Assembly: GCA_016218045.1 (NCBI GenBank) | Contig: JACRFB010000059.1 | Coordinates: 62,001-126,000 of the forward strand | DNA length: 64,000 nt | Direction of reading: 5' to 3' | From: Ignavibacteriota bacterium | GTDB lineage: Bacteria > Bacteroidota > Ignavibacteria > SZUA-365 | Shown: in pieces, positions 1-64,000 of the stretch | Numbering within the stretch: position 1 is the stretch's first letter | Layout of the letters: each line of letters begins with the position of its first letter | Notes under the pieces: model-generated | Database searches by the model: none | What the model saw: the letters and a program-made list of their open reading frames with translations, nothing else | Told to the model about the DNA's origin: nothing | Position numbers and translations under genes: made by a program

Positions 1-553
1 GCTCCGCCTGCGTTTCAACCGCACCCTGCTGCGGCCGCTCTTCTCGCCCGCGGGACAAACGGCCGTGAACGACCGCGTGATCGATCTGGATCTGCCCGCA
101 CAGGCGGATGCACAGGACCACCTTGCCGTGCTGCGCTTTGAAGCCGCGCTCGGAAACGACAGCAGCACCGCGCTATCCATCGACACCATCGAGAGTGTGG
201 GCGGGCGTGTTGATATCGCGGCCGTGCCCGGACGATTCACGCTTGACCGTCTCTGCCGCGAGGGCGGCGTGCGCCTGCTGAATCCCGACGGTGAAATCGC
301 CCTGTATCAGAATACGCCGAATCCGTTTAATCCGCAGACGACCATCACCTACGAGGTGATCGAACAGGCACCGACACGCCTGACCGTACTCGACCGCGCC
401 GGGCGCACCGTGGCTGTGCTTGTGGACGGCCTCGTACCTCCGGGAAAATACTCGGTGGTCTTCGACGCCTCGGCCCACGCAAGCGGCGTGTACATCGCGG
501 TGCTCGAGACAGCGACGCAGGTGCTGACACGATTGATGGTTGTGATGAAATGA
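1..553 (+). CDS. C-terminal part of a secreted protein with a type IX sorting domain (5' end outside window)
   Basis: The reading frame is open from base 2, so the gene begins upstream of the window. The last 80 or so residues form a T9SS type A sorting domain: a conserved entry motif QNTPNPFNPQTTITY, then a beta-sandwich pattern (LTVLDRAGRTVAVLVDG, SGVYIAVLE) and a short hydrophobic/basic end. In known systems this domain directs export across the outer membrane and is cleaved by PorU. The visible upstream part is beta-rich with no recognised domain, so cargo function is unknown. Its stop overlaps the next start (ATGA), suggesting joint translation with the OmpA-family gene. The sorting-domain call is strong; nothing can be said about activity. 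Confidence 0.85.
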   Translation, partial: LRLRFNRTLLRPLFSPAGQTAVNDRVIDLDLPAQADAQDHLAVLRFEAALGNDSSTALSIDTIESVGGRVDIAAVPGRFTLDRLCREGGVRLLNPDGEIALYQNTPNPFNPQTTITYEVIEQAPTRLTVLDRAGRTVAVLVDGLVPPGKYSVVFDASAHASGVYIAVLETATQVLTRLMVVMK

Positions 554-2592
554 CGCGGCTTCGCGGACGTGTGTTCCGGACCGGGCGGCTGCTGCTGCTC
601 TCGGCCGCCTGCGCCTTCGTCTGGCCTGCCGCGCAGGCACAGGACGACACGCTCGCGCGGCATACCTCGTACGGTGTTTTCGGCGGCGCGGGATGGAACC
701 TTCATCGCGCCGATTTCCGCGCGCTGCCCGGCGTGCCTAACTGTTGTCCGTCCTTCACTGAAGGCGGAGGCCTCGGATACGCCGCGGGCGTGTTGACCGA
801 ATTTCCCTTCTCCGCCCGCTGGGCTCTTGCGCTTCGCGCGGGTCTCGCGCAAAGCGGCGCCGTCTTGACCGCACGCGAAGGCACCTATCTCATCGCGGGC
901 GAGGAGACCGTACCGGGGGAATTCGAACATCGGATCGAGATATCCATTTTCAGCGCAGGACTCGAACCCTCCGCAACGTACCGCGTGGCGGGTCCGCTGC
1001 GTGTCCATGCCGGACTGCGCGCGGGGCTCGTGCTGTCGACGCGCTATGAACAGCGCGAGACGATCGTGCTGCCCGTGAACCGCGGCACCTTTCTCGAGAA
1101 CGGCCTGCGCACACGCAACGAAAGCAACGGTGTCATTCCCGAGGCGGGCGCCATGCAGCTTGCCATCAGCGCGGGCCTCAGCGTGGAATTGCCGTTGAAT
1201 GCACGGGGCACCCTGTTCGCCGCGCCGGAGGTATTCGCGAGTTACGCATTGACACCCGTGGTCACCGGCTACGCCTGGCATGCGCACGCCCTGCGCGCCG
1301 GCCTCTCCGTATTCTACCGACGCAAGGACGATCCGCCGCCCCCGCCGCCTCCGCCGCCCCCTCCGCCTCCGCCCGTGCGCGAGCCCGTGCTGGCGGCCGA
1401 GCTGCGCGCTTTCGGCGTCGACGATCAGGGGAAGGACAGTCCGAACGCGCGTGTGCGCATCGAGGAATTCATCGGCGCGCAGATGCGCCCGCTGCTGCCC
1501 TTTGTGTTCTTCGGCGAGAACAGCGACACGATCCCGTCCCGCTACAGGCAGTTGACGCGCGAAAGCGCCGGCGCCTTTCACGTCGGCTTGCTGCACGAGG
1601 CGAATGCGATCGGCGTGCATCACGATGTGCTGAACGTGATCGGCAAGCGGTTGACAGAACATCCCGACGCCGTGATCACGATCACCGGGTGTAATGCCGA
1701 CGAGGGTCCGGAGAAGCGCAACATCGCGCTCTCGCGTCGCAGGGCTGAGCGTGTGCGCGCATATCTGCGCGACGTGTGGGGCATCGGTGACCGCCGCATG
1801 GAAATACGGGTGCGGAATCTGCCCGTCATGAATTCGAGCATCGCCGACGCGGACGGCGCCGAGGAAAACCGCCGCGTGGAGATCAGCGCCGCGGACTGGA
1901 GCATACTGCAGCCCGTGCTGACGCGCGACACCATGCGCCTCGCGACGCGGCCCATCATTCGTTTCCGTCCCACGATCACCGCCGAGTCGGGCCTGGCGTC
2001 ATGGCGCGTGTCCGTGCGGCGCGCGGGCACCGTGGTCGCCTCGTTCGACGGCACGGAGATGCCGCCCGAGGTGTTGAGCTGGGACATCACGGGCCGCGAC
2101 GGCCTCTCGTTCGAAGACACGACGTCGCTCGAGTACAACATGGATGTGACCGACCTGCGCGGAAAGCGTATTGTAACCGAGAGCAGGGGCATCGCCGTGG
2201 ACCGGCTGACCGTGCAGATGAAGCGCACCGAACGCATCGAGGACAAGCTCATCGACCGCTACGCGTTGATCCTGTTCGATTTCAACAGCGCGGAACTGCG
2301 CGGCCCGAACCGCGTGATCGTCGATTCGATTCGCGCGCAGTTGCGCCCGAATTCCACCGTGTTTGTGACGGGGTACAGCGACAGGTCGGGCGAGGAAAAC
2401 TACAACAAGGACCTCAGCGCGCGCCGCGCGCAGGAAGTGCTGCGCACGCTTGGAACGACGAACGGTTTCTCGGCCGGACTCGGTGAAAGCGTGCGCCCCT
2501 ACGACAACGAGTCGCCCGAGGGCCGCACATGCAGCCGCACCGTGCAGGTGCGCGTCGAGACCCCGGTCGCCTACGAACCCGACACGCCGTGA
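550..2592 (+). CDS. Outer membrane protein with two OmpA-like domains
   Basis: This is a 680-aa envelope protein. A signal peptide (about residues 1-31, ending AQAQ) is followed by a beta-rich region to about residue 260 that looks like an outer membrane barrel. A run of about 15 prolines comes next, then two OmpA-type peptidoglycan-binding segments separated by a beta-rich spacer. The first (about 315-450) has the NIALSRRRAERVRAYL helix; the second (about 570-680) has LFDFNSAELRG and NKDLSARRAQEVLRTLG. OmpA domains tether the outer membrane to peptidoglycan; two in one chain is less usual. The first copy shows FVFFGENSDTIP in place of the usual F-x-x-x-S strand. The gene is translationally coupled to both neighbours (ATGA before, GTGA after). 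Role is likely structural; the N-terminal barrel assignment is inference. Confidence 0.85.
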   Translation: MTRLRGRVFRTGRLLLLSAACAFVWPAAQAQDDTLARHTSYGVFGGAGWNLHRADFRALPGVPNCCPSFTEGGGLGYAAGVLTEFPFSARWALALRAGLAQSGAVLTAREGTYLIAGEETVPGEFEHRIEISIFSAGLEPSATYRVAGPLRVHAGLRAGLVLSTRYEQRETIVLPVNRGTFLENGLRTRNESNGVIPEAGAMQLAISAGLSVELPLNARGTLFAAPEVFASYALTPVVTGYAWHAHALRAGLSVFYRRKDDPPPPPPPPPPPPPPVREPVLAAELRAFGVDDQGKDSPNARVRIEEFIGAQMRPLLPFVFFGENSDTIPSRYRQLTRESAGAFHVGLLHEANAIGVHHDVLNVIGKRLTEHPDAVITITGCNADEGPEKRNIALSRRRAERVRAYLRDVWGIGDRRMEIRVRNLPVMNSSIADADGAEENRRVEISAADWSILQPVLTRDTMRLATRPIIRFRPTITAESGLASWRVSVRRAGTVVASFDGTEMPPEVLSWDITGRDGLSFEDTTSLEYNMDVTDLRGKRIVTESRGIAVDRLTVQMKRTERIEDKLIDRYALILFDFNSAELRGPNRVIVDSIRAQLRPNSTVFVTGYSDRSGEENYNKDLSARRAQEVLRTLGTTNGFSAGLGESVRPYDNESPEGRTCSRTVQVRVETPVAYEPDTP

Positions 2593-3044
2593 GCGGCGCC
2601 GGCACCGTGCTGCTGTGCATCGGCAACACGCTGCGCCGCGACGACGGAGCGGCGCACGCGCTCGCCGACCTGCTTGCAGCGCGCGCGGCCGCGGGTCTGC
2701 ACATCGTGCGCGCGTTCCAGCTTCTGCCCGAACACGCGGAACACCTCGCCGCGGCCGCGCGCGCGGTGCTCTGCGACGCCGCACTCCCCGACGGCCGCCC
2801 GCCGCACATCGTCGCGCACACGCCCGATCCCGGCGCCGTGTCCGGACTGCACGGCCCGGGACTTGACGCGCTCGCGGCGCTCGCGCTCACAGTGTACGGA
2901 CGTTGCGCGGATCTCTTCGTGTGCAGCATCCCCTGCCACGATTTCTCACACGGCGAAGGACTCAGCCCCGAGGCCCGCACAAACGTCGCCGCCGCCGCGG
3001 TCCTGCTCGGTCAATTTCTCGATGCGGAGCATGGTCATGCCTGA
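2589..3044 (+). CDS. HyaD/HycI-like hydrogenase maturation protease family protein
   Basis: I chose GTG at 2589 (151 aa), which overlaps the preceding stop as GTGA. A longer reading frame exists upstream but would run inside the OmpA gene and lacks homology-like sequence. The start reads LLCIGNTLRRDDGAAHALAD, matching the G-x-G-N-x-L-x-x-D-D-G signature of nickel-hydrogenase C-terminal processing proteases. The rest is Ala/Leu rich with conserved-looking HxP and CHD stretches. In known systems this endopeptidase removes a C-terminal tail of the hydrogenase large subunit after nickel insertion. No hydrogenase gene lies in this window, so either the partner is elsewhere or the protein processes something else. 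The family fold is likely; the substrate is unknown. Confidence 0.7.
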   Translation: MSGAGTVLLCIGNTLRRDDGAAHALADLLAARAAAGLHIVRAFQLLPEHAEHLAAAARAVLCDAALPDGRPPHIVAHTPDPGAVSGLHGPGLDALAALALTVYGRCADLFVCSIPCHDFSHGEGLSPEARTNVAAAAVLLGQFLDAEHGHA

Positions 3045-6015
3045 CATCGCACGACACACCACCGCCCGCACCCTCCCCCTTGTGCGTGTGCTCGCGGCGC
3101 TGCTCATAACTCTCTGCGTCGCGGCGCCGGCTCATGCGCAGAAGCTCTCGTTCCACGGCTACTCCGTCCGCGACGGCCTCCCCAGCAATTACATCACCTA
3201 TTTCGCACAGGACTCGGACGGCTACCTCTGGATCGCCACACCCGACGGCATCGCGCGCTTCGACGGCATCAACTGGCGCGTATGGACTACGGACCATGGT
3301 CTACCCGACAACTACGCCCATGCCATCGCCATCGCGCCCGGAGCAACAAAGGACGTGTACATCGGCACGCTCCGCGGTCTCTGCCGCATGCGCGACGGTC
3401 GCATCGAGCGCGTACGGCTCGGTGTGTCGCAGGAATCCAACTGGGTGCGCGACCTGCATTTCGACGCGGCGGGCACGCTGTGGGCTGCGACCGCCGACGG
3501 ACTGTACCGCTACGACAACAGCCGCGCAACGCGCGTCGCCCCCGAGGGTTTGTCCCCGAACTGCGCGCGCGTGCACAGCACCCCTGATGGAGCGTTATGG
3601 GTGTTGGGTCCCGCGGGTCTGTACCGCTACGATCCACGTGTGCGCGCCGGTCAGCTCATCGATTCGTCGCGCGGTTCGTACGCGGGTGCCAACGGTATGC
3701 ACATCGATGGTGACGGGCACATCTTCGTTTTCTCCCGCGACAGCACGATACTCGAATTCCGCGAGAACAGGTTCTACCGCAGGCACGACTTCAAACCCGT
3801 GCAACCCCTGTCGATGACACACGACGATCACGGGCATGTGTGGGTCGCGACGTCCAACGGTCTCTACTTCGCGACGTCCATCGACAAACTGGATCCCGTC
3901 GACATGATACGCTACGGCACGGAGAACGGACTGCTCGCCGATGGATTGAACAGCGCATTTTTCGACCGTGAAAAAAATCTGTGGTTCGGCACCGAAGGAC
4001 GGGGCATGATGAAGCTGGAAGACGCGCACATCATGATCTTCGACGGCGTGGACCTGACAGGCAAGGGCGTCAGCGACCGCGACGGACATGTGTGGGTCTC
4101 CTCCCGTGCCGGCCTCTGGGAGTTCTGGAATTCGAGCACCGGGTGGCGTCGCTTCCTGCACACCATCCGACCCGAGTGGGGTCCGCGATTTCCCTTCCAT
4201 CTCGAACTCGATCATCGCGGTGATCTCTGGGCCGCCTTCGACGGGGGCGGCATCACGTGTTTCGATGTGCGCGTGAAAACGCCCGGAGGCACCGCCCTGC
4301 GTGTGAAACGGCGCGTGCTGCCCGCGCCCGGACTGCCCGTCCCCGGATCCTTCGTCTTCGCCATCGACACGGCCGACCGCATCTACTACGGCGTGCCGAA
4401 TCAGGGCATCGTGATCGCGTCGGTGCGCGGACCGGTGCGCCTCATCGCGCATCTCACCGATTCCTCCCGCGTTCCGTTGAATGTGTACAGCATGCATGTG
4501 GACGAGAGCGGCACCGTGTGGTGCGGCGGAGTCAACGGCAAACTCTCGGGCATCACCTTCTTCAACGAGAGGAAACCGAGCATCATGACCATCGGCCCCA
4601 ACGACGGGCTGCCGCCGAGTGTGATCCGCGCGATACTGCGACGCCGTGAAAACATGTGGATTGGCACGTCTTCGAATGGCTTCGGTTTGATCGAACACGG
4701 CAAGGTGATTCCCTACACGACAAGCAACGGACTCATCGCCGACCGCGTCTGGTGTTTTGCCGCGGGTCATGACGGCCGCATCTGGATCGGGACGCAGCTC
4801 GGACTCGCGTCGGTATCGGAAAAGAAACCCAAGTTTTTTGAATACAATCAGGACCTCACCGACAGCCCCGTGTATTCCTGCGGCATCCGCCCCGACGGCA
4901 GTCTGTGGGCAGCGACGCGGTTTGCGGTGACGATCTACGACTACCTGCGCGCATCGAAGGACTCGCTCGCTCCCGACATCACCATCACACGATTCCTGGT
5001 GAACGGAAGCGACCGTACACATCGTGGCCGTCTCGCGCTGTCGGCGTCGGAGAACAGTTGCCGCATCGAATTCACCTGTGTCACCATGAGACAGCCCGAG
5101 GACGTGCGTTTCGAGTACCGCCTCGAGGGCGTCGACACGGCGTGGCAGCAGACGCGCGAGCGAAGCGTCACGCTCGCAGCGCTGCTTCCCGGCGAATATG
5201 TGTTCTACGTGCGCTCGGTCCGCGCCAACGGCGTGCAAAGCGTCGTGCCGGCGCGTATCGCGTTCGAAATCGGCCGCCCCTTCTGGCAGCAGGCATGGTT
5301 CATTCTGGTGATGCTGCTGCTCGTGAGTGCGGGTGTGTATGTGCCTCTGCGTGCCCGTGTCACACGGCTCCTCGAGATCGAGCGCATACGCGCGCGCATT
5401 GCCGCGGATCTGCACGACGACATCGGCTCGGGTCTGACGCGCATCGCGCTGATGACCGAGGTGCTCATGCGGCAGATGATGGGCGCGCGTGGGACGTCCG
5501 CCGGGATGAGCGCAACGCCGGGACTGCTCGAACCACTGCAACGCATCGGCGCAATTTCGCGCGAGCTGGTCGACGGCATGACCGATGTGGTGTGGTCCAT
5601 CGATCCGCGCAACGACGCGTTTTCCAAACTCATGCAGCGCATCAAGGTGCACGCGGTGGAAGTGTGCGAAGCGCGCGACATCAGTCTGCACTTCGATGTG
5701 CCGCCGGTGCCGGGTGATCCATCGCCAGGATCGGACGTGAGCCGTGCGCTGTTGCTTGTCGCGAAGGAAGCCCTGCAGAACATCGTCAAACACGCCGACG
5801 CGACGCAGATCCACATCCGGCTCTGCATCTGCGAGCGCGACTGGCAGCTCAGCATCTCCGACAACGGACGCGGTTTCGACGAATCCACGCTCTCGCGCAT
5901 CAACGGACTCGAGAACATGCGTTCCCGTTTACGGAAGAGCGGCGGCCGACTCGAGATCACATCCGCGCCCGGCCGCGGTACACACATCGAGGCGCGCCTG
6001 CCACTGCGCGGATAA
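3031..6015 (+). CDS. Sensor histidine kinase with periplasmic beta-propeller repeats (HisKA_3 type)
   Basis: The start is ATG 3031 (994 aa) or 3037, overlapping the end of the upstream gene. A signal-anchor/signal peptide ends at AHAQ (about residue 36). The periplasmic part (about 37-650) contains repeated reg_prop propeller motifs (DGLPSNYI, DGYLWIATPDGIARFDG, DHGLPDN, MWIGTSSNGFG). A Y_Y_Y-like domain (about 660-745) ends FYVRSV. One membrane helix lies near 751-775, followed by a HisKA_3 dimerisation helix with phosphoacceptor H795 in DLHDDIGSGLTRI. A HATPase domain follows (KEALQNIVKHADA, DNGRGFD, GLENMRSRL). This architecture is typical of Bacteroidota sensors of external polymers or envelope state. 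The response regulator downstream is the obvious partner; the ligand is unknown. Confidence 0.93.
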   Translation: MVMPDIARHTTARTLPLVRVLAALLITLCVAAPAHAQKLSFHGYSVRDGLPSNYITYFAQDSDGYLWIATPDGIARFDGINWRVWTTDHGLPDNYAHAIAIAPGATKDVYIGTLRGLCRMRDGRIERVRLGVSQESNWVRDLHFDAAGTLWAATADGLYRYDNSRATRVAPEGLSPNCARVHSTPDGALWVLGPAGLYRYDPRVRAGQLIDSSRGSYAGANGMHIDGDGHIFVFSRDSTILEFRENRFYRRHDFKPVQPLSMTHDDHGHVWVATSNGLYFATSIDKLDPVDMIRYGTENGLLADGLNSAFFDREKNLWFGTEGRGMMKLEDAHIMIFDGVDLTGKGVSDRDGHVWVSSRAGLWEFWNSSTGWRRFLHTIRPEWGPRFPFHLELDHRGDLWAAFDGGGITCFDVRVKTPGGTALRVKRRVLPAPGLPVPGSFVFAIDTADRIYYGVPNQGIVIASVRGPVRLIAHLTDSSRVPLNVYSMHVDESGTVWCGGVNGKLSGITFFNERKPSIMTIGPNDGLPPSVIRAILRRRENMWIGTSSNGFGLIEHGKVIPYTTSNGLIADRVWCFAAGHDGRIWIGTQLGLASVSEKKPKFFEYNQDLTDSPVYSCGIRPDGSLWAATRFAVTIYDYLRASKDSLAPDITITRFLVNGSDRTHRGRLALSASENSCRIEFTCVTMRQPEDVRFEYRLEGVDTAWQQTRERSVTLAALLPGEYVFYVRSVRANGVQSVVPARIAFEIGRPFWQQAWFILVMLLLVSAGVYVPLRARVTRLLEIERIRARIAADLHDDIGSGLTRIALMTEVLMRQMMGARGTSAGMSATPGLLEPLQRIGAISRELVDGMTDVVWSIDPRNDAFSKLMQRIKVHAVEVCEARDISLHFDVPPVPGDPSPGSDVSRALLLVAKEALQNIVKHADATQIHIRLCICERDWQLSISDNGRGFDESTLSRINGLENMRSRLRKSGGRLEITSAPGRGTHIEARLPLRG

Positions 6016-6034
6016 ACTGCACGTTTGTGCAGTT
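6015..6034. other. Perfect inverted repeat at the kinase stop codon
   Basis: AACTGCAC, loop GTTT, GTGCAGTT: an 8-bp perfect stem starting on the last base of the kinase stop codon. There is no U-tract behind it, so it could be an operator or a weak transcript-processing hairpin between kinase and regulator genes rather than a terminator. Function is inferred only from symmetry. Confidence 0.4.
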
Positions 6035-6079
6035 GATAGGCCCGGCGCCTCCGCGTAGATTGCGTGCTGCCCCCCGAAC

Positions 6080-6769
6080 ATGCCCAGCGCTCCAGAGGAA
6101 TACACCGTGCCCGTGGACGATCAGAAACGACACGACGAAATTATAAAGGTCGCCATCATCGATGACGATGAGGACATCCGCAATGGCCTCGGCTGGGTCA
6201 TCGAATTCTCCGATGGCTACGTGCTCACCGGCACCTACAAGAGTTGCGCCGACGCGCTGGAGCACATCGAGGAAAACCTCCCCGACGTGGTATTGATGGA
6301 CATCGGTCTGCCCGGACGCAGCGGCATCGAATGTGTGCGCGCGTTGAAGGAGGCATTTCCCGCCGTGCAGGTGATCATGCAGACGGTGTACAGCGACGAC
6401 GACAAGATCTTCGAATCGCTGCGCGCAGGCGCCGTCGGATACATCCTGAAAAAGACCCCCACCGTCAGCGTGCTGCAGGCGGTGAGCGACGCGCATGCGG
6501 GCGGCGCGCCCATGTCGGGCGAGATCGCGAGGAAGGTGCTCACTTTTTTCCAGACGCCGAAGGAAGACGACGGCATGGCGTCGCTCTCCGCCCGCGAGAC
6601 CGACGTGCTCGAGGCGTTGGTGGAAGGCCACAGCTACAAGGCCATCGCGGAGAAACTGTTTGTCTCCGTGCACACCGTGCGTTTCCACCTGCACAACATT
6701 TACGAGAAGCTCCACGTCAACTCCCGCGCCGAGGCCGTCGCAAAATTGATGAAACACCGCAGGGCCTGA
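6080..6769 (+). CDS. LuxR/NarL-family response regulator
   Basis: This 229-aa cytoplasmic regulator has a receiver domain after a short N-terminal extension: acidic residues in AIIDDDEDIR, phospho-acceptor D74 in VVLMDIGLPG, a conserved T/S position (MQTVYSDD) and lysine in YILKKTP. The C-terminal LuxR helix-turn-helix (about residues 170-225) reads LSARETDVLEALVEGHSYKAIA then VSVHTVRFHLHNIYEKL. It lies 64 bases after the sensor kinase gene on the same strand and pairs with its HisKA_3 type, so phosphotransfer from that kinase is likely. Targets are unknown. The ATG at 6080 is used; a later start would still keep the full receiver domain. Confidence 0.95.
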   Translation: MPSAPEEYTVPVDDQKRHDEIIKVAIIDDDEDIRNGLGWVIEFSDGYVLTGTYKSCADALEHIEENLPDVVLMDIGLPGRSGIECVRALKEAFPAVQVIMQTVYSDDDKIFESLRAGAVGYILKKTPTVSVLQAVSDAHAGGAPMSGEIARKVLTFFQTPKEDDGMASLSARETDVLEALVEGHSYKAIAEKLFVSVHTVRFHLHNIYEKLHVNSRAEAVAKLMKHRRA

Positions 6770-6847
6770 TGCGCGACGCGCACCCGCATCGTCATCCCCG
6801 TTCGCGGTTTCCCGCGCCCCGTCATACCTCCATTCGCCGAAGTGCCG

Positions 6848-6872
6848 TATATTAGAGAATTCGAATTCTCTA
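6848..6872 (+). promoter_or_regulatory. glgB promoter element overlapping a perfect 20-bp palindrome
   Basis: A TATATTAG -7-like box (6848-6855) overlaps a perfect palindrome TAGAGAATTC/GAATTCTCTA (6853-6872), which ends 14 bases before the glgB ATG. The AT-rich symmetric site in a GC-rich chromosome looks like an operator for a dimeric repressor that would block initiation or early elongation at glgB. The symmetry is seen directly; regulator identity is unknown. Confidence 0.55.
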
Positions 6873-6886
6873 TCCGGGATCCGCGC

Positions 6887-9112
6887 ATGAAAACCACCGC
6901 CTCCGTCGAGGATGTCTTTCGTATCATCTACACCGAGCACCACGATCCGTACACCGTGCTCGGCATACACAGGATATCTCTGCGAAAGAAACCCTCCGTG
7001 GCCGTGCGGGCCTTTCTTCCCGCGGTCGTGCAGGCATGGGTCGTGCGCGAGGGCGAAAACGGCGCACGCGTCGAAACGGTGATGGAACGTGTCCATGCGG
7101 AGGGCTTTTTTGAAGCGGTGTTCAAGGGCGAATCCGACGTGTTCCCCTACATGCTCAAGACCGTCGGCTACGACGAAGAGGAACGGGTCTTCCACGATTC
7201 TTACGCCTTCCTGCCGCAACTGACGGACTTCGACCTGCATCTCTTCAACGAGGGCAATCACTACAAGATCTACAACAAACTCGGCGCGCACTATGTGGAG
7301 ATCAACGGCATCGGGGGCATTGAATTCGCCGTCTGGGCTCCGAACGCGCGCAGCGTCAGTGTAATCGGATCGTTCAACAATTGGGACCGCCGTATGCACG
7401 CGATGCGTGTGCTTGGCGGCTCCGGCGTGTGGGAGATATTTATTCCCGGGCTGGACGCGGGCGAGTTGTACAAGTTCGAAATCAAATCGAAGGACGGATA
7501 CGTCCTCGACAAGACCGATCCGTTCGCAGCGGCGATGGAAGTGCGCCCGCGTACCGCATCGCTCACGCACCGCAGTTATCATACCTGGGACGATGCGGCA
7601 TGGATGAAACAGCGCCGGGGCACCGATGCGGCCAACACGCCGATGTCGATTTACGAGGTGCATCTCGGTTCCTGGCGCAGACCCGAAAAGCACAATCCCG
7701 AACATGCGCTGTTCGGCGGCGTGACCTATCGCGGCATGGCCCCGCAGCTCGCGGCGTATGTGAAGGAGATGGGCTACACACACATCGAATTGCTGCCGAT
7801 CATGGAGCACCCCTTCGACGGCTCGTGGGGCTACCAGGTGACCGGCTACTACGCGCCGAGCAGCAGATTCGGATCGCCCGATGATTTCCGCTGGTTCATC
7901 GACTTCATGCATCGCGAGGGCATCGGTGTCATTCTCGACTGGGTGCCGGCGCATTTCCCGAAGGATCAGCACGCCCTCGGACGTTTCGACGGCACCGCCC
8001 TGTTCGAACACGCCGATCCGCGCAAGGGCGAGCACATGGACTGGGGCACGTTCATCTTCAACTATGGGCGCAACGAGGTGCGCAATTTCCTCATCGCGAA
8101 CGCCCTGTACTGGATCGACGAATTCCATATTGACGGCCTGCGCATCGATGCCGTCGCCTCGCTGCTGTACCTCGATTATTCGCGCAAGGAAGGCGAGTGG
8201 ATCCCCAACGAATTCGGCGGCCGCGAAAATCTCGAGGCAATTAACTTCCTGCGCCAGCTCAACTGGGCCGTCCGCGTCAATCATCCCGGCGCCATCGTCA
8301 TCGCGGAAGAATCGACATCCTTCACCGGTGTGACACATCCTGCCGACAGCAACGGCCTCGGCTTCGATTTCAAATGGAACATGGGCTGGATGCACGACAT
8401 GCTCGAGTATTTCCAGAAGGATCCCCTCTTCCGCAGATACCATCACAACAATCTGACCTTCGGCCTCCTCTACGCGTTCACCGAACAATTCCTGCTTCCG
8501 ATTTCACACGACGAGGTGGTGCACGGCAAGGGTTCGCTCATCGGCAAGATGCCGGGCGACTACTGGCAGCGTTTCGCAAACATGCGCGCCTTCCTCGGCT
8601 TCATGTACGCGCACCCGGGCAAGAAGCTGCTGTTCATGGGTCAGGAGTTCGGCCAGTGGAATGAATGGAATCATGACGACGAACTCGACTGGAATCTGCT
8701 TGCCTTCGACGCACACCGCCAGTTGCAGACGTGGGTGAAGGACCTCAACACCCTCTACCGCAACGAACCCGCCCTGTTCGAGATCGACACATCATGGCAG
8801 GGTTTCGCGTGGATCGATTTGCACGACGCGAATCACAGCATGCTGTCGTTCGAGCGCGTCGCGCGCAACGGTGAACGTGTCGTCGTCGTCTGCAATTTCA
8901 CGCCGACCGTGCATGAGCATTACCGGCTGGGCGTCAGCGAGCCGGGAGTGTACCGCGAGCTGCTGAACAGCGACTCCGAGTTTTACGGCGGCAGCGGTGT
9001 GGGCAACGGCGGAGCGGCGAGCACGGACGATGTTCCGCACCACGACAGACAGCAGTCGCTGCTTCTGCGTGTGCCGCCGTTGGGCGTCCTGTTTCTGAAG
9101 AGGAACGACTGA
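6887..9112 (+). CDS. glgB: 1,4-alpha-glucan (glycogen) branching enzyme
   Basis: This enzyme makes alpha-1,6 branches in glycogen. ATG 6887 gives 741 aa, close to the E. coli length (728). An in-frame GTG at 6842 would place the palindrome inside the coding region, so I prefer the ATG. Order: an N-terminal beta module (HDPYTVLG), a CBM48 module (FAVWAPNARSVSVIGSFNNW, about 140-240), then a GH13 barrel. Catalytic residues are visible in GLRIDAVASLLYLDYSRK (nucleophile Asp), IVIAEESTSF (acid Glu) and LPISHDEVVHGKGSL (transition-state Asp). GYQVTGYYAPSSRFGSP is a branching-enzyme hallmark. A C-terminal beta domain ends the protein. The convergent neighbour is the debranching enzyme, so the pair covers glycogen build-up and breakdown. 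Confidence 0.97.
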   Translation: MKTTASVEDVFRIIYTEHHDPYTVLGIHRISLRKKPSVAVRAFLPAVVQAWVVREGENGARVETVMERVHAEGFFEAVFKGESDVFPYMLKTVGYDEEERVFHDSYAFLPQLTDFDLHLFNEGNHYKIYNKLGAHYVEINGIGGIEFAVWAPNARSVSVIGSFNNWDRRMHAMRVLGGSGVWEIFIPGLDAGELYKFEIKSKDGYVLDKTDPFAAAMEVRPRTASLTHRSYHTWDDAAWMKQRRGTDAANTPMSIYEVHLGSWRRPEKHNPEHALFGGVTYRGMAPQLAAYVKEMGYTHIELLPIMEHPFDGSWGYQVTGYYAPSSRFGSPDDFRWFIDFMHREGIGVILDWVPAHFPKDQHALGRFDGTALFEHADPRKGEHMDWGTFIFNYGRNEVRNFLIANALYWIDEFHIDGLRIDAVASLLYLDYSRKEGEWIPNEFGGRENLEAINFLRQLNWAVRVNHPGAIVIAEESTSFTGVTHPADSNGLGFDFKWNMGWMHDMLEYFQKDPLFRRYHHNNLTFGLLYAFTEQFLLPISHDEVVHGKGSLIGKMPGDYWQRFANMRAFLGFMYAHPGKKLLFMGQEFGQWNEWNHDDELDWNLLAFDAHRQLQTWVKDLNTLYRNEPALFEIDTSWQGFAWIDLHDANHSMLSFERVARNGERVVVVCNFTPTVHEHYRLGVSEPGVYRELLNSDSEFYGGSGVGNGGAASTDDVPHHDRQQSLLLRVPPLGVLFLKRND

Positions 9113-9121
9113 CGCCGCGTG

Positions 9122-11377
9122 TCAGTGCGCCGTATCCGCGTCACGAAACACGGCGGCGGACACGCGCACAAGCACCATCGCCGTGCCCGCGGGCACATCC
9201 ACCGATCCGCCCTGCAATGTTCTGATGGCAGTAGCGCCGGCGCGCTCGCCGTCGGCATACACGCGCCACAGACCGTCTGGAATCGTGTAACGCGCCGTCG
9301 TGCCGTGATTGGCGTTGAGAAGCACCGCGATCATGTCGCCCGAGGGGACGGGCGCGTCGATCACAAAGCCGCTGGCGACGGATACATCGGGTACGAGGAA
9401 CGTGTACGCGCGCGGAGGCGCGTGGCGTAACGGCCGCAGTGCGGCACGCAGGGCGATCAGTCCGCGGTAATACGCGAGAAGGTCCGCGTTGAGATCCGCG
9501 TGCAGCCAGTTGATCCAATTGGTCTCGTCGTCCTTCTCGTAGCTGTTGTGGTCGAGCATACCCGGCGTCGTGCCGCTCAGGCGCCGCCGCGCGATCACCT
9601 TGCTGCGGCCGAATTCCTGTCCGTGATGAATCATCACCGCCCCCTGCGATACAAACAGCATACACGCCGCGAGGCGTTGAATGCGGAGCTGCGTGCCGCT
9701 GAGCAGCGCGTTTTTGGTCTGGTCGCGCACGGGCTGATGCTCGCGCGCCTCGCCGCATCCCAGCCGCACGAAATCGCCGAGTGTGTACCCGTCGTGTGAC
9801 GCCAGGTAGTTCACCGAATGCGCGGCGTCGTGCAGCGGACCGCCGCTCTCGGTGATACATCCGAGTATCCAGCGTCCGAAGGCCTCGGGAGGATTCCATC
9901 CCCACTGTCCGAAGATGAAACCCGGGGCCGATGGCGACACTCCTTTCACGCCGTTGCGGAACACGTCGTTCCACGAAGGCATGGTGAGACGCGAGAATCG
10001 CGCGAGATCGTACGAGCCGCCGCCCCAGGGTTCGGCGATGAGCACGACCCGCGGATTGATCGATTCGGCTCGGGCGCGGATGGCGGCGAACGTCTCGTCG
10101 TCGATCATCGCCGCGAGGTCGAAGCGGAATCCGTCGACATGGTATTCGGTCATCCAATGCGCGATGCTCTCGACGATGAGTCGGCGCGCCATGGGCCGCG
10201 CGGTGTGCAGATCGTTGCCGCAGCCGCTGCCGTTGCCCAGGTTCCCTCGCGCGTCGGAACGGTAGTAGTACAACGCGTCGACACGCTTGAGCGGCTGCTC
10301 GTCGTACTGCGAAGTGTGATTGTACACCACGTCGAGAATCACCGCGATGCCCGCGGCGTGCAGCGATTTGATCAGCGACTTCAATTCCGTTACATGCCTG
10401 CATGACACGTCGTTCCACAATCCCGGCTGCGACACCGATCCGGTGGCGTACGTGGGCTCGGGCGCGAAGAAATACGAGGTCATGTATCCCCAGTGATTCC
10501 GCTCGTAGGGATTCCATGTGTTGCAGAGGCCTTCGCTGGTGCGCTGCATGTAAGGTGGCTCGATGGACGCAAAGTGCTGCACCGGAAGCAGCTCCACCGC
10601 GTTCACTCCCAGCTCGGCCAGGTAGCCGATGCCTCCGCGTCCGCGTGCCGCGGCGAGACCGGTGTACGTCCCCGCGTGTTCCTCGTCGACCTCGCTCGAC
10701 GCGTGCGCCGTCATATCGCGCACATGCATCTCGTAGATCACGAGGTCGCGAGCCGCGATGGGAACCGGGGCGTCGTCGCCCCAGTCGAAGTCGGGGATGC
10801 GCATGGGCAGCACCGCGCGGGCTTCGTGCCGGTAGCTGTTCCGCGTCACGACGGCCCGCGCGTACGGATCCGCGATGGGTCCGGGCAGATCGAGTTCCAT
10901 GCCGGGCGCGGGGGGCGCGTCGACGCGGTACGAATAGTAGTTCCACTCCGGCTGTTCATCGAGCGCTATTTCCCACACGCCCGATTCGTCCATGTCCATC
11001 GCGAAGAGCGTTCCGAACGCGTCGTCGAGAGTGGCCTGCAATTGCAGTATCACGGAAGTCGCACGCGGCGCGAAGAGGCGGAACACGAGCAGTCCGCCTG
11101 CGCGTGTGCAGCCCAGTTCCTTGTCCGACACGAAGGCGTCGAAGACGCCGTCGGGAATGACGGGCGCGCTTCCCGCATTATGCACGAAAAGTGTGTACGA
11201 CTTGCGCAGATCTAGTTCGTCGGTGTGCAGCACACACATGTTCTCGAGCGACTCGAGCGCGGCGATGCGCACGCGCGGGGCGACGGTGATGTCGCCGACC
11301 GTGAGATGGCCGACCGTATGGTCGAAGCGCAGCACGATTCTGTTGCGCGCCTGGAGTTGTGCCGAAAGGAGATGCAT
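9122..11377 (-). CDS. GH13 glycogen/alpha-glucan debranching enzyme (type I pullulanase / GlgX-like)
   Basis: This enzyme hydrolyses alpha-1,6 branch points. I start at ATG 11377 (751 aa, MHLLSAQLQ); the open frame runs further upstream but that part is basic, low-complexity and runs through the intergenic region. An N-terminal beta region precedes a CBM48-like module (FRLFAPRATSVILQLQ), then the GH13 barrel: VIYEMHVRDMT, VILDVVYNHTSQ, VDGFRFDLAAMID (nucleophile), VVLIAEPWGGG (acid) and NYLASHDGYT. NPYERNHWGYMTSYFFAPE is close to the pullulanase YNWGYDP region. There is no signal peptide, so it is cytoplasmic and likely acts on glycogen. It converges on glgB with 9 bases between stops. Pullulanase versus isoamylase specificity cannot be decided by eye. 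Confidence 0.9.
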   Translation of the reverse strand: MHLLSAQLQARNRIVLRFDHTVGHLTVGDITVAPRVRIAALESLENMCVLHTDELDLRKSYTLFVHNAGSAPVIPDGVFDAFVSDKELGCTRAGGLLVFRLFAPRATSVILQLQATLDDAFGTLFAMDMDESGVWEIALDEQPEWNYYSYRVDAPPAPGMELDLPGPIADPYARAVVTRNSYRHEARAVLPMRIPDFDWGDDAPVPIAARDLVIYEMHVRDMTAHASSEVDEEHAGTYTGLAAARGRGGIGYLAELGVNAVELLPVQHFASIEPPYMQRTSEGLCNTWNPYERNHWGYMTSYFFAPEPTYATGSVSQPGLWNDVSCRHVTELKSLIKSLHAAGIAVILDVVYNHTSQYDEQPLKRVDALYYYRSDARGNLGNGSGCGNDLHTARPMARRLIVESIAHWMTEYHVDGFRFDLAAMIDDETFAAIRARAESINPRVVLIAEPWGGGSYDLARFSRLTMPSWNDVFRNGVKGVSPSAPGFIFGQWGWNPPEAFGRWILGCITESGGPLHDAAHSVNYLASHDGYTLGDFVRLGCGEAREHQPVRDQTKNALLSGTQLRIQRLAACMLFVSQGAVMIHHGQEFGRSKVIARRRLSGTTPGMLDHNSYEKDDETNWINWLHADLNADLLAYYRGLIALRAALRPLRHAPPRAYTFLVPDVSVASGFVIDAPVPSGDMIAVLLNANHGTTARYTIPDGLWRVYADGERAGATAIRTLQGGSVDVPAGTAMVLVRVSAAVFRDADTAH

Positions 11378-11481
11378 TGGTGAGGGATTTCGCGTGGTGA
11401 GCGACAGCCATGAAAATACAAAACATCGTGCACGCTTCCGCATTGCCTCCCCACGCTCCTGGCTGCGCCTCGCACGGCATC

Positions 11482-11513
11482 TTGGAAGTGGAGCCGTAAT
11501 GGCAGTATTTTTA
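11482..11513 (+). promoter_or_regulatory. Candidate promoter for the secreted M6-like protease
   Basis: TTG at 11482-11484, 21 bases, then TATTTTTA at 11506-11513, which resembles the Bacteroidota -33/-7 pattern. It lies in the divergent space between the debranching enzyme and protease genes, with a leader of about 55 bases to the ATG. Confidence 0.4.
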
Positions 11514-11570
11514 TGGGTTGAGGACTGCACGCCTTTCGTGTATACCCGCATTTCACCGCACCCGACCCGA

Positions 11571-13286
11571 ATGATCACACGACGACCCGCCCTCCGCTTC
11601 GCCCTGATCCTTTTCCTGTTCCTGCCAGCGATTGCCGCTCGGCTGTCTGCACAACATGTCTGCGGCACGCGCGAACGACCGGAGGTTCCTACAACGCAGG
11701 ATATCTACCAGCACACCGGCTGCCATCTCCCCGCAAGCGGCACCATCCGCGCGCTCGTCCTGTTCATCCAGACAAAGAACGACACGCAGCAGGACCCGGA
11801 GTGGCCCCTCGGCGAACTTCCGAAATGGGCGGACGAGTACACGAGGGACATTGCGGCCTACTTCACAACGATGTCGGGAGGCCGCCTCTCGCTGCAACTC
11901 GACATACATCCCGCCGGACTCACCACTTTCCGGTCGGAATACGACTATCTGAACGAGAACAAACGCCTCGGCGAAGCCACCAAGGACCTGCTCAAATCGC
12001 TCGACACGCAGATCGATTTCACGCAGTACGACAACTGGAAGAGTGAATCGCGGCCCTACTATGTCGTGCCAGGAACCGACGGACGCGTCGATCTTATCAT
12101 CGCCATTTACCGGCGCTGCGAAAGCGGCGCGTTCTTTTATTTCTCCGGAGTATCGGATCTTAATTTCGCAGGATACCTGCCGCTCAACGACAACGACAAA
12201 TTCATCTACGGCGGCAGCGGATCGTACGACGACGCGGCCTCCTCGGGCATTACCGTCACACACTCGCCAGGGAGCGGCATCGTCATCGGTCGCGAATGGG
12301 CCGTCCTGGTTTCGGTGCACGAGATTTTGCACAAGGTGTACGGCGAAGGACACCCCGCCGAACTCTTCGGCCGCCTCGGCGTCCTGAGCATGAGTTCCGG
12401 CGGACTCGGCATGCACAGCTTCGAGCGGCACATGCTCGGCTACATCAAGTATGCGGTGCTCCCGGAGTTACAAGACACGACCATCACACTGCACGACTAC
12501 ATGTCGAGCGGCGAGGCGGCCGCGGTACCGATACCTGACGCGCCCGGCTGGTACTATGCGCTCGAATTCAGAAACCGGACCTCCCGGTACGATTCTGCTC
12601 CGGCGAAGGGTGTGTACATCGCGCGCATCTACGATTCGTGGAGCAGAAGCCAGAAGGAAATACACATCATGCCCGCGAGCGGTAACTGGCTCTGGGCGGT
12701 CGACACGGTGAAGGGCGGAATTTTCCGCACTGTGGAAGCACCCCTGCTCGGCTACAACAACTATCAGAAGATTCCCGTCAACGGCAAGCCGTATTACGCG
12801 GCGGGATGGGACGGGGATCCGGCCTCGGCATTCACCATGGCGCATTCGCGTCTGAATCCCTGGACGAATCCCACGACGGAATTCATCCTCCGCAAGGACA
12901 CCATCCGGCCGAACATCTACATCACGCTGCGCTCCATGACCGATTCGACCGCGACGATCGATGTCGGACATCAGCCGCCCGCAATCCTTGGACTGGACGA
13001 CGCCGCGCCCGCGGAATCCGCCCTCGGCGCGCCATACCCGAATCCCGCCAGTGCCTCACAATCCGGCAGCGTATACGTACCGTACATGCGGCACGGCTCC
13101 GCGCCGTTTTCCCTGCGCCTGTGCGACGCGCTCGGACGCGACGTGGCCACTCTTTCCAGCGGATCCGAAACACACGGCGTTCACACGGCGCGGCTCGCCC
13201 TCGCGGGTCTCGCCCCGGGCATGTACTGGTGTGTCCTGCGCAACGGCGACATGCTGCGTGTACAGCCCCTCCGCGTCCTCCGTTAA
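11571..13286 (+). CDS. Secreted M6-like metalloprotease with T9SS sorting domain
   Basis: The start is ATG 11571 (571 aa), chosen because a clear signal peptide follows (hydrophobic ALILFLFLPAIAA, cleavage near LSAQ). The catalytic part carries H250-E-I-L-H254 in SVHEILHKVYGEGHP, the HExxH zinc site. Its surroundings (IRALVLFIQTKNDTQ, LGVLSMSSGGLGMHSFERHMLGY) resemble immune-inhibitor-A/M6 peptidases, where the helix is followed by a G-MxxG...K segment. The end (GAPYPNPAS, LRLCDALGRDVATL, GMYWCVLRNG) is a T9SS type A sorting domain. The protein is therefore predicted to be exported to the surface or medium as a protease. The exact peptidase family is inference; the HExxH and sorting domain are visible. 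Confidence 0.82.
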   Translation: MITRRPALRFALILFLFLPAIAARLSAQHVCGTRERPEVPTTQDIYQHTGCHLPASGTIRALVLFIQTKNDTQQDPEWPLGELPKWADEYTRDIAAYFTTMSGGRLSLQLDIHPAGLTTFRSEYDYLNENKRLGEATKDLLKSLDTQIDFTQYDNWKSESRPYYVVPGTDGRVDLIIAIYRRCESGAFFYFSGVSDLNFAGYLPLNDNDKFIYGGSGSYDDAASSGITVTHSPGSGIVIGREWAVLVSVHEILHKVYGEGHPAELFGRLGVLSMSSGGLGMHSFERHMLGYIKYAVLPELQDTTITLHDYMSSGEAAAVPIPDAPGWYYALEFRNRTSRYDSAPAKGVYIARIYDSWSRSQKEIHIMPASGNWLWAVDTVKGGIFRTVEAPLLGYNNYQKIPVNGKPYYAAGWDGDPASAFTMAHSRLNPWTNPTTEFILRKDTIRPNIYITLRSMTDSTATIDVGHQPPAILGLDDAAPAESALGAPYPNPASASQSGSVYVPYMRHGSAPFSLRLCDALGRDVATLSSGSETHGVHTARLALAGLAPGMYWCVLRNGDMLRVQPLRVLR

Positions 13287-13309
13287 TCACACACCGTCCA
13301 ATCCCGCAT

Positions 13310-14212
13310 ATGCCTGTTCCCGTCCTCCCCGAGTCGAAGAATTTTCTCGGTATCCCGCGCGCGAACTCGTCCTACGAATCGTCGCGCATCGGCATCCTGA
13401 GCGCACCGTACGAGCATACGGTATCCTACGGCGGCGGCACGGGCAAGGGTCCCGCCGCCATACTCGCGGCCTCGCACTATGTGGAATTCTGGGACGAGGA
13501 GTACAAGCGTGAACTCTGTTTTGACGCAGGCATCACCACGCTGCGTCCGCTCTCGTTCGAGAAGCTGCGCGACGCGCGGGCGCTGACGCGTATCGAGGAC
13601 GCCGTGCGGCGCCTGCTCGACGATGGCAAATTCGCCGTGACACTCGGCGGCGAGCACACGATTTCCGCCGCGCCGATCAAGGCGCATTTCGAGAAGCATC
13701 CACGGATGAGTGTGCTGCAATTCGATGCACATTCCGACTTGCGCCTTGCGTACCAGGGCACACCATTCAGCCACGCATCGGTGATGGCCCGTGTGGCGGA
13801 GTTCTTCCCTCCTTCGCGCATCGTGCAGGTCGGCATCCGCGCGCAGTGCATCGAAGAATACCGCATGATCGAACAGCAGGGCATTCACACGTTTTTCGCG
13901 CGTGATCTGCACGCGGGAACGCACGGCGAGAATTGGCGCGCATCAGTGCTGGACACGCTCGGCGACGAGGTGTACATCACCTTCGACGTCGATTATTTTG
14001 ATCCGTCGATCATGCCCGCCACCGGGACACCCGAGCCGGGCGGCTTCCAATGGGACGAAACGATGGAACTCCTGTCGATGATCGGCAGGTCGCGGCGCAT
14101 CGTGGGCTTCGACGTGGTGGAACTTGCGCCGATGCGGGGCTTCCCCTTCCCCTCCTTCCTCGCCGCGAAACTCGTGTACAAGATGCTCAACGCCGCCTTT
14201 GTCGGGCGCTGA
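13310..14212 (+). CDS. speB: Agmatinase (ureohydrolase family)
   Basis: This 300-aa cytoplasmic enzyme of the arginase/agmatinase superfamily is expected to hydrolyse agmatine to putrescine and urea. ATG 13310 follows the upstream stop by 23 bases; longer frames run back into the protease gene. The dimanganese ligands appear in three motifs: GGEHTIS, QFDAHSDLR and FDVDYFDPS. ATGTPEPGGFQWDE is the typical agmatinase substrate loop. AYQGTPFSHASVMARV also matches the family. It may share the protease promoter, but the functions are unrelated. Arginase, formiminoglutamase or guanidine hydrolase activity cannot be fully excluded. Confidence 0.92.
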   Translation: MPVPVLPESKNFLGIPRANSSYESSRIGILSAPYEHTVSYGGGTGKGPAAILAASHYVEFWDEEYKRELCFDAGITTLRPLSFEKLRDARALTRIEDAVRRLLDDGKFAVTLGGEHTISAAPIKAHFEKHPRMSVLQFDAHSDLRLAYQGTPFSHASVMARVAEFFPPSRIVQVGIRAQCIEEYRMIEQQGIHTFFARDLHAGTHGENWRASVLDTLGDEVYITFDVDYFDPSIMPATGTPEPGGFQWDETMELLSMIGRSRRIVGFDVVELAPMRGFPFPSFLAAKLVYKMLNAAFVGR

Positions 14213-14215
14213 GTC

Positions 14216-15325
14216 TCAACCGCCGTAGTATTCCTCGAGTCGCGAGATCGCCTCGCTGAAATCCGCGGGCGGCTGTGCCTCGAAAAACACCCTCTCGCGT
14301 GTGACGGGATGCACAAACCCGAGTGTGCGCGCGTGCAGGGCCTGATGATCGAGCAGATCGAGCAGGCCGGCGACAAACATCTTGTACCGTTGCGTGACCG
14401 CACCGTACAGGATACGGCGTCCGCCGTAGGTCGGATCGCCGAGCAGCGGATGGCGTAGATGCGCGAGATGCGCGCGGATCTGATGCGTCCTCCCCGTGCG
14501 CAGCCGGAGCCGGAGAAGGACAAAACTCTCGTACTGTCTCTCGACTTTGTATCCCGTCACCGCCGGCTTGCCGTCGTCGATCACGGCCATGCGTTTTCGG
14601 TCGCTGCGGTGCCGTCCGAGCGGCAGGTCGATGAGGCCCTCGTCCTCGGGCATGGTGCCCCAGGCCAGCGCCATGTACTCGCGGTCGACGGTATGGTCCG
14701 CGAACTGCCGCGCGAGAAAGTGGTGCGCAAGCGACGTCTTCGCCACGCACAGAAGTCCCGAGGTGCCCTTGTCGAGCCGGTGCAGTATGCCCGCGCGCTC
14801 GGTGCCGCGCTCGAGCGACAGGTGCGCGGTGTGATGCATCAGTGCATTGACCAATGTGCCGGAGTAGTTGCCGTACGCGGGATGTGTCACCATCGCCGCC
14901 GGCTTGTTAACCACAAGCACGTCATCGTCCTCGAAAACGATGTCGAGCGGAATATTCTCGGCGACGATGTCCGGCGGCGGCGGCTTGGGCACCGTACACA
15001 CAACCACCTCGCCCGGCAACACGGCCCGGCCGGGTTTTGTCGTGACGCGCCCGTCCACTGTCACGCCACCCGCCTCGATGAGATGCTGCACCTTGGTCCG
15101 TGTGGCGTTCTGCACACTGCGGGTGATGAACTGATCGAGTCGCACACGCGCGGCATTGGGTGCGGCGCGTATGGTGTAGATGGTCTCGTTGACCGAATTC
15201 AGGAGTTCCGCATCCTGTTCGTCCTCAATGAGGTAGTCTTCCGCGGAATCCGCTTCGTCCGCATCGTCGGGTGCGGCGTCGTGAAACTCGAGGCCGGCGT
15301 CCTCGCGCTCATCCGACGTGTTCAT
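14216..15325 (-). CDS. rluD: RluA-family 23S rRNA pseudouridine synthase (RluD-like)
   Basis: A 369-aa enzyme that isomerises uridine in rRNA. An acidic N-terminal extension of about 55 residues (DDADEADSAEDYLIEDEQ) precedes an S4 RNA-binding domain (RLDQFITRSVQNATRTKVQHLIEAGGVTVDG). The catalytic domain shows the family signature HRLDKGTSGLL with the nucleophile Asp, and LRTGRTHQIRAHL. It is the last gene of the minus-strand cluster after lspA, as ylyB (RluD-like) follows lspA in Bacillus. The acidic tail is longer than in E. coli RluD (326 aa). RluD identity rests on the S4 domain and context; RluC-type specificity is possible. Confidence 0.9.
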   Translation of the reverse strand: MNTSDEREDAGLEFHDAAPDDADEADSAEDYLIEDEQDAELLNSVNETIYTIRAAPNAARVRLDQFITRSVQNATRTKVQHLIEAGGVTVDGRVTTKPGRAVLPGEVVVCTVPKPPPPDIVAENIPLDIVFEDDDVLVVNKPAAMVTHPAYGNYSGTLVNALMHHTAHLSLERGTERAGILHRLDKGTSGLLCVAKTSLAHHFLARQFADHTVDREYMALAWGTMPEDEGLIDLPLGRHRSDRKRMAVIDDGKPAVTGYKVERQYESFVLLRLRLRTGRTHQIRAHLAHLRHPLLGDPTYGGRRILYGAVTQRYKMFVAGLLDLLDHQALHARTLGFVHPVTRERVFFEAQPPADFSEAISRLEEYYGG

Positions 15326-15362
15326 CCTGCGGCGTCCGGGCGAATCGTGATGCGCGGATGTG

Positions 15363-15965
15363 TCACGAGGAGGCGGATCCGTCGGCGCCTGTCTGCGGGG
15401 CGGGTTGCTGCGCGGCTTCCGCTGAGTGCTTCGGCTTCATTCCGAAAATGACAAGCTGCACCACGCCGATCGATACGGCCGCATCTGCGATATTGAAGAT
15501 GGGCCAGAATTTGAAAGCCCCGTCGCCGAAACGCATCGTGAAGAGATCAAGATCGAGGAAGTCCACCACGTTGCCCTCGAACCACCCCGCGTACCCGTAC
15601 AGAACGCCGTACAGGGATCGGTCGAGCAGATTTCCCAGTGCGCCCGCGAGTATCAGCGCGATGCCCGCGCGTATCACCAGCCGCTCATGCCGGTTCTTCC
15701 AGAGGTACCAGATCATGCCCGCGGAGGCGGCGATCGCAAACAGCGCGAGAAAGACTTTGCCGCCCACGTCGAAACCGAACGCCATGTTCGGATTCTCGAT
15801 GTAGGTGATCTTGAACCAGTCGCCGAACACCGGCACGGACGATGCGTACTGCATGCCCTCGTGCGACACTCCGAGCCACGGGATGCTGAATCCCTTCACA
15901 GCCAGCTTGCTTGCCTGATCGAGAAGGAAAATGCAGAGGGTCAGATAAAGGACACGCATGGGCAA
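15363..15965 (-). CDS. lspA: Lipoprotein signal peptidase (signal peptidase II)
   Basis: A 200-aa inner membrane aspartyl protease that cleaves signal peptides of prolipoproteins after lipidation. Four hydrophobic segments are visible. Both catalytic aspartates sit in family motifs: GALGNLLDRSLYG and WPIFNIADAAVSIG. The first conserved box is IENPNMAFGFD. The C-terminal 25 residues are polar (Ala/Gln/Ser rich). It lies between the DksA-like and RluD genes with gaps of 20 and 37 bases, in one operon. Lipoproteins with lipoboxes are encoded in this window (for example at 28960 and 41664), so substrates are at hand. Confidence 0.96.
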   Translation of the reverse strand: MPMRVLYLTLCIFLLDQASKLAVKGFSIPWLGVSHEGMQYASSVPVFGDWFKITYIENPNMAFGFDVGGKVFLALFAIAASAGMIWYLWKNRHERLVIRAGIALILAGALGNLLDRSLYGVLYGYAGWFEGNVVDFLDLDLFTMRFGDGAFKFWPIFNIADAAVSIGVVQLVIFGMKPKHSAEAAQQPAPQTGADGSASS

Positions 15966-15985
15966 GCGGCCGGTGGAAGCCGGAC

Positions 15986-17077
15986 TCAGTCGTTCTTCGT
16001 TTTATTCTTGCAGTTCACACACATGCGCGCATGCGGCACGGCTTCGAGACGGCCTTTCTCGATGAGATTGCCGCAGGTGATGCAGATGCCGTAGTTGCCG
16101 CTCTTGATGCGCTGCAAGGCGTCGCTCAGATGCGAGATGAACTTCCGTTCGCGCTGTGCAAAGAGGAAGGCCTTCTCGCGCTCCATCGCGTCGGTGCCCT
16201 GATCTGCCATGTGCAGGGAATACGTCGAATCGTCATCGTGGAATTCGCCGGTGGACGAATCCATGAGGCGCTCCTCGATGCTGACGAGTTCGTCGTTGGC
16301 ATCGCGGATCTTGTCCATGATGATCACGCGGAAGTACTCAAGATCCTTGTCGGAGTACACACGCGGCCGGCTTGATGGCTGCGCGGCCTTCTGTTCCTCG
16401 CCCTTGGGCTTGCTCGGTATCGCGTGTTTGCCGGTGAACTTCGGCTGCTGCGGCGCGCTGACGTCCTTCTTCTGACGCCGTGTGTACTTGCGACGCGATG
16501 CGGCATCCTCGACGGGTGCGGCCGCGGGACGCGCCGCCTTTGGGGGCGCCTTCTTTTCGGGAGCGGGCTTCGCCTTCACGGCGGGTTTTGCCGCCGCCTT
16601 CTTTACCGGTGCAGGCGCCGGCTTTCTGGACTCGGCCTTCTTTGCTGGTGCCGTCTTTTTTGCCGGTGCCGTCTTCTTCGCCGGTGCCGCCTTCTTCACA
16701 GGCGCGGCTTTCTTTGCCGGCGCCGCTTTCTTCACAGGCGCGGCTTTCTTCGCCGGTGCCGTCTTCTTCGCCGGTGCCGCCTTCTTCGCCGGTGCCACCT
16801 TCTTCGCGGGTACGGCCGCCTTCGGGGCTGCCGCCTTCTTGGCCGGGACCTTGGAAACGGACGTCTTCGTCTTTTGTCCGGCGCTCGGTGCCGCCGCGGC
16901 CTTCTTCACCGGCTTCGGTGCGTCGACCGCCTTCGGAGTCGCCTTTTTTATGGTGCCGGCAGCCGAACCTGCTTTCGCCGGTTTCTTCGGCGCGGACTTT
17001 GAGGTCGATGCGGTCGAAGAGACGCGTTGTGATCCGCTCTTCGCGGCGGTCGGTTTCTGCTTCTTTATTCCTGCCAT
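15986..17077 (-). CDS. DksA/TraR-family zinc-finger protein with long histone-H1-like basic tail
   Basis: A 363-aa protein of two unlike parts. The first 230 or so residues are almost entirely Lys, Ala and Pro in repeats such as APAKKAAPVKKA, with the composition of eukaryotic H1 tails. The last 120 or so form a DksA/TraR domain: helical YSDKDLEYFRVIIMDKIRDA, acidic hairpin region, and a C4 zinc finger (CITC ... CVNC, near residues 330-358). DksA-family proteins act through the RNA polymerase secondary channel; the basic tail probably binds DNA or RNA. It lies between ileS and lspA, where Bacillus has the DksA-like ylyA. The zinc-finger domain is certain by motif; chromatin binding is inference. 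Confidence 0.9.
   Translation of the reverse strand: MAGIKKQKPTAAKSGSQRVSSTASTSKSAPKKPAKAGSAAGTIKKATPKAVDAPKPVKKAAAAPSAGQKTKTSVSKVPAKKAAAPKAAVPAKKVAPAKKAAPAKKTAPAKKAAPVKKAAPAKKAAPVKKAAPAKKTAPAKKTAPAKKAESRKPAPAPVKKAAAKPAVKAKPAPEKKAPPKAARPAAAPVEDAASRRKYTRRQKKDVSAPQQPKFTGKHAIPSKPKGEEQKAAQPSSRPRVYSDKDLEYFRVIIMDKIRDANDELVSIEERLMDSSTGEFHDDDSTYSLHMADQGTDAMEREKAFLFAQRERKFISHLSDALQRIKSGNYGICITCGNLIEKGRLEAVPHARMCVNCKNKTKND
16635..16845 (-). repeat. Tandem 15-bp coding repeats for AKKA(A/P) units
   Basis: Near-identical 15-base units (plus strand TTCTTCGCCGGTGCC and variants) occur about a dozen times, encoding the Lys/Ala/Pro tail of the DksA-like protein. Copy number probably varies between strains by slippage. 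This is a coding low-complexity tract, not a CRISPR array. Confidence 0.8.
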
Positions 17078-17113
17078 GGTGACACCCCTGGTTGGAAGGT
17101 GGGAGAATCGGGC

Positions 17114-20100
17114 TCAGCCCAGGACGGCGTTTGTGACGTAGACCTTGCAGGCGTACTCGTTCACGCTGATATGTTCGGCGGATGTGTCCGGAATTTCGGC
17201 CGAAAGAATTTTGATTGCGAGCGTCTCGGCTTGGATATAGTCGGCGGTACGCTGTATCGCCCCGTCCAAACGCGGCTCCGACGTCTGATACAAGATCGCA
17301 ATCCTGTCGACAACTTCAAACCCGCGATCCTTGCGGAGATTTTGTATGCGGTTGACGAATTCGCGGGCGAGTCCCTCGTCGAGCAGTTCCTCGGTCAGCT
17401 CCGTGTCGAGCGCAACGACCAGATCGCCGTCGGTGCCGATGGTCAGGCCTTGAATGTCCTCATGCACCAGTTCCACCTCGTCGCGTGTCAATGTCACAGC
17501 GGTGCCGTCCACATCCACGGTGATGCTGCCCTCACGGTCGATGGTGTCGATCTCGGGCCGGGTGAAGGCCTTGATCCGGTTCACAACCGGATTCACCATC
17601 TTGCCGTATTTGGGACCGATCGCCTTGAACACGGGCTTGGCCTTTTTCACCACGAGATCCGAATCACTGTCGATGAACTCGATGCGTTTGATGTTGGTCT
17701 CGTCGCGTATCACCTCGTCCATCAAGACGATGTCGGCTTTCATCTGCTCGTCATGTGTCGCGACGATGATTTTCTCGAGCGGCTGCCGCACTTTCAGACG
17801 CGTTTTCTCGCGCAGCCCGCGCGTGAGCGACACCACGCGCTGCGCGTCGCGCATGCGCCTCTTCAGCTCGGCGTTCACGGGTCCCGGCTGCGGCAGGAGC
17901 GTAAGGTGCACCGACTCGCGCGCACCGGGCATGCCGGCGGTCAGGCGGAGGTACAGGCTGTCGGAAAGGAACGGCGCGAACGGCGCCATGAGCTGCGCCA
18001 CGGTGACGAGGCATGTGTGCAGCGTCTGATACGCGGCTTCCTTGTCGCGCGACATCTCGCCCTTCCAGAAGCGCCGGCGGTTGCGCCGTACGTACCAGTT
18101 CGAAAGTTGATCCACGGTGTAATCGGCCACCGCGCGCGCCGCCGCCGTCACATCGTACGCGTCCATCTCGGTTCGGTACTCGGCGACGAGGTTGTGCAGC
18201 TCGGTCAGTATCCACTGATCGATCTCCTGACGCTCCTCGACAGGCACCTGCTCGTCCGTCGCGGTGAAGCCGTCGATGTTGGCGTACATCGCGAAGAACT
18301 GATACGTGTTGGTAAGCGCGCGGAAGAAGTTCTTCTGCACGTCCTCGATGTCCTCGGCGTTGAACTTGGTCTGGCGCCAGGGCGGACTGCTGGTGGTCAG
18401 ATACCACCGTGTCGCATCGGCCCCGTAGCGCTCGATGATGGCGAAGGGATCCACCACGTTGCCAAGCCGCTTCGACATCTTCTGCCCTTCCTTGTCGAGA
18501 ATCAGCTCGTTCACGATGAGACTGCGGAACGCGGGTTTGTCGAACAGTCCCACGGCGATCGCGTGCAGCGTGTAAAACCACCCGCGCGTCTGGTCGATGC
18601 CCTCACAGATGAAGTCCGCGGGGAAATTTGTCTCGAACAGCTCGCGGTTCTCGAACGGGTAGTGATACTGCGCGAAGGGCATGGCGCCTGAATCGAACCA
18701 CACGTCTATCAGTTCGGGTGTGCGGCGGTAGGTGACGCCGTTCTTTTCGAAGATGATTCCGTCGACGAATGGTTTGTGCAGATCGATTTCCTCGCGCGTC
18801 GGATGGCGGCGTTCGCCGTCGCGCACGATCCATCCTTCGAGCAGTTCCTCGACGGATCCGACACAGAAGGTGTCACTGCCGTCCTCCGATACCCAGATCG
18901 GGAGCGGCGTACCCCAGTAACGATCGCGCGACAGCGCCCAGTCCTTGTTCTCCTCGAGCCAGTTGCCGAAACGGCCCGAACCGACTTCGGGCGGACACCA
19001 CGTGATCTCGCCGTTCAGCTCGATCATGCGTTTGGCGTACTCGGTCGTGCGGATGTACCAACTGTCGCGGGCATAGTAGATGAGCGGATTGTCGCAGCGC
19101 CAGCAGAAGGGATACGAGTGCATGTAATCCTTCGACGAGCGGTAAATGCGGCCGCGTGCCTTCAGATGTTTCAGGATGTCGGGATCTGCGCCTTCCTCCA
19201 CCTTCGAATCGAAACGGATGGTCTTGACCAGGCGCCCTGCAAAATCGGTCACCTCGTCGGTGAAGCGGCCTCCGGGTGTCACGGGAAGAATGAACGGCAG
19301 ATCGTTCGCGCGCAGCATTTCGTAATCGTCCACGCCGAAGGCGGGCGCGATATGTACGACACCGGTGCCGTCGTCGGTGGTGACGAAGTCGCCGCATACC
19401 ACGTAGAAGGCCTTGCGGTCGACGGGCACGTACGAGAAGAGCGGCTCGTATTCCTTGCCCGCGAGATCGGCGCCTTTCATCACGTCGAGCACCTCGACGT
19501 TCTCGCCCAGCACCGACAGGCGGTTGACGGCGATGTACAACACGCCATGCTCGGGCGTCTGGACACGCGCGTAGTCGACGTCGGGATGGACGGCGAGCGC
19601 CACGTTCGAAATAAGCGTCCACGGCGTGGTGGTCCACACGAGTATGTCGGCATCCTCGCCCCGCACGCGGAATTTGACGTACACGTTCATGTCGTTCACA
19701 TCCTTGTACCCGAGCGCGAGTTCATGCGACGAAAGCGGCGTCTCGCAGTGCGGACACTGGGGAACGATCTTGAATCCCTTGTAGATAAGGCCCTTGCGAT
19801 AGTACTCGCTGATCGCCCACCACACCGATTCGATGTAGTTGTTGGTGCAGGTGATGTACGCCTCGTCGAGATTGATCCAGTACCCCATGCGCTCGGTGAG
19901 CGTCTGCCATCCGTCGCGCATCTCGATGTGGTTGTACACCAGTTCCTTCGCCTTGGTGTTGAACTCGGCCACGCCGTATTTCTCGATGTCGGATTTCTGC
20001 GTGAACCCGAGTTCTTTTTCGAGAGCGATCTCCACCGGCAGGCCGTGCGTGTCCCACCCCGCCTTGCGCGTCACGCGGTACCCGTCCATGGTCTTGTAAC

Positions 20101-20308
20101 GGCAGACGAGATCCTTCAGCGTGCGCGCCATCACGTGGTGAATGCCGGGACGTCCGTTGACGGTGGGCGGACCTTCATAAAAAGCGAAGTGCCGGGCGGG
20201 ATCGCGCTCGGCGATGCTTTTTTCGAAAACCCCCTGCTCATGCCAATGCGCGAGGATGTCCTGATCGATGCCGGGATACGTGAAGGTGTCGGGGTACGGG
20301 GTGAACAT
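17114..20308 (-). CDS. ileS: Isoleucyl-tRNA synthetase
   Basis: A 1064-aa class I synthetase that charges tRNA-Ile. The HIGH-type motif is GRPGIHHVMART near residue 53, and the KMSKR loop appears as QKMSKRLGN. The CP1 editing insert lies between (VWTTTPWTLISNVALAVHPD). It has the length and C-terminal region of the eukaryotic-like IleS type (typical ~1040-1060 aa) rather than the E. coli type with its C-terminal zinc finger. It starts 2 bases after the DUF2905 gene and is followed after 36 bases by the DksA-like gene, inside the long operon. Confidence 0.98.
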   Translation of the reverse strand: MFTPYPDTFTYPGIDQDILAHWHEQGVFEKSIAERDPARHFAFYEGPPTVNGRPGIHHVMARTLKDLVCRYKTMDGYRVTRKAGWDTHGLPVEIALEKELGFTQKSDIEKYGVAEFNTKAKELVYNHIEMRDGWQTLTERMGYWINLDEAYITCTNNYIESVWWAISEYYRKGLIYKGFKIVPQCPHCETPLSSHELALGYKDVNDMNVYVKFRVRGEDADILVWTTTPWTLISNVALAVHPDVDYARVQTPEHGVLYIAVNRLSVLGENVEVLDVMKGADLAGKEYEPLFSYVPVDRKAFYVVCGDFVTTDDGTGVVHIAPAFGVDDYEMLRANDLPFILPVTPGGRFTDEVTDFAGRLVKTIRFDSKVEEGADPDILKHLKARGRIYRSSKDYMHSYPFCWRCDNPLIYYARDSWYIRTTEYAKRMIELNGEITWCPPEVGSGRFGNWLEENKDWALSRDRYWGTPLPIWVSEDGSDTFCVGSVEELLEGWIVRDGERRHPTREEIDLHKPFVDGIIFEKNGVTYRRTPELIDVWFDSGAMPFAQYHYPFENRELFETNFPADFICEGIDQTRGWFYTLHAIAVGLFDKPAFRSLIVNELILDKEGQKMSKRLGNVVDPFAIIERYGADATRWYLTTSSPPWRQTKFNAEDIEDVQKNFFRALTNTYQFFAMYANIDGFTATDEQVPVEERQEIDQWILTELHNLVAEYRTEMDAYDVTAAARAVADYTVDQLSNWYVRRNRRRFWKGEMSRDKEAAYQTLHTCLVTVAQLMAPFAPFLSDSLYLRLTAGMPGARESVHLTLLPQPGPVNAELKRRMRDAQRVVSLTRGLREKTRLKVRQPLEKIIVATHDEQMKADIVLMDEVIRDETNIKRIEFIDSDSDLVVKKAKPVFKAIGPKYGKMVNPVVNRIKAFTRPEIDTIDREGSITVDVDGTAVTLTRDEVELVHEDIQGLTIGTDGDLVVALDTELTEELLDEGLAREFVNRIQNLRKDRGFEVVDRIAILYQTSEPRLDGAIQRTADYIQAETLAIKILSAEIPDTSAEHISVNEYACKVYVTNAVLG

Positions 20309-20310
20309 GA

Positions 20311-20556
20311 TTATTGGTCGTCTGTGCGATTCGATTTGGAAGAAATATATGTGACGAGAACGAGGAGAACGCTGAGTACGGCGCTGCTGCCCAGAGGCAG
20401 GAACAGCGAACCGTGCGGCAAGGTCAGGGTGATGTCGCCGGGCATCGAGCCCAGCACGGGAATGTATCCGAAATGCAGGCGCGCGGCGAGCACCGCGGCC
20501 GCGAGCGCGAACATGACCGTCGCAAGTTTGAGGACCGCGCCTGCGCTTTCGTCCAT
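20311..20556 (-). CDS. DUF2905 family small membrane protein
   Basis: An 81-aa protein with two hydrophobic helices and the GSMPGDI signature between them (family form G-R/K-L/I-P-G-D). The second helix is preceded by the FLPLGSS segment. Function is unknown for the family. It is squeezed between punA (7 bases) and ileS (2 bases), so it is almost surely cotranscribed. The short charged end (KSNRTDDQ) is predicted cytoplasmic. Confidence 0.75.
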   Translation of the reverse strand: MDESAGAVLKLATVMFALAAAVLAARLHFGYIPVLGSMPGDITLTLPHGSLFLPLGSSAVLSVLLVLVTYISSKSNRTDDQ

Positions 20557-20563
20557 GTGTGGT

Positions 20564-21394
20564 TCACTTGGCGTGCAGACGCGCGACGACGCCGCGCATG
20601 ATGGCGGTCAGTTTGGGTTCTGCCTCGTTCGCGGTGCGGATGATCGCGGGCACGTCGACGGGCTCGAGTGCGTCAGGGAAACACTCGTCGGTGACGATCG
20701 ACATGCCGAGCACACGCATGCCCATGTGCACGGCGACAATGTTTTCGGGCACGGTGGACATGCCGACGACGTCGGCGCCGATGCCCCGCAAGAAGCGGTA
20801 CTCCGCGCGCGTCTCGAGGTTCGGTCCGGCGACGGCGACAAAGACGCCCTTGCGCAGAGGGATGCGCGCGTCGAGCGCGACGTTTTCGGCCATCGCGATG
20901 AGGTGCCGGGAATACGGCTCGCTCATGTCGGGGAAGCGCGGACCGAGCTGGTCGTCGTTCGGACCGATGAGGGGATTGTCGCCGATGAGGTTAATATGGT
21001 CGTCGATCACCATCAGATCACCGCGGCGGAACAGCGGATTCATGCCGCCCGCGGCATTTGAAATGAGCAGCGTCTCGACGCCGAGAAATTTCATGACACG
21101 CACCGGATACGTGACCTGGCGCAGCGTGTATCCTTCGTAGTAGTGGAAGCGCCCCTGCATCGCGACAACGTCGACGCCGGCCAGCCGGCCGAAGATGAGT
21201 TTGCCGTGATGCGATTCCACCGTGGAAATCGGAAAGTGCGGTATGTCGCCGTAGTCGATGACGGTCTGTGACTCGATCTCGCCGACGAGCCCGCCCAGGC
21301 CTGTGCCGAGGATGATGCCCACGGGCGGTGTCATCGCTGTTCTGCTTCGCAGATACGCGAGTGTTTCGTCGATATGCTGGCGCAGTTCGCTCAT
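20564..21394 (-). CDS. punA: Purine nucleoside phosphorylase
   Basis: A 276-aa enzyme of the trimeric PNP family that cleaves inosine/guanosine with phosphate to base and ribose 1-phosphate. Motifs: [15 protein letters not shown] (phosphate loop), [29 protein letters not shown], and [19 protein letters not shown] near residues 113-131. Purine-binding residues lie in [18 protein letters not shown]-like specificity is less likely given FHYYEGY. Its start overlaps the divIVA stop by 4 bases (ATGA-type coupling). Confidence 0.95.
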
Positions 21395-22023
21395 TGGCGC
21401 CTCGGGTCTCCGGCATCGATGGTGGAGAGAATTGTGTGAAGCCGCGCCGCGCTCAGCCCCTCCGGCTTCGACAACGCGCCGGGCACTTCCGGCGTGTCAG
21501 CCACGGAGTCTCGCGCGTCGCGCTCCAATGACTGCAGGAATTCGAGCTGTGCCGCCATGATGGACTTCATGCGGGCGACCAGCGCCGCGCGGCGTGCGGA
21601 GAGCAGTTCCACTTCTTCGAGCACGCGGTCGCGTTTGGCCTGCGCCTCGTCCACGAGCCGGCGCGCGGTGCGCTCGGCGTCGCGCGTGATCAGCGCCGCT
21701 TCCTCGCGCGCGTGCGCAACAAGGCGCGTCCTCTCCTGTTCCGTGCGCTCCGTCGCCGCGGCCGCATTGTTGCGCGACTGCTCGAGCAGAGCATCCGCCG
21801 TGCCTTCCAGCCCCGCAAGCACGGCGCGCAGCCGTTCCTCGACCGCCTCGGAATCCTTCTGCTTCGACTCGAGCAGGGCGAGCCGGGCGCGAAGCACCTC
21901 GTTTTGCTGTACGAGAGACCGCACACCATCGGCCAGTTCGTCCAAAAAGGCGTGCACCGCGGCGGGTTCGTATCCGCGGAGGGATTTCTTGAACGTCTGT
22001 TCCTGGATGTGATCAGGTGTCAT
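21391..22023 (-). CDS. divIVA: DivIVA-domain protein
   Basis: A 210-aa coiled-coil protein. The first 60 or so residues match the DivIVA lipid-binding domain ([31 protein letters not shown]). The rest is heptad-rich Ala/Glu/Arg sequence ([17 protein letters not shown]) with a polar end. In Gram-positives DivIVA marks poles and septum by sensing membrane curvature; homologues in diderm FCB bacteria are poorly studied. It lies directly after yggS, as divIVA does in the ylm cluster of Firmicutes, supporting a division or envelope role. Residues that would insert into membrane near the start are not obvious. Confidence 0.85.
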
Positions 22024-22035
22024 GGTGCGTCCCTT

Positions 22036-22722
22036 TCAAACGTTCGCCTGTCGTTCACCAAAAAGGGCTGTTCCGAGCCGGACGATTGTGGCGCCTTCTT
22101 CGATCGCAACCTCGTAGTCGCCCGACATGCCCATGGACAGTTGATTGATGCGCGGGTCGTTGAAACGCGCGCGGGTCTCGTCACACAAAGTCCGCAACAG
22201 ACGGAACGACGGTCGCACCTGTTCCGCATCGTCAGCGGGAGCAGCGACGGTCATGAAGCCGCGGAATACGAGGCCTTCGGATCCGTGCAGTAAGTCGGCA
22301 AGCGCATACGCTTCGGTGGGATCTATCCCGTCCTTCGACGCCTCGCCGCTGGTGTTCACCTCCGCGAGCACCGAGACCGGCGCGGGCAGGCAGCGCGCCT
22401 GCCGGCGCAGTTCCTCCGCGAGGCGAAGGGAATCCACCGAATGGATCCATGCGCAATGCGGAAGTATCTGCTTCACTTTGTTCCTCTGAAGGTGGCCGAT
22501 AAAATGGAACTCGTGCGGTCGCAGTGCGGGACGTTTCGCGAGGTATTCCTGCACCCTGTTTTCGCCGATCGCCGTGATGCCGGCGGCCAGCGCTGCGTTG
22601 ATGTGCTCGACGCTCTGGGTTTTTGTGACCGCAAGCAGCAGCACCTCGCCCGGGAGGCGACCGGCGCGTCCGCATGCAGCGTTCACACGGAGGAGAATAT
22701 TCGCGAGCTGCTGCGACACCAT
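22036..22722 (-). CDS. yggS: YggS/PROSC family PLP-binding protein
   Basis: A 228-aa PLP homeostasis protein of alanine-racemase-like barrel fold. The PLP lysine lies in LLLAVTKTQSVEHI; further family motifs are GENRVQEYLAKRP and FHFIGHLQRNKVKQIL, and the phosphate site is near MGMSGDYEVAIEEGATIVRLGTALFG. It binds PLP without known catalysis and buffers free cofactor. It heads the long minus-strand cluster and corresponds to ylmE in Firmicutes. Confidence 0.95.
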   Translation of the reverse strand: MVSQQLANILLRVNAACGRAGRLPGEVLLLAVTKTQSVEHINAALAAGITAIGENRVQEYLAKRPALRPHEFHFIGHLQRNKVKQILPHCAWIHSVDSLRLAEELRRQARCLPAPVSVLAEVNTSGEASKDGIDPTEAYALADLLHGSEGLVFRGFMTVAAPADDAEQVRPSFRLLRTLCDETRARFNDPRINQLSMGMSGDYEVAIEEGATIVRLGTALFGERQANV

Positions 22723-23037
22723 AAGACAGTAAATATATCCGCGGTCGGCCTCAATTCCAAGGTCGGAGCGGCTCGCGGGACGGCGGGATTGCTTTTATTC
22801 GGAGTGTTTTTGATTTTTTCATAAATGCCCGTACATTAATAGCTGTTATTGTCTCTGTGCAGTGCCGGTGCGCTCCCGGTGTGCAGCCGCGCTGGCCGCG
22901 GAGCGACAATCCCTCCACTCCACGCCCTCCTTTCAAGCACCGCCCACCGGATTGGCGGCATAGGTTTGAATCCAGGACGAGCCGATCGTGTGCCGCACTT
23001 CTGAAACTATAGGATTCCGAAAGGAGCTTCGCCACCG
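22723..23037. other. 315-base gap with a promoter and long structured leader of the PfkB-like gene
   Basis: No gene is supported here. A promoter-like pair lies at 22810-22839. The following 190-base leader has nested complementarities: ATTGTC (22848-22853) with GACAAT (22915-22920), an inner CCGCG/CGCGG stem (22887-22901), and GGATT (22949-22953) with AATCC (22969-22973). An AAGGAG at 23021-23026 lies 11 bases before the start. The minus-strand frame covering this gap has no family signature. The leader could be a cis-regulatory RNA or simply GC-rich. Confidence 0.55.
22810..22839 (+). promoter_or_regulatory. Candidate promoter of the PfkB-like gene
   Basis: TTG (22810-22812), 19 bases, then TACATTAA (22832-22839): a good fit to the Bacteroidota -33/-7 layout in an AT-rich patch. 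It implies a leader of about 190 bases. Confidence 0.5.
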
Positions 23038-24003
23038 ATGAGCGTTCAATCATTCCTCCCTCCCGTTCAGTACGATGTCACTGCCGTGGGCGACGCCTTC
23101 GTGGAGCTCCGCGCGCACGACGCGTCACTGCCGGAGGCTGCCTCGTTCGAGCGGCACATTGCCGGTTCCGCCGCACATGTGGCCATTTACGCGGCGATGC
23201 TGGGCGGACGCAGCGCGTGTGTCGCGTCTGTCGGTGCCGACGCGCTGGGCACGTTCGTGCAAAACACGTTGCGCCAGTACAAGGTCAATGTCAGCGGCCT
23301 GCAGTTCTCGCGCGAACAGCCCACCAGCCTGCTCTTCAGTGCGCGCGCAGGTCGCGCCATACAGACAACATATTACAGGCTGTCCGACTGGCAATTACAT
23401 AACACGAAAGAGCACGTGCTTCTTGCGCAGGGATCGAAGTTCGTGCACGGTTCGGGATTTACTCTGTGGAAACATCCCGGCCGGCACAGCGTCTTCGAAA
23501 TCCTGCGCCTGGCAAAAAAATCAGCGTGCACCACGGTTCTGCAGCCGTATTACGAGCCGGCGCTGTGGCGCGATCATGATGACGCCCTCGCGACGATTAA
23601 AAAAACGCTGCAGTTCGCGGATATCGCCACACCGACCATCGACGACGCCGAACATCTTTTCGGCCGTTCGACGCGCGAGGACTATCTGAAGAAGTACCAC
23701 GATCTCGGCGTTGACACGGTTATCCTCACCATGGGCAAGGACGGCTGTCTCATTTCAGAAGACGGCGAGGTCAGTGCCGTGCCGGCGATCGACGCACCGG
23801 TGGTGGATCCGTCGGGTGTGCACGAGGCCTGGCACGCCGGGCTGTACATCGCAATGTCGGAAGGGTACGGACTTGCGCAGTCCACACAATTCGCGAACGC
23901 GGTCGCCGCGTGTGTACTCCGTCAGAACGGGCCCCTGGTTGTGCTTCCCAGCGTGGATCGTATAGCGGAAGAATTTCTCGGCCGTTCCTTCGACGCGCTC
24001 TGA
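23038..24003 (+). CDS. PfkB/ribokinase-fold protein with degenerate catalytic motif
   Basis: A 321-aa protein with the PfkB fold: N-terminal VGDAFVELRAHD, AGSAAHVAIYAAMLGGRSACVASVG, and C-terminal VDTVILTMGKDGCLIS. The catalytic signature that is normally D-T-x-G-A-G-D-A-F reads DPSGVHEAW at residues 257-265: the anion-hole Gly-Ala-Gly is lost and the catalytic Asp is Glu (E263). The N-terminal G-G-x-x-x-N motif reads AGSAAH. Active sugar or nucleoside kinases keep these residues, so this is probably a binding or regulatory protein rather than a kinase. ATG 23038 is preceded by AAGGAG. It converges on aat with 7 bases between stops. Confidence 0.85.
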   Translation: MSVQSFLPPVQYDVTAVGDAFVELRAHDASLPEAASFERHIAGSAAHVAIYAAMLGGRSACVASVGADALGTFVQNTLRQYKVNVSGLQFSREQPTSLLFSARAGRAIQTTYYRLSDWQLHNTKEHVLLAQGSKFVHGSGFTLWKHPGRHSVFEILRLAKKSACTTVLQPYYEPALWRDHDDALATIKKTLQFADIATPTIDDAEHLFGRSTREDYLKKYHDLGVDTVILTMGKDGCLISEDGEVSAVPAIDAPVVDPSGVHEAWHAGLYIAMSEGYGLAQSTQFANAVAACVLRQNGPLVVLPSVDRIAEEFLGRSFDAL

Positions 24004-24010
24004 GAACCAT

Positions 24011-24586
24011 TCACGGGTAGAATGTGACGGGCAGCCCGCGCGCTTCGCGCAGGCGCTCAAGATATTCCTCGCGCGGGATCTCCCGTCCGCCGAATCTCTC
24101 GAGGTGCGGCGTTGTCCATTGTGTGTCGAGCAAAATGAACCCGCGCGCCCGCAGCCGCGCGACCAAAGCGACAAGGGCCGCCTTCGAGGCGTCGCGCACA
24201 CGTGTAAACATTGACTCGCCGAAAAACGCCCCGCCGATGGCCACACCGTACAGCCCTCCGGCCAGCGCCCCGTCCGTCCACGCCTCCACCGAGTGTGCAA
24301 AACCGCGTGTGTGCAGGTTGCGATAAACGACTTCGATCTCGCGCGTGATCCACGTTTCCTCGCGCGCGGCGCACGCGCGAATCACCTCGTCGAAGGCGGT
24401 GTTCACGCGTATGTCGAAGCGGCCGCTTCGCAGGATCCGCGCAAGCGTCTTAGGCACATGGAAAGTGTCGAGGTCCAGTATGCCGCGCGGGTCGGGGCTG
24501 TAGAGCGATATCGAACCGTCTTCCTCTCCCATCGGAAAGATGCCCTCGCTGTACCACGCAAGAAGTGTCGCGGCGGGAATGCGCAC
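24011..24586 (-). CDS. aat: Leucyl/phenylalanyl-tRNA--protein transferase
   Basis: A 191-aa transferase that adds Leu or Phe to N-terminal Lys/Arg, marking proteins for ClpS/ClpAP (N-end rule). Motifs: LAWYSEGIFPMGEEDGSISLYSPDPRGIL, WITREIEVVYRNLHTRGFAHSVEAW, LAGGLYGVAIGGAFFGESMF and ILLDTQWTTPHLERFGG. The length is somewhat shorter than E. coli Aat (234 aa). It lies 9 bases after the XerD-like gene on the same strand, so the two are likely cotranscribed. Confidence 0.95.
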   Translation of the reverse strand: MRIPAATLLAWYSEGIFPMGEEDGSISLYSPDPRGILDLDTFHVPKTLARILRSGRFDIRVNTAFDEVIRACAAREETWITREIEVVYRNLHTRGFAHSVEAWTDGALAGGLYGVAIGGAFFGESMFTRVRDASKAALVALVARLRARGFILLDTQWTTPHLERFGGREIPREEYLERLREARGLPVTFYP

Positions 24587-24595
24587 GGTCGCTCC

Positions 24596-25480
24596 TCAGA
24601 AGGGAAAATCTTCGGTGCGGATCTTCTCGAGCAGACGGATGTGGTTCTTGATCGAGGTGACACCGAGGGCGCGCTTCACCGCGTCGTGCGTTTCGCCGTG
24701 GATCAGCATCTGCAGGGCGAAGGTGTTGCGAAGCATCATCGGAGTCACGTTGGGCACGCCGGCGTCGCGGCCCACGCGCTTCACGATGGCGTCCACCGCC
24801 TGCTGCGACAGGGGTTCGCCGTCGCGATGCAGGAAAAGCGGTTCCGCCCTGCGTCTGCGCGACAGCACCGCGGTGCCGCGTCGCTTCAGGTACTGACGCA
24901 GCGCCGCCTGCGTGCGGGTGCTCAACTGCGCAAAACGCACGGTCTTGCGGCGCTGGCCGCGGATAAAAAGGCGGCCGACACGCGGCGTCAGGTGCAGATC
25001 GCCGATGGTGAGGCCGCAGATCTCGCCGCTGCGCAGGCCCGCGTGCAGAAGAAGCAGGATGATCGCCGTCTCCATGGGACGCGCGGACTGTTCCGATTGA
25101 CGGACGAGCAGCAGCGCGTCCTTTCGCGCGAGCACGGTCGGGATCTGCGGCTCCGACGGCAGGCCAAGCACGGTCACCACGGGATTTCCCACGGCCCAGC
25201 CGCTCTCGATCGAGAACTCGAAGAATTGCCGCAGCGAGGTGATGCGCCGGTTCACCGAGGCCAGCGACGACTTGCGCGTCAGGAGAAAACCGCGAAAGTC
25301 GATCACGTCGCCGCGTGTGATGTCGGCGATCGTGAATCCGTCACCGGCGGTGTTCACGTACCACTTGAAGAATTGCTGGATGTCGTTCGCGTACGAACGC
25401 ACCGTGTTCGGATTCTTCCCTTTCTTCTCCAGGTGTCGCTGGAAAAGCTGTATGGTTTTCTGTATGTCCGCGGCCGTCAT
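24596..25480 (-). CDS. Tyrosine-recombinase-fold protein (XerC/D-like) lacking the catalytic tyrosine
   Basis: A 294-aa protein, the usual XerC/D length; ATG 25480 is preferred over an upstream frame extension that is purely basic. The N-terminal SAM-like core-binding domain reads IQLFQRHLEKKGKNPNTVRSY. The catalytic domain keeps Arg I (HAGLRSGEICGL), the beta-hairpin Lys (QRRKTVRF) and Arg II (MMLRNTFALQML). The His of HxLRH is Met, LGH is LGV, and the expected IYTH segment is IRLL. No tyrosine exists in the last 80 or so residues, and no frameshift nearby restores one. It should bind DNA but not cleave it. The true XerC/XerD are presumably elsewhere. Confidence 0.88.
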   Translation of the reverse strand: MTAADIQKTIQLFQRHLEKKGKNPNTVRSYANDIQQFFKWYVNTAGDGFTIADITRGDVIDFRGFLLTRKSSLASVNRRITSLRQFFEFSIESGWAVGNPVVTVLGLPSEPQIPTVLARKDALLLVRQSEQSARPMETAIILLLLHAGLRSGEICGLTIGDLHLTPRVGRLFIRGQRRKTVRFAQLSTRTQAALRQYLKRRGTAVLSRRRRAEPLFLHRDGEPLSQQAVDAIVKRVGRDAGVPNVTPMMLRNTFALQMLIHGETHDAVKRALGVTSIKNHIRLLEKIRTEDFPF

Positions 25481-25610
25481 TGCGATCCGTGTTGCAATCG
25501 TTCCAAGTCTCAAAATGTACTTGGCGCGGAACCGAAAACAAAATCGACGGCTGCGGCGAAATCGCGCCCGCCGCGGCACACGACCGACACACGTGCAATG
25601 CCTGCACCGC

Positions 25611-25641
25611 TTTTACGCTCACGGAGAATTTCGTACTTTTC
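25611..25641 (+). promoter_or_regulatory. Candidate gyrA promoter
   Basis: TTTT (25611-25614), 19 bases, then TACTTTTC (25634-25641), followed 38 bases later by the gyrA ATG. The string TCGTACTTTTC recurs before the epimerase gene at 31824, which supports it as a real -7 region. Confidence 0.5.
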
Positions 25642-25679
25642 CATGATTTGAAACTTTCACCCCCGATTCGCGGATCAGA

Positions 25680-28145
<2,466 letters not shown>

Positions 28146-28158
28146 CTATGATGTAGCG

Positions 28159-28198
28159 GCTCCGGGCGGGATGAGGGTCTCGTTTCCCGCTTCGGAGC
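28159..28198 (+). terminator. Hairpin after gyrA
   Basis: Nested stems GCTCCG/CGGAGC and GCGGGA/TCCCGC close a 13-base loop 14 bases after the gyrA stop. There is no U-tract, so termination efficiency is uncertain. Confidence 0.5.
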
Positions 28199-28264
28199 GC
28201 TCCGGAAACGCTGGAAGCGTGTGGCACAATTCCAGAAAATTCCGAGCAATTACTATGATACCTA

Positions 28265-28295
28265 TTGACTTTTACCGGCTTCATCTCTAGTTTCG
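28265..28295 (+). promoter_or_regulatory. Candidate promoter of the 28418-30381 envelope operon
   Basis: TTG (28265-28267), 20 bases, then TAGTTTCG (28288-28295), one base off the TAnnTTTG consensus. It implies a leader of about 120 bases to the first ATG. Confidence 0.5.
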
Positions 28296-28417
28296 CGTTA
28301 AGGTATCCATCGTCCCGCTCAATTTTTACCGCATTTGACACCACGCCGCGGACGGGGCGCGACGCTGACAGGATTCCGGTTTTTTGTTGGACGCACGTGA
28401 AACCACACGAGAGGTGT

Positions 28418-28915
28418 ATGATCAAGCCGCTGTTGAAGGTAATTGCCGCAGGCGCCTGTGCGCTGTGCGCGCTTGTGTCCGCCTCTGCACAAGACGGCTC
28501 GATTGAGCAGTCGTGGGGTCGAGCGGCGAAGGAAAAGTCGTCCCAGTCGGTGGAGCCATTCAAGCCGGCGCCCCAGCGCGAGGTCTATCCCAGTTGGGAG
28601 CGCGGCCGGACGCAGGAGAGTAAAACCTGGCGGTACGCGGATCCCGCGAAGCCGGGTATCGACATGTACAGCAACAACCGCGTGCTCATCGATTCGCTCA
28701 CGAACCTGTTCTGCCTGCCGAGCAGCTACATCCGCTCCCTGCACATGCGCAACGATCTTGCGCGCGGCACGGTGGCGCCGCAGCGCCCGTCGTCGGATTT
28801 CCAGTACAGGAATCTGGGCGCGCAGGAGCGCGCGCCGGGCTCATCGAACGACACACTTGACCAGTTGAACCGCGAACTTCTCCGACTGCTCGAGCAGTGC
28901 ATTTACGGCAACTGA
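28418..28915 (+). CDS. Secreted protein of unknown function
   Basis: 165 aa from ATG 28418, chosen for the signal peptide it creates (KVIAAGACALCALVSASAQ). The mature part is polar and Pro/Arg/Ser rich (SVEPFKPAPQREVYPSWERG, QRPSSDFQYRNLG) with a short helical end (LNRELLRLLEQCIYGN). I do not recognise the family. Two cysteines (in LFCLPSS and EQCIYGN) could form a disulfide in the periplasm. It is the first of three genes in line (gaps 44 and 39 bases), all predicted exported, so they probably work on the same envelope task. Confidence 0.7.
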   Translation: MIKPLLKVIAAGACALCALVSASAQDGSIEQSWGRAAKEKSSQSVEPFKPAPQREVYPSWERGRTQESKTWRYADPAKPGIDMYSNNRVLIDSLTNLFCLPSSYIRSLHMRNDLARGTVAPQRPSSDFQYRNLGAQERAPGSSNDTLDQLNRELLRLLEQCIYGN

Positions 28916-28959
28916 ATCCTCCGACACACGACAACTGACTCACTATCAGGAGCTCACAA

Positions 28960-29373
28960 ATGAAACGGATTGTCCTCCCGGTCCTTCTGATCCTCGGCGC
29001 GCTCGGGCTGTTTTCCGGGTGTACCGGTCCTCTGCCGGATTCCGAAACCAACGGGTGGATCACGTACGAAGTGCGTGACGGCCTTTCCTACAACGAGGCA
29101 TGGATGATCGTGGTCGACGCCCTGCTCACGCGCGGCTACCAGTTCGAGACCCTCTCGAAAGACGACGGCTACATGAAGACCGAGTTCTATCACGAACTCG
29201 TCGAGTCGCAGGGCGTGGAGGCACGCACGCGTATCTCGATCAAATTTACATACGGCCGACGCACCGTGCGCATGAAGGTGGACGAGGAATATATCGTGGG
29301 CTACAAGCAGCCCGGCGTGGATATTCCGAGGATCGCCGATCTGAAGGTCGAATTGCGCGACCGCTTGTTGTAA
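28960..29373 (+). CDS. Lipoprotein of unknown function
   Basis: 137 aa with a lipobox (LGLFSGC, Cys near residue 21), so processed by LspA and anchored in a membrane. The mature domain begins GWITYEVRDGLSYNEAWMIVVDAL and looks alpha/beta (RTRISIKFTYGRRTVRMKVDEEYIVG), similar in feel to small outer membrane lipoprotein domains, but I do not recognise the family. An AGGAG lies 7 bases before the ATG. It is the middle gene of the three-gene envelope operon. Confidence 0.75.
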   Translation: MKRIVLPVLLILGALGLFSGCTGPLPDSETNGWITYEVRDGLSYNEAWMIVVDALLTRGYQFETLSKDDGYMKTEFYHELVESQGVEARTRISIKFTYGRRTVRMKVDEEYIVGYKQPGVDIPRIADLKVELRDRLL

Positions 29374-29412
29374 GAACCGGCTTCCTTCCATTCCACCGCA
29401 CGCGGAGGACAC

Positions 29413-30381
29413 ATGAACATCGTTCACAGGCCTGAACGGCCGGCACGCGTATTGCGCCTGCGCCTCGCCGCGCTCGCATTCGCCGCTGCGTTTTCGGCGC
29501 TCGCGCCGGCGGCTCTCGCGCAGATGCCCGTCGATATCGCGCGCGGACCCATCTCCGATTTCGGGCGCGATCTCACCAGCAGGCGTATTTCGATCTACGG
29601 CGTCGCCCTCGGGATGTCCTGGGGCGAAGCGCGCAGCATACTCGACAGGGCGAGCATTCCGTATATTTTCCAGAAGGGCACCGCTCCTGTCGTGTACCTT
29701 CCCCCGCAGAACTCCAGCTTCTATTTCGTCCTGAACCCGAGTTCCTACGACGTGATCGAAATGGGCATCATCGGTCCCGGCGAGCTCCCCGTCGAAAATC
29801 AGTACCTCTTCGACGCGCAGCGCTGGCGCCTGACCACCGCCCGCGTACAGTTCTTCGGCACGGAAGGCGAATTCATCATCAACGAGGAAGGCGAATCGTA
29901 CAACTTCCCCTTCCAGGGTTTTGTGCTCAAGTACCTCACTCCCGGATCCTTCCGTTTTGTGATGGTGCTGCCGACAAACAAACCGCTGTTGCGCGAAGCA
30001 CCGCCCACGCCGAAGGCCGACGTCCGCATCGAGCCCGAGAGAACTTCGCCGCCACCCGCACGTGTGCAGGAGACGCCTCCGCCGCCCGCCGGCACGCCGC
30101 TCGATGCCTGGATCGACGCCTTCGCCAAGGCGCGCGCGCAGTTCGAGAACCGCGACTACACGGGGGCTCTCGACGCCTTCGCGGAAATCGCCAAACACGC
30201 ACCCGATGCGCTTCTGCGTGTGCGCTCCACCTATTGGATGGGCGAAAGCAATTTCCAGCTCGGTCAGTTCAAGGCCGCCCTGCAGAACTTCCAGACCGTT
30301 CTGAAAGAAACCGATATCGAAACCCTTCGTTCACCCGCCAAACTCATGTCGGAGAAATGCCGGCGTGCGATGAAGGGCTGA
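29413..30381 (+). CDS. Exported protein with C-terminal TPR (YbgF-like) repeats
   Basis: 322 aa with an N-terminal signal peptide (LAALAFAAAFSALAPAALAQ). The middle (about 40-180) is an unrecognised alpha/beta domain starting RISIYGVALGMSWGEARSIL. A Pro-rich linker (PPPARVQETPPPPAG) leads to TPR-type helices (FENRDYTGALDAFAEIAKHAPD, YWMGESNFQLGQFKAALQNFQTVL), like the end of YbgF/CpoB, which coordinate cell-wall synthesis with outer membrane constriction. GGAGG lies before the ATG. Last gene of the operon; a strong hairpin follows. The TPR call is good, the role open. Confidence 0.75.
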   Translation: MNIVHRPERPARVLRLRLAALAFAAAFSALAPAALAQMPVDIARGPISDFGRDLTSRRISIYGVALGMSWGEARSILDRASIPYIFQKGTAPVVYLPPQNSSFYFVLNPSSYDVIEMGIIGPGELPVENQYLFDAQRWRLTTARVQFFGTEGEFIINEEGESYNFPFQGFVLKYLTPGSFRFVMVLPTNKPLLREAPPTPKADVRIEPERTSPPPARVQETPPPPAGTPLDAWIDAFAKARAQFENRDYTGALDAFAEIAKHAPDALLRVRSTYWMGESNFQLGQFKAALQNFQTVLKETDIETLRSPAKLMSEKCRRAMKG

Positions 30382-30398
30382 CAACACGCAGTTTTAAT

Positions 30399-30436
30399 CA
30401 ACACAAAGGGCGCTCGCGAGAGCGCCCTTTGTGTTG
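30399..30436. terminator. 17-bp perfect hairpin with GCGA tetraloop between convergent genes
   Basis: CAACACAAAGGGCGCTC pairs perfectly with GAGCGCCCTTTGTGTTG around a GNRA-type loop (30416-30419). It sits between convergent genes and can end transcripts from both strands. Neither side has a clean U-run, but the stem is very stable. Confidence 0.85.
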
Positions 30437-30451
30437 AATATGATCCCCGTT

Positions 30452-31696
30452 CTACCGCTGGATGAGAAGGCGGCGGACGTGCACCGCATCACCCCCGCGG
30501 AACACGAGGAAATACACTCCCGGCGGCATGCCGCTTGTCGGATAATGAAAGATCGTCGCGCCGTCGCCGAGCGTGCCGTCGAACACGGTGCCGATGAACC
30601 GCCCAAGGCCGTCATAGAGGGCCGCGAAACAGTGACCGCCTCCGGGCATGCTGACAGGGATCGACAGCATGGCATTCGCCGGCTGTGGGTACATCGAACC
30701 GATTTCGAGTTGAGCGAACGCCGGCGTGTCCTCGCGACCCGCCACCCATGTGAGCAGTCGTCCTGCACCGTAATATGTTGGGCCAATCACATACCAACTG
30801 TATTCGTTCTCTACCAGGCCCACTCCACGCACGTATTTCCATCTGAAATCATCTCCTCGGTCGTACGACCAGGCGTAGACAACCAGTGTGTCGGGGGGAT
30901 GGTGCGCGATCGAATCCGGCACGGGAACGAAGCGCAGACACCGTTGACGGGCGTTGTCGCTGTAGGCGGAATATCTGCTCCCGCTGATGGCCAGCTCGGG
31001 CCGACCAGTGGGAGGGCTTGGCGTCCAGAGAAAAAATCTGAGCACTGAATCCACGGTTGAAATCACACACTCGTCTTCCTTCGAGAGCCTGATCCAGGAG
31101 AGCGTATCCCGCACCGTGCGCGTACTGCTGATATGCTCGCGCAGGCGATACATCGTTGCCCCTGCACTGTCGACCACAGCACCCACCGTCATATCGATAT
31201 CGATGGTGTCATGACCGAACATACCGGCGAATTGCGAGGAAGCAAGGTGCCGGTACTTGTACATCACGCCAGGGCGTGGACACATGTACTCCCACAGATC
31301 GATGTGCGCCGCGGGCAGCGCTTCGGCAAGATCGCTCTCGAGTGTGTCGAGCGTCGCACCGGCCGAGTCGCGTACGATGAGGGTGTACTGGTACAGATGC
31401 CCGATCTGCACGTCCGTGTCCCAGAATGCACGGTCCGGCGCGACGGCGATCCATACCGAATCCCCGTCGGGAGCAACAGCCGAGTGACGGCGTATCTCGA
31501 CGGACGTCCATCGAAAATCTTTCTCGAATCCCCATACAACCTGCAGCCGCGCGACCGACGCGCTGCTGCGCGAAGCCACGCGCACCCATCGGTTCGAATC
31601 CGCCGCCATGGGCTGTGCGGACACAGAAATCTGCTCGGCCACTGCGTACAGACAAAAAACACACACCGACACTACCATGCACGAACATCTTTTCAT
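30452..31696 (-). CDS. Secreted T9SS cargo protein of unknown function
   Basis: 414 aa. ATG 31696 is used: GGAG lies 8 bases upstream, and a longer frame would need a TTG start. A signal peptide (MVVSVCVFCLYAVAEQISVSAQ) leads to a beta-rich, Trp-rich mature part that I do not recognise (WRGFEKDFRWTSVEI-like segments, DTLESDLAEALPAA). The C-terminus is a T9SS type A sorting domain (GSMYPQPANAMLSI, YDGLGRFIGTVFDG, GVYFLVFRGG). Predicted surface or secreted. Its gene is isolated between a terminator and the divergent epimerase promoter. Confidence 0.8.
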   Translation of the reverse strand: MKRCSCMVVSVCVFCLYAVAEQISVSAQPMAADSNRWVRVASRSSASVARLQVVWGFEKDFRWTSVEIRRHSAVAPDGDSVWIAVAPDRAFWDTDVQIGHLYQYTLIVRDSAGATLDTLESDLAEALPAAHIDLWEYMCPRPGVMYKYRHLASSQFAGMFGHDTIDIDMTVGAVVDSAGATMYRLREHISSTRTVRDTLSWIRLSKEDECVISTVDSVLRFFLWTPSPPTGRPELAISGSRYSAYSDNARQRCLRFVPVPDSIAHHPPDTLVVYAWSYDRGDDFRWKYVRGVGLVENEYSWYVIGPTYYGAGRLLTWVAGREDTPAFAQLEIGSMYPQPANAMLSIPVSMPGGGHCFAALYDGLGRFIGTVFDGTLGDGATIFHYPTSGMPPGVYFLVFRGGDAVHVRRLLIQR

Positions 31697-31803
31697 AGCA
31701 CACTCCAATACGGGAACGTAGAAAAATAAAACACCGCGTCAAAACCTGTCGCGAGCGCATTGCTGCCCGCCGCTTTTCCAACACGCGCAACCGCCAAAGC
31801 GCC

Positions 31804-31834
31804 TTTTTCTCCCGTGCAAAATCTCGTACTTTTC
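31804..31834 (+). promoter_or_regulatory. Candidate promoter of the epimerase-uvrC operon
   Basis: TTTTT (31804-31808), 18 bases, then TACTTTTC (31827-31834). The same TCGTACTTTTC string stands before gyrA. The leader to the ATG is about 35 bases. Confidence 0.5.
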
Positions 31835-31869
31835 ATGGACATACCGCACCTTTCACAATCGCACACATC

Positions 31870-32277
31870 ATGATTACCCGCATCGCACACATCGGACTCG
31901 CCGTCAAGGATCTCGGATCCGCACAAACCGTTTTTGAAACCCTGCTTGGTTCACACGCCTCGCATGTGCAGCGCGTCGAAGAGCAGAAAGTCGACGTCTC
32001 GAGTTTCCATATCGACGACACCAACATCGAACTCACCTGCGGCATCTCGCCCGACTCTCCCATCTCGAAATTCATCGAGAAACGTGGCGAGGGCATACAT
32101 CACATTGCTTTCGAGACCGACGACATACACGCGGAACTCGCGCGCCTCAAGGCCGCGGGCGTCGCGCTCATCGATCAGGAGCCGCGTATGGGGGCCGACA
32201 ATTATCTCGTGGCCTTCATCCATCCAAAGGCGGCGAACGGTGTGCTCGTCGAAATCAGCCAGAAGGCCGGCGGCTGA
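31870..32277 (+). CDS. mce: Methylmalonyl-CoA epimerase
   Basis: A 135-aa vicinal-oxygen-chelate-fold enzyme that interconverts (2R)- and (2S)-methylmalonyl-CoA in propionate metabolism. The metal ligands fit the family: His in ITRIAHIGLAV, a central His in GEGIHHIAFETDD, and the terminal Glu in GVLVEISQ. IELTCGISPDSPISKFIEKRG is typical. No mutase gene is present in this window; the enzyme probably serves a dispersed pathway. It lies 42 bases before uvrC. Confidence 0.95.
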   Translation: MITRIAHIGLAVKDLGSAQTVFETLLGSHASHVQRVEEQKVDVSSFHIDDTNIELTCGISPDSPISKFIEKRGEGIHHIAFETDDIHAELARLKAAGVALIDQEPRMGADNYLVAFIHPKAANGVLVEISQKAGG

Positions 32278-32319
32278 GCCAACAGCGGCACAGCATGCTC
32301 CAGAGATGAACCACGTCCC

Positions 32320-34308
32320 GTGAGTGCCGAGAGTACAACGCCGGATCAGCGGGAAGAGACCGCACACACGCAGGACACGACGACCTCCGTCGACACCGGC
32401 GGCGGAGGGGACGGAGTCCGCGTGCTCCCCGATCCCCTGCCCGCCAAACTCGAACACCTGCCCGCGACGCCCGGCGTCTATTTATTCCGCAACACGCGCG
32501 GCGAGGTGATCTATGTCGGCAAGGCCAAAAGCCTCCGGCCGCGCGTGCGCTCGTATTTCCACGAGCGGGGTCCGGTGGACGCAAAAAAGGATGTCCTTGT
32601 CTCAAAAATCGCCGACCTCGACGTGCTCGTCACCGATTCGGAAGTCGAGGCGCTGCTGCTCGAGAACAATCTGATCAAGGAGCACAATCCGCGCTACAAC
32701 ATCCGGTTGAAGGACGATAAAAGTTATCCGTACATCGTGGTGACGAACGAACCGTATCCGCGGGTGTTTCCGACACGTGTCGTGCGCCGCGACGGCTCGC
32801 GCTACTACGGCCCGTACAGCGACGTGAAGGCGATGCATCTCATGCTGCGCACCATCCGCGGCATCTTTCCCATCCGCAGTTGCGACTACCACCTCGACGA
32901 CGAGATCGTCGAACGGCGCAAGGTGGCACTGTGCCTCGACTACCACATACAGAAGTGCGAGGGGCCCTGCCAGGCGCTTGTGGCGCGTGAAGACTACGCG
33001 GCGATGATCGCGCAGGTCGAGCAGCTTCTGAAGGGTAAAACACGCGCCTTGCGCGGTCTGCTCGAGGACGAGATGACGCGCTGCGCCGAGGCACTGGCGT
33101 TCGAGAAGGCGGCCGCGCTGCGCAACCGTATCATGGCGCTGCAGAAGTATCAGGACCGCCAGAAGGTCGCTATGGCCGACTTCTCCGACCGCGACCTGCT
33201 CGCCGTCGCATCGTCGGGTCCCGATGCAGTGGGTTTGGTGTTCCGCGTGCGCGACGGCAAAATCGTCGGCAAACAGCACTATACCTTCACCGGCGCCGAG
33301 TACGAAAGCGACGAGGAAATCCTCGAGCACGTGTTCCAGACTTACTACGGCACCACTCTCGACATTCCTCCCGAAGTCCTGCTTCCGTCCGAGACCGAAA
33401 ACCTCGACGGCCTGCTCGCCTGGGTCCGCACACGCGCCGGTATGGCTGTGACGGCCTCTGTGCCCAAAATCGGGGACAAGGCCAAGCTCATGCGCATGTG
33501 CGCAGCCAACGCGCGTTTCCTGCTCGACGAGCTGTTGGTGCAGAAGTACAAGAGCGACGCGTTTACTCCCAAGTCCGTCACCGCCCTGCAAAAGGATCTG
33601 CGCCTGCACACAGCGCCGCGGCGTATCGAGTGTTTCGACATCTCGCATTTTCAGGGCGCGGAAACGGTGGCGTCGATGGTCTCCTTCCTCGATGGCAAGG
33701 CCAGAAAAAGCGAATATCGGAAGTACAAGATCGAAACGGTGGAAGGAGTCGATGATTTTGCGAGCATGCGCGAAGTGGTACGTCGCCGCTACACGCGTGT
33801 GCTGGAGGAAAAACACCCGCTCCCCGACCTCATCGTCATCGACGGTGGAAAGGGGCAGTTGTCGAGCGCGGTGGAGGTCCTTCGCGAACTCGGACTTGCA
33901 TCGCAGCCCGTGATCGGTCTCGCAAAACGCCTCGAGGAGGTCTTTGTGCCGGGCGACAGTCTGCCGCTCAACATCCCCAAGACCTCGCCCGGACTCGCGC
34001 TTCTGCAGCGTGTGCGCGACGAGGCGCACCGCTTCGCCGTCACATACCATCGCGCGCGCAGGAGCAAGGCGACATTGCAGACGGAACTCGAGGAGATCGA
34101 CGGCGTGGGCACCGCGCGCGCACGCGACCTGCTCGAGAAACTCGGCTCCGTGCGGGCCGTCGAACAGGCCTCGCTCGAGGATATCGCCGCAGTCGTCGGT
34201 TGGAGCGCCGCGCGAAACGTCCATGTCTTTTTTCACCCAGACGAGGACCCGGACGCGGGCCTCGACTCAGCAGCTTCGCTCGCCGAAGACGAAAGGCCGG
34301 AGTCATGA
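32320..34308 (+). CDS. uvrC: UvrABC system protein C
   Basis: A 662-aa nucleotide excision repair endonuclease that makes both incisions around a UvrB-bound lesion. The start is GTG 32320. The 40-residue N-terminal extension (DTTTSVDTGGGG) is absent in E. coli. Domains: GIY-YIG nuclease (GVYLFRNTRGEVIYVGKAKSLR, about 50-130), UVR segment (EDEMTRCAEALAFEKAAALRNR), RNase H-like C-terminal nuclease (CFDISHFQGAETVASMV, DLIVIDGGKGQLSSA) and helix-hairpin-helix repeats (IDGVGTARARDLLEKLG). Its stop overlaps the next start (ATGA). Confidence 0.97.
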   Translation: MSAESTTPDQREETAHTQDTTTSVDTGGGGDGVRVLPDPLPAKLEHLPATPGVYLFRNTRGEVIYVGKAKSLRPRVRSYFHERGPVDAKKDVLVSKIADLDVLVTDSEVEALLLENNLIKEHNPRYNIRLKDDKSYPYIVVTNEPYPRVFPTRVVRRDGSRYYGPYSDVKAMHLMLRTIRGIFPIRSCDYHLDDEIVERRKVALCLDYHIQKCEGPCQALVAREDYAAMIAQVEQLLKGKTRALRGLLEDEMTRCAEALAFEKAAALRNRIMALQKYQDRQKVAMADFSDRDLLAVASSGPDAVGLVFRVRDGKIVGKQHYTFTGAEYESDEEILEHVFQTYYGTTLDIPPEVLLPSETENLDGLLAWVRTRAGMAVTASVPKIGDKAKLMRMCAANARFLLDELLVQKYKSDAFTPKSVTALQKDLRLHTAPRRIECFDISHFQGAETVASMVSFLDGKARKSEYRKYKIETVEGVDDFASMREVVRRRYTRVLEEKHPLPDLIVIDGGKGQLSSAVEVLRELGLASQPVIGLAKRLEEVFVPGDSLPLNIPKTSPGLALLQRVRDEAHRFAVTYHRARRSKATLQTELEEIDGVGTARARDLLEKLGSVRAVEQASLEDIAAVVGWSAARNVHVFFHPDEDPDAGLDSAASLAEDERPES

Positions 34309-35408
34309 AGTCGATCGCGCACACTGTGACGACGCGCGAACACATCCCGGCGCGCCTGCGGAACATTCCGACAAGGCCGCGCCCCCTGTTCATGGTCGTA
34401 CTGCTCGCGGGGTTTGTATTCCCTTGCGCGGCACAGCGCCTCGACGATCCGCGCGTGACGGAACTCGTCAAGCGCGGCATTGAGATGGCGGGACACCAGC
34501 GCTACAGCGAGGCGCGCGCCATCTTCGACGAGGTTATACGGACTGCGCCCGAGCATCCAGCCGGATATCTCAACAAGGCGATCCTCCTGGAGGTGATGTC
34601 CCTGGACTTTGAAACACCCGTTCCTCAACCGGAATTCGACCGGCTGCTCGAGAAGACCGAATCCCTCTGTGAACGAATCCTCGAAAAAAACGAACGCTCG
34701 GTCGACGGACTCTATTTCATGGGCATGGTGCACAGCTATATCGCGTATTACAAGTTTCGCGACGGCGAGAACTGGTTGAGCGGGCTGCGGCACGGCTTTA
34801 TCGCGAACGGGTACCTCGAGGACTGTCTCGCTTTGCATCCAGGGCACCTCGACGCGCTGACATCGCTTGGCACGTACAAGTACTGGAAGAGCAAAAAAAT
34901 GTCATTTCTGACCTGGACACCCTTTGTCGACGACGAATCGATCGCGGGCATCGACTACCTCCGTCTCGCGGAACGTGCCCCGACCACAGGCGCCCAGGCC
35001 TCGAATTCCCTCATCTGGATCTACATCGAGGAGGAGAGGTTTACGGACGCGATTCGCACCGCTCAGACTGTGCTGCGCAAATATCCGGCAAACCGGCTTT
35101 TTCTGTGGGGACTGGCTTCAGCCGCGGAGCGGAAGGGTGACCTGCGCCTGGCCATCGAGGCCTACCGGCGAATTCTCGCGAGTATCGACAAGGAGGTGCT
35201 GGAGCGCCGGTACATTGAAATCCAGGCCCGCGCGAAAATTGCGCGGCATTCCTTCCAGATTGGTGAAAAGGACGTGGCAGCGACCGAATGCGCATGGGTC
35301 CTTGCCAATGCACGGGTCAATTCCGCCGAATTTACACCCGACGGAGCGTCGCGTATTAAAAAGCGCGTAGCCGATATGGAAAAACTTCGGACCGAGCTAA
35401 AAAAATAA
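34305..35408 (+). CDS. Exported TPR-repeat protein of unknown function
   Basis: 367 aa from ATG 34305 (overlapping the uvrC stop). A signal peptide (RPLFMVVLLAGFVFPCAAQ) lies after about 25 polar residues. TPR-type helical pairs follow: VKRGIEMAGHQRYSEARAIF, RLLEKTESLCERILEKN, IYIEEERFTDAIRTAQTVL, SAAERKGDLRLAIEAYRRIL. The exported location is inferred. The link with uvrC is only by position. Similar periplasmic TPR proteins act as scaffolds in envelope assembly; no specific family is recognised. Confidence 0.8.
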   Translation: MKSIAHTVTTREHIPARLRNIPTRPRPLFMVVLLAGFVFPCAAQRLDDPRVTELVKRGIEMAGHQRYSEARAIFDEVIRTAPEHPAGYLNKAILLEVMSLDFETPVPQPEFDRLLEKTESLCERILEKNERSVDGLYFMGMVHSYIAYYKFRDGENWLSGLRHGFIANGYLEDCLALHPGHLDALTSLGTYKYWKSKKMSFLTWTPFVDDESIAGIDYLRLAERAPTTGAQASNSLIWIYIEEERFTDAIRTAQTVLRKYPANRLFLWGLASAAERKGDLRLAIEAYRRILASIDKEVLERRYIEIQARAKIARHSFQIGEKDVAATECAWVLANARVNSAEFTPDGASRIKKRVADMEKLRTELKK

Positions 35409-35469
35409 TCCGAGGAATTCAGCAAATGATCGCCGATGCGCCTATTTGGGAGTATAGGGATCTCTTAAA

Positions 35470-35511
35470 AGATGCGGTTGCACGACGACACTCTCTCGCG
35501 CAACCGCATCT
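35470..35511. terminator. 12-bp hairpin after the uvrC-TPR operon
   Basis: AGATGCGGTTGC pairs with GCAACCGCATCT around an 18-base loop. It lies 62 bases after the stop of the TPR gene and about 180 bases before the next start, so it probably ends the uvrC transcript or forms part of the following leader. There is no U-tract. Confidence 0.5.
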
Positions 35512-35690
35512 CCATTGCCGCGTGTCCAGAAAAACCGTCAAAGATGCCACCGGTGCCACCGCATGAGCAGGCGTCCCTCGCCGTATTCACGTTGCGTACG
35601 GGCCGTGTCACTCTCGAGCGCGGCGCCGCGGCGTGTGTCCGGTTATGGACGCAACGGAACATTTCCCCTTCATCCAATGGTTCTTCCTGT

Positions 35691-36602
35691 ATGAGACACA
35701 GCACGAAAATATCCCGCTTCGCGGTATGTCTTCTCGTCGGCACGCTGCTCCCGTGCCTGTTTGTATTCGCCACGCGTCCGGGCGAGACCGTGGAATCGGG
35801 TTCCGAGCGCACTGTTCGTGCGCGGCTTGTCTCGGAAACGAACGACGCATCGCGGCCGTTCGCGGTGGGAATACGTTTCAGTATCGCCGACCACTGGTAT
35901 TTGTATTGGAAAAATCCCGGTGATGCGGGGTTGCCGATAGACGTGCAATGGAATCTTCCGAAGGGTTTTACGGCCGATCCAATCTCCTTTCCCGTCCCGA
36001 AGAAGAAAATGGCCGATGATGCCCTCTGCTACATCTACGAAAAGGATGTGGTGCTGATGACGACCATCCGCCCACCCGCGGACTATATGCCAGGCACTCC
36101 CGTCCGTATCACGGCGTATCTCGACTGGCTCGTCTGCAAGGAGCGTTGCGTGCGTGGCGGCGATACAGTGTCACTGACCCTCGGCTCCATTCCTGACGAT
36201 CGCATCGCCGCATCACGCGCCCTTCTTGGCGCAACCTGGGCCGCGCTTCCGCGCCCTCTTTCAACACAAAAGGCCCTCGCGGCATCCGCCACGATGGTAC
36301 GGCACTCGCGCGACAGCGTGCTTGTACTCGTCGCCGTTGCCGGGAAAGGTGCCTCCGAGAACACCGACTTCTTCCCCATAATACCGGACGATTTTGTCCT
36401 GAATTATGCCGCAATACGTGGTGGCCGCGGGAGCTTCCGCATCCCGCTCCTCGCGGCGACGCCCGAGGCACAGTTGTCCCGCCTCGAGGGGCTGCTCGTT
36501 GTCGGGAACCGCGGCTTTGAGGTCTCAATCCCCGTCCGCGGCGCGGATGGCTCCGACTCGATTTCCCCCATTTCATCACCAACAGATACGAGGAAAAAAT
36601 GA
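35691..36602 (+). CDS. DsbD N-terminal-domain-like exported protein
   Basis: 303 aa from ATG 35691, chosen for its signal peptide (RFAVCLLVGTLLPCLFVFA). The mature domain resembles the DsbD/DipZ N-terminal domain: DHWYLYWKNPGDAGLPIDV and WLVCKERCVRGG with a C-x3-C pair, where DsbD-N has its redox cysteines. The transmembrane and thioredoxin parts of full DsbD are absent. The next gene, overlapping by 4 bases, encodes a thioredoxin-fold protein, so the pair probably forms a periplasmic thiol-redox unit. The domain call is good; electron source is unknown. Confidence 0.78.
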   Translation: MRHSTKISRFAVCLLVGTLLPCLFVFATRPGETVESGSERTVRARLVSETNDASRPFAVGIRFSIADHWYLYWKNPGDAGLPIDVQWNLPKGFTADPISFPVPKKKMADDALCYIYEKDVVLMTTIRPPADYMPGTPVRITAYLDWLVCKERCVRGGDTVSLTLGSIPDDRIAASRALLGATWAALPRPLSTQKALAASATMVRHSRDSVLVLVAVAGKGASENTDFFPIIPDDFVLNYAAIRGGRGSFRIPLLAATPEAQLSRLEGLLVVGNRGFEVSIPVRGADGSDSISPISSPTDTRKK

Positions 36603-37213
36603 TGTTCCGCTTATATATTCTGGCGCTCCTGTTTATTGCGTCGGGCACGGCCCTGGCCGTCGCCCCCGGCGGTGCGCCGTCCGCAACCAAGGCGCCTCAG
36701 TTCTCGCTTACCGATACCGATGGAAAAGTCCATTCCCTTGCGGACTACAAAGGCAAAACCATCGTGCTCGAGTGGACCAATCCCAACTGCCCGTTCGTGG
36801 TGCGTCACTACGAAAAGGGCGGCATGCAGACGCTGCAGAGGGATTACACCGCCAAAGGAATCGTCTGGCTCGGTCTCAACTCCACCCATGAAGGGCATAA
36901 GGACTTTCTGGCCAACGCCGAACTGAAGGACCGCTACACCGCGTGGGAAGCGGCAATGACGGCGGTGCTCGTCGACAAAGACGGCACTGTCGGGCGCGAG
37001 TTTGGGGCAAAAACGACACCGCACATTTTCATCATCGACGGCGACATGAACATAGTGTACGCTGGCGCGGTCGACGACGATCCGCGCGGTTCCAATCCGG
37101 TCGCGGAGCGCACGATATACGTGCGCCAAGTTCTCGACGCGCTGCTCGCCGGTCAGCCCGCTCCTCTCTCTTCCACCAAGCCCTACGGCTGTTCGGTGAA
37201 ATACGGCAGTTGA
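36599..37213 (+). CDS. Exported thioredoxin-fold (peroxiredoxin-like) protein
   Basis: 204 aa. A signal peptide (LYILALLFIASGTALAVA) precedes a redoxin domain: APQFSLTDTDGKVHSLADYKGK, VLEWTNPNCPFVVRHYEKG, and TTPHIFIIDGDMNIVYAG. The active-site segment has a single Cys (N-C-P-F) rather than CxxC, like peroxiredoxin-type redoxins. The start overlaps the DsbD-N-like gene stop (ATGA), which suggests they work as a pair in periplasmic thiol chemistry. Substrate unknown. A strong terminator follows. Confidence 0.88.
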   Translation: MMFRLYILALLFIASGTALAVAPGGAPSATKAPQFSLTDTDGKVHSLADYKGKTIVLEWTNPNCPFVVRHYEKGGMQTLQRDYTAKGIVWLGLNSTHEGHKDFLANAELKDRYTAWEAAMTAVLVDKDGTVGREFGAKTTPHIFIIDGDMNIVYAGAVDDDPRGSNPVAERTIYVRQVLDALLAGQPAPLSSTKPYGCSVKYGS

Positions 37214-37268
37214 TAGGTTGTACGGCTCGCGGCGTCACGTGCGTCTCGGGTCTTGAATCTGAAACACA

Positions 37269-37305
37269 AAGGCCCCGGGATGGACGTCCCGGGGCCTTCT
37301 CTTTT
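37269..37305 (+). terminator. Rho-independent terminator
   Basis: A 12-bp perfect GC-rich stem AAGGCCCCGGGA / TCCCGGGGCCTT (37269-37298) with a 6-base loop is followed by CTCTTTTT. It ends the redoxin transcript and faces the convergent RND operon, so it may work in both directions. Confidence 0.93.
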
Positions 37306-37343
37306 TCAGCATGCGGTTGATAGTACGGCCGCACGCGGCTGAG

Positions 37344-40300
37344 TCAGGGAGTCTCCGTTGCGGGTTTCGCTGAACGACGGAATACTCGTTTGATCTTTGC
37401 GACCGCCCACGCCGTCTTCTCCTCCGCCCAGGCATAATACGTGGGAACAACGACGAGGGTCAGGAAGGTAGACACGCCGAGTCCGAAAACGATGGCAACA
37501 CCGAGCGGACGCCACATGCCGCCGCTCTCGGCGCCAACAACGAAATGGAACTCGCGCCAACTGAAGTCCACGCCGGTGGCCAGCGGAATGATACCCAAAA
37601 TCGTCGAGACAGCAGTGAGGATTACGGGGCGCAATCGGACGCGTCCCGCTTCCAGCAGAGACTCCTCAAGTGAATTGCTCTCGGTCTTGATGTGTTTCGT
37701 AAAATCAAGGAGCACTATCGCATTTTTTACCACAATTCCCGCCAACGCGATCACACCCACGCCGGTCATCACGATACTGAATGCGGTCCCTGTGATCACC
37801 AGGCCGAACAGTACGCCGATCAAGGAGAGCAGCACCGACACCATGATGATGGTCGGGATCTTCACCGAGTTGAACTCCGCCACGATGATAAGGAAAACAA
37901 GCAGTAGTGTTATGATCAGCGCCTTTGTAAGGAAGGCGGCCGCCTCGTCCTGTTCCTTCTGCTCGCCTGAATAGTTCACAGTATACCCGTTGGGAACCTC
38001 GAATCCTGCGAGCCTTGTGCGCACATCCGTGAGCACGTCGTTGGCGAGGCGGCCGCGGACGTTGCCCGTGATGGTAATGACTCGCGTAAGATCCTTTCGC
38101 TTGATGCCGGTAAGCCCGGTGCCGCGCACCACGTCGGCCACCGACGCGATCGGTACCGACATGAGCACGCCGCGGCGGTTCATGAACGTGACGTTGAGAT
38201 TCTGCAACGCCTCTGCCGAGGCCCGTTGGTCCTCGCGCAGGCGTACAGTTATCTTGTACTCGTCCTCACCCACGCGGAACTTCGACGCCTCAGTGCCGTT
38301 GATCGCCGTGCGCACCACACTTGCGATCTGCCCTGTGCTCATCTCGAGAAGGGCGGCTTTCTCGCGATCGATTATCACCTGCACTTCGGGTTTGCCGATA
38401 TTGTAGTCGTCCTTCAAATCGACGATACCCGGAATTGTTTTGATGGTCCGCTGAATCTGCTCCGAAAGAGTACGCAGGCGATTGAAGTCATCTCCTGCAA
38501 TTTCGATGCTGATGGGAGCGCCGACCGGGGGACCCATCTGCTGTTTCTCGACTTTGATCTCCGCACCGGGGATGTTTTTTGTCGCTTCACGGATCCGATC
38601 GAGTGTTGCGAAAGTGCTCTGCGACCGCTTCGCCTTTTCGTAGAAGTTCACAGCCACCGACGCCTTGTCGGCCGTGGAACCGGCGCCGAAATCGAAGGGA
38701 TTGCTCGATGTGCCCACATTGGCAACACGGAATTCGATGTCATCGACACCCTTCACCTCGCGTATGTGTTTCTCCACGAGCAGGGTTGCTTGATTTGTTA
38801 CTTCAAGCGGCGTGCCCGACGGCATGGTAATACCGACTGTCACGAGGTTCGGCTCCGTTTCGGGGAAAAACACCACGCCGGCGCTGAACGCGCCGAAAGT
38901 GATGAAGCTCAGTACGAGCAGAGCGAAGGCGCCACCTATGGTGAGATTCTTGTGTTTGAACGCCCAGCGCAACACATGCACGTAGTTGTTCTGTGCGGCA
39001 GGGAAAAGTCTTTCGTCGACCCAGTGGTAGATGACGGTGAACGGATTATAGCGGCGCCACAGTGAGGGATGCTCGAGCGACCATTTCGCCTTTGCGATTT
39101 CCTGCTTGTAATTAATGAACTTCGATCCCTGTACGGGACTCACAACATATGCGACGAACAACGACGAGAGCATTGTGGCGATGAGCGTGATGGGCATATA
39201 CTTCATGAACTCGCCTACAACGCCCGGCCAAAACAGTAGCGGGATGAAAGCCGCAACCGTTGTGAACGTGGACGTTGCGACAGGAACCGCCACCTCACGC
39301 GTGGCGTTCTTGGCGGCCTGGATGAGATCCTCGCCATACTCCTGTTGATGCCGGTAGATGTTCTCGATCACCACGATCGCATCGTCGACCACGATCCCCA
39401 GAACGAGCACAAGCGTGAACAGCACCACGATGTTGAGTGTGACACCCATCGCCGACAGGATGATGAATCCCATCAACATCGAGAGTGGGATGGATGTCGA
39501 GATGAGCATGGCATTTTTCACGCCGAAGAACATGAACAGAACGAGGATGACAAGGACCATGCCGGTGATGATCGAGTTCTCGAGTTCGTTCACCATCCGT
39601 TTGACGAAGATCGACTGGTCGTTGGTTATGTTGAGTGTCGCGCCGGCCGGAAGCAGCGGACGCTCCTTCTCAACAATGCTGTGTACTTCGTCGGCGATGC
39701 GGATAAGGTTTTCGCCGGCCCGCTTCTTCACGCCCACCGTCACAACAGGTTTATCGTTTACCCGACTGAACGTCTTGCGGTCTTCGAACGAATACTTGAG
39801 TTCGGCCACATCGCGGATGTAGATGGGCTGCCCGTTGCGCATCTTCACGACAATGTCTGCGATAGGCTTCGGATCTTTGTACTGTCCGGGCACACGCACT
39901 GTGAGGTCGGTACTACCGTTGTTGATGGAGCCGCCGGGTATCGTGACATTCTCGCCTCGTATCGCGTTCGTGATGTCCTCGAAGCTGATGTCGTACCCCT
40001 TCATTCGGTTCACGTCGGCGTTTATTTGCACCTCGGGTTCAAGTCCGCCCGTAATGTCCGCACTGAGGACACCCGGTATGGCCTCGAATTTCTCCTTCAG
40101 CGCGTCCGCGTACTCCTTCAAGCGTGCAACCCCGAGTGAACCACCGACCGTAACGTACATGATCGGAAACTCGCTGAGGTTGATCTCGTTGACGATGGGC
40201 TCGAGAATATCGTTCGGCAGCTTGGGTTTCGTCGAATTCACCTTGTCACGCACTCGGCGCAGTGCCTCGTCGATGTCGATGCCGGTGTTGAATTCCACGA

Positions 40301-40574
40301 AGGTGGTCGAGAGTCCCTCGCTCGACGAGGACGTGATGGTCTTTATGTCCTTGAGCGTCTTTATTTCGCGCTCGAGTGGCTGCGTGACGAGGCCTTCGAT
40401 GTCGGCCGGGCTCACACCCACGTAGGGAATCGACACGATGACAAAAGGCACCGTGACATCGGGCGAGGCCTCGCGGGGCATCGTGATGTAGGCCTGCGTA
40501 CCGAGCACGACAATTATGAGCATGAATATGTAGACGGCGACGCGGTTATCGACCGCCAGGTTCCAGATTCGCAT
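37344..40574 (-). CDS. RND-family multidrug efflux permease (HAE1/AcrB type)
   Basis: 1076 aa from ATG 40574 (MRIWNLAVDNRVAVYIFML). The inner membrane pump is driven by protons, with 12 predicted helices and two large periplasmic loops. The helix-4 proton relay reads GIVVDDAIVVIENIYRH with the paired Asp. Second-half helices include LLVFLIIVAEFNSVKIP and GIVVKNAIVLLDF. TMPREASPDVTVPFV and PLEREIKTLKDIKTI are typical of HAE1 pumps. It is the last gene of the tetR-tolC-MFP-RND operon. Drug substrates cannot be read from sequence. Confidence 0.96.
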   Translation of the reverse strand: MRIWNLAVDNRVAVYIFMLIIVVLGTQAYITMPREASPDVTVPFVIVSIPYVGVSPADIEGLVTQPLEREIKTLKDIKTITSSSSEGLSTTFVEFNTGIDIDEALRRVRDKVNSTKPKLPNDILEPIVNEINLSEFPIMYVTVGGSLGVARLKEYADALKEKFEAIPGVLSADITGGLEPEVQINADVNRMKGYDISFEDITNAIRGENVTIPGGSINNGSTDLTVRVPGQYKDPKPIADIVVKMRNGQPIYIRDVAELKYSFEDRKTFSRVNDKPVVTVGVKKRAGENLIRIADEVHSIVEKERPLLPAGATLNITNDQSIFVKRMVNELENSIITGMVLVILVLFMFFGVKNAMLISTSIPLSMLMGFIILSAMGVTLNIVVLFTLVLVLGIVVDDAIVVIENIYRHQQEYGEDLIQAAKNATREVAVPVATSTFTTVAAFIPLLFWPGVVGEFMKYMPITLIATMLSSLFVAYVVSPVQGSKFINYKQEIAKAKWSLEHPSLWRRYNPFTVIYHWVDERLFPAAQNNYVHVLRWAFKHKNLTIGGAFALLVLSFITFGAFSAGVVFFPETEPNLVTVGITMPSGTPLEVTNQATLLVEKHIREVKGVDDIEFRVANVGTSSNPFDFGAGSTADKASVAVNFYEKAKRSQSTFATLDRIREATKNIPGAEIKVEKQQMGPPVGAPISIEIAGDDFNRLRTLSEQIQRTIKTIPGIVDLKDDYNIGKPEVQVIIDREKAALLEMSTGQIASVVRTAINGTEASKFRVGEDEYKITVRLREDQRASAEALQNLNVTFMNRRGVLMSVPIASVADVVRGTGLTGIKRKDLTRVITITGNVRGRLANDVLTDVRTRLAGFEVPNGYTVNYSGEQKEQDEAAAFLTKALIITLLLVFLIIVAEFNSVKIPTIIMVSVLLSLIGVLFGLVITGTAFSIVMTGVGVIALAGIVVKNAIVLLDFTKHIKTESNSLEESLLEAGRVRLRPVILTAVSTILGIIPLATGVDFSWREFHFVVGAESGGMWRPLGVAIVFGLGVSTFLTLVVVPTYYAWAEEKTAWAVAKIKRVFRRSAKPATETP

Positions 40575-40599
40575 GGTAGATTCTCCTTCGTCCTCGGGC

Positions 40600-41664
40600 T
40601 TACTTCTGGATGAGGAGTTTCTGCCCCTCGGCCACGTTCTGGAAACCGAGTGTAATGAGCTGATCGCCCTTCTCCAGTCCGCTCTCGATGACCACAAATC
40701 CGTTGGAACTGGGTCCGAGCTTCACACGGTGTTCACGAGCTATGTCGCCCTCCGCGCAGAAGACAACAAAGGTCTCACGGTCGACCTGCTGTACGTAATC
40801 CTCTTTGATCGTGATCACATTCGAGCGCGCCGAGAGAGTAAACAGGATTTTTGTGATCATGTCGGGTTTGAGCAGTCCGCCACCGTCGGTAACGGAAATT
40901 TCGACGGGGATCGTGCGGTTGTCCTTCGACACTGCCGCACCAACGAAGGTGATGCGCCCGTGGAAGGTACGACCGCTGAGGGCGTCGACGGTGAATCGAG
41001 TATTGTCGCCCAAGCGGAAGCTGCCCGCGTAGCGTTCCGGCACACCTGCCGACACCTTGAGGCGTGAAATGTCGACGACACGCGCGACGGGAGCTCCTGG
41101 TCCGACCATCTCGCCCGCATCGACAAAACGGTAGTCGACGATGCCGGCAATGGGACTTTTTATCTGCGCCTTTTCGAGACGCGCCTTCATGAGGTCGGTT
41201 TGAGCCCGGGCGGCGTCGCGCTGGTACTGAAAACTTTTGTTCTGCCATTCCGAGATGCCCTGCTCCTGGAACACCTTGTCCTGCCGCGTTGCAGTGAGCT
41301 CGGCAAGTTGATACTGGGCGTTGGCCGCGTCGAAACCGGCGCGGAGGAGGGCGTCGTCGAGCCGCGCGATCACCTGGCCCTTTTTGACACGGGCGCCACG
41401 CGCGACGACCCATTCCGTGACGCGTCCGCCTTCCTCGGCAGGAACGGTGATGTCGTCGCCGGCGATCACAGTGCCGGTAAGTTGGAGGTTTTCACGGAAC
41501 TCGGAGGGAGTCACGGTCTCGACACGCACGTTGACGATGTTCTCCGTGGCTGCTTCTTTTTTGGGGTCCGCGTCCGCGGATTTGCAGGACGAGAACAGGA
41601 GCGCGGCGCCGGTCAGCGACAGTGTCGCGATCGCGCGCAGAACTGCAGTGGTGCTGGTTTTCAT
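40600..41664 (-). CDS. RND efflux membrane fusion lipoprotein
   Basis: 354 aa from ATG 41664. The lipobox LLFSSC shows a lipoprotein anchored to the inner membrane, as AcrA is. Domains in order: beta-barrel/lipoyl half (VPAEEGGRVTEWVVARGARVKKGQ), a helical hairpin (AQYQLAELTATRQDKVF), the other lipoyl half (IKSPIAGIVDYRFVDAGEMVGPG) and a C-terminal membrane-proximal barrel. It links the RND pump to the TolC-like channel. The gene lies 25 bases upstream of the pump gene. Confidence 0.95.
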   Translation of the reverse strand: MKTSTTAVLRAIATLSLTGAALLFSSCKSADADPKKEAATENIVNVRVETVTPSEFRENLQLTGTVIAGDDITVPAEEGGRVTEWVVARGARVKKGQVIARLDDALLRAGFDAANAQYQLAELTATRQDKVFQEQGISEWQNKSFQYQRDAARAQTDLMKARLEKAQIKSPIAGIVDYRFVDAGEMVGPGAPVARVVDISRLKVSAGVPERYAGSFRLGDNTRFTVDALSGRTFHGRITFVGAAVSKDNRTIPVEISVTDGGGLLKPDMITKILFTLSARSNVITIKEDYVQQVDRETFVVFCAEGDIAREHRVKLGPSSNGFVVIESGLEKGDQLITLGFQNVAEGQKLLIQK

Positions 41665-41695
41665 ATCGGTATGCTGTTGTGGTGAAGTAATGTCG

Positions 41696-43036
41696 TTATT
41701 CGGGAAGGATGGCGCTGAGAATTTCCTCGAGATCCGCGCGTGCCACGCTGTAATCATAGACGGCCTGCACGCGGTTGACCCGCGAGCGCATGAGGGCAAT
41801 ATCCGCGTCGTTGATTTCGAGCTGTGTGCCGGTGCCCGCGGAATAGCGCGTTGTGGCGATCTTGTAGCCCTTCTCGGCCTGCTCGACCGTGCGCGTCTGC
41901 GATTCGAACCGTTTGCGCGCCTCCTCGAGACGCAGCACCAGATTCTGCACCTGCATCACCAGCGCGTCTCGCGTAAACTTGACCTGCTCGTCGGTCTTCA
42001 GAAAGTCGACCTGCGCCTGATTGACGCGCGAGCGCGTCTGGAAGCCGTTGAACAGGTTCAGGTTCAACGAGAGGCCCACGGTGGAGGTGCGCACGAGATC
42101 GTTGCTCGTCAGTTTGAAGTCGTTTTTCTGCGCCTGCCACTGGTAGTTGCCGAATGCTGCGAGTGTCGGATACGATTCGGATCGATAGATGCTCACGAGT
42201 TCATCGCTGACCTGCCGCTGAAATTCCAACGCGCGCAAACCCGCGTTCTCGGCGATGGCGACTTTCTCGGCGTTCTCAATGACTCCGGGATCGATGGGGT
42301 CGAAGTCCAGCGAACCCGACAGAGTGATTTCCTCCGACGGCGCAATGCCGAGCAGCACCTTCAGTCCGTTTGTGGCCATAAGCACGGCGCGCTCGGCCTC
42401 GATCACGGCCGGACGCACATTGCCCACCTGTACCTCGGCGCGGATGAAGTCGTAATCGGATACGAGGCCCTGCGTGTTCATCGTACGGACGTTCGCGAGG
42501 TTGTCCTCGGCGTTTTTCAGACTGGCCTGCATCATATCGCGCACACTGCGCGAGAGGAGGGCACCGTAGAAGGCGCGCTTGACGCTGGCTATCGTCTTGT
42601 TGTACTCGCTGCGGTACATCTCGCGCGAGGCCTTCTGATAAATCTTGGCGGTGCCGACGCCGGTGAAGACGGCCGAATTGAACAGGATTTGTGTGGCGGA
42701 AAATCCGAACTGGAATGTGTTGTCGAGACCGAATTCCAGAGGGGCGTATCCCGACGCGCCTGGCTCGAAAATGGCGCGCGGCAGGAAGAACACCTGCTTC
42801 TTGATGGCGCGCGAATATGTGCCCGACGCGGTGACATTGGGCAGCGCATTTCCGATGGCCTCGGCCACGCGGTAGTCGGCCTTGTCCTGCTCGAGCCGCG
42901 CCATGGCGAGCTGGCGGTTGTTCTTGAGGGCTTCGTTCACGGCGTCGTTGAGCGTCAGCGTGCGCTGCGCCACAGAGGGAACAACGCCCGTTGCCGCGAT
43001 AACGGCAATCAATGCTAAGAGTGTGATGTGTCGCAT
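41696..43036 (-). CDS. TolC-family outer membrane efflux protein
   Basis: 446 aa from ATG 43036. A signal peptide (LLALIAVIAATGVVPSVAQ) is followed by two repeats of the TolC domain, each with long amphipathic helices (RTLTLNDAVNEALKNNRQLAMARLEQDKADYRVAEA; later GLSLNLNLFNGFQTRSRVNQAQ). It forms the trimeric outer membrane channel of the efflux system. Second gene of the tetR-tolC-MFP-RND operon, 38 bases after tetR. Confidence 0.95.
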   Translation of the reverse strand: MRHITLLALIAVIAATGVVPSVAQRTLTLNDAVNEALKNNRQLAMARLEQDKADYRVAEAIGNALPNVTASGTYSRAIKKQVFFLPRAIFEPGASGYAPLEFGLDNTFQFGFSATQILFNSAVFTGVGTAKIYQKASREMYRSEYNKTIASVKRAFYGALLSRSVRDMMQASLKNAEDNLANVRTMNTQGLVSDYDFIRAEVQVGNVRPAVIEAERAVLMATNGLKVLLGIAPSEEITLSGSLDFDPIDPGVIENAEKVAIAENAGLRALEFQRQVSDELVSIYRSESYPTLAAFGNYQWQAQKNDFKLTSNDLVRTSTVGLSLNLNLFNGFQTRSRVNQAQVDFLKTDEQVKFTRDALVMQVQNLVLRLEEARKRFESQTRTVEQAEKGYKIATTRYSAGTGTQLEINDADIALMRSRVNRVQAVYDYSVARADLEEILSAILPE

Positions 43037-43074
43037 GGTGGATGATGTTTGATGTCGGAAAAAAGTGTCGTTCG

Positions 43075-43743
43075 TCAATGGGTGTCGCCGGACGCTACAA
43101 CGGAGTGCATGCCGTCGAAAAACACAAGATCCAGAAGTCCCAATGCCGCTGCGGTTTCAGTCTCTGTTGGAGTTAGCGAGACCTGCAACGGCGTGAAGAG
43201 ACAGTGGCTGTCGAGGGGTGGTGCAACACATCGGTACAGCGTGAACACGTTCGTCAGGTACATGAAGGCAATGTGCGATGTGTTGAACCGTTCACGAATT
43301 TCGGCGGGCAGCGATCGGAGCAACGGTTTTTCCACTTCCGTGATCAGGATCTGGAACTTTTCGAGCAATGCCTGTCGTGGAGATACGCGGTGTACCTCCC
43401 GCATGATCAGAGTGAATAACGCTCGGTTTTCCACAAGAAAGGTCAGCATCTCGTGGGCAAAACGCCGGTAACTGTTGGCAAGCGCCTCATCCGAGTTGGA
43501 GAAGTTTTTCTGGGCCAATGCGAGAAGATCGTCGAGACCTTCGACGATCACCGCCTCGAATAAATCTTCCTTGTTCTCGAAATACCCGTACAATGTCCCT
43601 TTCCCAAATTCCGCGCGTGCTGCAATTTCATCGAGTGTTGCATCCGCATAGCCGCGAATCGCAAACACGTCACGCGCCGCAGTGATGATGTCCTGACGAC
43701 GGGTCAGGCGCTCTCGTTCCTTTCGTGTAAGCGTGTTATCCAA
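43075..43743 (-). CDS. TetR-family transcriptional regulator
   Basis: 222 aa. The N-terminal helix-turn-helix reads ITAARDVFAIRGYADATLDEIAARAEFGKGTLYGYFENKEDLF, the classic TetR form. The C-terminal half is a helical ligand-binding domain. It heads the efflux operon, so it probably represses tolC-MFP-RND and itself until an inducer is bound. A perfect palindrome lies 40 bases upstream of its start. Ligand unknown. Confidence 0.95.
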   Translation of the reverse strand: MDNTLTRKERERLTRRQDIITAARDVFAIRGYADATLDEIAARAEFGKGTLYGYFENKEDLFEAVIVEGLDDLLALAQKNFSNSDEALANSYRRFAHEMLTFLVENRALFTLIMREVHRVSPRQALLEKFQILITEVEKPLLRSLPAEIRERFNTSHIAFMYLTNVFTLYRCVAPPLDSHCLFTPLQVSLTPTETETAAALGLLDLVFFDGMHSVVASGDTH

Positions 43744-43782
43744 TTCGAATTCTTATTCTGTTTAGAAACCGGTCAGACGGAT

Positions 43783-43796
43783 ACCGAACGTTCGGT
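43783..43796. promoter_or_regulatory. Candidate TetR operator
   Basis: ACCGAACGTTCGGT is a perfect 14-bp palindrome 40 bases upstream of the tetR start. The position and symmetry suit an autoregulatory TetR site. A second short palindrome, AATTCGAATT, lies at 43742-43751, directly at the tetR start. The rest of the 243-base gap (43744-43986) shows no gene. Confidence 0.6.
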
Positions 43797-43986
43797 CGGC
43801 GACTGACTGACAGTCATTATTACGGCACAACATACCTGTTGTTGCGCTTGGTTCCTAGAAAAGACGCAAGAAATAAATTATTTTTTCACGAATACCCGTG
43901 CTCCCAAGACACGGCGGCTCACACAAAAAACAACGATTCTGGCCTATGGGTGCCAATATCGATAAAACTCACACAGGGAATCCCTT

Positions 43987-44772
43987 TTAGAAACGGCCTT
44001 GCAAGGTGAAACGGACGCCATCTGTCCGGCCGTTTCGCGTCAGCACATCGGCACGGAATTCCGGGAACAGCCCCGCCTTCTGATCGAGGGCCGCATTGTG
44101 CCGGCGCACAAAAAGCGCCGCCTGCACGCCGCTCCAAATGCGGTTCGCGATGAGAGCGAGAGCCACAAACGATGCGCCGTTCGAAAGTTCGTCGGCGGAA
44201 ATTCGCTGGTCCTTGAAGGTCAGTCGCTCCGCATCTGTGGCCCACTCCCATGCATATCCGGAGGCGGCGTCTTCGGGATACAGCGCCGAGAGATTCCGCT
44301 CCACAAGTTTTACGGCGTTGTGCTCGCGCACACTTCTGTAGTTGCCGAGCGCGGCGTAGAACCGTTCATCCTTCCCTTCGGTGGATGCGCCCGCATGCAG
44401 ATCGGCATAGCCGTACGCGTCGTTGCGCACCCACGAGCTGTAATAATGCAGCCCGCCGAATCCCGTCCACAGGACGCCTTCCGCCACCAGAGGGTAGATG
44501 CCCGCGTCAAAACGCCCGGCATAGAGTTCTCCCATTCCCGGCAGCAGCAGCGAGTACACGACGGCGAGCAGGCCCGATTTTTTCTCCGGCGCGGATTCGG
44601 GGAACAGTGAGGGCGCGGGTGCGGCGGATGTCGCAATACCGGGATCCGGTTGACGGAGTTCCAAACGGACTATCGCGGCGGCCGTTTCGGTCTGCGCGGT
44701 GAGCACCGGCACACACAGCATTAACAGAAGCGGGAGAGTAAGTCCCGCACGAAAGAGTTTTGTCGATTTCAT
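43987..44772 (-). CDS. Exported protein of unknown function, possibly DUF5683-like
   Basis: 261 aa from ATG 44772, which yields a signal peptide (AGLTLPLLLMLCVPVLTAQ). A hydrophobic stretch SGLLAVVYSLLLPGMGELYAGRFDAGIYPLVAEGVLW resembles the LPGxGxxYxG core of DUF5683-type envelope proteins. The rest is helical with Arg/Glu rich ends. Function unknown. It lies 70 bases after the deacetylase-like gene on the same strand, so may share its transcript. Confidence 0.6.
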   Translation of the reverse strand: MKSTKLFRAGLTLPLLLMLCVPVLTAQTETAAAIVRLELRQPDPGIATSAAPAPSLFPESAPEKKSGLLAVVYSLLLPGMGELYAGRFDAGIYPLVAEGVLWTGFGGLHYYSSWVRNDAYGYADLHAGASTEGKDERFYAALGNYRSVREHNAVKLVERNLSALYPEDAASGYAWEWATDAERLTFKDQRISADELSNGASFVALALIANRIWSGVQAALFVRRHNAALDQKAGLFPEFRADVLTRNGRTDGVRFTLQGRF

Positions 44773-44842
44773 ATCCCGCAAGCTACGGAAGCCGCCGCGC
44801 ACGACGCAAGACCGAAAGTTGTGCGCTTCGCAGCAATCAGTG

Positions 44843-45961
44843 TCATTTGCGATGCGCAAGCAGCGAGCGCATGCTCGTGAAGTCCAGTCCCTTTTTTCTG
44901 AGCCGCACCATTTCGTCGTGCAGGAAACTCATGGTGGACTCCTCCAGCTTCACGACGCCGATCGCGGTGCCGTTGCGCATGGCGCTCGCGGCCAGATCGT
45001 TCATTCGCGAGGTCATGTTCGACAGCTCCGACGTGCGGTCGATAAAAAACAGCGAGGCGGCGTCCACCATCTGAAAGCCCTGATTTTCGAACTCGGTCTG
45101 CACAAAACGCGCGTTGGAACCGAGAGCGCGCTCGGATGTCATGAAGAAATAGCCGGACGCCTGATACCCCTTCACGATATTGCGCACCTTCCAGCGCATC
45201 TCCGATTCCCGTAGATCGTCGGAAAATGCCAGACGGTTCACTTCCTGCCTTGTGGCGAACACATGCAGGTGCAGAACGATATCCTTGTTGCGCACACGCA
45301 CCTGTTCATACAGCGGTCCGGAACTTCTGCCCGGAATGATGATGCACCCAACGGGATCGCGCGAGGCCATAAACGCCTCAAGCTCGGACTCGTCGCAATC
45401 CTCAAGTCCGTCCACCAGCAGCGCAATGCTCCCCTCACGGCGGCGAATGCCGGCAGTCGGCTGGAAGACCAGGGTGTAGCGGACCATGTCGCGGAATTTG
45501 ATGTGGACGTACACCTGTCGCGTTTTGGCGTCCTCCACCGCGTATGCGCGGCCTTGGTACCGCTCCGCCAAGACGCTCAGATCGTGGGTCACCGACGCGA
45601 CGGGGACGTCGCCGGGAATGCTCACAGTCCAGACGTCGCGCACGCTGTCGATGCCCTCCAGACCGACCGACCTTTTTCGGACCCAACTGTCCGTTATTCC
45701 GTAATTTTCGAGGATGGAGCGAACCTCCTCCTCCACGGACTTCACGGACTGCAGATCGCGCGAGGCGCGCAGTTTCTCGATACTGGGCTGCACGAGCACC
45801 GCGTATTTTTCACCCACATAACAGAGTATGCCGATACCAGCAAGCAGGGCAATAAGCCAGAGGCGGCGGCGGACACCGCCGCGGAGACGGCGTTCGGAGG
45901 CCTCGGGCTGCGGACCGAGATCCTCCCCTTCGTCGTCGAAGCGCTCGCCGAAAAGGTCCAT
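44843..45961 (-). CDS. Divergent polysaccharide deacetylase-like (YibQ family) protein
   Basis: 372 aa. ATG 45961 shares one base with the upstream stop (TAATG). A cytoplasmic N-terminus leads to one membrane helix (LWLIALLAGIGILCYVGE, about 33-50), then a periplasmic part. The second half (REGSIALLVDGLEDCDESELEAFMASRDPVGCIIIPG and later SSGYFFMTSERALGSN-like segments) follows the DUF610/YibQ pattern, a deacetylase barrel with modified metal ligands. Activity is uncertain for this family. Coupled to an enoyl-CoA hydratase gene; the reason is unclear. Confidence 0.6.
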   Translation of the reverse strand: MDLFGERFDDEGEDLGPQPEASERRLRGGVRRRLWLIALLAGIGILCYVGEKYAVLVQPSIEKLRASRDLQSVKSVEEEVRSILENYGITDSWVRKRSVGLEGIDSVRDVWTVSIPGDVPVASVTHDLSVLAERYQGRAYAVEDAKTRQVYVHIKFRDMVRYTLVFQPTAGIRRREGSIALLVDGLEDCDESELEAFMASRDPVGCIIIPGRSSGPLYEQVRVRNKDIVLHLHVFATRQEVNRLAFSDDLRESEMRWKVRNIVKGYQASGYFFMTSERALGSNARFVQTEFENQGFQMVDAASLFFIDRTSELSNMTSRMNDLAASAMRNGTAIGVVKLEESTMSFLHDEMVRLRKKGLDFTSMRSLLAHRK

Positions 45962-46743
45962 TATTTGCCGGTGAAGGTCGCGGCCCGTTTTTCCAGAAAC
46001 GCCTGCGTCCCTTCGCGGAAATCGTCGGACGCGCACGTCAGACCAAAGAGCGCGGCCTCGATACGCAGGCCCTCCGCGAGGGACGTTTCGTGCACGGCAT
46101 GCAGCGCCGCGAGACAGTGGCGGACGGCCACCTGTCCCTTCGACGCGATGGTTGCCGCCATCTCGCGCGCGGCTGCCGCCGCTTCACCGCGCGGTACCAC
46201 CTTGTTTGCGAGGCCGATGCGGTAGGCCTCCTGCGCATCGATCATAGCAGCCGTCAGAAGTAGTTCGGCGGCCCGACCCGCGCCGATCAGTCGCGCGAGC
46301 CGCTGTGTGCCGCCATAGCCGGGAATGATGCCAAGATTCACCTCAGGCTGCCCGAACTTCGCATTCTCGGCCGCGATGCGGATATGGCAGGCGAGCGCCA
46401 ATTCACAACCGCCGCCGAGCGCGAATCCATTCACTGCCGCGATGACGGGTTTGGGGAATCGTTCGATACGATCAAAGACCTCCTGGCCTGAGCGCGCAAA
46501 CTGCTGGCCTGAAAGTGCGCCCTGCCTGCTGAGTTCCGCGATATCCGCACCGGCGACAAAGGCCTTTTCACCGGCACCGGTCACAATCACCACCGACACA
46601 GTGGTGTCGTTTTCGAGCGCATGGAACACGGCATCGAGATCGGCGAAAGTCGCAGCATTCAGCGCGTTTAATTTGTCGGGCCGGTTCAGGGTCACCGTTG
46701 CGATCGAGTCGCTGATGTCGAGCAGGAGGTGGGTGAATTCCAT
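45961..46743 (-). CDS. Enoyl-CoA hydratase/isomerase family protein
   Basis: A 260-aa crotonase-fold enzyme. N-terminal VTLNRPDKLNALN, oxyanion-hole loops (AFVAGADIAELS, NGFALGGGCELALACHIRIA) and the two catalytic Glu positions (GGCELALACH and FGQPEVNLGIIPGYGGTQRL) are all present, so water addition to 2-enoyl-CoA is expected. It resembles short-chain crotonases. Precise substrate unknown. The stop overlaps the YibQ-like start. Confidence 0.93.
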   Translation of the reverse strand: MEFTHLLLDISDSIATVTLNRPDKLNALNAATFADLDAVFHALENDTTVSVVIVTGAGEKAFVAGADIAELSRQGALSGQQFARSGQEVFDRIERFPKPVIAAVNGFALGGGCELALACHIRIAAENAKFGQPEVNLGIIPGYGGTQRLARLIGAGRAAELLLTAAMIDAQEAYRIGLANKVVPRGEAAAAAREMAATIASKGQVAVRHCLAALHAVHETSLAEGLRIEAALFGLTCASDDFREGTQAFLEKRAATFTGK

Positions 46744-46776
46744 GCGAAGATTCCTTCAAATGATGTCGCGCGCAAT

Positions 46777-47658
46777 TTACTCCGAAACTTCGTCGCCGGA
46801 CAACTGTATCGCGACACCAAACGCGTGAGTGCCGCCGAGTTCGGGATGCGCAACAAACGCATAGTCGGCACTGATGCCCGCCCAGCGGAAACCGGCGCCC
46901 GCGGAAAATGTTGCGGGAGCGGTCTGCGCGCCCACACGCAGCGCAAGCAGGGGATGCGGCCGCAGTTCAACACCGGCCCGCACATCCACCACGTGCAGTA
47001 CATCCTTGAACACCGCGCAATGCACCGTCGCATCCTCTCCCATAGCGCCTTCGACGCCCAGCAGCAGCGCGAGCGGCGGACGCTCGCGACCGCCGGCATA
47101 CCGCGTTCCGCCCGCGTTCTGCACCGCCGCAGTCACACAAATTTTTTCACCGACACGCCACACCGCACCCGCATCCACCGCAAACGCGGCATCGCTGCCA
47201 TACCGTGCGATGCCCAGATGCTCGTATCGCAGCGCGATTCCACAGCGGAAAGCAGGTCCGAGATCGTGCGCAACGCCACAGACGAGCTGTGTTTCGCGGT
47301 ACAACGCGCCGCCGCTCGTCTCGATCAGCACACCTGTGCCGATGGATGAATATGATTCGGACCACACTGCGGCATAGCCCCCCAATTCCGGCAGACCGAA
47401 GCGCGACGGCAGAGCCATCACACCCCCTCCTCTGCCAGCCAATCCTGCACACGCGGGATTCATGTTCAAACTCCACGGATCCCACCGCGATGCCGGACCG
47501 GCCGAACCGAGCGATAACACCCGCGCCCCTGCGAGGCGCCGTTCGAAGCCCGCGAAGGCCGTGAGATGCAGGATCATGATCCCCGAAAGGACCAGAAAAA
47601 GGAATGCCTTGCCGCAGGTCCGCCTTTTACCTATTTTTTCGCACTTGTTCCGTCCCAT
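46777..47658 (-). CDS. PorV/PorQ-like outer membrane beta-barrel protein
   Basis: 293 aa with signal peptide KAFLFLVLSGIMILHLTAFA. The mature start (GARVLSLGSAGPASRWDPWSLNMNPACAGLAG) matches the PorV/UPF0164 pattern of an N-terminal G-A followed by W/NPA. The rest alternates amphipathic beta-strands. PorV shuttles T9SS cargo to the cell-surface attachment machinery; PorQ is a close relative. GAGGG precedes the start. Its start is only 15 bases from the divergent DUF4835 gene. Confidence 0.72.
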   Translation of the reverse strand: MGRNKCEKIGKRRTCGKAFLFLVLSGIMILHLTAFAGFERRLAGARVLSLGSAGPASRWDPWSLNMNPACAGLAGRGGGVMALPSRFGLPELGGYAAVWSESYSSIGTGVLIETSGGALYRETQLVCGVAHDLGPAFRCGIALRYEHLGIARYGSDAAFAVDAGAVWRVGEKICVTAAVQNAGGTRYAGGRERPPLALLLGVEGAMGEDATVHCAVFKDVLHVVDVRAGVELRPHPLLALRVGAQTAPATFSAGAGFRWAGISADYAFVAHPELGGTHAFGVAIQLSGDEVSE

Positions 47659-47673
47659 TTCTCCCTCGTGATA

Positions 47674-48576
47674 ATGCGTACACTCACACTCCTTGTACTC
47701 CTCGGCCTCGCATTTTGTTCCCGACTCGCGGCGCAGGAAATAGAAATGTCGGTAGAAATGGGCACGGAGAACCTCACGCCCTCGCAGCGCGAGTACATCG
47801 CCGAGCTCCGCGACAAGCTCATGGCGTACGTCAACGAGCGGCGGTGGACCGACGTCGATTTCCGCGGGGACCGTATACCCGTGCAGTTGACGCTGAAGTT
47901 TCTTACGGGTTCCGACGGCGGCGAGTTCAGCGCGCAGGCAGTAATCGTGAGCCAGCGCCGCACGTGGCAGGAAGGCCGTCCAACCAACAATACCAGTCTG
48001 CTGCTTCGTGTGATGGACACAAAATGGACCTTCACCTTCTTCAAGGGGCAGCCGCTGTACTACGATGAATTTCAGTTCGACGAGCTGCGCAGTTTCGTTG
48101 ACTTTTACATGTACCTGATCCTCGGCCTCGATTTCGACAGCTACGAGCTGATGCAGGGCACGCCGTATTACCAGAAGGCCGCGAGCATAGCCCAGCGCTC
48201 CCAGTCGAGCACACGGGCCGTCGAGTGGCAGGGCAGTTCGAATCAGTACAGCCGCATGAATTTCCTGGGAGAGATACAGAACGCCCTGTACGAGAATTTC
48301 CGCAGCGCCCTGTACTGGTATTACTACGAGGGACTCGATTTCCTCGGCACGGAAAAAGCGGACGCACAGAAGGGCATCGCAAAGGCACTCGACGGAATCG
48401 CCGATGTGCTTGCACGCACCAACGTACGCTCGCTGATACTGACCATGTGGCTCGAATCCAAAGCGCCGGATTTTTGCACCGTTCTTGACGGGTATCCCGA
48501 CCGGAAGTCGCTCATGAACGTGCTCATGCAGGCCGATCCCGCCCGCGCTGAAGTGTACCGGCGCTGCTCGTTTTAA
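47674..48576 (+). CDS. DUF4835 (PorD-like) exported protein
   Basis: 300 aa from ATG 47674, which gives a signal peptide (LLVLLGLAFCSRLAAQE). The start EMSVEMGTENLTPSQREYIAELRDKLMAYVNERRWTDVDF and the later FDELRSFVDFYMYLILGLDFDSYE match the DUF4835 family of FCB bacteria, which has been linked to type IX secretion as PorD. Function in T9SS is not firmly established, so treat the symbol cautiously. Divergent from the PorV-like gene with 15 bases between starts. Confidence 0.75.
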   Translation: MRTLTLLVLLGLAFCSRLAAQEIEMSVEMGTENLTPSQREYIAELRDKLMAYVNERRWTDVDFRGDRIPVQLTLKFLTGSDGGEFSAQAVIVSQRRTWQEGRPTNNTSLLLRVMDTKWTFTFFKGQPLYYDEFQFDELRSFVDFYMYLILGLDFDSYELMQGTPYYQKAASIAQRSQSSTRAVEWQGSSNQYSRMNFLGEIQNALYENFRSALYWYYYEGLDFLGTEKADAQKGIAKALDGIADVLARTNVRSLILTMWLESKAPDFCTVLDGYPDRKSLMNVLMQADPARAEVYRRCSF

Positions 48577-48612
48577 CCTGTCAACAACACAGATCGTGCA
48601 GCGGAAAACGAA

Positions 48613-48648
48613 ACGGGCCGCGGGTTGTTGATGGTTCCCGCAGCCCGT
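48613..48648. terminator. Hairpin between convergent genes
   Basis: ACGGGC-GCGGG pairs with CCCGC-GCCCGT (one opposed mismatch) around a 12-base loop. On the minus strand it is followed by TTTCGTTTTCC, so it best fits termination of the 49176-48697 gene, and it may also stop the PorD transcript. Confidence 0.7.
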
Positions 48649-48696
48649 CCGTAACGGTCTGTTCCCCTGTCCCGCAGTGCGGGATGGCGCGATGTG

Positions 48697-49176
48697 TTAC
48701 CGCGATACACCCTTGCTCTGTGCTATCGGCGGCAGACCTTCCGTGTTGGACGGCGAAGTCATCGGGAGAATGCCCGAGTAATTCGTCCAGGCGGCGGAGG
48801 TGTTCTTCACACCGGCAACACGCACGGTGGAGCCGAGTCCGTCGCGCGTATTGGTTGCCGCGACGAGAATGGCCTGCGGGGGCAGATTCACAGAAATCGA
48901 TTTTTTCTCGGAGATGGCATAGCCACATTGGATCGCGCGGCTATGCTCGGAGGTGATGATGAAGTAGTGCTTGCCGGTGGTTCCCTCAACCCGTGCAACG
49001 ATCGTTTCCAGTTGCTTGTCCGTAAGATCGAAGTCGCGCGCACTGTTGTCAAATACAACAGTCACAGCCGAGGTGCCCAAATTTAGAACACGTCCGGCAG
49101 GCGAGGGATCCCCATACGACGCAAAAGCCGACAAGGTCAGCGTCAGTAGAAGTGCGGGAATCATGAGGTTTTTCAT
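48697..49176 (-). CDS. Small exported protein of unknown function
   Basis: 159 aa from ATG 49176, giving a signal peptide (IPALLLTLTLSAFASYG). The mature part is beta-rich (GRVLNLGTSAVTVVFDNSARDFDLTDKQLETIV, YFIITSEHSRAIQCGYAISEK, AILVAATNTRDGLGSTVRVAGV). It has one Cys. No family recognised. It faces murA across a shared gap of 337 bases that holds the murA promoter. Confidence 0.6.
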   Translation of the reverse strand: MKNLMIPALLLTLTLSAFASYGDPSPAGRVLNLGTSAVTVVFDNSARDFDLTDKQLETIVARVEGTTGKHYFIITSEHSRAIQCGYAISEKKSISVNLPPQAILVAATNTRDGLGSTVRVAGVKNTSAAWTNYSGILPMTSPSNTEGLPPIAQSKGVSR

Positions 49177-49513
49177 ATATAGTCCTGTGGGTTGCTCTTC
49201 ATTTTTCACCGGGTTTCGGTTTTCTCCCCGGGATCCTTCACACAGTTATTCAATTCGTGTGCCATCGATTTCACGTTGCTGCATCCCTGCGCCGTGTCTA
49301 GGAACTTTCGTTATTTTTGACTCATTCAGAGAATAGTTGGGTACACATGGAAACGCGAAATGCGGCTATTTTTGCAAAGAAAGTACTGCATTCTGCAAGA
49401 ACGTACACCGCGGAGAAGGAGAGAAACTCCACCCGGCCTGATGCGTGCCTTGAGTCGAATACGCTTATCCGAGTACATTTCGAAGATCGACGTCTAGAAT
49501 AACGCGAGAGCAC
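49177..49513. other. 337-base gap before murA
   Basis: Divergent space between the small exported protein and murA. It holds a murA -7-like box at 49312-49319. An open frame of 51 codons (ATG 49347 to 49502, METRNAAIFAKK...) ends 11 bases before murA. It resembles no family I know and is AT-rich relative to neighbours; it could be a leader peptide or noise. Nothing else is evident. Confidence 0.4.
49312..49319 (+). promoter_or_regulatory. Candidate murA -7 box
   Basis: TATTTTTG is an exact match to TAnnTTTG. No clear TTG lies at the usual distance. It implies a leader of about 190 bases. Confidence 0.45.
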
Positions 49514-50776
49514 ATGGACAAGTTCATCATCCGCGGCGGAAACCGTTTGAACGGGACCGTCAGCATTTCCGGGGCGAAAAACGCATCCCTCGCCCTCATG
49601 CCCGCAGCGCTTCTGAGCGGCGGCGTCTGCCGTTTCGAAAACACGCCGCGGCTGCGTGACATATCGACCATGTCGATACTGCTCGAGCAGCTTGGCGTGA
49701 CTGTCCGGCATCCGGGCACACTGCTGGAGCTGGATGCCGGCAACGTGACCCACTTCGAGGCGCCCTACGAGCTGGTAAAAAAGATGCGTGCATCCTTTTA
49801 TGTGCTCGGCCCGCTGCTCGGCCGTTTCGGCTACGCAAAAGTCTCGTACCCCGGCGGGTGTGCCTGGGGACCTCGCCCGGTGGATCTGCACATCAAGGCG
49901 ATGCAGCGGCTCGGCGCGCACATTGAACTCGAACAGGGCTATGTCATAGCACGGGCCGACCGGCTCACGGGCGCCAGCATCTCGTTCGACATCTCGAGTG
50001 TCGGTGCCACGGGCAACACGCTCATGGCTGCCGTGCTCGCCAAGGGTGGCACGGTGATCAGCAACGCGGCAGTCGAACCCGAGATCACACAGCTCGCGCA
50101 GTTTCTCGTGCGCATGGGCGCGCGTATCGACGGCATCGGCACGAATCATCTCGAGATCGAGGGCGTCGACGAATTACATCCGGCGGATGACAGGAACATA
50201 CCCGACCGCATCGAAGCCGGCACCTTCCTCGTCGCCGCCGCCGCCGCGGGCGGAGAGGTGACGCTGACCAACGTCGACGCCACACATCTCGAGGCGGTGA
50301 CCGACAAGCTGCGCGAGACGGGAAACACGCTCGACATCGCCCGCGACCGCATCACCATCCGCAGCGACGGCGCGCCGAAACCGATCAATGTCTCGACGGC
50401 GATCTATCCCGGTTTCCCCACCGACATGCAGGCGCAGTGGCTCACGCTGATGACCATCGCGTCGGGATCCTCGATGGTCACCGACACAATCTACCACGAC
50501 CGATTCAGTCATGTGGCGGAGTTGCAGCGCCTGGGCGCATCGATCGATGTGTCGGGCAACGCCTGCCACGTACACGGTGCCGCCCACCTGACAGGCGCTA
50601 AGGTGATGTCGACCGATCTGCGCGCGAGCGCCTCGCTCATCATCGCCGGACTCGTGGCGCGCGGGCAGACCGAGGTGCTGCGCGTGTACCACATCGACCG
50701 CGGGTATGAATCCATCGAATTAAAGCTGCGCGACATCGGCGCCGACATACAGCGCATCGACAGCGAGGAATACTAG
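49514..50776 (+). CDS. murA: UDP-N-acetylglucosamine 1-carboxyvinyltransferase
   Basis: A 420-aa enzyme for the first committed step of peptidoglycan synthesis (enolpyruvyl transfer from PEP). The N-terminus has the family lysine in GGNRLNGTVSISGAKNASLAL. The catalytic and fosfomycin-binding Cys is present as C116 in YPGGCAWGPRPVDLHI. Six inside-out alpha/beta repeats are plausible from the length. The next two genes follow within 2 bases and by overlap, so murA heads a transcript with two exported-protein genes. Confidence 0.97.
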   Translation: MDKFIIRGGNRLNGTVSISGAKNASLALMPAALLSGGVCRFENTPRLRDISTMSILLEQLGVTVRHPGTLLELDAGNVTHFEAPYELVKKMRASFYVLGPLLGRFGYAKVSYPGGCAWGPRPVDLHIKAMQRLGAHIELEQGYVIARADRLTGASISFDISSVGATGNTLMAAVLAKGGTVISNAAVEPEITQLAQFLVRMGARIDGIGTNHLEIEGVDELHPADDRNIPDRIEAGTFLVAAAAAGGEVTLTNVDATHLEAVTDKLRETGNTLDIARDRITIRSDGAPKPINVSTAIYPGFPTDMQAQWLTLMTIASGSSMVTDTIYHDRFSHVAELQRLGASIDVSGNACHVHGAAHLTGAKVMSTDLRASASLIIAGLVARGQTEVLRVYHIDRGYESIELKLRDIGADIQRIDSEEY

Positions 50777-50777
50777 C

Positions 50778-51803
50778 ATGACCTTTCCTTCCCGAACGCT
50801 GCGGATTGCCGCCGTCCTCCGCACCTCACTGCTGACCCTTGTCCTGCTGCTGGCCGCACACGCGGCGGCGCGGACTCAGGAAACACAGCCGCGTTTATAC
50901 GTCTGCATGTACACCGCTCCTGTGCCGGGCGCACTAAAAAACATGCACCCGGTGTATCCCGGTGCCGCCCTCAGCACCGACACCGGCACAAGCTGGCACG
51001 CTCTCGGGTGGAATAACAACCGCTGCGTGGACGCGGCGAATCCCGCGAACGATCCCGGCACCGTGTATCTGGCGGGCGACAACGGGCTGCTCGTGTCGCG
51101 CGACGGTGGGACAACCTGGAAGCAGGCCACCGATTGGCGCATCCCCACAGTGAACCGCATTGTACTCATCGACGACTCGGTCTTCATTACCACACCGATG
51201 GGTGTCTATCTCTCCACCGACAAGGCGGCATCGTGGATGCCGCGGTCGTACGGACTCCGTCCGGCGGATGGGACGTACGCCAGCGATATGCTTCCCTCTC
51301 CCGGAGATTTTCTTCTCGCCACGAATGAAGGATTGTACCGAAGCAGCGACAGGGGCTTGATGTGGAAGCGCGGCCCATTGCAGGGAACACCGCTCGAGCG
51401 CCTTCTCCGTCACCCTGTTTCGAGAGATCTGCTAACCGCCTGGGGCCCGACAGGACTGTGGCGCAGCGAGGACGGGGGTCTGACATGGACAAAGCTGACA
51501 CCGGGAGATCAGGTCCTGCGTGTGCAGGCCGCGGCTTTCGATCCGTCCCAACCGCGGCGTCTTCTAATCGGAACCGCCGGCCAGGGCATCATGGCATCAA
51601 AAGACGGCGGGGCAACGTGGATGCTTTCGAGCGCCGGGCTGACGAATCTGAACATCACGTCACTTGTCTTCCATCCGACCATCCCAAGCATCGTGTATGC
51701 GGGCACGGACAACGGCACCTTCGTTTCGCATGACGGAGGCGCCGTGTGGACACCCTTCTCGATACGTCTCGGCTACGTCTCAGCAATTCGGGTGCAACCA
51801 TGA
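50778..51803 (+). CDS. Exported BNR/Asp-box repeat protein
   Basis: 341 aa with a signal peptide (LRTSLLTLVLLLAAHAAARTQ). The mature part is a beta-propeller with Asp-box motifs such as STDTGTSW, SRDGGTTW, SSDRGLMW, SEDGGLTW, SKDGGATW and SHDGGAVW, about six blades. Such propellers occur in sialidases and Vps10-like proteins, but sialidase catalytic residues are not evident. There is no T9SS sorting domain, so it probably stays in the periplasm or is a part of a complex. It starts 1 base after the murA stop and its own stop overlaps the next start (ATGA). Confidence 0.82.
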   Translation: MTFPSRTLRIAAVLRTSLLTLVLLLAAHAAARTQETQPRLYVCMYTAPVPGALKNMHPVYPGAALSTDTGTSWHALGWNNNRCVDAANPANDPGTVYLAGDNGLLVSRDGGTTWKQATDWRIPTVNRIVLIDDSVFITTPMGVYLSTDKAASWMPRSYGLRPADGTYASDMLPSPGDFLLATNEGLYRSSDRGLMWKRGPLQGTPLERLLRHPVSRDLLTAWGPTGLWRSEDGGLTWTKLTPGDQVLRVQAAAFDPSQPRRLLIGTAGQGIMASKDGGATWMLSSAGLTNLNITSLVFHPTIPSIVYAGTDNGTFVSHDGGAVWTPFSIRLGYVSAIRVQP

Positions 51804-53569
51804 AGAAGAACCTCGTCCGCCGCGTCTCTGTCACACACGGATGCGCAGCCCTGCTGTTCATCCTTCTCAGCAGCGGCACGACATGGGCACAGCCCAGCAT
51901 CGCCGCGCGTATCGACAGCATCAGAACATTTTTCACGACCGAGCCCGTCGCGGTCGACCTCTTCGGCGCGCTCGAGCGGGCGCGACGCGAGGAAATGCGG
52001 GCCGACGGCCTGCAGAGAATCGCGTCGCACTTCCGCGCCGCTTCCAACAACGTTGTCGAGAGGTACCGGTTGACGGCGGCCTATCTTTTTACACGGGACT
52101 ATCTACCCGACAGCACCGAGGCGATATTCCGCGCGATGTGGCGCGATGTCCCGATGGATCCGCCCGCATCGGAACACGAACGCATCTGCGGCGCCACCGC
52201 CCTCCTGCTCGCGTGTGATGCGCTCGGACTCGAGCAGAAATACTACAATGGCAAAAGCATCCCCGAGAACCGCGAGGAGTCGATGTCGTTGATCGGCGAC
52301 TGGATGGATGCCGCGGTGAAGGAGGGCCAGCAGGAATTTGACTCGCCCACATATGGCCCGCTGCTCTTCACAGCCATGCTGCTCAACGAGCAGTTCGCGG
52401 CCGACAAGGCCTTCGCGAAACGCGCGGGCGCGATGGCCTCGTGGCTGTTCGCGGACTATTTCCACGAGTATCTCGGCGGACAGTTCGGCGGCGCCCATGC
52501 GCGCGAAGAGATGAACTCGGCCATGCAGCCGATGATCTCGGAACTCGCGGCGCTGGCCTGGTTCTACGTCGGCGACGGCGCGCAGATATACGCGCGTGAG
52601 CAATATCTCGCCACCCTTTTCACCTACCGGCCGCATCCCACGCTGCTGCGCCTGGCCACGTCGCGAGAGAAGCCGTACGAGGTGTGGGAATGGAAACGCA
52701 GTGCAGACCGGCTGCGCGGCGATACGGCGCGGGTGCGTCTCGCGCCGAAGTACACGTACATGGATCCGCTCTACGTGATGGGTCACGTGCGCGGCGGCCT
52801 TCTGCAGCCGCGCGAACAGCGCACATGGAGCCTGCTGTGGAGCAGCGATTCCCCGCAGAACACCCTGTTCACCATGCAGCCCTATTCCGAAGCCGCGTCG
52901 CTCACATCGTTCACGGCGCACAGTCCTGAACTCGTCCTGCGTGAAAACGCAAAAGTGGATCCATACTTCGGGACGATCACCAAGACCGTGGGCGGTTCAC
53001 CGTACGAGGATGTGTTCCAGTACAAGAGCACCCTTATCGCTCTGTACGACATTCCCGAGATCAAGCGGTATCAGGCGCTTGTCGGATTTTTCCCCGCCGA
53101 TGTGCGCGCCTTTGACGTGGACAGCACGGCGACGGGCTGGATCACCATCGACGCGGGCGACGTGTACATCGGCTACTACCCGCTTGCTCCGTACACGCTC
53201 AGACCGGAGCCAATGGGCCGGCGCCTTTTCTCGCGTGCGGGCCGGAACGGTGCCATCGTGCAGGTCGTGGGCAGGGGCGCGCTCGGGTCGTACGACGATT
53301 TCCGCCGCCGCCTCCTGCGCACAAAACCCGACACGTCGGCGTTCACATCCGACGGTGTGATCCGGTACCAGAACGTATTCCGCGACCGGCTCGAGTGTAC
53401 GTTCGGGGGCACGTTGCGCGTAAACGGGTCGCCCTATGTTTCGGATCCATCACTCCTTTTTTCGAGCCCTCTGCTCGAATCACGCAGGGGCAGCGGACGC
53501 ATGGTTGTCCGCGGAGGCGCGCGTCCGCTGGTCATCGAACCCCTCAACGCGCTGGTCCGCGAAGAATGA
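51800..53569 (+). CDS. Large exported protein of unknown function
   Basis: 589 aa from ATG 51800, which overlaps the upstream stop. A signal peptide (LLFILLSSGTTWAQ) is followed by about 320 residues rich in Trp/Ala/Glu helices (ATALLLACDALGLEQKYY, GPLLFTAMLLNEQFAADKAF, AMASWLFADYFHEYLGGQFGG), the look of an alpha/alpha toroid, then a beta-rich C-terminus of about 200 residues (SLLWSSDSPQNTLFTMQPYSE). This two-part plan recalls polysaccharide lyases and heparinase-like enzymes, but I see no certain catalytic motif. Coupled to the BNR gene upstream. Function open. Confidence 0.6.
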   Translation: MKKNLVRRVSVTHGCAALLFILLSSGTTWAQPSIAARIDSIRTFFTTEPVAVDLFGALERARREEMRADGLQRIASHFRAASNNVVERYRLTAAYLFTRDYLPDSTEAIFRAMWRDVPMDPPASEHERICGATALLLACDALGLEQKYYNGKSIPENREESMSLIGDWMDAAVKEGQQEFDSPTYGPLLFTAMLLNEQFAADKAFAKRAGAMASWLFADYFHEYLGGQFGGAHAREEMNSAMQPMISELAALAWFYVGDGAQIYAREQYLATLFTYRPHPTLLRLATSREKPYEVWEWKRSADRLRGDTARVRLAPKYTYMDPLYVMGHVRGGLLQPREQRTWSLLWSSDSPQNTLFTMQPYSEAASLTSFTAHSPELVLRENAKVDPYFGTITKTVGGSPYEDVFQYKSTLIALYDIPEIKRYQALVGFFPADVRAFDVDSTATGWITIDAGDVYIGYYPLAPYTLRPEPMGRRLFSRAGRNGAIVQVVGRGALGSYDDFRRRLLRTKPDTSAFTSDGVIRYQNVFRDRLECTFGGTLRVNGSPYVSDPSLLFSSPLLESRRGSGRMVVRGGARPLVIEPLNALVREE

Positions 53570-53587
53570 CGCGCCGTGCTTTTTTCG

Positions 53588-53595
53588 TACATTAC
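53588..53595 (+). promoter_or_regulatory. Possible promoter -7 box of the large BNR gene
   Basis: TACATTAC preceded by TTTTTTCG, similar to the other CGTACxTT sites in this window. No -33 match. Weak. Confidence 0.3.
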
Positions 53596-53643
53596 AAAGA
53601 CGCGTGCAATCGGCGCGCATAATCGACACAATGAGGTTCTTCG

Positions 53644-56427
53644 ATGACGGTCCGCACATTCCCCGGCGTTCCCGCGCGCACGGCGCTCCCGATCCACGCC
53701 ACCTTCGCACTGCTGATTTGGACAGTCTGCGCTTCCTTTGCTCATGCGCAGGAGGCGCTGCCCGACTTCCGCAACACCGAGCAGGGCAACATCCTGTACA
53801 AAGACAACGAGCGCTGGATACGGGAACGTTTCGCCTGGTTCATGGCCTCGCGCACGTATCCGACAGGCCGCATCCCCGAGGGGGCGCGTGAAGCCGCCTG
53901 GCGGGAAACGCAGAGTTTGCCGGTGTACAATCCCCCCGCGGCCCTTGCGAAGGGTGCCGGAGCGGCGATGTGGACACAGGCCGGTCCCATCAACATCGGC
54001 GGGCGCGTCACCGGTGTCGCAATTCATCCGGCGGACCATAACATCGTGTATTTCACCGCCGCCGACGGCGGCGTATGGAAGAGCACCGACGGGGGCAGTT
54101 CCTTTATACCCGTCGCCGACAATCTGCCGACCATGGCGATGGGATCGATCGAGATTGATCCGTCCGATCCCAACACCGTGTACGTGGGGACGGGCGAAGC
54201 CAACGGCAGCGCCGATTCCTACGGGGGCGTCGGAGTGGCCAAATCGACCGACGCGGGCGCAACCTGGAACATGGTGAGCGGGAACTTCGCGCAGCACATC
54301 GGGAAGATCCGCGTGAACCGCGCAGAACGCAACATCGTCTATGCCGCCACGCGCCAGGGTCTCTTCCGCAGTGTCAATTCCGGCGTGTTATGGACAAAGG
54401 TGTACAGCGGCGTCACACACGACGTGGTACTGCATCCCACCAAACCCAACACCCTTTTTGCCGCGGTGCAGGGGGTGGGCGTCATCAGGAGTGTCGACAC
54501 CGGCGCCACATGGACGGAGTTGTCGATCGGTGTGGCCAAGGACAGCGTCGGTCGACTGGCGCTGGACCTCTGCTGGACACAGCCCGACATCATGTACTGT
54601 GTGATCGTGAACGGCCGCGGCACCAGCAATCTCAAGGCCATCGTGAAGAGCACCAATGGCGGCGACACCTGGGTGCGCACCAGCAGCGCCTCGACACCGA
54701 ACTTCTTTTCCACCTACGGCTGGTATCTCTGCGACATCGCGGTGCATCCCACAAATCCCAACCGCATCCTCAGCGGCGGCGTGGGACTGTACATGAGCAC
54801 TGACGGCGGCTTCACGTGGACGACCCGTTCGGGCATGCATGTGGATCAGCACGCGATCGAGTTCTCGATCTCGAATCCTGCCGTGATGTACCTCGGAAAC
54901 GACGGCGGCATCTACCGGTCCAACGACAACGGCACCACGTACACAAGTTTGAACGACGACCTGCCCATCACGCAGTTCTACGAGCTGGGAATCGGACTTC
55001 AGAATCCGAATCTCATGGGCGGCGGCACGCAGGACAACGGCTCGAAGCTCCGGCGCAAGGACCTGACCAACTGGGATCAGGCCACGGGCGGCGACGGCGG
55101 ATATTTTGTGATCGACTATTCCGATTCCAGTTACATGTGGGCCGAGTATCAGAACGGCTCGCACATGCGCACCACCAACGGCGGCACCAACTGGATCAGC
55201 GCCAATTCGGGAATCATCGGAAGCGGGCTGTGGGTCACGCCGGTCGCGATTCATCCCACAAATCCGCAGGTGCTGTACACCGCATCCACGAAGAAACTCT
55301 ACAAGACCACCAACCGCGGCGCGCAGTGGTTCCAGTTCCACGGTAATCTCGATTCGGCCTCGACCATCAACCACATCGCCCTGTCGCCGAAGAATCCCGA
55401 TCTCATCGTCGTGGGATACAGCAACGGCAAGGTATGGAAATCGCCCAATGCCGGCGGCACCTGGGTGAACATCTCGACGGGTCTGCCCTCGCGGACATGT
55501 GAGGACATCATCTTCGATCCCAACGACGTCAACACCTTTTACACCTGTTTCGGCGGATACGCCACCACCGGCATCTTCAAGACAGTGGACGCAGGCACAA
55601 CCTGGACGAGCATTTCCGGCAATCTGCCGTCGATACAGAAGAACTGCCTCGAGATCAATCCGAACAATCCCGCGATGTTGTACGTCGGGACCGATCTCGG
55701 TGTGTACGCGACCACCGACACGGGCAGGACCTGGGCGGTGCTCGGCAGCGGCATGCCGAAATGTGTCGTGGCCGATCTTGAACTGCATCCAAAAAGCGGC
55801 GTACTGCTGGCGGCGACACACGGCCGCAGCGTGTTCCAGTTGTCCGTCACGACGCCCGTCGAATTCACCTCCTTCAGCGCCGTGCAGGACGGACGCGTCG
55901 TGCGACTCGCCTGGCGCACATCCAGCGAGACGAACAATGCCGGCTACAGTGTGGAGCGGCTCGAGACACGCGGAGGCACCTGGGAGGAAATCGGGTTTGT
56001 CGCCGGCAAGGGGTCCTCGCCTTCGGTGAACCTGTATTCCTTCGTCGACGAGCGGCTTCCGGCGCTTGCTGAGACCCTCGTGTACCGCCTGCGCCAGCTC
56101 GACACCGACGGGAGCCACACGTACTCGCACGAAGTGCTGGTGACGCTTGCGCGCGCCGACGCCGCGGACTTCTCGATCTCGCCCAATTACCCGAATCCCT
56201 TCGTGCACACAACCACCGTGCATGTGACCCTGCCCGTCCTGACCGACACACGCGTGACCGTGACCGACGCGGCGGGCCGCGTCGTCGCCGTGCTGCACGA
56301 CGGGGCCCTGCGCGCGGGCGCACACGCCTTCACCCTCGACGCGCGCGCGCTTGAAAGCGGCGTGTACTTCTGCCGCGTCGAAGCGGGCGGCCGCCGCCTG
56401 GCACGCGCAATGACGCTTCTCAAATAA
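53644..56427 (+). CDS. Secreted BNR/VPS10-like repeat protein with T9SS sorting domain
   Basis: A 927-aa surface or secreted protein. A signal peptide (LPIHATFALLIWTVCASFAHAQ) is followed by a short N-terminal region, then a long Asp-box propeller region (STDGGSSF, STDAGATW, SVNSGVLW, STNGGDTW, STDGGFTW, TTNRGAQW, TTDTGRTW) typical of sortilin/BNR families, up to about residue 735. A linker domain (VEFTSFSAVQDGRVVRLAWRT) precedes a T9SS type A domain (ISPNYPNPFVHTTTVHV, DAAGRVVAVLHDG, GVYFCRVEAGG). The paired smaller BNR gene lies 1.8 kb upstream. Known relatives are glycosidases or adhesins; activity is not evident here. Confidence 0.9.
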   Translation: MTVRTFPGVPARTALPIHATFALLIWTVCASFAHAQEALPDFRNTEQGNILYKDNERWIRERFAWFMASRTYPTGRIPEGAREAAWRETQSLPVYNPPAALAKGAGAAMWTQAGPINIGGRVTGVAIHPADHNIVYFTAADGGVWKSTDGGSSFIPVADNLPTMAMGSIEIDPSDPNTVYVGTGEANGSADSYGGVGVAKSTDAGATWNMVSGNFAQHIGKIRVNRAERNIVYAATRQGLFRSVNSGVLWTKVYSGVTHDVVLHPTKPNTLFAAVQGVGVIRSVDTGATWTELSIGVAKDSVGRLALDLCWTQPDIMYCVIVNGRGTSNLKAIVKSTNGGDTWVRTSSASTPNFFSTYGWYLCDIAVHPTNPNRILSGGVGLYMSTDGGFTWTTRSGMHVDQHAIEFSISNPAVMYLGNDGGIYRSNDNGTTYTSLNDDLPITQFYELGIGLQNPNLMGGGTQDNGSKLRRKDLTNWDQATGGDGGYFVIDYSDSSYMWAEYQNGSHMRTTNGGTNWISANSGIIGSGLWVTPVAIHPTNPQVLYTASTKKLYKTTNRGAQWFQFHGNLDSASTINHIALSPKNPDLIVVGYSNGKVWKSPNAGGTWVNISTGLPSRTCEDIIFDPNDVNTFYTCFGGYATTGIFKTVDAGTTWTSISGNLPSIQKNCLEINPNNPAMLYVGTDLGVYATTDTGRTWAVLGSGMPKCVVADLELHPKSGVLLAATHGRSVFQLSVTTPVEFTSFSAVQDGRVVRLAWRTSSETNNAGYSVERLETRGGTWEEIGFVAGKGSSPSVNLYSFVDERLPALAETLVYRLRQLDTDGSHTYSHEVLVTLARADAADFSISPNYPNPFVHTTTVHVTLPVLTDTRVTVTDAAGRVVAVLHDGALRAGAHAFTLDARALESGVYFCRVEAGGRRLARAMTLLK

Positions 56428-56443
56428 CGACAAAAAGATCCGC

Positions 56444-57568
56444 ATGTCCGATACATCCACCGCAGCTCTTGTCCTCGAAAACGGCGCCATCTTCCGCGGC
56501 CGCTCCATCGGCGCGCGCGAGGGCGCGGGCGGCGAGGTGTGTTTCAACACCAGCATGAGCGGGTACCAGGAGATCCTCACCGATCCCTCGTACTGCGGGC
56601 AGATCATCACCATGACGCATCCGATGATCGGGAATGTGGGCGTCAATGCCGAGGATGTGGAATCGCGCCGTCCCTGGGCGAGCGGCTTTGTCATGCGCGA
56701 ATACAGCGCGCGGTCCAGCAATTACCGGGCGCAGGGTACACTCGGCGAGTACCTCGCGGCCAACGGCATTCCGGCCATCGACGGCATCGACACGCGCCGG
56801 CTCACGCGTGTGCTGCGCAGTGAAGGCGCGATGCGCGGCTATCTCACCGGAGAGGAACTCGGCGACGAGGAATTACGCGCGCGCGTGGCGGCAGTGCCCG
56901 ACATCTCGAGCGCGGACCTCGCCGCGCGCGTCAGCACGCCTGAAACATACACATGGACAGAGACTGCGCGCTGGGACTACGGCACTCCCGCGGCCGCGCG
57001 CCGCTACCGCGTGGCCGTGCTCGATTACGGCGTGAAGCACAACATACTGCGCCGCCTCGCCACCTTCGGTTGCGACCTCACCGTGTTTCCCTCCACCGCC
57101 GACGCCGCCGCGGTGCTCGCAGCAGAACCCGACGGGATTTTCCTCTCGAACGGCCCGGGCGATCCGGGATCCGTGGCGCAGGCCGTCGACACCATCAAGG
57201 GCCTGCTGGGCCGCGCGCCCATATTCGGCATATGCCTCGGACATCAACTGCTCGCGCTCGCCTTCGGCGCGCGCACGTACAAACTGAAGTTCGGACACCG
57301 CGGTGCGAATCATCCCGTGATGTTTCTTCGCGACCGCAGCATCGAGATCACATCGCAGAATCACGGCTTCGCCGTGGATGCCGCCACGCTGCCTTCCGAC
57401 CTTGAACTCACGCACCTCAACTTGAACGACAACACGGTCGAGGGATTCCGGCATCGCGACCTGCTCGTATTCTGCGTGCAGTATCATCCCGAGGCGAGCC
57501 CGGGTCCGCACGACAGCGACTATCTCTTCCGCGAGTTTTGCGGTTTGATGGACGCCGCCGCCGGCTGA
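56444..57568 (+). CDS. carA: Carbamoyl-phosphate synthase small subunit
   Basis: A 374-aa glutaminase subunit that supplies ammonia to CarB for pyrimidine and arginine synthesis. The N-terminal domain shows LENGAIFRGRSIGAREGAGGEVCFNTSMSGYQEILTDPSY. The class I amidotransferase domain has the nucleophile Cys in IFGICLGHQLLALAFGA, then FGHRGANHPV, and the His/Glu pair in VQYHPEASPGPHDS. carB is not adjacent. The gene begins 16 bases after the BNR gene. Confidence 0.97.
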   Translation: MSDTSTAALVLENGAIFRGRSIGAREGAGGEVCFNTSMSGYQEILTDPSYCGQIITMTHPMIGNVGVNAEDVESRRPWASGFVMREYSARSSNYRAQGTLGEYLAANGIPAIDGIDTRRLTRVLRSEGAMRGYLTGEELGDEELRARVAAVPDISSADLAARVSTPETYTWTETARWDYGTPAAARRYRVAVLDYGVKHNILRRLATFGCDLTVFPSTADAAAVLAAEPDGIFLSNGPGDPGSVAQAVDTIKGLLGRAPIFGICLGHQLLALAFGARTYKLKFGHRGANHPVMFLRDRSIEITSQNHGFAVDAATLPSDLELTHLNLNDNTVEGFRHRDLLVFCVQYHPEASPGPHDSDYLFREFCGLMDAAAG

Positions 57569-57585
57569 AAAAGAAAGGACACACC

Positions 57586-58167
57586 ATGCGACGCCTGATC
57601 CTTCTCCTCATGGCGTTGACAGTCAGCGCCTGCGCGCAACGGAAACAGGAGGACACACACATGGAGAAAGCGACATTCGGAGCCGGATGCTTCTGGTGCG
57701 TCGAGGCCGTATTCGAACGCCTTCCGGGCGTCTCGGCCGTCGAGGCCGGCTACGCCGGCGGACATGTGGCGAATCCGACCTATGAACAGGTATGCACGGG
57801 CAGCACAGGCCACGCGGAAGTGGCCCAGATCACCTTCGATCCGAAAGTGATCAGCTACGAGACGCTGCTCGAGATGTTGTGGAAATCGCACGATCCGACG
57901 ACACTCAACCGCCAGGGCGCGGACGCGGGCACACAATACCGTTCCGCCATTTTTACACACAGCGACGCGCAGCGGCTCGCGGCCGAAAAATCGAAGGCGC
58001 AGGCCCAGTCGTTATTCGATCGCCCCATCGTGACGGAGATTGTGCCGCTCGAAAAATTCTACGCGGCCGAGAATTATCATCAGGATTACTTCCGGAACAA
58101 CCGCGCGGCGCCTTACTGCCGCTTGGTGATCGAGCCGAAACTTAAAAAACTCAACATCCCCCACTGA
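57586..58167 (+). CDS. msrA: Peptide methionine sulfoxide reductase MsrA, lipoprotein-like
   Basis: 193 aa; ATG 57586 gives a lipobox (LTVSAC at residue 16), so the enzyme is probably exported. Catalytic GCFWC lies near residue 34 (FGAGCFWCVEAVF), then GYAGGHVANPTYEQVCTGSTGHAEV, TLLEMLWKSHDPTTLNRQGADAGTQYRSAIF and NYHQDYFRNN. It repairs S-methionine sulfoxide. A further Cys lies at APYCRLVI, which may recycle the active site. Cytoplasmic MsrA would normally lack the lipid signal. Confidence 0.95.
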   Translation: MRRLILLLMALTVSACAQRKQEDTHMEKATFGAGCFWCVEAVFERLPGVSAVEAGYAGGHVANPTYEQVCTGSTGHAEVAQITFDPKVISYETLLEMLWKSHDPTTLNRQGADAGTQYRSAIFTHSDAQRLAAEKSKAQAQSLFDRPIVTEIVPLEKFYAAENYHQDYFRNNRAAPYCRLVIEPKLKKLNIPH

Positions 58168-58185
58168 CGCAGCACCTCGCCGCGC

Positions 58186-58851
58186 ATGCGTTTCCTGGCC
58201 TTTGCCGACATACACGGACGTTTCGACACGGTGCTGCGCATCGTGGACGCGGAGCATTGCGACGGCGTGCTCCTCGCGGGCGATCTGACCGCGCGGTCGA
58301 TCGGCGAGGTGGAGCACGGCGTGCGTGAACTCTTCGCACGCGGCAAATGGGTGCTGGGCGTGGCGGGCAACATCGACACACGTTCCACCGACCACCTGCT
58401 CGAGAGTTTCGAGGCGAGCATCAACGGCGAGGGACGCCTGATTGGCGACATCGGTTTCTTCGGCGCGTCGGGAGGTCCGATTACAACACTCCGCATGCCG
58501 TACGAACTCACCGAGACGCAGTTGCTCGAGGAGGCGGAACGCGGGTACGCGGAAGTGCGCAGCGCGCGCAAGACGGTGTTTGTACCACATGCCCCGCCCT
58601 ACGGCACGCGGCTCGACCTCACACGCGAAGGACGCCACGCGGGCAGCACCGCCGTGCGCGAGTTCATCGAGGCTCGGCTTCCCGACCTTGTCGTGTGCGG
58701 CCATATCCACGAGGCCCGCGGCATCGAATATATCGACGGCTCGACCATCGTCAATTGCGGGTCCGCCGCCGAGGGATCGTATTGTGTGATCGACCTCGGC
58801 GACGAACTGCGCGTCGAAATGCGGACGCTCGAAGAGCCGTCCGCGAACTGA
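58186..58851 (+). CDS. Calcineurin-like metallophosphoesterase
   Basis: 221 aa with a dinuclear metal site: FADIHGRFDT (D-x-H), LLAGDLTAR (GD), VAGNIDTRS (GN in place of GNHD), VPHAPPYGTR and CGHIHEARG (final GHxH). The family includes nucleotide phosphodiesterases. Substrate unknown. It ends directly beside the ferritin stop on the opposite strand with no gap. Confidence 0.93.
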   Translation: MRFLAFADIHGRFDTVLRIVDAEHCDGVLLAGDLTARSIGEVEHGVRELFARGKWVLGVAGNIDTRSTDHLLESFEASINGEGRLIGDIGFFGASGGPITTLRMPYELTETQLLEEAERGYAEVRSARKTVFVPHAPPYGTRLDLTREGRHAGSTAVREFIEARLPDLVVCGHIHEARGIEYIDGSTIVNCGSAAEGSYCVIDLGDELRVEMRTLEEPSAN

Positions 58852-59379
58852 TTACGCGGCCGTTTTGGCTGCCGACGCCGCGGCGGAGGCCATGGCCTTC
58901 TTCCCCAGTTCCTTGTCGATGAAATAGAGGCCGCGGCCTTCGTGGCCGATCATGCGGATCTTGTCGAGCAGTGCCGAGAACAGCGCTTCCTCCTCGTGCT
59001 GTTCCGACACGTACCACTGCAGGAAATTCAGCGTCGAATAATCCTTCTCCTCGTAGGCGAGCGCAACGAGTGTGTTGATCCTGCCGGTCACGAATTTCTC
59101 GTGCTCGAGGATCTGCGTGAACATCGCTTCGAGAGAGGTGTACTCGTGCTGCGGTTTCTCCTGCGCGGGGACAAGCGCCAGCGCGCCGATCTCGCTCAGA
59201 TACGTGAACAGCTTCATCCCGTGCATGCGCTCTTCCTCGGCGTGTATCGACAGGAAGGCGGTGCCTCCTTCGAGGCCCTTCACGGCGCACCACGCCGCCA
59301 TTTGCAGGTAGAGGTTCGACGATTCGAATTCAACACGGATCTGGTCGTTCAGTGTGTCGATCATTTTCTGCGATAACAT
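58852..59379 (-). CDS. ftnA: Ferritin
   Basis: 175-aa iron-storage subunit with ferroxidase-site residues: E in RVEFESSNLYLQMAAWC, EEERMHGMKLF (E-x-x-H), and E in WYVSEQHEEEALF. Haem-binding Met of bacterioferritin is not evident. The C-terminal 20 residues are Ala rich (MASAAASAAKTAA), longer than in E. coli. It follows proS by 27 bases on the same strand. Confidence 0.95.
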   Translation of the reverse strand: MLSQKMIDTLNDQIRVEFESSNLYLQMAAWCAVKGLEGGTAFLSIHAEEERMHGMKLFTYLSEIGALALVPAQEKPQHEYTSLEAMFTQILEHEKFVTGRINTLVALAYEEKDYSTLNFLQWYVSEQHEEEALFSALLDKIRMIGHEGRGLYFIDKELGKKAMASAAASAAKTAA

Positions 59380-59406
59380 GGGGACTCCTCGTTTGGTGTA
59401 TGTGCG

Positions 59407-61134
59407 TTAAGAAATATCGGCTGTGTCGTTCTTGAGTTTATCCAGCAATTCGCCGCAGACGCGGACGGCGTCGCTTACCTGCGCGATGACACGCTCGCCC
59501 GTGCGGCGGACCTTGATTTCGACGTTGCCATCCTTCAGGTGTTTCTCGCCGGCGATGACGTTTAAAGGCAGGCCGAGCAGATCGGCGTCCTTGAATTTGA
59601 ATCCGGGACTCACACCCGCGCGGTCGTCGAACAACACGTCGAGACCGGCGGCCCCGAATTCCTGGTAGAGCTTCTCGGCGTGTTCACGCACGGTGTCGCT
59701 CTCGATCTTCAACGCGGTGAGCTGCAGGTCGAATGGCGCGACGGAAGGGTGCCAGACAATGCCGTCCGCATCGTGACGCTGCTCGATGTGGCAGGCGACC
59801 ACACGCTCGACACCGATGCCGTACGAACCCATGATGATGGGATGCTCCTCGCCCTTCTCGTCGAGGAAGGTGGCGCGCATGGCCTGCGAGTATTTTGTCC
59901 CGAGCTTGAAGATGTGACCGACCTCGATGGCCTTCTTCACACTCAACGGTTTGCCGCCGCGCGGATCCGGTTCACCTTCCACGACGGTGCGCAGATCGTG
60001 ATACGCGCTGATGTTCGCGTCCCGGTCGAGATCGATGTTTCGGTAGTGGAAGCCATTTTCATTCGCGCCGCTCACCATGCCATTCGCGTGGGCGATGCGG
60101 GTGTCGGCGATCTGTGTGATGGCCGACGCGAGATTGATCGGGCCGATCGAGCCCGAGTCCGCGCCCGTGAGTCCGGCAAGCTCCTCGTCGCGCGCGGGGC
60201 GCACATGGGCGGCGCCAAGCGCGCCCTGCAGTTTCGCCTCGTTGAGCTGGTCGTTGCCGCACATGAAGATGAGGTACGGTTTCTCGTCGGCGAAATACAC
60301 GAGCGACTTCGCGCAGCGTGTTTCCTCGATGTCGTACTGTTCGACCAGATCGTCGATACTTTTCGCCGTCGGCGTCGCGAACTTCTCGGCGGGTCCCGGA
60401 TCCGCCACACGGCCTATCGCGGGAATACCGGACGTGGCTACCTCGATGTTCGCCGCGTAGCCGCTTTCGAGATTAAACGCGCAGAGATCCTCGCCGGCAT
60501 CGGATTCGACCATGAACTCCTCGGAACCGCTGCCGCCCATGGCGCCGCTCGAGGCGCCGACCACGAAGAAGGTCAGTCCGCAACGCGCATAGATGCGGCA
60601 GTAGGCGTCATGATGTTTCCGATAGGACTCGTCGAGCCCCTCCTGCGTCGCATCGAGCGAGTAGGCGTCTTTCATCGTGAACTGCCGGCCGCGGATCACG
60701 CCCGACTTCGGACGCGGCTCGTTGCGGAACTTGGTCTGGATCTGATACCAGATCTGCGGCATGTCCTTGTACGACTTTACGAAGGCGCGCGCGATGCTCG
60801 TCATGATTTCCTCATGCGTGGGCGCGAGCACGTAGTCGCGGTTCTTCAGATGGAACATCGTGTCGCCGAAGGCCTCGACGCGCCCCGTCTCTTCCCAGAT
60901 CTCCACAGGATTCAACGCGGGGAGGTGGAATTCCTGACCGCCGATGGCGTCCATTTCCTCGCGGATGATGTTCATCACTTTTTTCCACACCCTGTAGCCG
61001 AACGGCAGCAGCGAATAGATGCCCGCGGACAGCGGACGGATCATGCCGGCCCGCAGCATCAATTGATGACTGGGCATTTGCGCGTCGGCGGGAATTTCCT
61101 TGAGAGTCGGGACAAAATACTTCGTAAGACGCAT
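59407..61134 (-). CDS. proS: Prolyl-tRNA synthetase (bacterial type)
   Basis: A 575-aa class II synthetase. Motif 1 region GMIRPLSAGIYSLLPFGYRVWKKV, motif 2 with IWYQIQTKFRNEPRPKSGVIRGRQF, motif 3 with MGSYGIGVERVVACHIEQRHD. The INS editing domain lies between about 220 and 395 (ESDAGEDLCAFNLESGYAAN; VYFADEKPYLIFMCGNDQLNE), so mischarged Ala-tRNA-Pro can be hydrolysed. This marks the bacterial rather than the archaeal type. A 349-base gap precedes it. Confidence 0.97.
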   Translation of the reverse strand: MRLTKYFVPTLKEIPADAQMPSHQLMLRAGMIRPLSAGIYSLLPFGYRVWKKVMNIIREEMDAIGGQEFHLPALNPVEIWEETGRVEAFGDTMFHLKNRDYVLAPTHEEIMTSIARAFVKSYKDMPQIWYQIQTKFRNEPRPKSGVIRGRQFTMKDAYSLDATQEGLDESYRKHHDAYCRIYARCGLTFFVVGASSGAMGGSGSEEFMVESDAGEDLCAFNLESGYAANIEVATSGIPAIGRVADPGPAEKFATPTAKSIDDLVEQYDIEETRCAKSLVYFADEKPYLIFMCGNDQLNEAKLQGALGAAHVRPARDEELAGLTGADSGSIGPINLASAITQIADTRIAHANGMVSGANENGFHYRNIDLDRDANISAYHDLRTVVEGEPDPRGGKPLSVKKAIEVGHIFKLGTKYSQAMRATFLDEKGEEHPIIMGSYGIGVERVVACHIEQRHDADGIVWHPSVAPFDLQLTALKIESDTVREHAEKLYQEFGAAGLDVLFDDRAGVSPGFKFKDADLLGLPLNVIAGEKHLKDGNVEIKVRRTGERVIAQVSDAVRVCGELLDKLKNDTADIS

Positions 61135-61483
61135 GAATGGATCGCTTGTTGATGAGTGCGGTATTGTATAACGAACAGAAAGTCTTACAAGATACTACGC
61201 ACCCGAGTGGGAAGGAAACGCGGGTGTTTTCGGACGGGCGCCCGATATGACGGGGATACGCGGGGAAACGGCTCACAGCGTCGTGCTTGCACTGTCGTGC
61301 ATGTGTCGCCGCACAAAATCACGTATTCACACGTATTGCGTGATCGGGTACAGTGGCGTAGGTTACCTCGTCATTCCGCTGCACCGGACTGCTCACCCCA
61401 GGGAGTGGGCCCACCGAGCAGAGACGCAGACGTGAATGGACCATTGGATTCACTGCGCCACACAATCATTCGGAGATTTCGCC
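61135..61483. other. 349-base divergent gap with repeats and hairpins before the M43 protease gene
   Basis: No gene is supported. There is a direct repeat CACGTATT twice (61320-61337 region) inside an inverted pair ATCACG (61318-61323)/CGTGAT (61339-61344), suggesting a regulator site. A second hairpin has CTGCTC (61389-61394) with GAGCAG (61416-61421), enclosing CCCA/TGGG. Both lie in the probable leader of the protease gene. A clear promoter box was not found. Confidence 0.5.
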
Positions 61484-63061
61484 ATGAAATCCGTCGCCTT
61501 ATGGGCTCTCCTGCCGGTCGTGCTATACGTACTGCTTCCTGCTCTGCCCGTGTACGCGCAGGATGAAGTTCATCCCTGCTGGACAATGGAGTACCTCGAC
61601 ATTCTGAAGAAACAGGATCCATCCCTCGATGGAAAAATGCGCTGGCAGGAGGAAGTGCTTCAAAGCACGCTCCGCGATCAGCGAAGTGCAGCACAAAACT
61701 CGCTGCGAAAAACTACGGCGGTGATCACCATTCCCGTGGTGGTGCACATCGTGTATAACACTCCCGCGCAGAACATACCGGACCAGCGTGTCTACGATCA
61801 GATCGCCATAACGAACCGCGACTTTGCGGGCCTGAATCCGCATTCGATGTACATGTTCCCGCACTCTCTGAAAGCCGACATGGAAATCCAATACTGTCTG
61901 GCACAGAAGGCGCCGGATGGATCTCCCACAACCGGTATCGAACGAGTGTACACCACAAAAACCATGTTTACGGGGGATTCCATCAAGTATACACGTCTTC
62001 TTGGTACAGATGCATGGGATCCGACGATCTACATGAACATTTGGGTCTGCAACACCTCGGGGGTGTGCTGGGGCAGATTCCCCGGTACAGGGGTGACCGA
62101 TGCGTATGGCGTTGTAATGCACCATGGTTATTTCGGGTACATCGATTCCACATTAAACATGGGCAGTGGTGGTGTGACCACGCATGAACTGGGTCATTGC
62201 CTGGATCTCCGGCACACATGGGGCGACGATGGCACCGCGTGCACAGGCAGCGACATGGCAGCGGATACACCGAACGAAGCGGGGTACACATCCGGATACC
62301 ACACGGGCCTGCTCACAGACGTGTGCTCACCAGTGAGTCCGGGAATCATGTACATGAACTTTATGGACTACACCAGTGATCGAGTACTCGCCAACTTCAC
62401 GCCCGACCAAAAGGCGCGTGCCCAAGCATGTTTTGCATCCCCGAGTGGTCCACTTCTTCCCCTGCTCGCATCCACAGCATGCTCGGCTCCATCGTCCTGT
62501 GAAGTGCCAACATCGCTCAAGGCCGGTTCGCTCACGCGCACAAAGGCGACAGTGTCTTGGACTGCAATGGTGAATTCGATTGGTTATAATGTGCGTTACA
62601 GGAAAGTCGGCACTACCACCTGGAGTTCGACGTCCTCACCCACAAACAGCAAACAATTGACAGGATTGATCAAGAACACGTTCTACGAATTCCAGGTGCA
62701 AAACATATGTTCATCCACTTCCGCGTATTCCCCGTCGAAGACGTTCCAGACACCCAAGACCGGTCCGGCGAAGGAAAACAGCATAAACGAGACGGAGCCG
62801 CCCGAAGTCTTCACACTGTTCCCGAATCCGACAGCGGATTATACGAACCTGTTTTACACGCTGACGGAAACCGGTCTCGTCTCGATTCACGTCTTTAATT
62901 CGGCGGGAGCCGACGTGGATTATATCGCACCCACGCATCTGCAGGACGCGGGCACCTACACCTTCCAGTACAACGTGTCGCATCTCCCCGCAGGGATGTA
63001 TTTCATCCGGATCACCGCGGGACCCAATTCTTCTACGCGACTGCTCACCATTCGCCGCTGA
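61484..63061 (+). CDS. Secreted M43-type (pappalysin-like) metalloprotease with T9SS sorting domain
   Basis: 525 aa from ATG 61484, which gives a signal peptide (LLPVVLYVLLPALPVYAQ). The zinc site is H234-E-L-G-H238-x5-H244 (VTTHELGHCLDLRHTW), the extended metzincin motif, with a Met-turn MNFMDYT later. The pre-domain ITIPVVVHIVYNTPAQNIPDQRV is typical of M43B cytophagalysins. A fibronectin III-like module (about 345-435, SLTRTKATVSWTAMVNSIGYNVRYRK) precedes the T9SS end (VFTLFPNPTADYTNLFY, GMYFIRITAG). Predicted surface or extracellular protease. Its close relatives are often T9SS cargos. Confidence 0.92.
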   Translation: MKSVALWALLPVVLYVLLPALPVYAQDEVHPCWTMEYLDILKKQDPSLDGKMRWQEEVLQSTLRDQRSAAQNSLRKTTAVITIPVVVHIVYNTPAQNIPDQRVYDQIAITNRDFAGLNPHSMYMFPHSLKADMEIQYCLAQKAPDGSPTTGIERVYTTKTMFTGDSIKYTRLLGTDAWDPTIYMNIWVCNTSGVCWGRFPGTGVTDAYGVVMHHGYFGYIDSTLNMGSGGVTTHELGHCLDLRHTWGDDGTACTGSDMAADTPNEAGYTSGYHTGLLTDVCSPVSPGIMYMNFMDYTSDRVLANFTPDQKARAQACFASPSGPLLPLLASTACSAPSSCEVPTSLKAGSLTRTKATVSWTAMVNSIGYNVRYRKVGTTTWSSTSSPTNSKQLTGLIKNTFYEFQVQNICSSTSAYSPSKTFQTPKTGPAKENSINETEPPEVFTLFPNPTADYTNLFYTLTETGLVSIHVFNSAGADVDYIAPTHLQDAGTYTFQYNVSHLPAGMYFIRITAGPNSSTRLLTIRR

Positions 63062-63080
63062 GTCCAGTAGTCGTTCTTGC

Positions 63081-63113
63081 GGTCGCGGGTTCTCGACGAG
63101 AGGACCCGCGACC
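63081..63113 (+). terminator. Hairpin after the M43 protease gene
   Basis: GGTCGCGGGT/ACCCGCGACC (10 bp) is extended inside by TCTC/GAGA with a 2-base bulge, 19 bases after the stop codon. No U-tract. Confidence 0.75.
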
Positions 63114-63247
63114 TTGGGTAATGGGACAAACGGCGGCACCCGTACCACTCGGGGAGAATAAACCGGATTCATGACCGAGACCCGCGCGAAGAAGATGGTA
63201 AAACACGGGCGCCTGTGTCAGGTTTCGACTCGATGCAGTATCTTTCC

Positions 63248-64000
63248 ATGAACAAACATCCATCGAGTCCGAATATGGGTTGTATTCGCGTGTGGATTCC
63301 CGTGCTGTGTCTGTGCGGAGTGCTTACTCCGCTGCACGCGCAGTGGCAGTTAATGGTGCGGCAGGTGCGTTTGTCGGATCTGCCCGTGGTGCACATGAAC
63401 GTGCTGATGCTCGAGGAGGGCCGGCCGTACGTGCTTGCCGGAAGCTCGACGTGGGAGGTGCAGGTGGACAATGTGCCCGTGCCGGTTGAGGTCACATGTC
63501 CCGACACAACGTGGCGCAACTCGGTGGCCATGGTGCTCGACAATTCCGGCTCCATGATCGGCGGACCATTCGACATGCTGCAGTCCGCGGCATCGACGCT
63601 GGTGACCGCCTTCGGGATGTATGACGAGGGCGCCATTTTTGCGTACAAGAGCGGGCCTCTGCGTGTGTGTGATTTTACCACGGACAAGGACACCCTCCGC
63701 GCATCGATATCCCGCATGCGCGCGTGGGGGAACACGTACATGACCGTCACCGTACTGCAAGCGCTGAGGGAGTTGGTGCAACGCGGCGGGAAACGTTCGC
63801 TCGTGGTGTTCAGCGACGGCGTCGATGTGATGCTCGACGACAGCGTGTCGGTCATTCGCGCGATCGCCCTGGGCGGCGAGGTGCGGCTCTTCACCATCGG
63901 GTACGGATTCAACTCCAACGGCGACCGCGCGCTGCAGACATTGGCCAACAGTACGGGCGGCCGGCATTGGCACGTGGAGAACGCCTCCCAGTTCAACAAC
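63248..64000 (+). CDS. Secreted von Willebrand factor A-domain protein (3' end outside window)
   Basis: The frame is open from ATG 63248 to the window end, giving 251 codons. A signal peptide (VWIPVLCLCGVLTPLHAQ) precedes a beta-rich stretch and then a vWA domain with the MIDAS metal motif D-N-S-G-S (residues 98-102, VAMVLDNSGSMIGG), followed by a conserved T position (NTYMTVTVLQAL) and VVFSDGVD. vWA domains bind metal-dependently to partner proteins. The missing end may carry a T9SS domain, as in neighbours. The ATG is preceded by no strong SD. Confidence 0.85.
   Translation, partial: MNKHPSSPNMGCIRVWIPVLCLCGVLTPLHAQWQLMVRQVRLSDLPVVHMNVLMLEEGRPYVLAGSSTWEVQVDNVPVPVEVTCPDTTWRNSVAMVLDNSGSMIGGPFDMLQSAASTLVTAFGMYDEGAIFAYKSGPLRVCDFTTDKDTLRASISRMRAWGNTYMTVTVLQALRELVQRGGKRSLVVFSDGVDVMLDDSVSVIRAIALGGEVRLFTIGYGFNSNGDRALQTLANSTGGRHWHVENASQFNN

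Follow-up and report, generated by a model that had tools for sequence, protein, structure and literature searches.

PfkBx, a PfkB-fold protein with an altered catalytic site and a probable pseudokinase of one order of Ignavibacteria

The window analysed here is a stretch of 64,000 nucleotides from an Ignavibacteriota bacterium (contig JACRFB010000059.1, positions 62,001 to 126,000). It harbors a gene of the PfkB family, here termed PfkBx, which is flanked by yggS and aat and followed by a gene for a Xer-like protein (Table 1). The Xer-like gene adjoins gyrA, an arrangement kept across two families.

Table 1. Features of the PfkBx locus, in window coordinates
Feature	Coordinates	Strand	Basis or remarks
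yggS (PLP homeostasis protein)	22036..22722	-	TIGR00044, 183 bits; conserved divergent neighbor
Intergenic leader, 315 bp	22723..23037	+	Between divergent yggS and PfkBx
PfkBx, gene for a probable PfkB-fold pseudokinase	23038..24003	+	321 aa; PF00294, AlphaFold2 model, orthologs in 15/16 genomes
Degenerate substrate motif AGSAAH, residues 42-47	23161..23178	+	GGxxxN in active kinases
Gln169	23542..23544	+	Asp of DxNxR in active relatives
Glycine loop GKDG, residues 233-236	23734..23745	+	Kept; belongs to the nucleotide site of active kinases
Degenerate anion-hole and base motif DPSGVHEAW, residues 257-265	23806..23832	+	DTxGAGDAF in active kinases
aat (leucyl/phenylalanyl-tRNA transferase)	24011..24586	-	TIGR00667, 190 bits, over cut-off; conserved convergent neighbor, synteny
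Xer-like tyrosine-recombinase homolog lacking the catalytic His, His and Tyr	24596..25579	-	Pfam Phage_integrase

PfkBx belongs to the PfkB/ribokinase family by descent and by fold. The Pfam model PF00294 covers residues 14-299 with 143.5 bits (cut-off 25.8), all 15 orthologs match the same model, and PfkBx is the top PfkB match within its own genome. The AlphaFold2 model, which is of moderate quality (mean pLDDT 66.6, pTM 0.74; pLDDT below 50 in the lid region, residues 90-130, and a poor N-terminus), matches ribokinase-family chains with Z scores of 24-27 and Foldseek E values of about 1e-15, the lid being of low confidence. The alignment behind the model held six sequences; no PfkBx relative was found in the viral contigs searched, and the alignment therefore stayed shallow. 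The Pfam match and the predicted ribokinase-like fold bear out the sequence-only reading that the protein keeps the overall PfkB order. None of the NCBIfam function models reaches its cut-off on PfkBx, including TIGR04382 (5-dehydro-2-deoxygluconokinase), which scores 145.9 bits against an equivalog cut-off of 300.

PfkBx is a sharply bounded, single-copy feature of its order, as follows from the searches. When 61 genomes were searched at the protein level, each of the 11 other genomes searched from the same family (here f1; 60-68% identity) gave a strong match, as did three genomes from a second family within the order (f3; 45-46% identity), and the named records of relatives fall in Ignavibacteria. 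A profile search across the order gave a single copy in 15 of the 16 genomes searched, among them all 11 with a completeness of at least 90%; the sole genome without PfkBx is 74% complete. Among 294 genomes of the class, the next best match scored 126 bits versus 539-633 bits for true members, and no further copy was found at E 1e-45 in 395 genomes of the phylum. Intact orthologs elsewhere were considered and rejected, as none occurs in the 294 class or 395 phylum genomes. The plasmid matches listed were PfkB relatives below 32% identity, which carried a sugar-kinase annotation wherever they were annotated.

The order of yggS, PfkBx and aat-xer-gyrA is retained in 10 of the 11 same-family relatives, and yggS adjoins PfkBx in the same proportion. 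In one genome (G004, L044:8029-8991), PfkBx lies at another locus and is convergent with fmt-def. The motif of this genome (GADE) diverges most among those of f1, and no other genome of the family consists of a single contig. In f3 (read in L053:7710-10633; also L052 and L054), archease-rtcB is located between yggS and PfkBx. The rtcB stop codon there overlaps the PfkBx start codon (ATGA), with the same overlap sequence upstream in all three genomes. If PfkBx is read as a regulatory subunit, its translational coupling in f3 to RtcB, an RNA ligase, would be the first hint of a partner. In f1, archease-rtcB is located elsewhere, without PfkBx, so that the coupling is confined to one lineage and serves as a lead, not as evidence of partnership; RtcB as a fixed partner of PfkBx was rejected on this ground.

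The sequence-only reading also placed PfkBx next to another de-catalysed protein. The Xer-like protein does lack catalytic residues, but aat lies between its gene and PfkBx, so that it is two genes removed. Its Phage_integrase match ends at profile position 160 of 172, and the His of HxxR, a later His and the Tyr nucleophile are missing in 13 of 13 aligned orthologs, which retain Arg residues and a Lys. The catalytic roles of these residues are presumed from tyrosine recombinases in general. At least two other integrase-family genes in the genome match nearly the full Pfam domain. Judged from its residues, the Xer-like protein would be a second conserved pseudoenzyme, possibly one that binds DNA.

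A long structured leader had likewise been proposed upstream of PfkBx, and this proposal did not hold. The leader folds with a z score of -0.60, with 25 of 100 shuffled sequences folding at least as well; a search of the leader against Rfam gave no match; and the corresponding leaders range from 189 to 447 nt with little conservation across 10 relatives. A structured leader or riboswitch was rejected on these results. The relatives share an A+T-rich block (TTTTGAAA ... CATA-TTC) approximately 100 nt before the PfkBx start codon, with which the window did not align. The block in the relatives is perhaps a Bacteroidota-type promoter.

The altered catalytic site is the principal feature of PfkBx. 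The motif DPSGVHEAW replaces DTxGAGDAF exactly as the sequence-only reading had described, and AGSAAH stands in place of GGxxxN. HMMER aligns DPSGVHEAW straight onto DVTGAGDAF of the fructokinase 3hj6. For comparison, 113 other PfkB proteins from the class were sampled as background, including the four other PfkB paralogs of this genome, which are intact. The claim that the anion hole is altered is upheld at position 262, which is Gly in 113/113 sampled class PfkBs and in none of the 15 PfkBx orthologs (His 11, Asn 3, Asp 1), a difference much larger than chance would give. Position 47 is Asn in 99/116 sampled class PfkBs and Leu (10), Met (3) or His (2) in the orthologs, such that the N-terminal GG...N substrate motif of active PfkBs is absent from PfkBx. 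Position 169 is Asp in 106/116 sampled PfkBs and Gln (10), Tyr (3) or His (2) in the orthologs. Thus, no ortholog retains the glycine of the anion hole, the Asn of the substrate motif or the Asp of DxN. The missing Asn of GG...N is by itself not decisive, because some other class PfkBs with an intact GAGD also lack it.

Of the 13 positions with at least 80% fixation in the background PfkBs, six are changed in PfkBx (42, 47, 169, 200, 203 and 262). Each of these falls within a substrate or catalytic motif: 42 and 47 in GGxxxN, 169 in DxN, 200 and 203 in NxxE, and 262 in the anion hole. The background-fixed positions that are retained are glycines, D68 and D257. The change in NxxE (T200/D203) was rejected as proof of lost activity and is weak evidence, because fructokinase 3hj6, with an intact GAGD, shares the S/T-x-D-D variant and has Ser and Asp at these positions.

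Within the order, the alteration has become fixed. The C-terminal signature of active PfkBs, [GA]-x-G-D, is absent from PfkBx, and GxGD is found in 0 of 15 orthologs, the window copy reading GVHE. The motif in f1 is VDP[SA]GVH[DE]xWHA, with the exception of GADEAWHA in G004, and in f3 it is G[IV]NE[AV]FQA. An ortholog with an intact GAGD was sought and none was seen among the 15; a local mutation or sequencing error is therefore excluded. That PfkBx is a decaying gene or an assembly artifact is scarcely credible: such a reading would account for the departure of the motif from consensus and nothing else, and it is refuted by the orthologs, with full-length intact frames in 15 genomes, purifying selection, ribosome-binding sites and synteny.

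The catalytic base requires separate consideration. The sequence-only reading had the base Asp changed to Glu, which is true of the window copy but not of the group: position 263 is Asp in 113/113 sampled class PfkBs, whereas the PfkBx orthologs have Asp in 8 and Glu in 7, an acid being present in every copy. No Asp-to-Glu base mutant (D318E) was found in the literature searched. The glycine loop residues G233 and G236 are invariant in 15/15 orthologs, Gly260 and Asp257 are retained (with one Asp-to-Glu), and the lid pair Y113-R114 is invariant. These residues raise an alternative in which PfkBx is still a kinase, slow or acting on an unusual substrate, with acid 263 as the base, ATP bound by GxxG, and His, Asn or Asp at 262 standing in for glycine at some cost. 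The acid at 263 in all 15 copies and the retention of Gly260 and Asp257 count against a pseudoenzyme, since a wholly dead site would need none of them, and the kept G233 and G236, together with a Tyr-Arg pair that is also found in fructokinase 3hj6, favor a working site. However, a selected active site should fix both 262 and 263, and position 262 has no fixed identity, 263 flips between Asp and Glu with four changes on the tree, and the substrate Asn and DxN Asp are lost as well, with varying replacements. On balance, a retained kinase activity seems rather unlikely.

The pattern of constraint over the whole gene bears on the same question. On the ortholog tree, the base position changed four times, the substrate Asn position five times and the anion-hole position three times, against a mean of 3.5 per site, counts that take in three intact outgroup sequences. 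Thus, sites at which other PfkBs vary little or not at all behave as average sites in PfkBx. The gene itself is under strong purifying selection: dN/dS for same-family pairs is approximately 0.01-0.20, with dS near saturation in many pairs, and ortholog identity (60-68%) exceeds that of the adjoining yggS, aat and xer. Approximately 30 positions are invariant in PfkBx and rare in other PfkBs, and this points to selection for a new function. Among these residues, Y113-R114 are common to 3hj6, whereas W118, K145, H150 and K188-K189 are absent from it. As far as sequence evolution can indicate, relaxed catalytic positions in a constrained gene are the mark of a pseudoenzyme that has taken on a new role under selection, and the sequence-only proposal of a pseudokinase gains support from this.

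The newly fixed residues could instead reflect new chemistry gained on the old scaffold by way of H262, H266, H150 and acidic residues. The protein pseudokinases SelO and SidJ, which have different chemistry, have been named as precedents (PMC10211241), and the number of newly invariant residues fits such a gain, as does the block GVH[DE]xWHA, fixed in 11 of 12 members of f1. Against it, H262 is replaced by Asn and H266 by Gln in f3, and 262 is Asp in G004, so that no common new catalytic set is visible; the only invariant histidines of PfkBx are H150 and H221. This alternative is accordingly improbable.

To judge from its residues, PfkBx has probably ceased to be an enzyme and acts in binding or regulation instead. 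That it is not a canonical kinase is likely and is the firmest part of this interpretation. The explanation that best fits the whole, with a probability of approximately 0.6, is that PfkBx descends from a sugar kinase of the fructokinase/iolC-like PfkB branch and is a pseudoenzyme that retained the kinase fold, lost canonical phosphate transfer and would act by non-catalytic binding. If PfkBx is not a canonical kinase, a ligand-dependent regulator or scaffold is somewhat favored. With the fold, the glycine loop (G233/G236) and the lid residues Y113 and R114, PfkBx could still clamp a ligand, either sugar-like or a nucleotide. With the ligand bound and the lid closed, the protein would then signal to, or scaffold, a partner, the contact being made by newly fixed residues (for example W118, K145, H150 and K188-K189). 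Yeast Gal3p and plant FLN1/FLN2 would serve as working precedents for such a mechanism. A more specific proposal is that PfkBx serves a core information-processing complex (transcription, translation or RNA repair) as a ligand-gated subunit with a regulatory or scaffolding role, independently and in parallel to FLN1/FLN2. This proposal is speculative and on present evidence doubtful.

PfkB kinases are annotated automatically by fold, and PfkBx would be named a sugar kinase despite a catalytic site that is altered throughout the order. If confirmed, PfkBx would provide a PfkB pseudoenzyme from bacteria whose phylogenetic boundary is clear and whose intact relatives can be identified, which would open the step from kinase to non-kinase to study. 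It would also match the plant FLN proteins as an independent counterpart. No bacterial PfkB pseudokinase was named in the open-access literature searched, the coverage of which is incomplete.

The nearest solved relatives of PfkBx are the fructokinase 3hj6 from Halothermothrix orenii and an iolC-like kinase (2qcv). In a FastTree phylogeny, PfkBx forms one clade with a support of 1.0 and a long stem of 1.38 substitutions per site. The closest solved sequence is 3hj6, with a profile E value of 2.6e-59 over residues 11-312. PfkBx shares with 3hj6 and the iolC-like kinases (2qcv, TIGR04382) the domain order, the lid Tyr-Arg and the S/T-x-D-D variant of NxxE. Unlike PfkBx, which lacks all three, 3hj6 has intact GGSPAN, DPCYR and DVTGAGDAF motifs.

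Yeast Gal3p, a galactokinase-like sensor, is a sugar kinase without activity; it binds both ATP and sugar and passes a signal to a partner (PMC3409070). It is a working analogy for PfkBx from a different fold family, that of galactokinase. Plant FLN1 and FLN2 have the PfkB fold and no detectable kinase activity, and work within a larger complex (PMC5405513, PMC4080259, PMC3409070). The FLNs retain the G/ASGD motif (PMC9698557), and so the anion-hole Gly and the Asp remain in them, whereas PfkBx is without G/ASGD (GVHE; GVHD, GADE or G[IV]NE in orthologs). FLNs carry an N-terminal extension and insertions, whereas PfkBx is a stand-alone bacterial protein with a more degenerate anion hole. PfkBx is also nearer to active kinases than to FLNs, the best FLN match having an E value of 8e-11 versus 2.6e-59 for 3hj6. 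PfkB pseudoenzymes are thus already known from plants, and PfkBx, by its sequence, appears to be a separate bacterial lineage in which the loss of the motif is different and stronger.

Follow-up and report, generated by a model that had tools for sequence, protein, structure and literature searches.

An Xer paralog lacking the catalytic tyrosine is conserved beside aat in one bacterial order and is probably a DNA-binding protein

The window analyzed here is a stretch of 64,000 nucleotides from an Ignavibacteriota bacterium (assembly GCA_016218045.1, contig JACRFB010000059.1). It contains a gene, termed xlp, whose frame runs intact from ATG to TGA and encodes a 294-residue Xer-like protein (XLP). 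The flanking frames are those that we take to be aat (leucyl/phenylalanyl-tRNA-protein transferase) and gyrA, and the coordinates are collected in Table 1. In all 15 genomes in which xlp was found, aat lies 3′ of it on the same strand, mostly with a gap within about 25 bases, and the two genes are probably co-transcribed. In the one genome in which gyrA is located elsewhere (G004), the xlp-aat pair is still together. The neighbors of xlp that were compared appear by eye to be housekeeping-type genes, and no transposition gene was recognized among them. Beyond the window, there is an integrase-like frame with one internal TAG (G000:C59:166130-166660, L008).

Table 1. Features of the xlp locus; positions are those of the window, and the xlp coordinates include the stop codon.
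Feature	Position	Strand	Evidence or remark
xlp (Xer-like protein, XLP)	24596..25480	minus	ORF and translation, Pfam, AlphaFold2, 15 orthologs
XLP domains			core-binding, residues ~1-110; degenerate catalytic, residues ~111-294
codon of L283 (nucleophilic Tyr position)	24632..24634	minus	L-INS-i alignment, 60 rows; model helix 278-290
aat (presumed)	24011..24586	minus	directly downstream of xlp; neighbor in 15/15 genomes
gyrA (presumed)	25680..28145	plus	divergent from xlp in 14/15 genomes
xlp-gyrA intergenic region	25481..25679	none	promoter-like block upstream of xlp

XLP matches the Pfam Phage_integrase domain (E = 1.9e-20) together with N-terminal SAM-like domains, and only integrase families are returned in a PHROGs search, whereas the PADLOC defence models give no match. 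The XerD and XerC models are matched at E-values of 6.7e-39 and 2.2e-38, respectively, but the scores fall far under the curated NCBIfam cut-offs (133.9 bits against 329.6 for XerD and 132.3 bits against 335.15 for XerC). An AlphaFold2 model, for which 55 sequences were aligned, has a mean pLDDT of 94.5 and a pTM of 0.83; its least confident parts include the hairpin loop and the last residues. The model places XLP in the tyrosine-recombinase superfamily, with a predicted core-binding domain followed by a catalytic-type domain. Among solved structures, the closest in fold are XerA (Z = 22.3) and XerH (Z = 21.6), followed by other tyrosine recombinases. For some of these matches the rmsd is high (XerA, 15.2), which probably reflects a different angle between the two domains. 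A separate observation from the structural data is that chain 14 of PDB 9i5v, a 401-residue chain named RaiA, opens with a complete Xer-like sequence whose motifs are intact, suggestive of either a fusion of Xer and RaiA or an annotation artefact.

The active site was examined in a 60-row L-INS-i (MAFFT) alignment of the 15 XLP orthologs and 45 other Xer proteins, 30 of them from the order of the window's genome and 15 from its class. The complete Arg-Lys-His-Arg-His-Tyr set is present in 45/45 of the other Xer rows. In the XLP orthologs, the position of His II is occupied by S, T or M (M248 in the window protein), that of the second His (His/Trp, His III) by V, I, M or T (V274), and that of the nucleophilic Tyr by L, V or F (L283), in each case in 15/15 sequences; the window protein contains no Tyr beyond residue 197. 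None of the 15 deviates at Arg I (R150), the catalytic Glu (E153) or Arg II (R251). These results agree with an earlier note on this DNA, which had described an intact, full-length frame that keeps both arginines and has lost both histidines and the Tyr. Orthologs carrying the Tyr, which that note had treated as decisive against its own reading, were looked for, and 0/15 carry it.

The claim that the hairpin Lys remains is, however, not supported. The XLP hairpin is longer than that of XerC and XerD, and the register of this residue is therefore uncertain. In the HMMER alignment to XerA (5hxy), inspected by eye, the catalytic Lys lies opposite R177, which is invariant in the 15 orthologs, whereas MAFFT instead places a neighboring K/R position there (9 K and 6 R among the 15); K179 of the window protein varies among the orthologs. 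Judged from these alignments, the Lys is most likely replaced by the invariant R177, and under neither alignment does it appear to be strictly kept. Two histidines of the window protein, H146 (25043-25045) and H163 (24992-24994, both minus strand), are invariant in 15/15 orthologs and occur in fewer than 10% of active Xers. Binding of a ligand or a metal is a possible role for them. The retention of Arg I, Glu and Arg II, in addition to the invariant Cys155, Thr253, His146 and His163, could suggest that XLP is still an active recombinase or nuclease with another nucleophile. This seems very improbable, as both His, the Tyr and most likely the Lys were lost together, and Cys at position 155 and Thr at position 253 also occur in some active Xers.

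XLP is present in 15 of the 16 genomes of the order. The remaining genome (G012, 74% complete) has an assembly without XLP, but its absence says nothing because gyrA and aat are also missing from that assembly. With at most 6 candidates scored per genome and E-values up to 1e-50, XLP is found in 15/391 genomes of the class sample, all of them from the same order, and in 1/395 genomes of the phylum sample, which is the window's own. The ortholog profile separates the family clearly, with E-values of 1.4e-143 or better in the 15 genomes and of 2.9e-37 or worse for the next Xer proteins. Among the named ortholog records, all of them metagenome assemblies, 8 carry the label Bacteroidetes/Bacteroidota, 3 Ignavibacteria and 1 Chlorobiota, a tally that leaves out a 13th locus, which is actinobacterial and a short match. 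In the tree, the XLP sequences form one clade with a support of 100/100, whose stem measures 2.18 changes per site; the parent Xer is not placed by this tree, owing to the long stem and a program warning that long branches meet. For the viral Xer rows, 44 of 80 loci were taken in, the 36 omitted being mostly partial or near-duplicate, and 2 of the 44 were dropped for stops or X.

A mobile-element origin was considered and rejected, since tblastn returns only distant integrases from phages (137/50,697 records) and from plasmids (653/72,556 records), with 26-31% identity to XLP among the 16 matches listed. Scanning viral contigs with the XLP ortholog alignment gives no relative. XLP is a vertically inherited chromosomal gene. 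In a genome of the same class without XLP (G035), a tyrosine-recombinase-like ORF lies directly downstream of gyrA (L122, 4258-5145, plus strand); its N-terminus is by eye typical of integrases, and its position is probably a coincidence.

The loss of the active site could indicate a decaying pseudogene, or a sequencing or assembly error, but this explanation retains almost no probability: the frame is complete and free of internal stops in all 15 orthologs, the synteny is conserved, and dN/dS is far below 1. The ratios, which are rough because many dS values exceed 1, are 0.021-0.105 for XLP (8 computable of 9 pairs), 0.073-0.145 for XerC (9/9 pairs) and 0.044-0.125 for XerD (5 computable of 7 pairs). 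In the least saturated pair (G013-G014), dN/dS is 0.041 for XLP (dS 0.75) and 0.102 for XerC (dS 0.72). The mean pairwise identities in the 14 shared genomes are 0.62 for XLP, 0.62 for XerC and 0.63 for XerD. The purifying selection on XLP is comparable to that on XerC and XerD of the same genomes, in keeping with the earlier view that the gene is not decaying.

The distribution of this constraint differs between the three proteins. Conservation of the C-terminal tail is 0.41 in XLP against 0.86 in XerC and 0.89 in XerD, whereas XLP has the higher values in the core-binding domain (0.61 against 0.57 and 0.48), helix D (0.77 against 0.64 and 0.59) and the J helix (0.75 against 0.60 and 0.68); the linker and hairpin show no gain. 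Residues R28, N32, N77, Q85, Q226, Q227 and D230 in the region of helices D and J are XLP-specific and invariant or nearly invariant, and in recombinases these helices contact DNA. Conservation in XLP has shifted out of the active-site tail and into the helices presumed to contact DNA. XLP of the window is also basic (46 K+R against 25 D+E), which, together with the recombinase clamp fold, would suit a general nucleoid-associated or bending protein of little sequence specificity. We consider this role quite improbable, because the presumed recognition helices carry invariant side chains specific to the family, which suggests a single conserved target.

The window's genome also contains the true Xer pair for which a search had been proposed. 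XerD (contig 52) scores above its NCBIfam cut-off and XerC (contig 24) reaches 330.3 bits (cut-off 335.15), and both have full active sites. XerC-type proteins are present in 16/16 genomes of the order, and XerD-type proteins were taken from 14, with G012 and G013 left out; one locus of the Xer retrieval (L116) contains no Xer ORF. FtsK-gamma is found in 14/16 genomes, which rules out its absence as the reason for a third Xer. Sites resembling dif with at most 2 mismatches are present in 8/16 genomes (14 matches, against 3 for the reversed pattern), and most of those that are extended are close to ACTTCCGATAATATATATTATGTAAAGT. The near-textbook dif of the window's genome (G000:C52:115389-115412, L215) is on the same contig as XerD. 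Another genome (G002) has two dif-like sites with different flanks (C1:741-760, L214, and C10:153861-153880, L220), one of which is possibly in a mobile element.

In domain order, full-length fold, Arg I, Glu and Arg II, XLP resembles XerC, XerD and XerA. It differs from them in the absence of His II, His III and Tyr, in a hairpin Lys that is most likely Arg, in a truncated tail, and in forming a separate clade alongside two true Xer genes. Since the Xer fold is kept and the standard system is in place (intact XerC and XerD, with FtsK-gamma and dif-like sites in many of the genomes), XLP could act as an accessory non-catalytic subunit or an inhibitor of the XerC/XerD-dif synapse, which would modulate dimer resolution through binding to dif or to XerC/D. 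This possibility is unlikely, as the tail is truncated and poorly conserved, the presumed DNA-contact residues are unlike those of XerC and XerD, XLP of the window's genome is on a different contig from xerC, xerD and dif, and the other class genomes sampled manage without XLP.

Upstream of xlp, a promoter-like block (TTG and a T-run, a spacer, and an ATATTT-like element) is present in most orthologs and is weak in the window, where a sigma-70 consensus search gives no match. No conserved inverted repeat and no operator were found in the xlp-gyrA interval across the orthologs. The pattern ATATTTCNNGATTNA occurs 17 times in 16 genomes, and its reversed form gives 0 matches. Six of the 17 lie upstream of xlp, and among the other 11 no recurring gene was seen and most look intragenic. 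We read the pattern as a promoter element rather than a regulon. That no DNA target was found in these searches speaks against the DNA-binding reading set out below.

The findings favor, with reasonable though far from full confidence, a catalytically dead Xer paralog that is maintained by selection as a DNA-binding protein, which agrees with the earlier proposal that an Xer protein may have evolved into an architectural or regulatory DNA binder. We consider a sequence-specific DNA binder of Xer descent, probably with a regulatory function, the best explanation. In a tyrosine recombinase, the two domains close around the DNA and the Tyr then makes the cut. The clamp and the phosphate-binding arginines are preserved in XLP and the residues for cutting are gone, so that the protein most likely remains on the DNA as a regulator, and it would grip one specific DNA sequence in the manner of the recombinase C-clamp without cutting. 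The target is probably other than dif, as the residues of the presumed DNA-contact helices are family-specific and invariant. Xer proteins lend their C-terminal tail to the neighboring protomer, and XLP, whose tail is truncated and poorly conserved, probably stays out of the normal cyclic tetramer. Bound XLP may act as a repressor or in an architectural regulatory role, with the xlp-aat unit itself and the divergent promoter of gyrA as possible targets. In its strongest form, this proposal would have an order-specific Xer paralog without cleavage become a chromosomal regulator of transcription or topology that uses its own conserved recognition sequence to control xlp-aat and the gyrA promoter. 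We regard this form as tentative and rather unlikely; if true, an enzyme of the Xer type would have come to serve as a core regulator of a gene for DNA supercoiling. Since gyrA is not adjacent to xlp in G004, no gyrA-specific role need be invoked.

Inactive DNA binders with a recombinase fold are known, among them MrpR of phage SPbeta (PMC10516654) and TnsF of Tn6022 (PMC10293859). In the retrievable part of the open-access literature, with subscription papers mostly outside it, no paper was recognized on the XLP family or on a Tyr-less chromosomal Xer paralog. The class of function therefore has precedents, and within the literature searched the chromosomal, order-wide conservation appears to be new. 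As a candidate of this class, XLP belongs neither to a phage nor to a transposon and is retained in every genome of the order in which the region is present. The 15 sequences form a natural set in which evolution may have split DNA binding from cutting, with intact XerC and XerD controls alongside.

According to PMC10516654 and its Table 3, MrpR (YopR), the master repressor of the Bacillus subtilis prophage SPbeta, has a recombinase fold without recombination and acts as a DNA-binding repressor, and like XLP it has lost most of the catalytic residues. MrpR keeps the Lys and Tyr and lacks Arg I, the opposite pattern to XLP with its two arginines and no Tyr, which indicates that the two losses are probably independent. 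In the fold comparison, MrpR (8a0a) matches the XLP model with Z = 12.8 and 11% identity; it belongs to a prophage, whereas XLP is encoded on the chromosome across a whole order. SroF of phage phi3T (PDB 9rd5 and 9rgl) likewise has a recombinase-like fold (Z = 15.8 against XLP); no paper on it was found in the portion of the open-access literature retrieved. It is a repressor by PDB title and, unlike XLP, a phage protein; the likeness lies in the fold and that title. TnsF of Tn6022, as described in PMC10293859, uses an inactivated tyrosine-recombinase domain for DNA site choice. It is transposon-borne, partners with TniQ, and combines zinc fingers and two core-binding domains with a catalytic domain that is only partial, whereas the 294 residues of XLP comprise one core-binding domain and one catalytic-type domain.
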